This document shows, in pieces, positions 1 through 33,802 of a stretch of DNA of 33,802 bases. Under the pieces are notes generated by a model. It was not told the origin of the DNA, did no database searches, and was given only the letters and a program-made list of their open reading frames with translations. This stretch comes from a bacterium BMS3Bbin09. GTDB taxonomy: Bacteria; Nitrospirota; Thermodesulfovibrionia; UBA6902. The stretch's first letter is position 1, and every line of letters begins with the position of its first letter. A program made the translations under genes and the position numbers. Where the stretch lies: assembly GCA_002897915.1 (NCBI GenBank), contig BDTS01000111.1, positions 1 through 33,802 of the forward strand, in the 5' to 3' direction.

Positions 1-1
1 G

Positions 2-373
2 CAGCGGGCAGACAAGAACCTGTTGGATGAGACGATAAAGGCGCACGGAAAGATATTTGGCAAAACACCTGAAGTATTGGCAGCAGACAAGGGCTTTTAT
101 GAGAGTCGGGAGCAACTGGCCAAGCTTTCTGAAAAAATAAAGACGGTATCTATATGCAAAAAAGGCAGACGAACAGCAGAAGAAGACAGAAGAGAAAGCA
201 CGGAGGAATTTAAGGAGGGTCAGCGATTCCGAGCAGGAGTGGAAGGGACGATCTCTGTCTTAAAAAGGGCATTTAAGCTGAATCGTTGTCTTTTCCGGGG
301 ATTTAAGAATTATGCAGCCAGTATAGGGTGTGCAGTATTTTGTCACAACCTTGTGTTGCTGGCCAGATTATAG
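2..373 (+). mobile_element. C-terminal part of a DDE transposase (ISNCY/IS5-like), 5' end outside window
   Basis: The reading frame is open from the first bases of the window to a TAG at 371-373, so only about 123 C-terminal residues are visible. The segment AADKGFY looks like the second Asp of a DDE transposase, and VEGTISVLKR followed by an Arg/Gly-rich stretch and HNLVLLARL looks like the catalytic Glu region and C-terminal helix of ISNCY/IS1182/IS5-type transposases. The family name is recalled from general knowledge and could be one neighbouring IS family or another. The visible part has no frameshift or internal stop. The upstream half and left end lie outside the window, and I did not find a convincing right inverted repeat, so whether the element is intact is unknown. 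It marks the left border of an accessory block. Confidence 0.7.
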
Positions 374-508
374 AAAAGTCTTCTTAAAAAGAGAGTGTTT
401 TACAGGTTTCAGGGAGAGCTGTCTCTAAAAACTGGGAAAATATATTAGGATCGGTTGAATTTGAGAAACATTGTGATAAGTATGATTAAGCAAGTACTAC
501 TTGAGTTA

Positions 509-534
509 CGGATAGAGCAAAATTGCTCTATCCG
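509..534. repeat. Perfect 12-bp inverted repeat with 2-nt centre
   Basis: CGGATAGAGCAA and TTGCTCTATCCG face each other across AA. No T-tract follows on either strand, so it is not a standard intrinsic terminator. It lies in the 233-bp space between the transposase tail and the PAP2 gene. It could be an IS end structure, a target remnant or a binding site. Nothing else in 374-606 is recognisable. Confidence 0.6.
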
Positions 535-606
535 CAACAGGAACTAATTAAAAAGGTAAGAGCCTGTTCTTCACTTATTATGAACTATGTCAACGTCATT
601 TATCTT

Positions 607-1188
607 TTACCAACTCGTTAGTAAATTAATACCATATGTATCTCTGTCTGCAAAAGCCTGTATTGTTACTCCGTTATAGGGGGAAGTAAAAATATAAGTG
701 CTTATTATTCCAATAGCTGCGCCCCGGGCCACGTCGCCAAGATAATGTTTTTTAGATTCTATTCTGCTCCATCCTGTAAACGATGCTGCGGCATATGCCA
801 CTATCCCAAGTTTCCAGCCATATCTCCTTTGTATAAAAGAGGCGCCTGAGAAGGCGGCGGATGTATGTCCTGAAATAAAACTTTTATTATCGGTCCCATC
901 AGGACGCGTCTCAGGCACTGAATATTTTAAGGCATAGGTTGCAGCCATTGTCGTGGCGAATGATTTGTAAAATTGTATGCTGCCTTGATTGTCCCCTTTA
1001 GCATATGTCAGCGCCAGCGCAGTCGCGGGAATAAGAATCTGTAAAACATAGCCAGTCTCTTTTGTATAGTCTGTTGCATGAACTTTCTTACTGGGAAATA
1101 TCATTAAAAATATGCTTATTAATCCAAATATCACATATCTGCTGTTCTTTATAATTAACCTCCTGCGTCTCAATGATACAAATAACAT
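607..1188 (-). CDS. PAP2-superfamily membrane-associated phosphatase
   Basis: The protein carries the three phosphatase motifs of the PAP2/acid phosphatase superfamily: KYSVPETRP (K-x6-RP), FISGH, and SRIESKKHYLGD (SR-x5-H-x3-D). Family members dephosphorylate lipid phosphates such as undecaprenyl pyrophosphate, lipid A or phosphatidate; the substrate here cannot be read. It is about 180-193 residues with an N-terminal signal or anchor segment. The ATG at 1188 gives an Arg-rich extension. The only good ribosome binding site, AGGAGG at about 1159-1164, lies 6 nt before an ATA codon at 1150-1152, from which a textbook signal peptide beginning KNSRYVIFG would start. The true start is therefore uncertain: ATG 1188, or a rare or mutated ATA 1152. 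It is divergent from the first response regulator, which fits a role in regulated envelope modification. Confidence 0.85.
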   Translation of the reverse strand: MLFVSLRRRRLIIKNSRYVIFGLISIFLMIFPSKKVHATDYTKETGYVLQILIPATALALTYAKGDNQGSIQFYKSFATTMAATYALKYSVPETRPDGTDNKSFISGHTSAAFSGASFIQRRYGWKLGIVAYAAASFTGWSRIESKKHYLGDVARGAAIGIISTYIFTSPYNGVTIQAFADRDTYGINLLTSW

Positions 1189-1214
1189 TTTCCTATGATT
1201 TTATAGAATATCTC

Positions 1215-1230
1215 ATTACCGGAAGATTAC
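1215..1230. promoter_or_regulatory. Direct repeat in PAP2/response-regulator intergenic region, candidate regulator site
   Basis: On the minus strand GTAAT occurs twice with an 11-bp period (1226-1230 and 1215-1219), within a GTAATCTTCC context that is identical over 10 bases to the second half of the repeat in the PepSY promoter at 3431-3440. A TATAAA at 1200-1205 on the minus strand could be the -10 of the PAP2 gene. OmpR-family regulators usually bind direct repeats about 11 bp apart. Binding by the adjacent regulator is inferred. Confidence 0.4.
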
Positions 1231-1269
1231 GGTATACGATAAAAACAATCTGGGGCTTTGGAAATTCAT

Positions 1270-1298
1270 TTGTTATATTTTGAAGTGGTGTATATTAT
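1270..1298 (+). promoter_or_regulatory. Candidate promoter of the first response regulator gene
   Basis: TTGTTA (1270-1275) and TATTAT (1293-1298) are 17 bp apart. The -10 ends 8 nt before the ATG at 1307, so the predicted transcript would have almost no leader. No Shine-Dalgarno sequence precedes the ATG, which agrees with leaderless initiation. Confidence 0.45.
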
Positions 1299-1306
1299 TT
1301 GTATAA

Positions 1307-1984
1307 ATGAAAGTTCTATTTGTTGAGGATTCAAAGCGGCTGCAGACTGCAGTGGGAAAAGGATTGCGCAAATCCGGCTTTGCCGTTGACATTGCCGGAG
1401 ACGGCAAAGATGGCTTATATCTTGCTGAAATCAATGATTATGACGTAATTGTATTAGACCTGATGCTCCCGGGAATTGACGGCCTTACTATTCTCAAAGA
1501 GCTGCGCAGGCAAGGCAAAGATGTGCACATCCTTCTTCTTACCGCGAAGTATACAGTAGAAGATCGTGTGAGGGGACTGCAGCTGGGAGCAGATGACTAT
1601 CTCACAAAGCCGTTTGCCTTTGATGAACTGCTGGCCAGGATCCAGGCCCTCATAAGGCGCAGATATAATGCCAGAAATCCGCTGATTCAAATAGGAAGCT
1701 TTCAGGTGAATACCGCCGTGAAGACACTTGCCCTGCATGGACAGAATATACCTCTCTCTCCTCGTGAATATATGCTCCTGGAATTTATGGCTGTAAGGAA
1801 GGGAACGCTTGTTACGAGGGCCGAGATAGAACAGCATATATATGATGAGAGAATAAATCCCAACAGCAATGTGGTTGACTCGGCAATCTGCAAACTGAGA
1901 AAGAAATTAAATTTACCGGGTGGGCCCGAGATTATTCATACTCGCAGGGGGCTGGGGTATTTAATGACAGATAATTCTGAATGA
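1307..1984 (+). CDS. OmpR/PhoB-family response regulator (QseB/PmrA-like)
   Basis: This is a cytoplasmic DNA-binding regulator of 225 residues. The receiver domain (about 1-115) has the acidic pair E7-D8, phospho-acceptor D51 in LDLMLPG, T79 and K101 in LTKPF. The C-terminal winged helix (about 127-222) ends with RRGLGYLM, typical of Trans_reg_C. The stop overlaps the kinase start by 4 nt (ATGA), showing translational coupling, so this is a cognate pair. The phosphorylated regulator probably binds 11-bp-period direct repeats such as CTTCCT-N5-CTTCCT in front of the PepSY gene. The gene starts without a Shine-Dalgarno sequence close behind a -10 element. The exact orthology (QseB, PmrA, CopR) cannot be assigned. 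Confidence 0.93.
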   Translation: MKVLFVEDSKRLQTAVGKGLRKSGFAVDIAGDGKDGLYLAEINDYDVIVLDLMLPGIDGLTILKELRRQGKDVHILLLTAKYTVEDRVRGLQLGADDYLTKPFAFDELLARIQALIRRRYNARNPLIQIGSFQVNTAVKTLALHGQNIPLSPREYMLLEFMAVRKGTLVTRAEIEQHIYDERINPNSNVVDSAICKLRKKLNLPGGPEIIHTRRGLGYLMTDNSE

Positions 1985-3402
1985 AATCCATCCGCCGATA
2001 CCTCACATGGAGACTTGTTCTCTTCGTTCTCTTTCTGATCGTTTTCGGCAACACTTTGCTGTATATCTTTGTTTACCACAGGATTGTTTTGCATTTTGAT
2101 ATGGCCCTTAAAGACAAGGCCGATGCCTTCGCACAAATGATAGAGCAGAATCATGAAGGGATTGCATTGGAGATGAGAAAGGAATTCATGCCTGAGTATG
2201 ACCGTGAATCTCATGCGGAATATTACCAGATTTGGAGCGAAGACGGAGAAGTGATCAGCCGGTCGCCTTCGCTGAAAGGAAGGGACTTGCCGCAAAGGGC
2301 AGGAACTTTTGAATCACCTGCCTTCTGGAATCTGGATTTACCTGATGGACGTCCGGGGAGAGCGATCGGCGTCAGCTTTTTCCCATTCATAGATAATCAA
2401 GATCTGCCTTTGGTTAAAAACCGTCGGAATGTGCATATTGTTCTGGCGCGTGACAGTATCGAGATATCCAACATGTTGCGTGTGTTATTGCTTGGTACAG
2501 GTGCGCTAATAGTTATAACCTTAACCGGCATTATTATAATAGTGCCCCGTGTTGTAATGGCCGGACTTTCTCCATTAAAGCGTCTGGCCGATTATACAGC
2601 GACTATTGATTCACTATCTCTCGGTTCCCGTTACAATACCGAACATCTGCCTGATGAACTGCGGTCGATTACTGGACGGTTAAATGAGCTTTTGAAACGC
2701 ATTGAGCGCGCTTTTACACATGAAAAGCGCCTTACTGCTGACATGGCTCATGAACTGAAAACACCAATTGCAGAACTCCGTTCTCTGGCAGAGGTTGCAC
2801 TTAAGTGGCCTGACGATACTGAATTTACAAATAATGCCCTGAAGGAGGCCTGTGCAATATCAAACCAGATGGATAATACGGTATCAATGCTTCTCGCACT
2901 GGGACGCTGCGAATCAGGCAAACAGAATATATCTCCAGTCCCTTTTGACCTTAAACGCATGATCCTCCAACTTCTGGAACCGTGGCACAAAGTGGCTGAC
3001 GCCAAGGACATCCGTATTAAATGTGATCTGCCTGATACTGCCGAAGTTATAACCGATGAGGTAATGCTGATATCGATCCTGACAAATTTATTTAGTAATG
3101 CAGTTGAATATTGTCCTGAGGGCGGTCATGTTGAATGCTCCCTGAAAGCCCATTCCGAAAACATGTCATTGTCAATAATAAACAGTAATGCATCACTCAC
3201 TGAAGAAGACCTCCCTCATATGTTTGAGCACCTATGGAGAAAGGATTCTGCCCGCAGCGGAAGTTCCCATAGCGGTCTGGGATTAAGCCTTGTTGATGGC
3301 TTTGCCCGCATTCTTGGCATTGCTGTCAAGGCCGAACTTTTGCAATCTGGAGATTTTTGTGTAACACTGCTTGTCCCATTTGTCCTGCCTGAGATGAAGT
3401 AA
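1981..3402 (+). CDS. Sensor histidine kinase, partner of the first response regulator
   Basis: This 473-residue inner-membrane kinase has TM1 at about 11-33, a periplasmic sensor region of about 130 residues, TM2 at about 166-190, a HAMP linker, and a HisKA domain with phospho-acceptor H257 in MAHELKTP. The HATPase_c domain shows an N box (NLFSNAVEY, about 369-377) and a G2 box SGLGLSL. The G1 position reads NSNASL instead of the usual DxGxG; I recall similar degeneracy in a subgroup of QseC-like kinases, so it is not necessarily inactivating. It overlaps the regulator gene by 4 nt. A decayed copy of its last codons lies downstream of the second kinase at about 11945-11992. The signal sensed is unknown; the nearby PAP2, PepSY and membrane proteins suggest envelope or metal stress. 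Confidence 0.92.
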   Translation: MKSIRRYLTWRLVLFVLFLIVFGNTLLYIFVYHRIVLHFDMALKDKADAFAQMIEQNHEGIALEMRKEFMPEYDRESHAEYYQIWSEDGEVISRSPSLKGRDLPQRAGTFESPAFWNLDLPDGRPGRAIGVSFFPFIDNQDLPLVKNRRNVHIVLARDSIEISNMLRVLLLGTGALIVITLTGIIIIVPRVVMAGLSPLKRLADYTATIDSLSLGSRYNTEHLPDELRSITGRLNELLKRIERAFTHEKRLTADMAHELKTPIAELRSLAEVALKWPDDTEFTNNALKEACAISNQMDNTVSMLLALGRCESGKQNISPVPFDLKRMILQLLEPWHKVADAKDIRIKCDLPDTAEVITDEVMLISILTNLFSNAVEYCPEGGHVECSLKAHSENMSLSIINSNASLTEEDLPHMFEHLWRKDSARSGSSHSGLGLSLVDGFARILGIAVKAELLQSGDFCVTLLVPFVLPEMK

Positions 3403-3423
3403 GAATCCCTGTTATTGCGTTCA

Positions 3424-3452
3424 TCTTCCTGTAATCTTCCTTTTTTTATAAT
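3424..3452 (+). promoter_or_regulatory. PepSY promoter with OmpR/PmrA-type direct repeat
   Basis: CTTCCT-GTAAT-CTTCCT is a 6-N5-6 direct repeat with an 11-bp period (3425-3441). The consensus -10 TATAAT follows at 3447-3452, with the repeat occupying the -35 region. This is the usual arrangement of promoters activated by PmrA/OmpR-type regulators. Regulation by the upstream two-component system is inferred from proximity and layout. Confidence 0.6.
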
Positions 3453-3507
3453 GGAATCGTAAGCTGAAATTGAGTTTACAAATTCTATAAGAAAGGAGGT
3501 GATAGAT

Positions 3508-3906
3508 ATGAAAAATTCAGGAGCGTTCATAGTGGGGGTTTTGACAGTTTTTCTCGCCATCGGCGGGGTAGCCCTGAGTGCCCAATATGCAAATAAAGCG
3601 GGCAGCATCCAGATAAAAAGCATTGATGAGGCGGGGCTTGCCGGCATGGCGGGGATATCGATGGATTCTGCTATCAATGCGGCACGGGCGCGGGTCCCAG
3701 GCAAGGTGTTAAGGGCAGTGCTTGAAAATGAAAACGGCTTTCTTATATACGGAGTCGAGATCGTAAAGACAGACCATCAGATAGTTGATGTCAAGGTTGA
3801 CGCAGGAAATGGGAAGATACTGAAGATTGACACTGACCAGAAGGACAATGAAGGTCGGGAAGGAAAAGATTCCGACAACGGCCAGGAAGAAGGCAACGAA
3901 AGGTAG
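3508..3906 (+). CDS. PepSY-domain exported or membrane-anchored protein
   Basis: The 132-residue protein has an N-terminal hydrophobic segment (about 7-24) that is a signal peptide or anchor. A PepSY domain follows (about 50-110: SMDSAINAARARVPGKVL, then ENENGFLIYGVEIV and VDAGNGKIL), and the tail is very acidic and basic (about 112-132), rich in Asp, Glu, Lys and Gly. PepSY domains are small periplasmic modules, often linked to peptidase inhibition or metal and envelope sensing. The start at 3508 is chosen because GAAAGGAGGTGAT lies just before it; an in-frame GTG at 3499 falls inside that ribosome binding site. It follows the two-component pair and has its own promoter with a regulator-type direct repeat. 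A fragment of a second copy lies at 5034-5132. It may serve as a feedback or accessory protein of the kinase, as PepSY genes often sit beside such pairs. Confidence 0.85.
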   Translation: MKNSGAFIVGVLTVFLAIGGVALSAQYANKAGSIQIKSIDEAGLAGMAGISMDSAINAARARVPGKVLRAVLENENGFLIYGVEIVKTDHQIVDVKVDAGNGKILKIDTDQKDNEGREGKDSDNGQEEGNER

Positions 3907-3915
3907 CAAGAATAA

Positions 3916-3936
3916 GGGGCGGACAATGTCCGCCCC
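3916..3936. repeat. GC-rich hairpin after the PepSY gene
   Basis: GGGGCGGAC and GTCCGCCCC form a 9-bp stem with an AAT loop. On the plus strand it is followed by CCAATAAAAAAG, without a T-tract, so if it terminates transcription it is not canonical. On the minus strand an AT-rich T stretch precedes rather than follows it. The hairpin resembles the terminator stem at 32173-32193 (both start GGGGCGG). Confidence 0.45.
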
Positions 3937-4072
3937 CAATAAAAAAGAGGTAAGCGTTTAAGTGGAAGGATTGAGCAGTCAGTTAAGACTAAGGAAATCA
4001 GGCATTGGCCGCGTACAGAAGAAATTCTAAATTATTCTAATTAGGCAAAGCAAATTAATGGGAGATTATATA

Positions 4073-5011
4073 ATGAATTCATTGAAAATCAGACAGATGC
4101 TAAACAAGGTTCCGGAAGTCACACTTTACTTCTGGATCATTAAGATTTTATGCACTACGGTGGGTGAAACCGCGGCGGATTATTTAAATGAAACACTCAA
4201 CCTGGGGCTGACCGGAACCTCACTCGTAATGGGCATACTCCTTGCCGTTGTTTTAATTTTTCAGTTTAAAACGAGAAAGTACACCCCCTCACTATACTGG
4301 CTCGCAGTTGTACTCATTAGTATTGTCGGCACGTTAATTACCGATAACCTGACAGACAATCTCGGCGTTCCCTTAGGAACGACCACCCTCGTATTCTCAA
4401 TTGCACTGGCATTAACATTCGCGATATGGCATACGATTGAGAAGTCACTGTCCATTCATTCCATTATTACAACTCGTCGTGAGACCTTCTACTGGCTGGC
4501 AATTCTATTTACATTCGCTTTAGGTACTGCAGCGGGTGATCTCGTTGCGGAGCAGTTTGGCCTTGGGTATTTGACCTCGCTGTTTATCTTTGCCGGTCTC
4601 ATTGCATTTGTGACAATCGCGCATTATGTTGTTAAGGGAAGCTTGGCTGCGGAGCATAGGCACCAGTCTACAAACGCGGTTCTTGCCTTTTGGCTGGCCT
4701 ACATCCTGACTCGACCACTTGGCGCTTCTATCGGCGACTACCTTTCCCAAGCTCACGCAGATGGTGGCCTTGAGCTGGGGACAACGGCAACAAGCGCGAT
4801 CTTTCTTATCGCGATTTTAGGTGTAGTTGTCTATCTTACCCTTACGAGAAAAGATGAGACTCCTGTCGAAATGGTTGAAGCGGATCTGGCCGGGCAATGC
4901 GCGCGGGATGGTTGTGAAAATATGGGAGTAATAGGAACAGAACACCACCCCTACTGCAGCAGGCTGTGCACTGAATTAGCCCAGGAGAGAATAGCGATGC
5001 AGTCCGGATAG
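4073..5011 (+). CDS. Polytopic membrane protein (COG4705-like) with C-terminal Cys/His cluster
   Basis: The 312-residue protein has about eight hydrophobic segments between residues 12 and 265, arranged as recurring units: a helix, a conserved acidic pattern (GETAADYL, GTLITDNL, GTAAGDLV, GASIGDYL), then LGxGTT/LGLT-type loops. This internal fourfold repetition fits the uncharacterised membrane-anchored family I recall as COG4705. After the last helix, a cytoplasmic tail of about 45 residues has C-x4-C and H-x3-C-x3-C (QCARDGC and HHPYCSRLC), which looks like a small metal-binding knuckle. The start at 4073 is preferred over 4058 because GGGAG sits 8 nt before it. It lies in the same direction as the PepSY gene. 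Function is unknown; the repeated acidic membrane motifs and Cys/His tail make metal transport or sensing a possibility only. Confidence 0.75.
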   Translation: MNSLKIRQMLNKVPEVTLYFWIIKILCTTVGETAADYLNETLNLGLTGTSLVMGILLAVVLIFQFKTRKYTPSLYWLAVVLISIVGTLITDNLTDNLGVPLGTTTLVFSIALALTFAIWHTIEKSLSIHSIITTRRETFYWLAILFTFALGTAAGDLVAEQFGLGYLTSLFIFAGLIAFVTIAHYVVKGSLAAEHRHQSTNAVLAFWLAYILTRPLGASIGDYLSQAHADGGLELGTTATSAIFLIAILGVVVYLTLTRKDETPVEMVEADLAGQCARDGCENMGVIGTEHHPYCSRLCTELAQERIAMQSG

Positions 5012-5033
5012 TGTTTTGTTTATCTTACGTTAC

Positions 5034-5132
5034 AATGCGGCGCTGAAAGAAGTCCAAGGCAAGGTATTAAGGGCTGAACTGGAAAATGAGAACGGTTACC
5101 TTGTCTACGGAGTAGAGACCGCAGGGCGCTAA
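5034..5132 (+). pseudogene. Remnant of a second PepSY gene
   Basis: Reading from 5034 gives NAALKEVQGKVLRAELENEN, continuing GYLVYGVETAGR and a TAA at 5130-5132. It matches the PepSY protein encoded at 3508-3906 over its NAARARVPGKVLRAVLENEN segment and the residues after it. There is no start codon with a ribosome binding site, no signal peptide and no C-terminal half of the domain, so it is a truncated leftover. It sits 22 nt after the membrane protein gene. Confidence 0.8.
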
Positions 5133-5181
5133 CATTATCAAATTTAAAATAGAATCAAATATTTTCCAGGGAGGTTTGATT

Positions 5182-5805
5182 ATGAGGATATTAAGGATTA
5201 TATTGGTTATCTCTTTACTATTGATCGCTGCAGGCTTTATGGGATGCAGCAAGAAAAATGCATCGTCTACAAATAAGCCGTCTTCTTCAAAAATGCAGCA
5301 GACAGTCAGTAAACCTGCGGAACAACCCATAGCGCCCGAAAAAAACCCGCCGGGTGATATCCCGGACACTCAGGCCTTTGTAAAATATTCATCATCCCAG
5401 GGAGGATATGAACTTGAAGTGCCTGAAGGGTGGGCGCGCACAGAAACCGGCATGGACGTAACTTTCACAGAGAAGTTGGATGGGCTTGTCAAGATTACAA
5501 ACACAACACCGCCTACCACACAAAGCATTCGTACAGACCAGATGAAACAATTGGAACAAACAGGAAGAGCTGTAACAATAAAAAGTATTAAAGATGTAAA
5601 GCTTGCAAATGGTCCTGCTGTGAGGATGGTGTATGAATCAAACTCTGAGCCCAATCCTGTTACCAGTAAACAGGTGCGCCTGGAAAACGATAATTATTTC
5701 TACTACAAAGGCGGCAGAATGGCTGAACTCAGATTGTGGGCGCCGGTCGGCGCTGATAATGTGGATCAATGGAACCGGATTTCAAACAGTTTTCGTTTAA
5801 GGTAA
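5182..5805 (+). CDS. Lipoprotein, first gene of the ABC-transporter operon
   Basis: The 207-residue product begins with a lipoprotein signal peptide; the hydrophobic stretch (about 4-20) ends in FMGC with C22 as the expected lipidated residue. A low-complexity linker rich in Ser, Lys and Pro follows (about 23-65). The C-terminal domain (about 68-207) reads GGYELEVPEGW, then VTFTEKLDGLVKI and WAPVGADNVDQWNRISNSF, which recalls PsbP/DUF1795-type lipoproteins that use a xxFxxPxGW strand. That fold call is inference. The ATG at 5182 is chosen because GGGAGG precedes it by 8 nt; a TTG at 5176 is less likely. The stop is 11 nt before the first ATPase start, so the gene belongs to the transporter operon and its product may be the extracytoplasmic partner of the permease. 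Confidence 0.8.
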   Translation: MRILRIILVISLLLIAAGFMGCSKKNASSTNKPSSSKMQQTVSKPAEQPIAPEKNPPGDIPDTQAFVKYSSSQGGYELEVPEGWARTETGMDVTFTEKLDGLVKITNTTPPTTQSIRTDQMKQLEQTGRAVTIKSIKDVKLANGPAVRMVYESNSEPNPVTSKQVRLENDNYFYYKGGRMAELRLWAPVGADNVDQWNRISNSFRLR

Positions 5806-5816
5806 TCGGAGGTGAT

Positions 5817-6482
5817 ATGAGGGCGCTTGAGGCATTTGATATTTACCGGTTTTACCATGTAGAGGAAGAGGAAACACTTGCATTGCGGGGGGTGAGTATG
5901 TACGTTGAGTCAGGTGAAATTGTGGCAGTGCAGGGACCCTCGGGAAGCGGCAAATCAACCCTTCTGGCCTGCCTTTCAGGAATTGACGAGCCAGACGGAG
6001 GATATGTAACGCTTATGGGAAAGCGTATTACACGTCAACCGGAAGCAGCGCGTGCAGCAGCTCGTGCAAAGAGCATGGGCATAATGCTTCAGTCCGGCAA
6101 TCTTTTTGATCATCTAAATGTTGAAGATAATATCCACCTTCAGATGCACCTTGCGGGCAGGATTGATATGAAGCGGGCAGATGAGCTGATCAAGCTGGTT
6201 GGGCTGCAGCATCGGCGCTACGCACGGCCGGCGCATATTTCAGGAGGAGAGACCGCACGTGCAGGGCTTGCTGTTGCCCTGGCTGCAGAACCGGGAGTAC
6301 TGCTTGCGGATGAACCGACCGGCGAAGTTGATGCGGAAACCGAACAACAGATATTAAGCCTTCTGAGCACTTACCGGGAAAACGGCGGCGCCGTCCTTGC
6401 TGTTACACACAGCAATGCGGTCGCGGCATGTGCGGACCGGACACTACACCTGTTTGACGGGAGAATTGTGGATGATGTATGA
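5817..6482 (+). CDS. ABC transporter ATPase 1 (LolD/MacB-type)
   Basis: This 221-residue cytoplasmic ATPase has Walker A GPSGSGKST (about 38-46), a Q loop at MLQSGNLFDHL, a signature ISGGETARAGLAVAL (SGGE in place of the common SGGQ), Walker B VLLADEPTGEVD and a switch His in AVTHSN. These are features of the LolD/MacB/FtsE group that serves FtsX-type permeases. The start at 5817 follows GGAGGTGAT; an upstream in-frame ATG at 5769 would overlap the lipoprotein gene. Its end overlaps the second ATPase gene. The two ATPases are clearly different paralogues and probably form a heterodimer with the single large permease. Confidence 0.92.
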   Translation: MRALEAFDIYRFYHVEEEETLALRGVSMYVESGEIVAVQGPSGSGKSTLLACLSGIDEPDGGYVTLMGKRITRQPEAARAAARAKSMGIMLQSGNLFDHLNVEDNIHLQMHLAGRIDMKRADELIKLVGLQHRRYARPAHISGGETARAGLAVALAAEPGVLLADEPTGEVDAETEQQILSLLSTYRENGGAVLAVTHSNAVAACADRTLHLFDGRIVDDV

Positions 6483-7134
6483 ACCCTATGTTGATATGAA
6501 AAATGCGGGGCGCACTTATCTGCAGGGTAAAACAACTGTAGAGGCGCTTGAGTCTGCTACCTGTCAAGTTGTTCCGGGTGACCGCATCGCCGTTGTTGGT
6601 CCGTCAGGCAGCGGGAAATCTACTTTGTTGCACCTTATGGGCGGGCTTGATACACCAACGAAAGGTAGTATCATATGGCCTGCATTGGGCAGAAAGGAAG
6701 ATCTTCGCCCCGGCAATGTGGGGTTTGTTTTCCAGACAGTGAGCCTTATCTCATCATTAACTGCGTTGGAAAACGTGGAACTTCCGCTTCTTCTTTCACT
6801 GGAAAAACCGGCGAAAGCACGTACTGCTGCCTTGGGCGCACTTAATAATATTGGATTGGGACATATTGCAGATAAACTCCCGGAAGAGCTTTCAGGCGGG
6901 CAGGCCCAGCGGGTGGCAGTGGCCCGCGCTTTGTCATCCCGTCCCAAACTTATACTTGCGGATGAACCTACCGGACAGCTTGATCATCCAACTGCGCAGC
7001 ATCTGTTTGATGTACTGCTTGATTCGTTTGGATCTTTGGACACGGCGCTTATAGTCGCAACGCATGATCCTGTCATAGCCGGCCGGATGAATACGGTGTG
7101 GCACATAGAGCATGGCAGACTGGAGATAAGATAA
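6472..7134 (+). CDS. ABC transporter ATPase 2 (LolD/MacB-type)
   Basis: The 220-residue protein has Walker A GPSGSGKST (about 38-46), Q loop FVFQTVSLI, signature LSGGQAQRVAVARAL, Walker B LILADEPTGQLD and switch His in VATHD. All catalytic motifs are canonical, unlike the SGGE signature of its neighbour. The start is placed at the ATG ATG pair at 6472/6475, 8-11 nt after GGGAG and inside the end of the first ATPase gene (11-nt overlap). The stop TAA shares one base with the permease start. The organisation implies strict co-translation of ATPase 1, ATPase 2 and permease. Confidence 0.92.
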   Translation: MMYEPYVDMKNAGRTYLQGKTTVEALESATCQVVPGDRIAVVGPSGSGKSTLLHLMGGLDTPTKGSIIWPALGRKEDLRPGNVGFVFQTVSLISSLTALENVELPLLLSLEKPAKARTAALGALNNIGLGHIADKLPEELSGGQAQRVAVARALSSRPKLILADEPTGQLDHPTAQHLFDVLLDSFGSLDTALIVATHDPVIAGRMNTVWHIEHGRLEIR

Positions 7135-9794
7135 TGAATTTTATGATACGGTGGATCAAGGGAATAGTTATTTATCGGCCGGGAAGGCTGCTTGGAGCAA
7201 TAGGCGGAGTCGCTCTTACGATTACGCTGCTGGCATCCCTTGGGACCTTTCTTTTTTCCAGTTCTGCAACCATGACAGAGCGTGCGATTTCCGATGTCCC
7301 GGTAGACTGGCAGGTATTGCTTTCTTCAAGCGCTGATGAAGGCATGGTAAAAGAAGCAATTGCCGGGACCACACCTTATACGGCGCTGGAAAAGGTTGGT
7401 TATGCGGATGCTGCCGGATTTACCGCTGCTACCGGTGGGACTGTTCAAACTACCGGTCCGGGGAAAGTGCTGGGTATCAGCTCAGAGTATCGCGTTCACT
7501 TCCCACGTGAGATACGTCAGCTCACCGGGGCATCACAGGGAATACTCGTTGCGCAGCAAACCGCAGCCAATCTTCATGTAAAAGAAGGAGATACTGTTAC
7601 CATAAAGAGAACAGGTCTGCCCCCTGTTCAGGTAACGGTTGGGGGTGTCGTTGATCTTCCCTATGCCGATTCAGTCTTTCAGTCGATTGGCATGCCGGCC
7701 GGTATGGCCCCAAAGGCGCCGCCTGATAATGTGCTCTTTATTCCCGAAGGCCAATGGCACCAAATATTTGATTCCCAGGCCCGGATACGGCCCGATACTG
7801 TACGTGAACAATTTCACGTAAGGATTGCGCATAATCTTCCTGCTGATCCCTCAAGTGCTTATACCTTTGTACATCAGCTTGCCAATAATCTGGAAGCGCG
7901 GATTTCAGGCAGCGGGATTGTGGGAAATAATCTCGCTGCCCGCCTTGATGCTGTGCGGGCTGATGCCCTGTATGCGCGGGTTCTTTTTCTCTTCCTCGGC
8001 CTTCCCGGCGCTATCCTTGCGGTTCTTCTTACTTTATCAATTGGAGCTTCAGGAAAAAAACACCTCTTGCAGGAGCAGGCGCTGTTGAGAACACGGGGCG
8101 CATCTGTTGCAACAGTATTGAAATTCGAGTCAATGGAAGCGCTGATTGTGGGTATCGGCGGTATAATTGTTGGAGGTGCGCTTACCTATGTCACTGGTAA
8201 ATTCCTGGCGCCTTTTTCTATATTGTTAAATACAGCAACCCTGTGGTGGATTGCAGGCGCTGCAGGGGCAGGATTACTCCTTGCCATTTTATCTGTGATG
8301 TATACTGCATGGAAACAGGCCCGTTATTTTACGGTTACGGCATCACGGTCCCTGGTGAGGAGTCCGGAAAAACCCTTCTGGCAGAAAATATACCTGGATT
8401 ATATTATTCTCGGGACAGCCTTTTTCGTTTACTGGAGGATAGCCAGTACAGGGTATCAGGTTGTACTTGCTCCGGAGGGCGTCCCTCAAGCATCCGTGCA
8501 TTATGTGGCCTTTATTGCGCCTTTCTGTCTCTGGCTTGGGGGTGTATTGTTTGCGATTCGCTTCTGGGAGAACGGGCTTGCCCATGGCCAACGTATTCTT
8601 TCAGGCTTTTTGGGTCCGATTGCAAAGAATCTGTCAAATGTGGTCGCTTCATCGCTCGGACGTCAAAGTATTCTTCTTACACGCGGGATTATTTTAGTCG
8701 CACTTGCGGTCTCTTTCGCTGTTTCCACTGCAATCTTCAACACTACCTATAATGCACAATCACGAATAGATGCAGAGCTGACCAATGGCGCGGATGTCAC
8801 GGTAAAAGGGACTACAACAGCGCCGCCGGGCAGTAAGCTGGCTGAAATAAAGGGCCTGCCGGGTGTTGCGGCTGTGCAGCCCATGATACACAGGTTTGCC
8901 TATGTAGGGAATGACTTGCAGGACATCTACGGGATTGACCCGAAACATATTGGTGAAGCTACAAACATGTCAAATGCCTATTTTGAAGGAGGAAATGCCG
9001 GGGTTACGCTCTCCTTACTGGCTAAACATCCGGACGGCGTTCTCGTTGCCGAGGAGACGAGGAGGGATTTTCAGCTCCATCAGGGTGATCAGTTGAACCT
9101 TCGCTTGCAGTTTGCGAGTGACCATAAATACCATTTGGTTCAGTTTAAATTCATAGGAGTGGTCCGGGAATTTCCTACTGCTCCGAAAGATTCTTTTCTT
9201 GTTGCCAATGCCGCTTACATCGCTCAACAAACAGGAATAAAAGACGAAGAGATTATCCTGATTCGTACAACCGGGAATCCGGCAGGTTTCGTTCCCCGTG
9301 TGCAAGAGGTGGTTTCATCACTGCCGGGGGCAAAGGTTACGGACATCGGCTCTGTACAAAAAACTATCAGTTCCAGTTTGACCTCTGTGAATCTTCACGG
9401 ACTCACCCGTCTGGAACTCATCTTCGCAGTGTTACTGGTAATGGGAGCAACAGGTTTGATCCTGGCCCTCGGTCTGAATGAGAGGCGGCGTAATTTTGCA
9501 ATCCTTGATGCCCTGGGGGCAAAGAGCAGTCAGCTTGGCGCATTTATCTGGAGTGAAGGTTTATTAATCCTTATCGGGGGAGGGGTAATCGGCACACTGC
9601 TGGGCTTTGGCGTTGCACAAATGCTGGTAAAGGTACTTAAAGGAGTATTTGATCCACCGCCTGAGCATCTTATCATACCGTGGAATTATTTAACGGTATT
9701 AGCTGTCGCTGCTGTTGCTTCTACAGTTATCGCTGTTTTTGGGATGAAGAGGATATCCCACCGCCCAGTAGTGGAAGAGTTGCGAAAACTTTAA
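7134..9794 (+). CDS. Large FtsX/MacB-type ABC permease
   Basis: This 886-residue inner-membrane protein has about ten membrane segments: one near the N terminus (about 17-40), a first group (about 278-300, 330-355, 370-393), a middle group (about 422-440, 455-478, 515-537) and a terminal FtsX triplet (about 760-782, 800-830, 852-872). Two large extracytoplasmic domains (about 40-275 and 540-755) separate them. This is the duplicated FtsX layout seen in COG0577 permeases that extract or move lipids, lipoproteins or peptides rather than import solutes. The ATG at 7134 overlaps the ATPase stop by one base and follows GGAGA. One permease with two FtsX units fits a heterodimeric ATPase pair. The substrate is unknown. 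Confidence 0.9.
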   Translation: MNFMIRWIKGIVIYRPGRLLGAIGGVALTITLLASLGTFLFSSSATMTERAISDVPVDWQVLLSSSADEGMVKEAIAGTTPYTALEKVGYADAAGFTAATGGTVQTTGPGKVLGISSEYRVHFPREIRQLTGASQGILVAQQTAANLHVKEGDTVTIKRTGLPPVQVTVGGVVDLPYADSVFQSIGMPAGMAPKAPPDNVLFIPEGQWHQIFDSQARIRPDTVREQFHVRIAHNLPADPSSAYTFVHQLANNLEARISGSGIVGNNLAARLDAVRADALYARVLFLFLGLPGAILAVLLTLSIGASGKKHLLQEQALLRTRGASVATVLKFESMEALIVGIGGIIVGGALTYVTGKFLAPFSILLNTATLWWIAGAAGAGLLLAILSVMYTAWKQARYFTVTASRSLVRSPEKPFWQKIYLDYIILGTAFFVYWRIASTGYQVVLAPEGVPQASVHYVAFIAPFCLWLGGVLFAIRFWENGLAHGQRILSGFLGPIAKNLSNVVASSLGRQSILLTRGIILVALAVSFAVSTAIFNTTYNAQSRIDAELTNGADVTVKGTTTAPPGSKLAEIKGLPGVAAVQPMIHRFAYVGNDLQDIYGIDPKHIGEATNMSNAYFEGGNAGVTLSLLAKHPDGVLVAEETRRDFQLHQGDQLNLRLQFASDHKYHLVQFKFIGVVREFPTAPKDSFLVANAAYIAQQTGIKDEEIILIRTTGNPAGFVPRVQEVVSSLPGAKVTDIGSVQKTISSSLTSVNLHGLTRLELIFAVLLVMGATGLILALGLNERRRNFAILDALGAKSSQLGAFIWSEGLLILIGGGVIGTLLGFGVAQMLVKVLKGVFDPPPEHLIIPWNYLTVLAVAAVASTVIAVFGMKRISHRPVVEELRKL

Positions 9795-9806
9795 GATAAA
9801 CAGCAC

Positions 9807-9820
9807 GAAAATTAATTTTC
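9807..9820. promoter_or_regulatory. 14-bp perfect palindrome upstream of second response regulator
   Basis: GAAAATTAATTTTC is self-complementary and lies 14 nt before the ATG at 9835, in the 40-nt gap after the permease gene. It could be an operator or simply an AT-rich palindrome. No Shine-Dalgarno sequence is visible for the downstream gene. Confidence 0.3.
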
Positions 9821-9834
9821 AAGTACCATAACTC

Positions 9835-10503
9835 ATGCGGATATTGATTGTTGAAGACGAAAAATCCCTTGCGGACATTATCAGGAAAGGCCTTGAAGAA
9901 GAAGGGTATGCCGTGGATGTCGCATACAACGGCGAAGAGGGACTCTATTTGGCGGAAAATGAACCGTCTGACATTATAATCCTGGATATAATGTTGCCGG
10001 GTGTTGACGGTATGACTATCCTGAAAAAGATTCGCAAGGCAGGGGTCAGGACTCCGGTCATTATGCTTACCGCAAAGGACACATTGATGGATAAAATATC
10101 GGGGCTGGACAGCGGAGCTGATGACTATCTGACAAAACCATTCCTTTTTGAAGAGCTCCTGGCACGCATACGTGCACTGTTAAGAAGGAATTCCGAAGTT
10201 AAAACGTCCATTGTGGAAATAGGAGACCTTGTCATTGACATGGCCGCTCACGAGGTAAGAAGGAGAGAAAAAAATATTTCACTTTCAGCCAAAGAATATG
10301 CCCTGGTTGAATATATGACTCTCAACAGAAATAAGGTGCTGAACAGGGCATCGCTGACAGAACATCTTTATAACCAGGACTTTGACCTTGACAGCAATAT
10401 TATTGATGTATTCATCAACCGCATCAGGAATAAAATAGACAGGGGATTTGATAAAAAGTTAATCCACACAGTTCGGGGAGCCGGATATATGATGAAGGAA
10501 TGA
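9835..10503 (+). CDS. OmpR/PhoB-family response regulator (second pair)
   Basis: The 222-residue regulator has receiver residues E7-D8, phospho-acceptor D51 in LDIMLPG, T79 and K101 in LTKPF, followed by a C-terminal winged helix ending HTVRGAGYMMKE. It is clearly homologous to the regulator at 1307-1984, with the same positions of all key residues, but diverged. It starts 40 nt after the permease gene and ends 1 nt before the kinase gene, so it may be co-transcribed with the transporter or from its own start. Its most obvious target is the transporter operon just upstream. No ribosome binding site precedes the ATG. Confidence 0.93.
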   Translation: MRILIVEDEKSLADIIRKGLEEEGYAVDVAYNGEEGLYLAENEPSDIIILDIMLPGVDGMTILKKIRKAGVRTPVIMLTAKDTLMDKISGLDSGADDYLTKPFLFEELLARIRALLRRNSEVKTSIVEIGDLVIDMAAHEVRRREKNISLSAKEYALVEYMTLNRNKVLNRASLTEHLYNQDFDLDSNIIDVFINRIRNKIDRGFDKKLIHTVRGAGYMMKE

Positions 10504-10504
10504 A

Positions 10505-11908
10505 ATGCTGTCTTCCATAAAATCAAGAATTATTATTTTTTACATGATTGTCCTCTTCGTGGCCCTGTCTGCACTCGGCCTGCTTCTTTATTTCAGCCTT
10601 AGCAGCATAGTCTACAATTCCATCGATTCAAGCCTCCTGTCGAGGGCAAAGGCCCTGGCAACACTTGTGAGCGAGGACAACAAAGAAACGGAATTTAATT
10701 TTTCTGAAGAGATAATGTGGGAGTATAGTTCACCGAAGGCCAGGATCTTTTTTCAAATCCGCCGCCCTGACGGGACGACGATAGAGAAATCAGCTTCCCT
10801 TGGAAATTCGGAGCTCTCATTCCTGACAGGAGAAAATCAGACAAGATATGAGACAGTGTTTTTGGACGGGGTGCCTTCAAGACTCATCAACTACCATGCC
10901 CTGGAGGATATTGATGGGAAGGATATTTTAACGGGCCGGGACCACCGCATCATTATCCAGTGCGCTGAGGACATACGTAACCGGATAAACGTCCTGAAAA
11001 CGTATAAAATTGTCCTTTTCCTTGCCATTCTTGCTGTTATGCTCATTTCCGCATCAGGCGGTTTTCTGATTGCGAGAAAGGCCCTTGCTCCGGTAAAGGA
11101 GATATCAAGGACCGTCAGTGCAATCTCCGAATCAAATCTCTCGCAAAGAATATCCGTGGAAGCTGTCCCGGAGGAGCTGAGGATGCTGGCATCTTCATTT
11201 AACCACACCTTTGACAGCCTTGAAAGGTCATTCAACCGCCAGAAACAATTTACAGCAGACGCCTCTCATGAACTCAGGACTCCATTGGCAGTCATCATGA
11301 GCCAAAGCGAGGTGATACTGAGAAAAAACAGGTCATCGCAGGAGTACAAAGATGCCCTTGCAGCCGTCATGGATGCCGCAAAGATAATGTCAGATATGGT
11401 ACGGAAACTGCTGCATCTTGCCCGGTTGACTACGGATAAGCTTGAATTGAATATAAGTCGGATCAATATCGATGAGATTATTCATGAGTCAGTGAGATTG
11501 TTAACGTCACTTGCAGACCAAAAGGGGGTAAGCATAACCGTGTCCATCCCCGGCAAATTTATAATCCCCGGTGACAGGGCAGCGTTGCTGGAACTGTTTG
11601 TCAATATCATAGACAATGCCATAAAATATAACGTCCCTTCAGGAAAGATAGACATCTCCGTTAAAAAAGAAAATGATTTTACAATTACCAGAATAAAAGA
11701 TACCGGAATTGGCATACCAGAAAAGGATTTAGGTAAGGTTTTTGACCGCTTTTATCGTGTTGATAATTCCCGTTCAAAGGAGATTCGCAGTTCAGGATTG
11801 GGTCTGAGCATCTGTGATGAGATTGTGAGACTGCACGGAGGCAGGATAGAGATTAAAAGCAGAGCAAGAACGGGAACCAGTGTGTCAGTTTATCTGATGG
11901 GTAATTGA
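10505..11908 (+). CDS. Sensor histidine kinase (second pair)
   Basis: This 467-residue inner-membrane kinase has TM1 at about 8-31, a periplasmic region to about 165, TM2 at about 167-190, HAMP (about 188-243), HisKA with H255 in ASHELRTP, and an HATPase_c domain with N box NIIDNAIKY, G1 DTGIGIP, F box and G2 SGLGLSI. All catalytic boxes are canonical, in contrast to the G1 box of the first kinase. AAGGAA at the end of the regulator gene serves as ribosome binding site. It resembles heavy-metal/CusS-type kinases, though the ligand is not readable. Directly after the stop lies a remnant of the other kinase's tail. Confidence 0.93.
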   Translation: MLSSIKSRIIIFYMIVLFVALSALGLLLYFSLSSIVYNSIDSSLLSRAKALATLVSEDNKETEFNFSEEIMWEYSSPKARIFFQIRRPDGTTIEKSASLGNSELSFLTGENQTRYETVFLDGVPSRLINYHALEDIDGKDILTGRDHRIIIQCAEDIRNRINVLKTYKIVLFLAILAVMLISASGGFLIARKALAPVKEISRTVSAISESNLSQRISVEAVPEELRMLASSFNHTFDSLERSFNRQKQFTADASHELRTPLAVIMSQSEVILRKNRSSQEYKDALAAVMDAAKIMSDMVRKLLHLARLTTDKLELNISRINIDEIIHESVRLLTSLADQKGVSITVSIPGKFIIPGDRAALLELFVNIIDNAIKYNVPSGKIDISVKKENDFTITRIKDTGIGIPEKDLGKVFDRFYRVDNSRSKEIRSSGLGLSICDEIVRLHGGRIEIKSRARTGTSVSVYLMGN

Positions 11909-11944
11909 GAGGCCAATGAATATAAACAGCAACACACCGGATAT

Positions 11945-12018
11945 TATTATGTTACACTGCTTATCCCCTCTGTCCTGCCTGAGATGAAATAAGAATGACT
12001 GCTGATATGTCATCTTCC
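11945..12018 (+). pseudogene. Remnant of a duplicated kinase C terminus plus downstream sequence
   Basis: In frame from 11948 the sequence reads YVTLLIPSVLPEMK and a TAA at 11990-11992, matching the last residues of the kinase at 1981-3402 (CVTLLVPFVLPEMK). DNA similarity continues past the stop (AAGAAT, then TCATCTTCC at about 12010-12018), corresponding to the first part of the PepSY promoter. No upstream kinase sequence remains beyond a few codons. It is therefore a breakpoint scar of a second copy of the kinase-PepSY unit. Confidence 0.75.
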
Positions 12019-12026
12019 GCAGGGTA

Positions 12027-12896
12027 TTAATTATTCAGATTGCGGTCCAGCGGTAAATAGGTGTAGGGCAATTGATAATAATTGAACACTTTTGCCGTCT
12101 TTTTATGTGAGAGGTCATTCAGTATTTTAGATATGTTCAGTCCGATACCAGCATATATATTGCGGCTTTCATTGTCATAAGTTCCTGTGGCATCGCCGTA
12201 TCCCCGGGAGAAATAACCCAAGTGAATCTCAAGATATTTAAGATACTTATTTTGAATAGAACTGAACCCGTCCAGCTTTGCTGCAATAAGAAATTTCATC
12301 CCGTCATAATCCGTTGTGAAGTCAAGCGAACCTTCTTTGAATAATCTTTTTGAAGGGAAATATTCAACTCTCACATCAATTTTTCTGGCAAAATCCGGGT
12401 GCTTAACATGAAGATATCCGATGTAACTACCTACGGCATTTGCGATCAGGTCATCATATGCAAAGCCGTATGTGCTGCTGTAGGCATCTCCGATCTCCAT
12501 CAATCCCTGTATAGTAAATGATGATAATGCCCCGAGTTTTGCGGCCTTATCGGGCTCATATCCCCATGAAGAATATATATTTGACAATGCATGAGACAAT
12601 AGATAGCTTGTATAGAGATGGCCGAGCTTATCAGCACCGCCGTTCGGGCTGTTTTTAGCGAATCCATGTTCTGATCTGCCATGCGGATTGCTCTGGCCAT
12701 AGTTCCAGAATGCTACCCCCCACAACATAATTCCGCCAACAATGCCTGCATTAAGATAGAGAACTTTCTTCTCTTTAGGCTGATTTTTCAGGTAATCGAA
12801 TGTAAAGGCATAAGTGTTACTGGTGAATACCAATGCTGATAAAACAATAATGATAAATATCTTGAATGATCTCATTGATCCCATAATGATTTTCAT
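12027..12896 (-). CDS. DUF2279 (YfiM-like) predicted envelope protein
   Basis: The 289-residue protein has an N-terminal signal segment (about 8-30, ending NTYAF). A conserved block at about 83-160 reads GGADKLGHLYTSYLLSHALS, later GFAYDDLIANAVGSYIGYL, which I associate with DUF2279 (YfiM). The C-terminal half (about 165-289) is rich in alternating aromatic residues and may form outer-membrane beta strands, as in several DUF2279 proteins. The start is the first ATG; downstream Met codons at residues 5 and 8 are possible and no strong ribosome binding site distinguishes them. It is convergent with the second kinase. Function is unknown. Confidence 0.75.
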   Translation of the reverse strand: MKIIMGSMRSFKIFIIIVLSALVFTSNTYAFTFDYLKNQPKEKKVLYLNAGIVGGIMLWGVAFWNYGQSNPHGRSEHGFAKNSPNGGADKLGHLYTSYLLSHALSNIYSSWGYEPDKAAKLGALSSFTIQGLMEIGDAYSSTYGFAYDDLIANAVGSYIGYLHVKHPDFARKIDVRVEYFPSKRLFKEGSLDFTTDYDGMKFLIAAKLDGFSSIQNKYLKYLEIHLGYFSRGYGDATGTYDNESRNIYAGIGLNISKILNDLSHKKTAKVFNYYQLPYTYLPLDRNLNN

Positions 12897-13056
12897 TTCA
12901 TATGTATTGATTTAGTGTCAGGCATTTCAATAAATTGTAGCATACTTTGTTGCCGAAGGTCTTCGATATCAGTAGACCCCTTGCAATAACCGGCGCTAAA
13001 ACCGAAGCAATAATAAAACAGGTTTAAAACCTCTGTTTCTGCTGAAAAAAGCTTGA

Positions 13057-13068
13057 CTGACCGGTCAG
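13057..13068. terminator. Palindrome near the corA stop, possible terminator
   Basis: CTGACCGGTCAG is self-complementary and overlaps the end of corA. On the minus strand it is followed after 6 nt by TTTTTT. The separation between stem and T-tract makes intrinsic termination uncertain. Apart from this, 12897-13064 contains nothing recognisable. Confidence 0.3.
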
Positions 13069-14147
13069 AACCAGTTCTTTCTTCTGAAATAAATTAACAG
13101 TCCAATGCCGACCACGGCCATCAGTCCCAGCGCGAAAGGATATCCCATGTACCAGTTCAGCTCGGGCATGTTAAAGGGGCTTTTTTCCGGGTTGAAGTTC
13201 ATTCCATAGATGCCCGCTATAAATGTCAGAGGGATGAAGATCGCGGCAAAGATGGTGAGCACCTTCATCACTTCATTCATTTTATTGCTGACGCTTGAAA
13301 GATAGACATCGAGCATTCCGGAGGTCATGTCCCTCTGTGTCTCGACCGTATCTATTACCTGAACTGTATGGTCGTAATGGTCCCTAATATATATCTTTGT
13401 TGCTTTTTTTATCAGGGCCGTCTCTTCTCTCTCCAGGCTGCTTATGACCTCACGCAGGGGCCAGACAGATTTCCTGAGCAGTAATGTCTCTCTTTTCAGG
13501 GCATGGATCTTATGTAGAGTATCAGGGACAGGATCCGTCATGACCTCATCCTCGATGATCTCTATTTCATCTCCCAAGCCTTCGATCACCTTGAAGTAAT
13601 TGTCTGTTACCGAGTCGATAATTGCATATGCCAGATAATCGGCCCCCATCTTGCGGACCTTGCCCTTGCTTTTCTATATCCTCTTTCTTAAAGGATCGAA
13701 CATGTCGCCTTCTTTTTCCTGAAATGTAAGCACATAGTTCTTCCCGAAGATTATGCTGAGCTGTTCAGAATCGATCTGTTTTGTTTCCAGATTGTATGAC
13801 TGCATTCTCAGAACGATATAAATGTGGTTCTCGAATATGTCCATCTTGGGCCGCTGGTGCGTGTTCAGTATGTCTTCGATTATTAGTGGATGAATGCCGA
13901 AATGGGTACCAATCTGCTCTATGACGGGTGCTTCGTGAAGACCGTCGATATTGATCCATGTGACAGAGGGCTTATCTTTATAGGGGAAACAGACATCAGG
14001 AGAATCCACTTCACTGAGTTCATAATGATCAGCATCGTAGTCGAGCAGAGTGATCCTGACCCTCTCGGCTATTTTCTCGCCTACATGCACAGCGGTTCCG
14101 GGTGGGAACCCGGCTTTTTCGGAAATCAGAGAAAAAGGATCAAGCAA
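13065..14147 (-). pseudogene. corA: CorA Mg2+/Co2+ channel gene interrupted by an in-frame amber codon
   Basis: The two halves are in the same frame and together form a complete CorA of 360 codons. The N-terminal cytoplasmic part (to VLTFQEKEGDMFDPLRKRI) is followed by TAG at 13674-13676, the 158th codon, and then KSKGKVRK MGADYLAYAIID continues without any shift. The C-terminal part has the long helix, two membrane segments, the YGMN selectivity motif (here YGMNF) and the typical basic end FRRKNWF. The start is a TTG at 14145-14147, chosen because AAGGAGG lies 8 nt upstream and because no better ATG exists. TAG ends other genes in this window, so genome-wide recoding is unlikely. This is a fresh nonsense mutation, a sequencing error or a suppressed codon. 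An MgtE Mg2+ transporter gene 5.3 kb away could compensate. Confidence 0.88.
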
Positions 14148-14215
14148 TTTTCTTTCCTCCTTAAACAAATAAATCATATAAGAATAATCTTCTAATTGCA
14201 ATGAAAATATAGATG

Positions 14216-14244
14216 TTGTGTATACAGAGTAATTTTGATAATAT
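14216..14244 (+). promoter_or_regulatory. Candidate promoter of the acetate kinase gene
   Basis: TTGTGT (14216-14221) and TAATAT (14239-14244) are 17 bp apart. The -10 ends 9 nt before the ATG at 14254, predicting a leader of only a few bases. The ATG lacks a Shine-Dalgarno sequence. Confidence 0.35.
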
Positions 14245-14253
14245 TCCCTAAGT

Positions 14254-15351
14254 ATGAAGATACTGATCATTAACTCCGGCAGTTCGTCAGTGCGTCTGGC
14301 CATTTTCAATAAGGGCGCAAAGGGACTGGTCCGCGAAGGCAGCGGACATTTTGAGACCGACAAAGAGGCCCCTGAAGATCAGCTGAGAAGATTTATAAAT
14401 GAGCATGGAGCCATGATAGACGCCGCGATCCATCGTGTAGTACATGGGGGGCCGGGCTTGACCGAACCGTGTCTCATTACTGAAAAGGTCGAAAACGAAA
14501 TAGAACGGCTTTCTGAACTCGCGCCCCTCCACAATCCCGTTGCCCTCCAATGGATAAGGGCGTGCCGTGTCGTTATAGGAAATGACATCCCCAATATCGC
14601 TGTCTTTGACACCGCTTTTTTTGCCAGTATGCCCGAGGTCTCAAGGATATACGCGCTTCCCAGAGAACTCAGCAGGGAACATAGCATCAATAGATACGGC
14701 TTTCACGGTATTGCGCACAGGGCAATGCTTCAGCGGTTCAAATATCTTCGTCCTGATATTGGCAATAACAGCAGGGTCATATCTATCCAGCTAGGCTCTG
14801 GATCTTCAATAACCGCAATTAAAGATGGCCTGCCGATAGATACCTCAATGGGATTTTCCCCGAATGAAGGCCTGGTAATGTCTACACGCTCTGGAGACAT
14901 AGACTCTGGTGTCATTACCTATCTTCAGAACAGGGCGGGACTCTCAGCTAATGAAATAGATAAAATGTTAAATACATCTTCCGGTTTGCTTGGCGTGTCC
15001 GGCCTTAGCAGTGATATGAAAACCTTGCTTGGATCGGAAGAACCGGATGCCCGTCTTGCAGTTGAGCTCTATTGTTACAGGGTAAAAAAATATATCGGCG
15101 CCTACATCGCCGCGCTTGGTGGAGTTGACGCGATACTCTTTGGCGGAGGGGTAGGTGAGAATGCCCCGCGGATCAGAAAAAAGATAATTGACAATATGGA
15201 GTGGTGCGGCCTCCTGCTTGATGATCGCGCAAATGAAGAAGCGGTTGGTAAAGAGGGGCGTATCAGTTCAGCCAATAGTAAAATCGATGTTATAGTGGTT
15301 CCCGTTGATGAGGCCGCCGTTATGGCAGAGGAAGCCGTAGGTCTTTTGTAG
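14254..15351 (+). CDS. ackA: Acetate kinase family protein
   Basis: Acetate kinase interconverts acetyl phosphate plus ADP with acetate plus ATP in the cytoplasm. The sequence has the family landmarks: INSGSSS near the N terminus with N7, HRVVHGG, FDTAFF, YGFHG, STRSGDIDSG, GGGVGEN and a C-terminal DEAAVMAEEA. At 365 residues it is shorter than the usual 390-410. The conserved HLGNG phosphate-binding loop reads QLGSG, so a His and an Asn normally involved in the active site are replaced by Gln and Ser. This makes it a divergent member. The nearby phosphoketolase gene supplies a clear acetyl-phosphate source, which supports the acetate kinase role. It is divergent from corA. The start at 14254 is the only sensible ATG. 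Confidence 0.88.
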   Translation: MKILIINSGSSSVRLAIFNKGAKGLVREGSGHFETDKEAPEDQLRRFINEHGAMIDAAIHRVVHGGPGLTEPCLITEKVENEIERLSELAPLHNPVALQWIRACRVVIGNDIPNIAVFDTAFFASMPEVSRIYALPRELSREHSINRYGFHGIAHRAMLQRFKYLRPDIGNNSRVISIQLGSGSSITAIKDGLPIDTSMGFSPNEGLVMSTRSGDIDSGVITYLQNRAGLSANEIDKMLNTSSGLLGVSGLSSDMKTLLGSEEPDARLAVELYCYRVKKYIGAYIAALGGVDAILFGGGVGENAPRIRKKIIDNMEWCGLLLDDRANEEAVGKEGRISSANSKIDVIVVPVDEAAVMAEEAVGLL

Positions 15352-15360
15352 GGGCAGGGC

Positions 15361-15999
15361 TTGCCTCTGGCCTCTCGCCTAGATGTTTATCTTTTTACCT
15401 GTAACATCTTACAGGTTATATATTTACACGGAGTTGTCCCTGGTAAATATTTGGCTGTATGGCCTGTGTATATAGTTTATGATGATCCACGCAGTTTAAC
15501 ATTTAGAGTATTAGCAGATGATGCCACAACTGTCAGCACCGAAGAGCAATTAGAAGACTCTTTTAATGATGATGCAATGACACGGAGAGCATATATCACA
15601 TCATCGGTTAAGGTAAGACTGCATCAAAGGGGATTTAGAGAAAAAGTCCTGAATGCTTACAAAACTCAGTGTTCATTGTGCAGATTGAAGCATGCGGAGC
15701 TATTGGATGCTGCCCATATCATCCCTGATAATGAACCTGATAGTACGCCAACTGTTGATAATGGAATTGCTTTGTGTAAATTACATCACGCAGCATTTGA
15801 TAGTTTTATATTAGGAATAACACCTGACTATGAAATTAAAATCAGAGAAGATATCTTAAATGAGAAAGATGGTCCCATGCTTCAATATGGATTAAAAGAA
15901 ATGCATTCAAAGAATATAATATTGCCGTCTTCGAAAAGCTTGTGGCCGAATCAGAATTTTCTTGATAGAAGATATCAGAAGTTTGTTGCTGCAAGATGA
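15361..15999 (+). pseudogene. N-terminally truncated HNH endonuclease
   Basis: Similarity begins around 15406 with YLHGVVPGKYLAVWPVYIVYDD, in the middle of a family of predicted HNH restriction-type nucleases that usually have about 100 more N-terminal residues. The HNH domain itself is complete: CSLC, then LDAAHIIPDNE, NGIALCKLHHAAFD, followed by the conserved end (LDRRYQKF). Upstream codons in the same frame run into the acetate kinase stop and a GGGGCAGGG-type intergenic repeat, with only a TTG at 15361 and no ribosome binding site. The base composition is visibly more AT-rich than in neighbouring genes. It is probably the leftover of a horizontally acquired nuclease gene, although a short expressed form cannot be excluded. 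Confidence 0.7.
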
Positions 16000-16055
16000 G
16001 AGGGTCCGGTGTCACCCATTTAAAGGATTGTTGTCAAGCCCCAAAGCACCCCATT

Positions 16056-16086
16056 ACGTGAAAGGGAACTTTTCACGTCTTTTTTT
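16056..16086 (+). terminator. Intrinsic terminator after the HNH remnant
   Basis: ACGTGAAA and TTTCACGT form an 8-bp stem around a 7-nt loop and are followed by CT and six T residues. It has the correct form for plus-strand termination. Confidence 0.7.
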
Positions 16087-16347
16087 AGTTGCCGATTATC
16101 TCCACCATTGCCGTACTTTCATTAAGTTTCGGTGTCAGTCTTCGCTGCACCAGTCACCCATCAGGATTAAGGTCATGCCAACAATACTGCTTGACCCTTC
16201 CCCGAGTAATCGGGGCCAGAAAATCTTCGGTTCCATGTCGTGTCCATATGCCGGTGGTGTCAGGTCTCCATTCTTCATTTGCCGGGTCAGGTTTTGCCTT
16301 TTGGATATAATATATACTATACAAACCAAATATTAAGGAGTTTAATT
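16087..16347. other. Intergenic region without a recognisable gene
   Basis: The roughly 350 bases between the HNH remnant and the YchJ-like gene contain the terminator at 16056-16086 and, near their end, a consensus -10 TATAAT at 16306-16311. No convincing -35 is present at 16-18 bp. Translation of either strand gives only short frames without recognisable similarity. Confidence 0.5.
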
Positions 16348-16842
16348 ATGAATACATGTCCATGCGGAACCGGGCTTGCCTATGCAGAGTGCTGCGGTCC
16401 GATCATAGATGGGACGCAGAATGCGTCGAGTGCCGAGCAGCTGATGCGCTCCAGATACACAGCCTATGCAAAACAGGATATCGAGTATATATTTTCTTCG
16501 CTTCATCCGGAGTACAGGAAGGACTTTGACGAGAAGAGCACCCGTCAGTGGGCGAAGAGCTCTCAATGGCAAAATCTTGAGATACTTGATACCAGTGGCG
16601 GCGGCGAGGGTGACACCGAAGGCACTGTGGAGTTTATCGCTACGTTTACGGAAGGCGGCACACGCAGAGAGCACCATGAGCTTGCGAGCTTTAAAAAAGA
16701 TGAGGGCAGATGGTATTTTGTAGACGGCAATCCTGTTGCCCCCAAGACAGTCGTGCGTGAAGGGGCAAAGGTCGGACGCAACGATCCCTGCACATGCGGA
16801 AGCGGCAGGAAATTTAAAAAATGCTGCGGCGCTAATGTCTAA
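16348..16842 (+). CDS. YchJ-like SEC-C motif protein (UPF0225)
   Basis: The 164-residue protein starts with a SEC-C zinc motif ([13 protein letters not shown]) and ends with a second one ([15 protein letters not shown]). Between them is the NTF2-like core of the YchJ/UPF0225 family ([22 protein letters not shown], then FIATFTEGG and EGRWYFVDG). The start at 16348 follows AAGGAG by 7 nt. The family has no well established function; SEC-C knuckles resemble those of SecA and bind zinc. The stop overlaps the convergent phosphoketolase stop by 4 nt. Confidence 0.9.
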
Positions 16843-19217
16843 CTGTCCAGCTGTCCCATCCCCCACTTCCAATCCCTGATCTCGGGCATGTCCTCTCCGT
16901 ATTTTTTGATGTACTCTTCATGTTCAACGAGTTTGTCGCTGATATGTTTTTTGAGGTAGGCGGCATGCTGTCCGAGGCTCGGAACGCGGTCGATAACGTC
17001 GGCAACAAGATCGAACCGGTCGATGTCATTAAGGACGCATATATCGAACGGGGTTGTTGTTGTGCCTTCTTCTTTATAGCCTCTGACATGCAGGTTCTTG
17101 TGATTGGTCCTTCTGTACGTCAGGCGGTGGATCAGCCAGGGGTAGCCGTGGAAGGCAAAGATGATCGGTTTGTCGGTTGTAAAGATCATATCGAACTCCT
17201 TGTCCGTGAACCCGTGCGGGTGCTCGCTCTGAGGCTGGAGCGTCATCAGGTTCACGACATTGACGACTCTGACCTTCAGGTTCGGGGCATGTTCCCGGAG
17301 GATCTCCACGGCTGCCAGTGTCTCAAGGGTAGGGATGTCCCCGGCACAGGCCATTACAACATCCGGTTCGAAACCCTTGTCATTGCTTGCCCATTCCCAT
17401 ATGCCGGCGCCTGAGCTGCAGTGCTTTATCGCTTCATCCATACTCAGGTATTGGAGGGAGGGCTGTTTGCCGGCAACGATAACGTTCACGTCATTGCGGC
17501 TCCGGAGGCAATGGTCCGCGACACAGAGCAGGGTGTTGGCGTCAGGCGGAAGATACACGCGTATCACTTCCGCTTTTTTGTTCACAACATGGTCTATAAA
17601 GCCGGGGTCCTGGTGGCTGAAGCCGTTATGGTCCTGCCGCCATACATGGGAGGTCAGCAGATAATTAAGGGAAGCGATCGGGCGCCTCCATGGTATCTCA
17701 TCAGTTGTGACCTTGAGCCATTTCGCGTGCTGGTTGAACATGGAGTCGATGATATGTATGAATGCCTCGTAGCACGAGAAAAAACCGTGGCGGCCCGTCA
17801 GGAGGTATCCTTCGAGCCACCCCTGGCAGGTGTGCTCGCTCAGTATCTCCATCACGCGGCCGTCGGGTGAAAGATTATCGTCTTCAGGTATGGTCCAGTC
17901 CATCCATGTCCTTTTTGTCACCTCGAACAATGCCCCGAGGCGGTTCGATGCTGTTTCATCCGGACCGAAGACACGGAAGTTGCTGCTTTTCATGTTGAAT
18001 TTCATTATGTCGCGCAGGAATTTGCCGAGTTCACGCGTGGCCTCGCCTATCGTCTGTCCCGGTTCTGGTACCTCCAAGGCGAACTCTCTGAAATCCGGCA
18101 TCTTAAGGTTCTTTAGCAGTATCCCGCCGTTCGCGTGCGGATTGGCGCTCATGCGGTGGTTCCCGACAGGGGCAAGTTTGGCCAGCTCCTGTATCAATGC
18201 GCCGTTCTCATCAAAGAGTTCTTCGGGTCTGTAGCTCTTCATCCAGTCCTCAAGGAGCTGGATATGATCGGGCCGGCCTTTCATTTCTGAGAAAGGAACC
18301 TGATGCGACCTCCAGAAGTCCTCTGTTTTTTTCCCGTCAACCTCTTTGGGGCCGGTCCATCCTTTCGGCGAGCGGAGAATTATCATTGGCCACTGAGGAC
18401 GTTTTACAGTTTCGTTTCGGCGGGCCTTTTTCTGTATTGATCTGATACTGCTTAAAATCTTATCCATTGTTTTGGCCATTGTCCGGTGCATGATCTCCGG
18501 GTCTGAACCCTCGACAAAATAAGGTTTGTAGCCGTATCCGACAAACAGGCTCTCAAGTTCCTTTTTGCTGATCCTTGAGAGGATGGTTGGGTTGGCGATC
18601 TTGTATCCATTTAAATGCAGGATAGGCAGCACAGCGCCGTCACGGACTGGGTTAAGGAATTTATTGGAATGCCATGAGGTCGCCATCGGACCTGTCTCTG
18701 CCTCTCCGTCGCCTACAACACAGGTGACTATCAGGTCAGGGTTGTCGAATGCCGCGCCGTAAGCATGGGAGAGCGCGTACCCGAGCTCTCCGCCTTCATG
18801 TATCGAGCCGGGGGTCTCCGGGGCCACATGGCTCGGTATCCCGCCGGGGAACGAGAACTGCCTGAAGAGCTTTCTCATCCCGTCCTCATCCTGTGATATG
18901 TCCGGATAGAATTCACTATATGTCCCTTCGAGATATGTATTGGCTATAATGCCCGGCCCGCCGTGCCCCGGTCCGCATACATAGATCATGTTCAAGTGAT
19001 CTTTTTTGATGACCCGGTTGAGATGCACGTAAATGAAATTAAGCCCGGGGGTAGTGCCCCAGTGTCCGAGCAGTCTGGGTTTGATATGTTTGATATCCAA
19101 AGGCTCCTTCAGCAGCGGATTGGCATACAGGTATATCTGCCCGACTGAAAGATAATTTGCCGCGCGCCAGTATGCGTGCATTTTCTTCAGTTCATCTTTT
19201 AATAATATCTCAGCCAC
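16839..19217 (-). CDS. xfp: Phosphoketolase (xylulose-5-phosphate/fructose-6-phosphate)
   Basis: This thiamine diphosphate enzyme cleaves xylulose 5-phosphate and/or fructose 6-phosphate with phosphate to acetyl phosphate plus glyceraldehyde 3-phosphate or erythrose 4-phosphate. The 792-residue length is typical. The XFP_N domain shows [11 protein letters not shown] and [19 protein letters not shown], the ThDP site has [11 protein letters not shown] and [11 protein letters not shown], and the C-terminal XFP_C domain contains [17 protein letters not shown]. The start is GTG at 19217, with GGGGGAT at a suitable distance, 32 nt after a predicted transcription start. No frameshift or missing core motif is visible. 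With acetate kinase 1.5 kb away it would form an ATP-yielding acetate branch. Substrate preference cannot be decided from sequence alone. Confidence 0.97.
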
Positions 19218-19255
19218 TATATCCCCCGATCTGAAAAGGTTTTTATAACTGACGG

Positions 19256-19284
19256 ATTATAGAACATATATATACAGGGTACAA
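19256..19284 (-). promoter_or_regulatory. Candidate phosphoketolase promoter
   Basis: On the minus strand TTGTAC (19279-19284) and consensus TATAAT (19256-19261) are separated by 17 bp. Transcription would start near 19249, giving a leader of about 32 nt that contains the GGGGGAT ribosome binding site. Confidence 0.55.
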
Positions 19285-19339
19285 CCCCCTGGGTGCCGGG
19301 TGCTTGAGGGGAAATATTAACCTGCATTCGTACCTTTCT

Positions 19340-19401
19340 ACCATAGGCATAAGTTTCGTACGAATATATGAAATTGCTAATTTCATCTATTCAACTCAGC
19401 T
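19340..19401 (+). repeat. Dispersed palindromic repeat, copy A
   Basis: This 62-bp unit starts ACCATAGGCATAAGTTTCGT and ends ATTCAACTCAGCT. Its second half is a hairpin with 13 of 14 paired bases (19362-19375 with 19379-19392, loop GCT). An inverted second copy lies at 31268-31330 and agrees at roughly 85 percent of positions. It ends 42 nt before the predicted mgtE start. It looks like a small non-coding mobile or REP-type element. Confidence 0.8.
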
Positions 19402-19442
19402 TTATCTGGATTCTCTTGCCCGATTTTGTTATGATTCCTTCC

Positions 19443-20792
19443 ATGGAACTGATGGAACAAAAAGAGCTGATCGAGAAGCAGCTGGAGGAAAAAGACTACC
19501 CGGCACTTAAGGAGAGTCTCCAGGCGCATCCGGCGGAGATCGCGGAACTTATGAACCAGCTTGACCCGGAAGACCGGACGCTTATTTTCCGTCTCTTGAG
19601 CAAGGACATTGCTGTTGAGGTCTTTGAGCACATTGACAGCAATGTGCAGTCGGAGATACTGAGCGGTTTTCATGACGCGAAACTTATCGGGATCGTCGAT
19701 GCCATGAGTCCTGATGACAGGGCGCGCCTTATCGATGAACTCCCGGCGCTGGTGGTCAAGAAGCTGCGTATGACGATGACGCCCCAGGAGTGGAACGCTA
19801 CATCAACTCTGCTCGGATACGCTGAGGACACGGCGGGCAGGATGATGACGCCAGAATTTGTGGATCTTAAGGACCACATGACCGTAAGGGAAGCGCTCAA
19901 ACGCATCAGGCGCATAGGCAAGGACAGTGAAACGATCTATTATCTTTATGTGACGGATGTAACGCGCCACCTGCTCGGAGCTGTATCATTGAGAAGGATA
20001 GTGCTTTCCGAATCTGATATGATGATCAGGGACATAATGGACTCCGAGGTGATCAAGGTATCCACTGATGACGACCAGGAAGCCGTTGCCGGGGTTGTCA
20101 AGGACTATGACTTTCTGGCGGTTCCGGTAGTGGACAAGGAGAGCCGTCTTGTCGGTATAATAACGGTCGATGACATAATCGATGTTATGGAAGAAGAGGC
20201 GACCGAAGACATCCTGAAGAGCAGCGGTGTGGCTGTGGCTGAAAAGGGATATTTCGAATCTTCTCTCTTGAACAATTTCAGTAAGAGGATAGGCTGGCTG
20301 GTGCTTCTTCTTATAATGAATACATTATCGGGGACCATTATCCTTGCCAATAAAGAATTGCTTGCGACGATAGTTGCGCTGTCCGCTTTCATGCCGATCC
20401 TCATCGGGACGGGCGGTAATACGGGTTCGCAGTCAGCCACGGTCGTTATACGTGGACTCGCGGTCGGAGAGATAGAGGTAAAAAATGCTATGCGCATTCT
20501 TTTCAGGGAGATTTTACTGGGAGTAATGATCGGGCTGCTCCTGGGCGCAGGGGCCACGTTATGGGCATACTGGCTCCAGGGTGACTGGATGGTGTCTATT
20601 ATTGTGGGTTTGAGCTTTGTCTTTGTAATGACTGTATCGACAACCCTCGGGACATTTCTTCCCTTTGTTGTGAAAAGGATCGGGTTCGACCCCGCCCTTA
20701 TCGCAACCCCTTTGATCACAACCACCATTGATGTCACCTCTTTACTTATTTACTTCAAGATAGCTGCTCTGCTAATTGGTGTCAATCTCTGA
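19443..20792 (+). CDS. mgtE: MgtE Mg2+ transporter
   Basis: MgtE is a homodimeric inner-membrane Mg2+ channel gated by cytoplasmic Mg2+. The 449-residue product from 19443 has the usual length: the acidic superhelical N domain (about 10-125), two CBS domains (about 130-255, including MTPEFVDL and VPVVDKESRLVGIITVDDI), the plug helix, and five membrane segments (about 290-445) with the conserved LIGTGGNTGSQSATVVIRG and PFVVKRIGFDPA motifs. Upstream in-frame ATGs at 19368 and 19431 exist; 19368 lies inside a dispersed repeat and is unlikely. No Shine-Dalgarno sequence is visible. TATGAT at 19430-19435 would place the transcription start at the ATG, but its -35 is weak. It may be the only intact Mg2+ transporter here, given the broken corA. 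Confidence 0.93.
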   Translation: MELMEQKELIEKQLEEKDYPALKESLQAHPAEIAELMNQLDPEDRTLIFRLLSKDIAVEVFEHIDSNVQSEILSGFHDAKLIGIVDAMSPDDRARLIDELPALVVKKLRMTMTPQEWNATSTLLGYAEDTAGRMMTPEFVDLKDHMTVREALKRIRRIGKDSETIYYLYVTDVTRHLLGAVSLRRIVLSESDMMIRDIMDSEVIKVSTDDDQEAVAGVVKDYDFLAVPVVDKESRLVGIITVDDIIDVMEEEATEDILKSSGVAVAEKGYFESSLLNNFSKRIGWLVLLLIMNTLSGTIILANKELLATIVALSAFMPILIGTGGNTGSQSATVVIRGLAVGEIEVKNAMRILFREILLGVMIGLLLGAGATLWAYWLQGDWMVSIIVGLSFVFVMTVSTTLGTFLPFVVKRIGFDPALIATPLITTTIDVTSLLIYFKIAALLIGVNL

Positions 20793-20831
20793 GCGAAAGG
20801 GCACCCACAGGGGGAGTGTCCGTACTAGTGT

Positions 20832-20868
20832 CCCCCGTAGTTTTCTTTCGAAAACTAAGACACGGGGG
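20832..20868. other. Two-part hairpin between convergent mgtE and RND pump genes
   Basis: CCCCCGT (20832-20838) pairs with ACGGGGG (20862-20868), and inside it AGTTTT (20839-20844) pairs with AAAACT (20851-20856) around CTTTCG; five unpaired bases bulge on the 3' side. It sits between the stops of two converging genes, a usual place for bidirectional termination, but no T-tract follows. Confidence 0.5.
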
Positions 20869-20881
20869 CTGTGGCGTAATA

Positions 20882-23800
20882 TTAAATTTCTTCGATGCCT
20901 TGCCTTTTGCGCTTGAACAGTTCCAGCAGGTCCTCAAGTATTAAATAAAGTGAAGGCACAAGTAATAATGTGATCAATGTTGCGAAAAGTATCCCGAACC
21001 CGAGGCTGATCGCCATAGGGATGAGGAACTGGGCCTGCATGCTCTTTTCGATTATGATCGGTGTCAGTCCCAGAGATGTTGTCAGTGAGGTAAGTATGAT
21101 CGGGCGGAACCTCCGCTGCGCTGCCTGTATAACAGCTTCATGTAATTTAGTGCCGGACTTTCTTAGTTCGTTTGTAAAGTTTACGAGCAGCAGGGAATCG
21201 TTCACCACCACGCCGGTAAGCGCCACAAGGCCGAACATGCTCAGGATGCTCAGGTTAAATCCGAGCATGAGATGTCCGAGTATCGCGCCTACGAACCCGA
21301 AGGGGATGGCGGACATGATAATGAAGGGCTGCAGATAACTCCTGAACGGGATCGCGAGGAGACAGTAAATAAGGAACTGCGCCATTAAAAACCCTTTGAG
21401 CAGGCTCCCGAGTGAGTCCCTGCGTTCCTTCTCCTGTCCTTCAAGGTCGTAAGAAAGGCCAGGATGATCTGACTGCAGGGCCTTGAGCACTGTTTTGCTC
21501 ATGTCCGCGAGTATGTCCTCGGCATTTGCTATTTTGCTGTCTACACTCGCTGTAACATTGATGACCCTTTTTCTGTCTGCCCTGTTAATTTCGCTGAAGC
21601 CCCTTCCTTTTTCAACGGACGCGGCCTGACTGAATGGCACTTCGATGCCGCCGGGGGTGCGTATGCGCATGGATTCGAGATCGCTAAGGCTCATTCTCTC
21701 GTCTTCCGGATAACGCACCATTACTTTTATCTCGTTGCGGCCTCTCTGGAGCCTGAGGGCCTCGCTGCCGTAGAATGCCGATCGTATCTGCCTGCCGAGT
21801 TCAGCTTCGGTGATACCGAGTGTGCGGGCCTCGGACTTCAGTCTGAGTTTCAGTTCGCGTTTGCCTTTTGTATGGTTGTCGTCAATATCGCTTACACCCG
21901 GATAATCGGCAAGGGCTGTTTTTATCCTGTCAACTGAATCTGAGAGGACTTCGAAGTCTTCATGCGCGATCCGTATATCAATGTCATTGCCGAAATGCAC
22001 AAGGGATGATGCAAAAGTAACGGAGTCCGCGCCCGGAATAGAGCCGACGGCCTCGCGCCATTTACGCGCAATATCAGCGGAAGGCACATCCCGCTTCTCG
22101 GCCTTTGTCAGAAGCATCGCAACGCTCGAACTGTTTGTGGCCGTTGACCTGCTGTCGCCTGTGGCGCTTGAATGCATTGACCCTCCGACAACTGAAAAAA
22201 TATGGCGGAGAATACTGTTTCCTTCGGGTCTCTCTTTATCGAAATTCAGAACGATCTCCTCTGCCTTTTTGACAACAAGATCGTGCGCCTTTGCGGTTTC
22301 TTCCACCGGCGTGCCTATTGGCATTTTAATTGTCGCGGTTATTATATTGGCATCGACCTCGGGCATGAAGTGAAATCTGATTATTCCTCCGCCCACAAGC
22401 CCTATTGTTATCAGCAATATTGCTAAAGCGGCCGCGAGCGTGGTGTACCTGTGTCTGGTGCAGATCGTCAGGAGATTTTTGTAAGGTCCGTTAATAAATC
22501 TTTCGAGCCGTTTACTAAAACCCTCCCTGACTCTAGTGATAAATAGAGCAGGGCCCCACGAGGGGCGCGATTCTTTTCCCAGGGCCAGGTGCGCTGGAAG
22601 GATCAGCAAAGATTCAACAAGAGAAATTAAGAGTATCGGGATGACCACTAACGGGATGACTTTGATGAACTTGCCCATTGTGCCGCTTACGAAGATGAGA
22701 GGCAGGAACGCTGCAACTGTTGTCAATACAGAGAATATTACCGGGTTCCCGACCTCGATAGTGCCGTCTATTGCCGCGTTCATATATGATTTTTTCATGC
22801 GTCTGTGCGTGAATACGTTTTCTCCGACAATGATCGCGTCATCAACTACGATACCGAGCGCGAGGATGAATGCGAACAAAGAGATCATATTTATTGATAC
22901 ATCGAACCCGGGCATCAGCAGCAGGGCGCCGAGGAAAGATATCGGAATGCCGAGCATCACCCACATGGCCAGTCTTATCTGCAGGAAGAGCCCCAGGATG
23001 ATGAATATCAGTATCAGGCCGAAGAACGCGTTTCTGAGCAGAAGGTCCATTCTGCTGCGGTATACGTCTGAGTAGTCGTTCCATATGGCCAGTTTTATTG
23101 AATCCGGCAGGCCAGGTCTTTTTTGCTCAACGTAATTTTTGACGATGGCTGATATATCGAGCGGCTTCTGGTCACCTACACGGTATATTGCCACCATGGC
23201 CGATGGGAGGCCGTTTAAACGGGAATACTGGTCCGTCTCCATGAATCCGTCCCGGACGTCCGCGATATCGCCGAGCCTGAGCTCGGTCCCGTCACTTTTT
23301 TCCAGAATTGTGATGGCCGCGTACTCCGGCCCTGTATAGCGTTTTTCTTTTGTCCGTATGAGGATCTCGCCGCCTTTTGCTTTTACAGCGCCTCCGGGGA
23401 GGTCGATCGAGGCCTGTCTTATCCTCCCGGCGATCTGTTCGAGTGTGAGGTTGTATTTTCGCAATGTATCTTCCCTTACATCGATGGATATCTCATAGGG
23501 CCTTACACCGGTGATATCGGCCTGGGTGATCCCGGGCATTGCGAGGAGTTCGTCCCTTATGGATTCCGCGTTTTCACGAAGGCTCCTTTCGGGGGCGTCG
23601 CCGTATACCACGATCGAGACGACCTCGCGCCTGCGCGCTATTTTGGTGACGATCGGTTTTTCCGCGTCTTCAGGGAAGGTGGTTATGCGGTCGACCTCGG
23701 CCTTGATGTCCTGCAGGATCAGATCGATATTCTCGCCATCCAGTATCTCCGCAGAGACAGTTCCGGACCCTTCACCGGCCACGGATGTAATCTCTTTTAT

Positions 23801-24031
23801 CCCGGTAAGACTGCTGAGGCTTTCTTCTATTTTAAGGACTATTCCGTCTTCAACTTCCTCGGGTCCAGCGCCCGGATAGGCCACCGTGACCTGTACTATC
23901 TCAAGCTCGATCTCCGGGAAGACCTCCTGTTTTATGGAATAGGTCATTACCAGCCCGCCGATGATGAATATCAGCATCAGCAGGTTTGCGGCAACGTGGT
24001 TGTTCGCCATCCATTTTATCTGGCGGTTCAT
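20882..24031 (-). CDS. RND-family efflux pump, inner-membrane transporter
   Basis: This 1049-residue proton-driven exporter has the full AcrB-type duplication: TM1 (about 12-32), a large periplasmic loop, six membrane helices (about 335-480), a further helix (about 520-545), a second large loop and the terminal helices (about 860-1035). The helix motif LGIVVDDAIIVGENV carries the paired Asp residues used in proton relay, and NLLMLIFIIGG and VFPEIE are typical of the N terminus. It belongs with the HAE1/AcrB or NolG-like drug and lipophile pumps rather than the CzcA metal group, though this is inferred. The TAA of the adaptor gene is followed directly by its ATG. It is the last gene of a four-gene operon. 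Confidence 0.93.
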   Translation of the reverse strand: MNRQIKWMANNHVAANLLMLIFIIGGLVMTYSIKQEVFPEIELEIVQVTVAYPGAGPEEVEDGIVLKIEESLSSLTGIKEITSVAGEGSGTVSAEILDGENIDLILQDIKAEVDRITTFPEDAEKPIVTKIARRREVVSIVVYGDAPERSLRENAESIRDELLAMPGITQADITGVRPYEISIDVREDTLRKYNLTLEQIAGRIRQASIDLPGGAVKAKGGEILIRTKEKRYTGPEYAAITILEKSDGTELRLGDIADVRDGFMETDQYSRLNGLPSAMVAIYRVGDQKPLDISAIVKNYVEQKRPGLPDSIKLAIWNDYSDVYRSRMDLLLRNAFFGLILIFIILGLFLQIRLAMWVMLGIPISFLGALLLMPGFDVSINMISLFAFILALGIVVDDAIIVGENVFTHRRMKKSYMNAAIDGTIEVGNPVIFSVLTTVAAFLPLIFVSGTMGKFIKVIPLVVIPILLISLVESLLILPAHLALGKESRPSWGPALFITRVREGFSKRLERFINGPYKNLLTICTRHRYTTLAAALAILLITIGLVGGGIIRFHFMPEVDANIITATIKMPIGTPVEETAKAHDLVVKKAEEIVLNFDKERPEGNSILRHIFSVVGGSMHSSATGDSRSTATNSSSVAMLLTKAEKRDVPSADIARKWREAVGSIPGADSVTFASSLVHFGNDIDIRIAHEDFEVLSDSVDRIKTALADYPGVSDIDDNHTKGKRELKLRLKSEARTLGITEAELGRQIRSAFYGSEALRLQRGRNEIKVMVRYPEDERMSLSDLESMRIRTPGGIEVPFSQAASVEKGRGFSEINRADRKRVINVTASVDSKIANAEDILADMSKTVLKALQSDHPGLSYDLEGQEKERRDSLGSLLKGFLMAQFLIYCLLAIPFRSYLQPFIIMSAIPFGFVGAILGHLMLGFNLSILSMFGLVALTGVVVNDSLLLVNFTNELRKSGTKLHEAVIQAAQRRFRPIILTSLTTSLGLTPIIIEKSMQAQFLIPMAISLGFGILFATLITLLLVPSLYLILEDLLELFKRKRQGIEEI

Positions 24032-25186
24032 TTATTTTATGGTCCTTAATTTCATTCCGTTGGCGGCTCCCGACAGATTGGTCAGGACGATAATGTCACC
24101 GTTAACAATGCCCTTATTTATAATTACTCTCTCTCTTTCAAATCTGAGCGGAACGACATCTGCTATTTTTAATTTATTCTTTTTATCCATGATCCAGACA
24201 GTTGAATTGTCCCTCAATGCTGTCCTCGGTATAACGAATACATTTTTCAGATTTCTGCCTTTGATCAAGACTTCAACAAATGAACCTGCAGCGAGGGAGG
24301 GGCCGTTTTTCCTTTTTTTCTTCAGTCCGTAAGGGTCATTTATCTCGACTATGACCTGCATCATACGGCTTTTTTCATCTATCTCTCCTGTTGAACGTAC
24401 GACATGGCCGGCCCATTCATATACGGTTCCGCTGATATTAAGGCGTACCACTGCATCGTTGTTATGACTCTCCATATTCAGCCAGCGAAGCTGTTCGGCA
24501 GTAAGGGATACGGCAACCTCAGCAGTATCTGTTCCCGCAAGTACAGCAACACTGTTTCCGGACCTGACATACTGGCCGACTTCGACGTTCTCGGAACGTA
24601 TCCTTACGCTAAAGGGCGCCTTTATTTCGGTCCGGGCAAGATTGAGCTTTGCCTGGTCCACCTTTGCGGAGGCTGACGCAAGTGCCGCCTTCGCGTTTTT
24701 TAACTGGGGTCCATAAAGCACAAGCGGGTTCGGGGGTGTCTCGTTTTCCTTATTGATCACGTTCCATTCGTTACGTGCGATCTCAGCCTGGCTCTCTATC
24801 TTTGCGAGTTCGTACTCGGCGTTCGCCTTCGAAGATCCTACCTGTTCAAGGGCGAGTTTGTAATCGGTATCTTCTATTCTGAACAATACAGTTCCTTTTT
24901 CAAAAAAGCCCCCTGCATCCAGACCGGGTGCCGTGTAGATCACCTCTCCGCTCACCTGCGGGATGACCGATATTTCTTGAGTTGATCTGACTGTTCCTGT
25001 GCCTTTTACGGTCATGGCTGCTATTTCTTTTTCAGCCTTCATGAACTCCACCAGTATCCCCGGGTCCTCTTTGGCCTCCTTGACTGCGACAGGATGTAAA
25101 GATGTAAGGGCCTTCATGATTAATAACCCGATAACGATCAAAGCGATCGGGATACCTATCTTTATCAACTTTGTTTTAGTGCTCAT
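24032..25186 (-). CDS. RND efflux periplasmic adaptor (membrane fusion protein)
   Basis: The 384-residue adaptor has an N-terminal membrane anchor (about 9-28). It continues with a lipoyl-type half (VIPQVSGEVIY), a coiled-coil hairpin (about 110-185, rich in Ala, Lys and Glu), the second lipoyl half (LARTEIKAPFSVRI), a beta-barrel domain (about 215-300) and a membrane-proximal domain (about 305-384). It links the inner-membrane pump to the outer-membrane factor. The ATG at 25186 follows GGGAG by 5 nt and lies inside the end of the outer-membrane factor gene (11-nt overlap). Its stop abuts the pump start with no gap, so expression is coupled. Confidence 0.92.
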   Translation of the reverse strand: MSTKTKLIKIGIPIALIVIGLLIMKALTSLHPVAVKEAKEDPGILVEFMKAEKEIAAMTVKGTGTVRSTQEISVIPQVSGEVIYTAPGLDAGGFFEKGTVLFRIEDTDYKLALEQVGSSKANAEYELAKIESQAEIARNEWNVINKENETPPNPLVLYGPQLKNAKAALASASAKVDQAKLNLARTEIKAPFSVRIRSENVEVGQYVRSGNSVAVLAGTDTAEVAVSLTAEQLRWLNMESHNNDAVVRLNISGTVYEWAGHVVRSTGEIDEKSRMMQVIVEINDPYGLKKKRKNGPSLAAGSFVEVLIKGRNLKNVFVIPRTALRDNSTVWIMDKKNKLKIADVVPLRFERERVIINKGIVNGDIIVLTNLSGAANGMKLRTIK

Positions 25187-26591
25187 ATGTACTCCCTTTT
25201 TTGTCAGTTAAATATTCTTTCATAATTTCATCTGTCCATTCGCCGCCGAGTGCTCTCGCCAGTTCGATACGGTCCGAAATAAGCTGGCGTTTTGCGGCCA
25301 GCAGGCGGCTCTTAGCGGTAAAATTGTGCAGCTGTCCGGTCAGTACCGGAAGGTAATCGGTCAGCCCCTGTATATAACGGTCAAGCGCGATACGGAGGGA
25401 GTTTTCGGATGCAGCCATATTTTCTTTAAGCATACTGATCCGTTTCTCCGAGGACCTGTTTTTTATAAGGGAGTCTTCAACCTCCTTGAACGCGTTCAGC
25501 ACTGTTTTGTGGTACGCTGCCAGTTTTTCTCTGAATACGGCCCTTGTCCTCTCCACTTCGGCGCTTCGTCTCCCTGAATCTATGACAGGCTGTACGGCCT
25601 GTAGCAGTATGTTCCATAATATGTTCGGAGAGTCCAGGATGTTCCTGACCTTGGTGCTTGCGCCCCCGTATGTTCCCACAAGATTGAAAGATGGGAACCT
25701 GTTCGCAATAGCCGCTCCGATCCTTTCATCCGCTGCATTGAGTCGCAGCCATGCCGACCTGATGTCCGGCCTTTTGGTCAATAGTTCCGAAGGGATTCCG
25801 GCTGGGAATTCAGGCGTGTCTATTAACTCGTTCGCGTTCCCGCCTATTTCATTGTCCGGAAACCGTCCTGTCAGAACTGAAAGCGCGTTAAGCGTGGTCG
25901 CGAGGTTCTGCTCGAATACTGGTAGCTGTGCCCTGGCAGAAGAAAGGTTCTGCCTTGACTGATAAAGGTCTATCGCGGGCACGAGTCCGTGTCTGTAGCG
26001 GCTCTCGACCTTCTTGAGAGTATCCCGGTAAGATTTGATGGTATTGTCGGAGAGTTCGATCTGAGCTCGATGTTCTATCGCAAGGAAATATAGATCGGCA
26101 ACTTGGGCTGAGATGCTTATATATAGCGATCTAAGGTCCTCTTCGGAAGCCAGTGCGTCCAGCCGTGCGGCCCTGGTTCTTGATCCTAATTTATTCCAGA
26201 GGTCTATCTCGAAGCTCGTTGCCGCCGAAAGGGTGTATGTCTCTGCTGTAACACCGGACTTTCTTGCCCTTCCGCCTGAGCCTTCGATATTCAGGACAGG
26301 ACCCCTTGCGGAATTTGTTGTTCGGACAATTGCGAGTGACTGCTGAAGGCGTTCATATGCCTGTGCAATATCGAGATTGTTTTGTAAGGCTTCTTCCATT
26401 AATGCGTTCAACTTTTCATCTCCTAGCCACTCCCACCACCTGCCGACCGGAGGCGAGGATACTGGTTTTTCCGATGAATAAGAATCAGGGAGATCAACCT
26501 CCTGTCCTTTGATCAAGGGTGAATGAACGGAACAGCCCGAAAAAATCAACAACACGATCAATATAGAAGCTCTCTTTAATAATATTTTCAT
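25176..26591 (-). CDS. Outer-membrane efflux lipoprotein (NodT/OprM family)
   Basis: The 471-residue protein begins with a lipoprotein signal peptide ending LIFSGC (C20). It then shows the OprM/NodT sequence: WWEWLGDEKLNALMEEALQNNLDI, a first OEP repeat (about 45-235) and a second one (about 250-450), with SFEIDLWNKLGSRTRAA and KRPDIRSAWLRLNAADERIGAA as family marks. It forms the trimeric outer-membrane channel of the tripartite pump. The start at 26591 is chosen because the lipobox requires it and GAAGG sits 4 nt upstream; it overlaps the tetR stop as ATGA. Longer in-frame extensions upstream would bury the signal peptide. Confidence 0.92.
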   Translation of the reverse strand: MKILLKRASILIVLLIFSGCSVHSPLIKGQEVDLPDSYSSEKPVSSPPVGRWWEWLGDEKLNALMEEALQNNLDIAQAYERLQQSLAIVRTTNSARGPVLNIEGSGGRARKSGVTAETYTLSAATSFEIDLWNKLGSRTRAARLDALASEEDLRSLYISISAQVADLYFLAIEHRAQIELSDNTIKSYRDTLKKVESRYRHGLVPAIDLYQSRQNLSSARAQLPVFEQNLATTLNALSVLTGRFPDNEIGGNANELIDTPEFPAGIPSELLTKRPDIRSAWLRLNAADERIGAAIANRFPSFNLVGTYGGASTKVRNILDSPNILWNILLQAVQPVIDSGRRSAEVERTRAVFREKLAAYHKTVLNAFKEVEDSLIKNRSSEKRISMLKENMAASENSLRIALDRYIQGLTDYLPVLTGQLHNFTAKSRLLAAKRQLISDRIELARALGGEWTDEIMKEYLTDKKGSTYEH

Positions 26592-27238
26592 TTTGCCTTC
26601 ATGCCTGCGGTTACGAACGGTATTATCTGATTGATCAGTGATTTTGAATCGGTCTCGATTTTCATCCCTATTGATTCCGGTTTGATATTCCCGCATACAT
26701 GTATTGTGTGTAGAAGGGAGCCAATTGCAAAATGGAGCCTCAAAAAAATGAGTTCACGCGGATGCTGAGGTAATGCTTCGCAGGTTATTTCGAAGAATAG
26801 CTGGAATAAGGGTTTAATGAATTTCAGGAAGACCTGCCGTACAGTGTTATCAGGGTCGGTAAATGAGCGTCCTATTAAGCTTAAGAAGTTCTTTGCACCA
26901 GGGCTTGAATCCTTGAACTGCAGAGTAGGCTCTATAAAGGCACACAGTACATCCCTGACGTCCGGCGCGCATCCTTTATTTTTTGCAATATCCCTGACCT
27001 CTTTTAGCTTTTCGCTGCGTATCCGGTTAAGCGGTATGATTCTTCTTTTGATCACCTCTTCGAGCAGTGACTTTTTTGATCCGAAATGGTAATTGATTGC
27101 CGCAAGATTTACGTCTGCCTTGTCTGTAATGGCCCTCATCGTGGTCCCGCGAAAACCCCTTGCCGCAAAGAGGTTCTCGGCTGCGTCGAGTATCTTCTCT
27201 TTTGTATTGGATCTTGTTTTATTGTTTTTAGCGTTCAT
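26588..27238 (-). CDS. TetR/AcrR-family repressor of the RND operon
   Basis: The 216-residue regulator has the TetR_N helix-turn-helix (about 10-57: KEKILDAAENLFAARGF, then TMRAITDKADVNLAAINYHFGSKK). An all-helical ligand domain follows (about 75-210), with a C-terminal part like those of AefR/CmeR-type regulators. It is the first gene of the efflux operon and overlaps the next gene by 4 nt, which predicts autoregulation of the whole operon with release by a pump substrate. The start ATG at 27238 has no ribosome binding site and lies 8 nt after a strong -10, so the mRNA is probably leaderless. Candidate operators are in the promoter spacer. Confidence 0.92.
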   Translation of the reverse strand: MNAKNNKTRSNTKEKILDAAENLFAARGFRGTTMRAITDKADVNLAAINYHFGSKKSLLEEVIKRRIIPLNRIRSEKLKEVRDIAKNKGCAPDVRDVLCAFIEPTLQFKDSSPGAKNFLSLIGRSFTDPDNTVRQVFLKFIKPLFQLFFEITCEALPQHPRELIFLRLHFAIGSLLHTIHVCGNIKPESIGMKIETDSKSLINQIIPFVTAGMKAK

Positions 27239-27245
27239 ACATATG

Positions 27246-27274
27246 ATTAAAACACATGTTTGAAACGATGTCAA
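27246..27274 (-). promoter_or_regulatory. Promoter of the tetR-RND operon with operator-like palindrome in the spacer
   Basis: On the minus strand TTGACA (27269-27274) and TTTAAT (27246-27251) are 17 bp apart. The palindrome AAACA-N2-TGTTT (27250-27261) overlaps the -10 and spacer, a usual place for TetR autorepression. A second, wider TGAAAC...GTTTCA pair spans 27261-27293. The transcription start is predicted at about the first base of the ATG at 27238. Confidence 0.7.
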
Positions 27275-27328
27275 GGTTTAACTTCCTGTTTCATAGTTAA
27301 GCGCATGCATGCGGCTGTTGCTTTTCTC

Positions 27329-27357
27329 TTGATAATAGGCAATTACTTGATTATCAT
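27329..27357 (+). promoter_or_regulatory. Candidate promoter of mqnA
   Basis: TTGATA (27329-27334) and TATCAT (27352-27357) are 17 bp apart, each one mismatch from consensus. The mqnA leader would be about 135 nt. A 20-codon frame (27408-27470, MAIWREMEDK...) lies in that leader without a ribosome binding site; I do not call it a gene. Confidence 0.55.
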
Positions 27358-27499
27358 ATGTGAAAATTCAGAAAAAAATATTCGGGCTATAAGCCGTGCT
27401 GAAAGACATGGCCATCTGGAGAGAAATGGAAGATAAAGATATAATTATAAAGACCGAGGATCCGCGTTAATTATTTAGTGTTTTCAAACAGGTGATATA

Positions 27500-28315
27500 T
27501 TGAAGAATAACAAACTTAAAATAGGGCGCATCCCTTACGCGAATCTGTTCCCTATTTTTTACTATCTTGATAAAAAGTGTGATAATTCCGATTATAGATT
27601 TATTAAGGGCGTTCCTTCAAAAGTGAACAGAATGCTTAGGGAGGGGGAGATAGATGTAAGCCCTTCCTCGTCTATCGAGTATCTGAGGAACAAGGACAAG
27701 TATCTTGTCCTTCCCTGGTTCTCGATCAGTTCTTCAGGGCCCATAAAAAGCATACTACTCTTTTCGAAATGCCCGATCGATGAACTCGGGGGAAAGACTA
27801 TCGCTATCTCTTCTGAATCCGAGACCTCCATAATGCTCCTGAAGATCATTCTCAAGGAATTTTTTTCTCTTGACTGCAGGTTCGAACAGGAAAGCAGGCG
27901 CAGTGTCAGAAACATCCTCACATCCTTTCCCGCAATGCTTCATATCGGGGACACTGCAATGATCGAAGCGCATAAACTTTCTCTGAATGAGCGCCTGCAG
28001 TCATCGATGTATGTTTATGATCTCGGGGAACTCTGGGATAAATATACAGGACTTCCGTTCGTGTTCGCCCTCTGGGTTGTGAGGAAACAGGCCGCTGAGG
28101 AGAAGGGTGACCTTATCAGAAAACTTTCGGATGATCTGATAAAGGCCGGGAAGTTCGCAAGTAGAAAATTTAAGATGATCGCATGGGAAGCCCCGCTTAA
28201 TAAATCCCTCAGTGAAAAGGAACTGGTCGAATACTGGAAGTTGATATCGTACGACTTTTCGGAAAAACAGTTGGAAGGACTGAACCTCTTCGAGAAATAC
28301 GCTAAAAGGTTATAG
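27500..28315 (+). CDS. mqnA: Chorismate dehydratase MqnA (futalosine pathway)
   Basis: MqnA converts chorismate to 3-enolpyruvylbenzoate, the first step of futalosine-dependent menaquinone synthesis. The 271-residue protein shows the family pattern: KIGRIPYANLFPIFYYL at the N terminus, EIDVSPSSSIEYLRN, LLFSKCPIDELGGKTIAISSES, HIGDTAMIEA and the diagnostic DLGELWDKYTGLPFVFALW. This is a periplasmic-binding-protein-like fold used as an enzyme. The start is TTG at 27500, preceded by AGGTGATATA. It ends 12 bp from a convergent small gene. Other pathway genes (mqnB, C, D) are not in the window, but its presence indicates a menaquinone-based respiratory chain. Confidence 0.93.
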   Translation: MKNNKLKIGRIPYANLFPIFYYLDKKCDNSDYRFIKGVPSKVNRMLREGEIDVSPSSSIEYLRNKDKYLVLPWFSISSSGPIKSILLFSKCPIDELGGKTIAISSESETSIMLLKIILKEFFSLDCRFEQESRRSVRNILTSFPAMLHIGDTAMIEAHKLSLNERLQSSMYVYDLGELWDKYTGLPFVFALWVVRKQAAEEKGDLIRKLSDDLIKAGKFASRKFKMIAWEAPLNKSLSEKELVEYWKLISYDFSEKQLEGLNLFEKYAKRL

Positions 28316-28327
28316 CCTCTCCTGACT

Positions 28328-28663
28328 CTAATCAAAATCAGGAAATATCCTGACCTCAAGGAGTTTGCCGCTCTCCAGTGTCTGCACAGCCGTAAGTATG
28401 CCGCCTTCGACATATTTCAGCTTGAACTTCCCGAAACCCTCTCTTACCATGCGCATGGCATCCGAGGGACATCCCCCTTCGCAGCCCGCTACTCCCCTGA
28501 TCATTCTCGGGATGAGATTCTCTATATTAAGAGGCGTGAGGTCGACCCCGAGCTTATTGCCGAAGTCATGTATGTCATTTGTTACCTGAGGGACGTCAAC
28601 CCTGTAGGCATTTTCAACTTCAATATGAAGAGACTCCTTGTCTATCTTTACATCAATATCCAT
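28328..28663 (-). CDS. Small conserved-looking protein with CEGGC motif
   Basis: The 111-residue protein is not recognised. It is soluble, has no signal peptide, and carries two Cys in VAGCEGGCPSDAMRMV (about 71-86), an arrangement reminiscent of metal- or Fe-S-ligating turns but with only two cysteines. The start at 28663 follows GGGAG by 5 nt; the frame runs further upstream without a better start. The C terminus reads LLEVRIFPDFD. It is convergent with mqnA. The clear ribosome binding site and regular composition make it a likely real gene of unknown function, perhaps a regulator or electron-transfer accessory; that is a guess. Confidence 0.75.
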   Translation of the reverse strand: MDIDVKIDKESLHIEVENAYRVDVPQVTNDIHDFGNKLGVDLTPLNIENLIPRMIRGVAGCEGGCPSDAMRMVREGFGKFKLKYVEGGILTAVQTLESGKLLEVRIFPDFD

Positions 28664-28868
28664 TTGGACTCCCGTATCGTGAAATTTCAGGATATATAAA
28701 GCCGAATTAAGCGGTGCGTAGCATCCGCTCCAATGAGACTTATGCCAAGGGTATAATAACAGATTTAAAAAATGCATATCACTAATGCTGATATGGTCAT
28801 TTTGGTCTAAAGAAATAATTGCAGAGTACCGAATGTATTATTATGCAGCAAAAGGAGATAAACTCAGT

Positions 28869-29045
28869 ATGAGCGTTAAAATAGTTATACCGGTATATTT
28901 TATGTGTATTATTCCTATGGTGATTATAGGCGTAAGCTGTCTCCATTTGAAAAGGGGTCTGCAGGCGGCAATATCAAAATGTTCCACGATTAATATTCGT
29001 TGCACTCGAAACACGGCAGAGATGGTAAAGCAGCAGACCTCTTAA
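28869..29045 (+). CDS. Possible small membrane protein
   Basis: A 58-residue frame with one strongly hydrophobic segment (VKIVIPVYFMCIIPMVIIGVSCL, about residues 3-25) followed by a polar basic tail. AAGGAG lies 12 nt before the ATG, a long but usable spacing. An in-frame extension to 28785 lacks a ribosome binding site. There is no recognisable family. The membrane segment supports it weakly. Confidence 0.35.
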   Translation: MSVKIVIPVYFMCIIPMVIIGVSCLHLKRGLQAAISKCSTINIRCTRNTAEMVKQQTS

Positions 29046-29069
29046 TATTAATATAATCAAACAATCCAA

Positions 29070-29684
29070 CTACTTAAGACCCTTATCTTTAAGACATTCC
29101 TGAAGCTTTGCAAGTGCCCGTCCGCGGTGGCTCATAGAATGTTTCTCGTCATCCGTCATCTCGGCGAATGTCCTATTATGTTCTTCTGGAAAAAATAGAG
29201 GGTCGTATCCGAAGCCGTTCTCGCCCCTGTTCTCCCTGCCAATCTTCCCCTCAACATGGCCCGTAAAAGTCATTATTTTATCACCGGTGGCAAGCGCAAT
29301 ACAACAGACAAATCGCGCCGTCCTCTTTTCATCAGGAACATCTTTTATCTCATCCAATAGCTTCCTGTTATTTGCCATATCATCCGAGGTCTCGCCCGCA
29401 TATCTTGCGGAATAGACACCTGGCGCTCCGTCAAGAGCGTCCACCTCGATGCCCGAATCGTCCGCGATAGCTGTCAAGCCGGAACACTTTGACACATATA
29501 CTGCTTTCTTGATCGCATTGAATTCAAAGGTCTCTCCGTCCTCTTCGACCTCTTCGCATTGCGGGAAGTCATCCGGGGTGAGGATGTTGACTGTTGTCTC
29601 CTCCTGCGAGACTATGCCTTCCTCGATTATCTTCTTCAGCTCCCTGATCTTCTTTTTATTTCTTGATGCGAGGATTATGTCCAT
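29070..29684 (-). CDS. rdgB: RdgB/HAM1 non-canonical purine NTP pyrophosphatase
   Basis: This cytoplasmic house-cleaning enzyme hydrolyses dITP, XTP and related nucleotides to monophosphates plus pyrophosphate. The 204-residue sequence has the family motifs: ASRNKKKIREL (SxNxxK loop), TAIADDSGIEVDALDGAPGVYSARYAG, and the C-terminal GENGFGYDPLFF followed by SHRGRAL. The length is standard. The ATG at 29684 lies 8 nt after GGAAGGT, within the last codons of pdxA (10-nt overlap), so it is the last gene of the ridA-pdxA-rdgB operon. Confidence 0.96.
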   Translation of the reverse strand: MDIILASRNKKKIRELKKIIEEGIVSQEETTVNILTPDDFPQCEEVEEDGETFEFNAIKKAVYVSKCSGLTAIADDSGIEVDALDGAPGVYSARYAGETSDDMANNRKLLDEIKDVPDEKRTARFVCCIALATGDKIMTFTGHVEGKIGRENRGENGFGYDPLFFPEEHNRTFAEMTDDEKHSMSHRGRALAKLQECLKDKGLK

Positions 29685-30664
29685 GATCGTTTACCTTCCA
29701 TTTTTAATGCCTGTTTTATTGCCTCGATCATGCTTGAGGGATTGGCTTTGTTCTTCCATGCGATATCGAACGCGGTCCCGTGGTCAGGCGAGGTCCTGAT
29801 TATAGGCAGTCCGACCGTGACGTTTACCCCTGTTTCAAAGGCCAGCATCTTAAATGGTATGAGCCCCTGGTCGTGGTACATGCATACGATCATATCGACT
29901 TCTTTGTTCAGCGCCTTATGAAAGACCACATCCGGAGGGTAGGGTCCAGATGCATTGATGCCATCCTTGCGGGCCTTATTTATAGCTGGAATTATTGCAG
30001 TTATTTCTTCTGTCCCCATAATGCCGGATTCACCAGCATGCGGATTGAGCCCAGCGACTGCGATCCGCGGCTCATTTATGCCGAGCATCCCGGCACCTAT
30101 CTTTGCGAGCCTGATCGTCCTGAGGACGAGCTTCTCATTGATCTTCTTCGGGACGTCCTTCAGCGATATATGAATAGTGCTCAGGATTATTCTCAGTTTA
30201 TTACTGGCGAACATCATCGCGAAATCGCTTGTGTTCGTAAGGTCCGCCAGCATCTCGGTGTGCCCCGGCCATTTGGCTCCCGCCATTTTAAGGGACTCCT
30301 TGGATATAGGAGCTGTCACGATAGCAGAGACCTCATTGTTCAGCGCAAGCTCCACGGCCTTTTCTATATATTTGATGATCGCGCTACCCGCGCTTTTGGA
30401 AGACACGCATTTTTTTACTGGAAGGCGTGACCTGATATCGAATACGTCTATATGACCCGGCTTGGGCTTCAAGTCTGAAATATTGGAAATCGTCCGTATC
30501 CTGATAGGGAGTTCTGTCATCTTCACTGCCTCACGCATAACATCCGCGTTCCCGATCACTACTGGAGCAAACCGGCTTCGTACTTTGCCGCTATGAAGCG
30601 CCTTGATTATGATCTCCGGCCCGACACCACCGGGCTCACCCATTGTTATCGCTATTTTTTTCAT
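29675..30664 (-). CDS. pdxA: 4-hydroxythreonine-4-phosphate dehydrogenase PdxA
   Basis: PdxA oxidises 4-phosphohydroxy-L-threonine in the DXP-dependent pyridoxal phosphate pathway. The 329-residue protein starts MKKIAITMGEPGGVGPEI and contains TAPISKE, the metal-binding His regions (WPGHTEML, LNPHAGESG, MYHDQG) and VGLPIIRTSPDHGTAFD, all diagnostic. No deviation at a key residue is visible. There is no good ribosome binding site directly before the ATG, so translation probably couples to ridA, whose stop is 10 nt upstream. The operon pairs a PLP biosynthetic enzyme with RidA, which detoxifies enamines made by PLP enzymes, a sensible combination. Confidence 0.96.
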   Translation of the reverse strand: MKKIAITMGEPGGVGPEIIIKALHSGKVRSRFAPVVIGNADVMREAVKMTELPIRIRTISNISDLKPKPGHIDVFDIRSRLPVKKCVSSKSAGSAIIKYIEKAVELALNNEVSAIVTAPISKESLKMAGAKWPGHTEMLADLTNTSDFAMMFASNKLRIILSTIHISLKDVPKKINEKLVLRTIRLAKIGAGMLGINEPRIAVAGLNPHAGESGIMGTEEITAIIPAINKARKDGINASGPYPPDVVFHKALNKEVDMIVCMYHDQGLIPFKMLAFETGVNVTVGLPIIRTSPDHGTAFDIAWKNKANPSSMIEAIKQALKMEGKRSWT

Positions 30665-30674
30665 ATAAAGGAGT

Positions 30675-31118
30675 TTATTCGGAGTTCTCTTCTATATTCT
30701 TTCGGGGATGTCTTGTTCTTCCCGGTTTTTTGTATGGCAGGGCAACGATCGCGTCGATCTCTATCTGCACGTCAAGGGGAAGCTTGGCTGCCTGAATAGT
30801 TGTCCTTGCAGGGGGGAACTGCGTGAAGTGTTTTTCATAAGCCTCATTGAACCGCTGGAAGTCTTCAATGTCGGCAAGATAACATGTGATCTTCAGGACA
30901 TCGTCCATTGTTGATCCTGCGTCTTCTACGATGAGCTTTAAATTGTTAAGAGTTATATCGGTCTCTTCCTCGATGCTGGCGCGCACTGGTATTCCTGTTG
31001 CCGGATTGACCGGGATCTGTCCCGATACGTATAAAAGCCCCCTGTGTGTCACTGCCTGGGAATACGGTCCCTTTGCCTGCGGGGCGCTCTGTGAACGGAA
31101 AATCCTCTTATTTGCCAT
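30675..31118 (-). CDS. ridA: RidA (YjgF/UK114) enamine/imine deaminase
   Basis: RidA hydrolyses reactive 2-aminoacrylate and similar enamines released by PLP-dependent dehydratases. The core (about 1-128) has SAPQAKGPYSQA, GLLYVSGQIPVNPATG, the PPARTTIQAAKLPLD block with the catalytic Arg, and VEIDAIV-type ending (IEIDAIVALP). It carries an extra basic, then acidic C-terminal tail of about 19 residues (KKPGRTRHPRKNIEENSE region) not usual in RidA. The start is an ATG with GAGGAG about 9 nt upstream. It is the first gene of the operon with pdxA and rdgB. Confidence 0.95.
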   Translation of the reverse strand: MANKRIFRSQSAPQAKGPYSQAVTHRGLLYVSGQIPVNPATGIPVRASIEEETDITLNNLKLIVEDAGSTMDDVLKITCYLADIEDFQRFNEAYEKHFTQFPPARTTIQAAKLPLDVQIEIDAIVALPYKKPGRTRHPRKNIEENSE

Positions 31119-31213
31119 GGGTTGGAACTCCTCGTCTTCTTTTTAGTTAGTTTACAACATATGAAAACACATTTAATGTTCAAAGTGCAAAGGTATAAAC
31201 TGCTATCTGCCTC

Positions 31214-31243
31214 TTGACATTAGTTATGATATCGGTGTTTAAT
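31214..31243 (+). promoter_or_regulatory. Candidate promoter for the desulforedoxin-rubrerythrin operon
   Basis: TTGACA (31214-31219) and TTTAAT (31238-31243) are 18 bp apart. The transcript would contain the palindromic repeat copy B in a leader of about 170 nt before the first gene. I saw no clear PerR or Fur box. The 300 bases between ridA and the desulforedoxin gene hold otherwise only that repeat. Confidence 0.5.
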
Positions 31244-31267
31244 TTATTTTATACCCAGAGGGCATGT

Positions 31268-31330
31268 AGCTGAGTTGAATAGATGATGATTTTTAATTTC
31301 ATCTATTCTTACGAAACTTATGCCTGTGGT
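31268..31330 (-). repeat. Dispersed palindromic repeat, copy B (inverted)
   Basis: The reverse complement starts ACCACAGGCATAAGTTTCGT and ends ATTCAACTCAGCT, matching copy A at 19340-19401 over its whole length with one 1-nt gap. A perfect 10-bp stem (31277-31286 with 31299-31308) forms here too. It sits in the leader of the desulforedoxin gene. Confidence 0.8.
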
Positions 31331-31418
31331 ATAAGTCTCATTGAAGCGGGTGCTATGTACCGCTTAATTCGTCTTTAGACTCACAGCTTGTTAACCATAA
31401 TTAAAGGGGAGGTATGAA

Positions 31419-31541
31419 ATGGGAGTTAAAGCAGCAGGCGAGAATTATAAATGTAATATCTGCGGTAATGAAGTCACTGTGACAAAGGCAGGCGGCGGTG
31501 TACTTGTATGCTGTGGTGAGGAGATGGAAAAAACATCCTGA
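31419..31541 (+). CDS. Desulforedoxin-like protein (40 residues)
   Basis: This very small protein has CNIC near the N terminus and a VCC pair 16 residues later, the C-x2-C plus CC arrangement of desulforedoxin and of the N-terminal domain of desulfoferrodoxin, which bind one Fe in a FeS4 centre. The start at 31419 is preferred over the ATG at 31414 because only this frame codes for the motif; GGGGAGG lies 6 nt upstream. The stop is 13 nt before the rubrerythrin start, so both genes form an operon. It likely donates electrons in oxygen or peroxide detoxification. Confidence 0.85.
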
Positions 31542-31554
31542 CAGGAGGAGATTC

Positions 31555-32133
31555 ATGTCGAAATCGATCAAAGGAACAAAAACCGAGCAGAACCTGCTAA
31601 AGGCGTTTGCCGGTGAATCACAGGCGAGGAACAGATACACTTACTTTGCGAGCGTTGCCAAGAAAGAGGGATACGAACAGATCTCGGCCTTTTTCCTTGA
31701 GACAGCAGGGAACGAAAAGGAACATGCTGAGATCTTTTTTAAATACCTTGAGGGCGGAGACCTTGAGATCAATGCCTCATATCCTGCCGGTATGATCGCC
31801 AACACAAAAGAAAATCTTGATCATGCCGCAGCTGGTGAGCATGAGGAGTGGACAGCTATCTACTCCGAGTTTGAAAAGATCGCGAAAGAAGAAGACTTTC
31901 CCGATATAGCCCGCTCGTTCAAGGAAATTGCGGAGGTTGAGGAATTTCATGAGGATAGGTACAGGAAGCTCTCTGCCAATATAAGTGACGGGACTGTTTT
32001 TAAAAAAGGTGCGTCCACAAAGTGGCACTGCAGGAACTGTGGTTATGTCCATGAAGGTCCTGAAGCACCGAAGGAATGTCCGGCGTGCGCGCATCCTCAG
32101 TCACATTATGAGGTACTTGCCGAGAATTATTAA
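31555..32133 (+). CDS. Rubrerythrin
   Basis: Rubrerythrin is a cytoplasmic diiron peroxidase that protects anaerobes. The 192-residue protein has an N-terminal ferritin-like four-helix domain (about 1-145) with the Glu/His ligands in GESQARNRYTY, NEKEHAEIFF, and EIAEVEEFHEDRY. A C-terminal rubredoxin domain follows (about 155-192) with CRNCGY and CPACAHPQ. The order is the classical one. The start at 31555 follows AGGAGGAG by about 5 nt; an upstream in-frame extension would overlap the desulforedoxin gene. It is followed by a strong intrinsic terminator. Confidence 0.96.
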   Translation: MSKSIKGTKTEQNLLKAFAGESQARNRYTYFASVAKKEGYEQISAFFLETAGNEKEHAEIFFKYLEGGDLEINASYPAGMIANTKENLDHAAAGEHEEWTAIYSEFEKIAKEEDFPDIARSFKEIAEVEEFHEDRYRKLSANISDGTVFKKGASTKWHCRNCGYVHEGPEAPKECPACAHPQSHYEVLAENY

Positions 32134-32172
32134 AGAATAAAAAAGGCTGTTCTTGAGAATGTATAATTGTAG

Positions 32173-32199
32173 GGGCGGTCGTTACGACCGCCCTTTTTT
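32173..32199 (+). terminator. Intrinsic terminator after rubrerythrin
   Basis: GGGCGGTCG and CGACCGCCC form a perfect 9-bp stem with a TTA loop, followed by six T residues. It is the clearest terminator in the window. Confidence 0.9.
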
Positions 32200-32237
32200 G
32201 ATTGATTGTAATATTAGGCAGATACATGGGTCTACCC

Positions 32238-32483
32238 CTACAGTTCTTGTTCTTCGTTCTTGAATAATTCGTTCAGAACTGCCTCTATCTGTTGAGGTGT
32301 TATCCAGCCTTTGTCGAGCAGTATTCTTCCCATAAGCCTGTGGGGCCTTTTAGCGAGGTTGTCTTCAACCTGTTCAGCGAGGGCCTCTTTGACCTGGTCC
32401 CCGGTTGTAAATCCCATATTTGCAGCCAGATAACCAAAACGCTGACAATATTTATCTGAAAGTTCCTTGTCTACTTTATCCAT
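32238..32483 (-). CDS. Small hypothetical protein, T2SS-E-N-like pattern
   Basis: The 81-residue protein starts at an ATG preceded by AGGAGG with 6-nt spacing, which supports expression. It has a helical N-terminal half and a segment RLMGRILLDKGWITPQQIEAVL (about 49-70) that resembles the LGxILVxxGxITxxQLxxAL repeat found at the N terminus of GspE/PilB ATPases and in stand-alone small proteins. I do not assign a function. It is convergent with the rubrerythrin operon and is separated from it by that operon's terminator. Confidence 0.7.
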   Translation of the reverse strand: MDKVDKELSDKYCQRFGYLAANMGFTTGDQVKEALAEQVEDNLAKRPHRLMGRILLDKGWITPQQIEAVLNELFKNEEQEL

Positions 32484-32561
32484 ATCATTCCTCCTATTGT
32501 AAATAATTATAGTAAGATTGTGTGTAAATATCTATTGGCAAATAAGCTTAATACTTATAGT

Positions 32562-33614
32562 CTATATCTTGATCAAATTGTAATCAAGACTGCCGAGCCC
32601 GATCTCATATGCGTATCTGAATTCATGCAAATGGGCCTTGATCTTGCCGTTCCTGGAGAAATAGTCCGTCTTCTTCGTCAGTACGTCGTAACAGGCCTTG
32701 TCAACTGCCAATATATCATCGGAGAGGAATATTCCGGCGTCGTCTATGTACCTGGGGTCGTCTCCTGAAATGCAGTCGCACTCCTCTGTTATATCAATAG
32801 CGAAGTTCATGAAAACCTTTTTTTTGATCCTGGAGAGAATGCCGCACGCGTACTCCGCCTTTTTCTCCGCGAATATGTTCGACTCTTCGCGCCAGTTTAT
32901 ATTGACTCCGTCGGATTTACAACTGGCAATGCATTCGCCGCATCCGATGCAGATGTTCGGGTTGATAAAGGCCTTGCCGCTATTCTCGGATATGGCCGAT
33001 ACAGGACATGATTCTATACACCCGCCGCATAAGGCGCAGTTTGCGATATTGATAGTGGGCTTGAGAGAAGAGTGCTGCATCTGTTTCCCGGCGCGTGAGG
33101 CCATGCCCATGGCCACGTTCTTTAATGAGGCCGCATAGCCGGACATTATATGACCTGTGATATGAGACAGGACTATAAGGTTGTCCATGGCCTTTATCAG
33201 GGAGGGTACCTTGATCTCTTTCAGGTTCTTGAAGGCTACCTTTACTGAGAGCGAGTCTGTCCCGAAGACACTGTCGGCGATAATATAGGGGCATCCGAGA
33301 TTATCCTGGGTGAACCCCTTGCGGTAAGCAAGATTGAGGTGGTCCACCGAGTTCTGCCGCTGTCCCTTATAGATCACGTTCGTATCAAAGACAAATGGCT
33401 TGGCGGACTGGGACTTGAGTTTTTCGACCAGCAACCTCACCAGTTCCGGCTTGAGATTTGCGGTGCTCTTTTCGTCCCCGATGGTCATCTTGATCCCGAC
33501 GATAGCACCGTCTCTGAATTCCGAAAAATGGTCGCCGCACTTTTCGAGCAGTGAGCCCAAACAGTGATTATGGCTGCGTCTTGATATATTGCTGAAATAA
33601 ACATCCGGTCTCAT
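32562..33614 (-). CDS. DUF362 protein with two 4Fe-4S clusters
   Basis: The 350-residue protein combines a DUF362 domain with a ferredoxin insert. It includes FVFDTNVIYKGQRQNSVDHL, the central GHIMSGYAASLKNVAMGMASR, then CALCGGCIESCP and CIGCGECIASC (about 192-232), each a complete 4Fe-4S motif, and a C-terminal DUF362 remainder (ECDCISGDDPRYIDDAGIFLS). The two clusters suggest electron transfer, but no reaction is established for the family. The start at 33614 (MRPDVYFSNIS) matches usual DUF362 beginnings better than the ATG at 33626; neither has a ribosome binding site. It is divergent from the gene at the right end. Confidence 0.9.
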   Translation of the reverse strand: MRPDVYFSNISRRSHNHCLGSLLEKCGDHFSEFRDGAIVGIKMTIGDEKSTANLKPELVRLLVEKLKSQSAKPFVFDTNVIYKGQRQNSVDHLNLAYRKGFTQDNLGCPYIIADSVFGTDSLSVKVAFKNLKEIKVPSLIKAMDNLIVLSHITGHIMSGYAASLKNVAMGMASRAGKQMQHSSLKPTINIANCALCGGCIESCPVSAISENSGKAFINPNICIGCGECIASCKSDGVNINWREESNIFAEKKAEYACGILSRIKKKVFMNFAIDITEECDCISGDDPRYIDDAGIFLSDDILAVDKACYDVLTKKTDYFSRNGKIKAHLHEFRYAYEIGLGSLDYNLIKI

Positions 33615-33720
33615 CGTAAATATCATTATATATAAGAATGGATATATCCGCTATCTTTTTGCTACTATATGGATTCTACAATGATTATAACAGCAGCTTA
33701 AAACCCGGAGGACCCAAGAA

Positions 33721-33802
33721 ATGGCAGACCTTGCTTTAAATAACCTTAAGCCGATAGCGGCAAAGATCATAAAACCCTTCCTGGATGAAGTTCTGGATAA
33801 GT
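33721..33802 (+). CDS. Start of an unidentified gene, cut by window end
   Basis: Only 27 codons are visible, reading MADLALNNLKPIAAKIIKPF and continuing LDEVLDK. CGGAGG lies 9 nt before the ATG, so a real start is likely. No signal peptide or family is recognisable. It diverges from the DUF362 gene. Confidence 0.55.
   Translation, partial: MADLALNNLKPIAAKIIKPFLDEVLDK

Follow-up and report, generated by a model that had tools for sequence, protein, structure and literature searches.

Short palindromic repeats are common in bacteria, and a single enzyme group (Y1/RAYT) has been linked with their spread; a RAYT/Y1 gene in the genome, usually with repeats on its flanks, is one mark of a REP system. 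Insertion within the IS200/IS605 family, from which short elements of the PATE type derive, is known to make no target duplication. Among the IS630 or IS5 subgroups are DDE-type insertion sequences with a TA or TAW target; ERIC, RUP and Correia are small, intergenic, non-autonomous bacterial MITEs; and integron attC sites have R'/R'' core sites and an integrase nearby. The hairpins of REP and IS200 ends, with their guide and cleavage tetranucleotides, are described in PMC6006769, which, together with PMC3733652, defines REPs by a GT[AG]G or CGTC tag near the hairpin foot.

The family described here resembles the REP/BIME/REPIN and RAYT systems in being made of short intergenic hairpin repeats, in a copy number of about 100, in having hairpins particular to each species, and in forming clusters and inverted pairs. 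It is unlike them in having no conserved GTAG/GTGG or CGTC hairpin-foot tag, no RAYT in the host, and ends that are conserved across phyla with the stem exchanged. The CGTC-tagged REPs described in PMC3733652 are likewise palindromic repeats without a dedicated transposase, but our family lacks the CGTC tag and has much longer conserved flanks on either side of the hairpin. With the short IS200/IS605-derived elements it shares a hairpin near each end, asymmetric ends and fixed left target bases, and it differs in its apparent 2-3 bp target duplication and in a host without Y1. Like the ERIC, RUP and Correia MITEs, it is small, intergenic and non-autonomous, has a TA-rich target and can supply stop codons at insertion; unlike them, it has no terminal inverted repeats, is only about 60 bp long and has a covarying central hairpin. 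Its bulged stem with a variable tip recalls integron attC sites.

Repeat elements of the window

The window, meaning the whole stretch of 33,802 nucleotides that was analysed, is contig 111 of the host assembly (1.85 Mb, 115 contigs, stated to be 92% complete). The original prediction described a palindromic repeat in two inverted copies about 12 kb apart, at 19340-19401 and 31268-31330, and this pair is real, with 40 nt that are 90% complementary and ungapped. A search of the own genome with positions 31264-31390 as the query returned the copy at 19336-19401 with an 87% match (E=8e-16), and a covariance search of the host genome set the limits at 19336-19404 (minus strand) and 31265-31334 (plus strand), a few bases beyond those first given. 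The neighbouring genes are also as named: MgtE domains span 19443-20792, and a Desulfoferrod_N (desulforedoxin-like) protein of 40 aa is encoded at 31419-31541. Both copies contain the internal hairpin that had been proposed, and both fold as single-stranded DNA with negative z values on the two strands (-4.3 and -4.1 for the 31 kb copy, -3.3 and -3.1 for the 19 kb copy).

These two copies belong to a type that we call A. The element at 19336-19404 reads, on the minus strand, TAA followed by AGCTGAGTT, the central hairpin, TACGAAACTTATGCC and the end GGTAGAA. The element at 31265-31334 shares its right end with an inverted element of a second type, B, at 31318-31377 (minus strand), to which it is fused tail-to-tail, the overlap being a 17-bp palindrome, TTATGCC-TGT-GGTATAA. 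On its left it is adjoined by a copy of the right-end hairpin, TATACCCAGAGGGCA, at 31250-31264 (plus strand), and this composite of right-end hairpin and A copy has the same layout at 31230-31343 of contig C60 of the host genome (G000). Besides the inverted B copy, the window holds a third element-bearing place beyond the predicted pair, a B-type element at 28697-28756 (plus strand) composed of TAAAGCCGAATT, the hairpin AAGCGG..CCGCTC, CAATGAGACTTATGCC and the end GGTATAA.

Unrelated to these elements, a direct repeat of 63 nt with 84% identity also occurs in the window, at 3349-3411 and 11939-12001, each copy lying at, or just past, a gene end and showing no strong fold. No third copy of it was found in 571,787 bases of host loci searched (overlaps included).

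Copy number, anatomy and genomic sites

Counting copies across the whole genome, as had been proposed, gave more than 110 in the host, so that the alternative of an isolated duplication fails, and the pair at 19.3 and 31.3 kb (about 67 bp, 87% identity) is nothing special among them. Inversion of the 12-kb segment between the two copies, as first suggested, finds no support beyond their location. The 1.85 Mb contain at least 45 A copies and at least 68 B copies. Covariance model R1, built from 34 aligned copies of the A type, gave 48 matches in the host genome, one place being a palindrome matched on both strands and one a half copy; model R2, built from 38 B copies, gave 104 matches, A copies among them. 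The 45 A and 68 B copies, both lower bounds, form the sample of 113 used for the analysis of context, and their summed length of 7060 bp (one nested copy apart) corresponds to about 0.38% of the host genome. Mean pairwise identity is 0.815 for A and 0.857 for B, with only three identical pairs, all of the B type; since the copies are not fresh, the activity of the element may be old.

Elements are about 57-70 bp long. Both types have the ends AGCYGARTT, preceded by TAW (W = A or T), and ARACTTATGCC-n-GGTA, and differ in their central hairpins. In A, TAW is followed by AGCTGAGTT, the stem GAATAG(A)TGAAAT..ATTTCATCTATTC, nTACGAAACTTATGCC, 2 to 5 nt and GGTA, and in B by AGCCGAATT, the stem AAGCGG..CCGCTT, CAATGAGACTTATGCC and GGTA. 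The minimum-energy top-strand fold consists of two hairpins for the elements at 31265-31334 and 28697-28756 and for those of loci L226 and L142, and of a single long bulged hairpin for 19336-19404; the small second hairpin, TTATGCC-n-GGTATAA, stands at the right end in several folds.

Pairing was examined in a joint alignment (A3) of 31 sequences from the host, a Desulfobacterales MAG, a Nitrospira-labelled MAG and one phage-like contig. Of the cells of the central helix (helix 2), 97.2% are paired, and two-sided changes are seen at 5 of its 6 pairs; the alignment holds 44 cells with a two-sided change against 16.3 in shuffles, none of 500 shuffles being as high. The number of pairs with a two-sided change and the number of pair types in A3 do not exceed those of shuffles, being reached in 267 and 475 of the 500, respectively. 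The outer helix is 89.6% paired; it is without covariation support, since two-sided changes are lacking there and two of its pairs are broken in B. Alignments A1, A2 and A3 show no clean terminal inverted repeats; the ends differ and match only internally and with an offset. At 0-2 nt from the hairpin foot, a GT[AG]G or CGTC tag was found in 0 of 111 cases for hairpin 1 and 0 of 110 for hairpin 2 on the top strand, and in 2 of 109 for hairpin 1 on the bottom strand.

By a simple gene caller, according to which six copies have more than 20 bp in common with a predicted gene, 109 of the 113 host copies are intergenic, one lies within a predicted gene and three are at contig ends. The intergenic copies are placed between divergent (42), convergent (7) and co-directional (60) gene pairs. 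Several copies start exactly at the stop codon of the preceding gene, and many A copies lie at most about 26 bp from a start codon. This proximity, together with the covarying hairpin and a right end that is TGGTATAAT-like and resembles by eye an extended -10 box, speaks for a promoter element or a structured RNA that acts in cis on gene regulation and was duplicated by processes of the host. We consider this explanation highly improbable, as orientation relative to the co-directional genes shows no preference for B (18 with, 20 against) and a weak one for A (16 with, 6 against), and thus lends no support to the influence on expression that the original prediction had suggested. In addition, the genes adjoining the copies are unrelated to one another, nearly all relatives are without copies, and there is no Rfam match at gathering thresholds (Rfam 15; 0 matches in the window).

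Copies also occur in compound arrangements, which include tandems of three B copies in contig C83 and two in C1, head-to-tail A-B arrangements, tail-to-tail A-B arrangements at C111, C60 and C90, and a B copy nested within an A copy at C84. A perfect palindrome of two left halves of the element is found at L159:2052-2103 (C62 of the host), and another, likewise built from two left halves, begins in L095 at about position 6277; both possibly arose by template switching. Half elements that end within the stem are, among the matches listed, about equally common for left halves (L287, L289, L290, L291, L294, L295, L296 and a partial tandem at C46:2132) and right halves (L154-L158 and L161). Three of ten left-only candidates (L288, L292 and L293) and two right-only candidates (L153 and L160) look like chance matches. 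The half copies could reflect hairpin deletion instead of movement. RNA-primed retrotransposition, for which the right-only copies had hinted at 5' truncation, was rejected because left-only copies are equally frequent among the matches listed, which leaves no polarity.

Insertion target and candidate enzymes

Flanks could be compared for 98 of the 113 copies, which were anchored by a search expression that the other 15 did not fit. The left flank, TAW, is conserved, and its third base (W) is linked to the fifth base from TA on the right, with 55 copies in class A/A, 0 in A/T, 19 in T/A and 15 in T/T (Fisher p 4.9e-8, 9 rows of other letters excluded). A target duplication of 2-3 bp (AW or TAW) would fit most of these flank data and of the site data given next, including the base link between both ends, and leaves the T/A class unexplained. 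Plain target duplication does not predict an asymmetric link between the ends (T/A 19, A/T 0); judging from the T/A class and from the TA-n-A that is fixed before W, an A-rich end may be brought by the element as well.

Occupied and unoccupied forms can be compared at a repeated site of the Desulfobacterales MAG, as distinct from orthologous sites in the host. The empty sequence is AAAGTTACAAGTGCC or AAAGTTATAAGTGCC, and the occupied one is AAAGTTATAA, followed by AGC...GGTGC and then AAGTGCC. IS200-type insertion without duplication would fit this repeated site but not the T/T class, and pairing does not explain that class either, because a right-end T cannot pair with the TTAT arm. In the carrier genome G752, the sole copy splits a RAYT-like gene (L238:4350-5090; NF047646, E 3e-7, below that model's cut-off) at CATAAAAGAGAA, where the A-run can be accounted for only by an additional A or by a duplication of 3 bp. 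The interrupted gene is an insertion site rather than the partner of the repeat, and a REP system with a RAYT partner was rejected on this ground.

The short target-linked bases on both sides, the AT-rich intergenic sites and the many copies, nested and tandem, could also come from an ordinary MITE whose parent, a DDE-type insertion sequence targeting TA or TAW, is missing from the host or degraded. We judge this unlikely: when the right end is read inward (TACC-n-GGCATAAGT), its match to the left end, AGCYGARTT, is internal only and not in register, and the pairing of the central hairpin is kept by covariation, which a DDE MITE does not need.

A more serious candidate, although we lean against it, is an IS200/IS605-type (Y1, HUH) transposase acting on single strands, with a hairpin near each end and insertion 3' of TAW. 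It names an enzyme and is compatible with the explanation that we prefer below. The two top-strand hairpins in most folds, the asymmetric ends and the conserved TAW of the left flank agree with it, and two features at the foot of the right hairpin, a TTAT immediately on its 5' side and a conserved TA-n-A following it, are reminiscent of the guide and cleavage tetranucleotides set out in PMC6006769. Of 13 carrier genomes searched, 11 have genes with the Y1_Tnp domain (PF01797), but element ends accompany none of the 30 Y1 loci of these other carriers, and neither the host (MAG 92% complete) nor G752 has a match at E <= 1; the search for a REP-associated transposase that the original prediction had suggested thus found no Y1/RAYT gene in the host genome. 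Both ends of the element appear to be target-linked, unlike insertion in the IS200/IS605 family, and the copies show no GC-skew (replication-strand) orientation bias (61 vs 52).

Among the carriers and loci examined, we found no enzyme gene carrying element ends and no full-length insertion sequence with such ends, and viral contigs searched with a portion of the RAYT-like protein gave no relative. Several candidate places for an autonomous parent were rejected: orphan ends within 2-3 kb, copy pairs 3 kb apart in genomes G713 and G735, and the copy-dense regions C31, C23, C39 and C107 all contain, by eye, ordinary housekeeping genes, and no recombinase with matching ends was seen at these places. 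An IS3-like OrfA frame at C31:201-503 (by eye) has no element ends that we could see. The assembly may lack the enzyme gene, the host may have lost it, or phages may supply the enzyme.

Distribution and meaning of the family

Searching a species-level genome collection with the pattern ATTCNTACGAAACTTATGCC gave 14 contig stretches, 13 of them in the Desulfobacterales MAG (PL23a_bin.99) and one in the MAG labelled Nitrospira sp. BS150m-G55, which fits G002, the one other member of the host's family that carries the element, with the same ends and a hairpin of its own. A-type matches occur in 2 of 61 genomes (the host and its relatives, host counted), and the joint model matches 4 of 395 genomes of the phylum (host counted), one of them weakly at 25.8 bits; with so few carriers among relatives, the family has expanded locally. 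In the class of the Desulfobacterales MAG, 9 of 389 genomes have a match (that MAG counted), and these carriers keep the ends and have genome-specific hairpins, such as GAGCCGCTGGTCGGCTC in G735 and the GGGCTATGGAATAGCCC stem in G713.

One element copy each, again with the shared ends and a different hairpin, is found in two viral contigs whose gene content, judged by eye, includes phage head and portal-like genes. Only L142 was genuine among the 19, 9 and 8 stretches of viral-contig candidates, and a further search added L286; phage and plasmid collections gave no match covering 80% of the query. Such phage-like contigs suggest one route between species. Two other repeats were seen alongside the family: at L239:1004-1105 (G230), B-type ends flank a longer insert with CGAAGTGGCAACTTCAGCTACGAAGGCTGG, a stretch resembling another repeat, and a STAR-like repeat built on AAAGTGCCTAAAGTT..GTATCGCTTCGCTCTG is scattered in PL23a_bin.99 (L088-L095, L130 and L198), several of its copies hosting the element. 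Letter-string and keyword searches did not find the family in print.

We conclude that these repeats are, in all likelihood, a family of very short non-autonomous mobile DNA elements of hairpin type that depend for their movement on an enzyme acting in trans. This reading draws on the fixed ends, the exchangeable but paired hairpin, the high copy number, the near-absence in relatives and the intergenic location, as well as on the nested, tandem and tail-to-tail arrangements, the occupied and unoccupied site forms and the target-linked base at both ends. The trans-supplied enzyme would recognise both the hairpin and the ends, the DNA probably being single-stranded and folded at that stage, and would insert a copy at TAW sites with duplication of 2-3 bp (AW or TAW). 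For the host itself, the copies probably serve no particular function.

The family behaves like a REP or MITE family, as first proposed, in its many short, intergenic, palindromic copies, yet defining features of both are lacking, with no conserved GTAG/CGTC tag next to a hairpin, no Y1/RAYT transposase found in this genome and no clean terminal inverted repeats. More tentatively, and with considerable doubt on our side, only some 10-12 bp per end may be fixed across the host's phylum, Desulfobacterota and phage-like contigs, with the hairpin as an identity tag replaced from genome to genome; a recombinase class not yet linked to such repeats might then combine single-strand recognition with a 2-3 bp duplication. 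Ends that stay constant while hairpins are swapped, a base linked to the target on either side, and a copy-rich carrier with no Y1/RAYT point to another route by which short repeats spread, and the phage-borne copies offer a way to follow their transfer between phyla.
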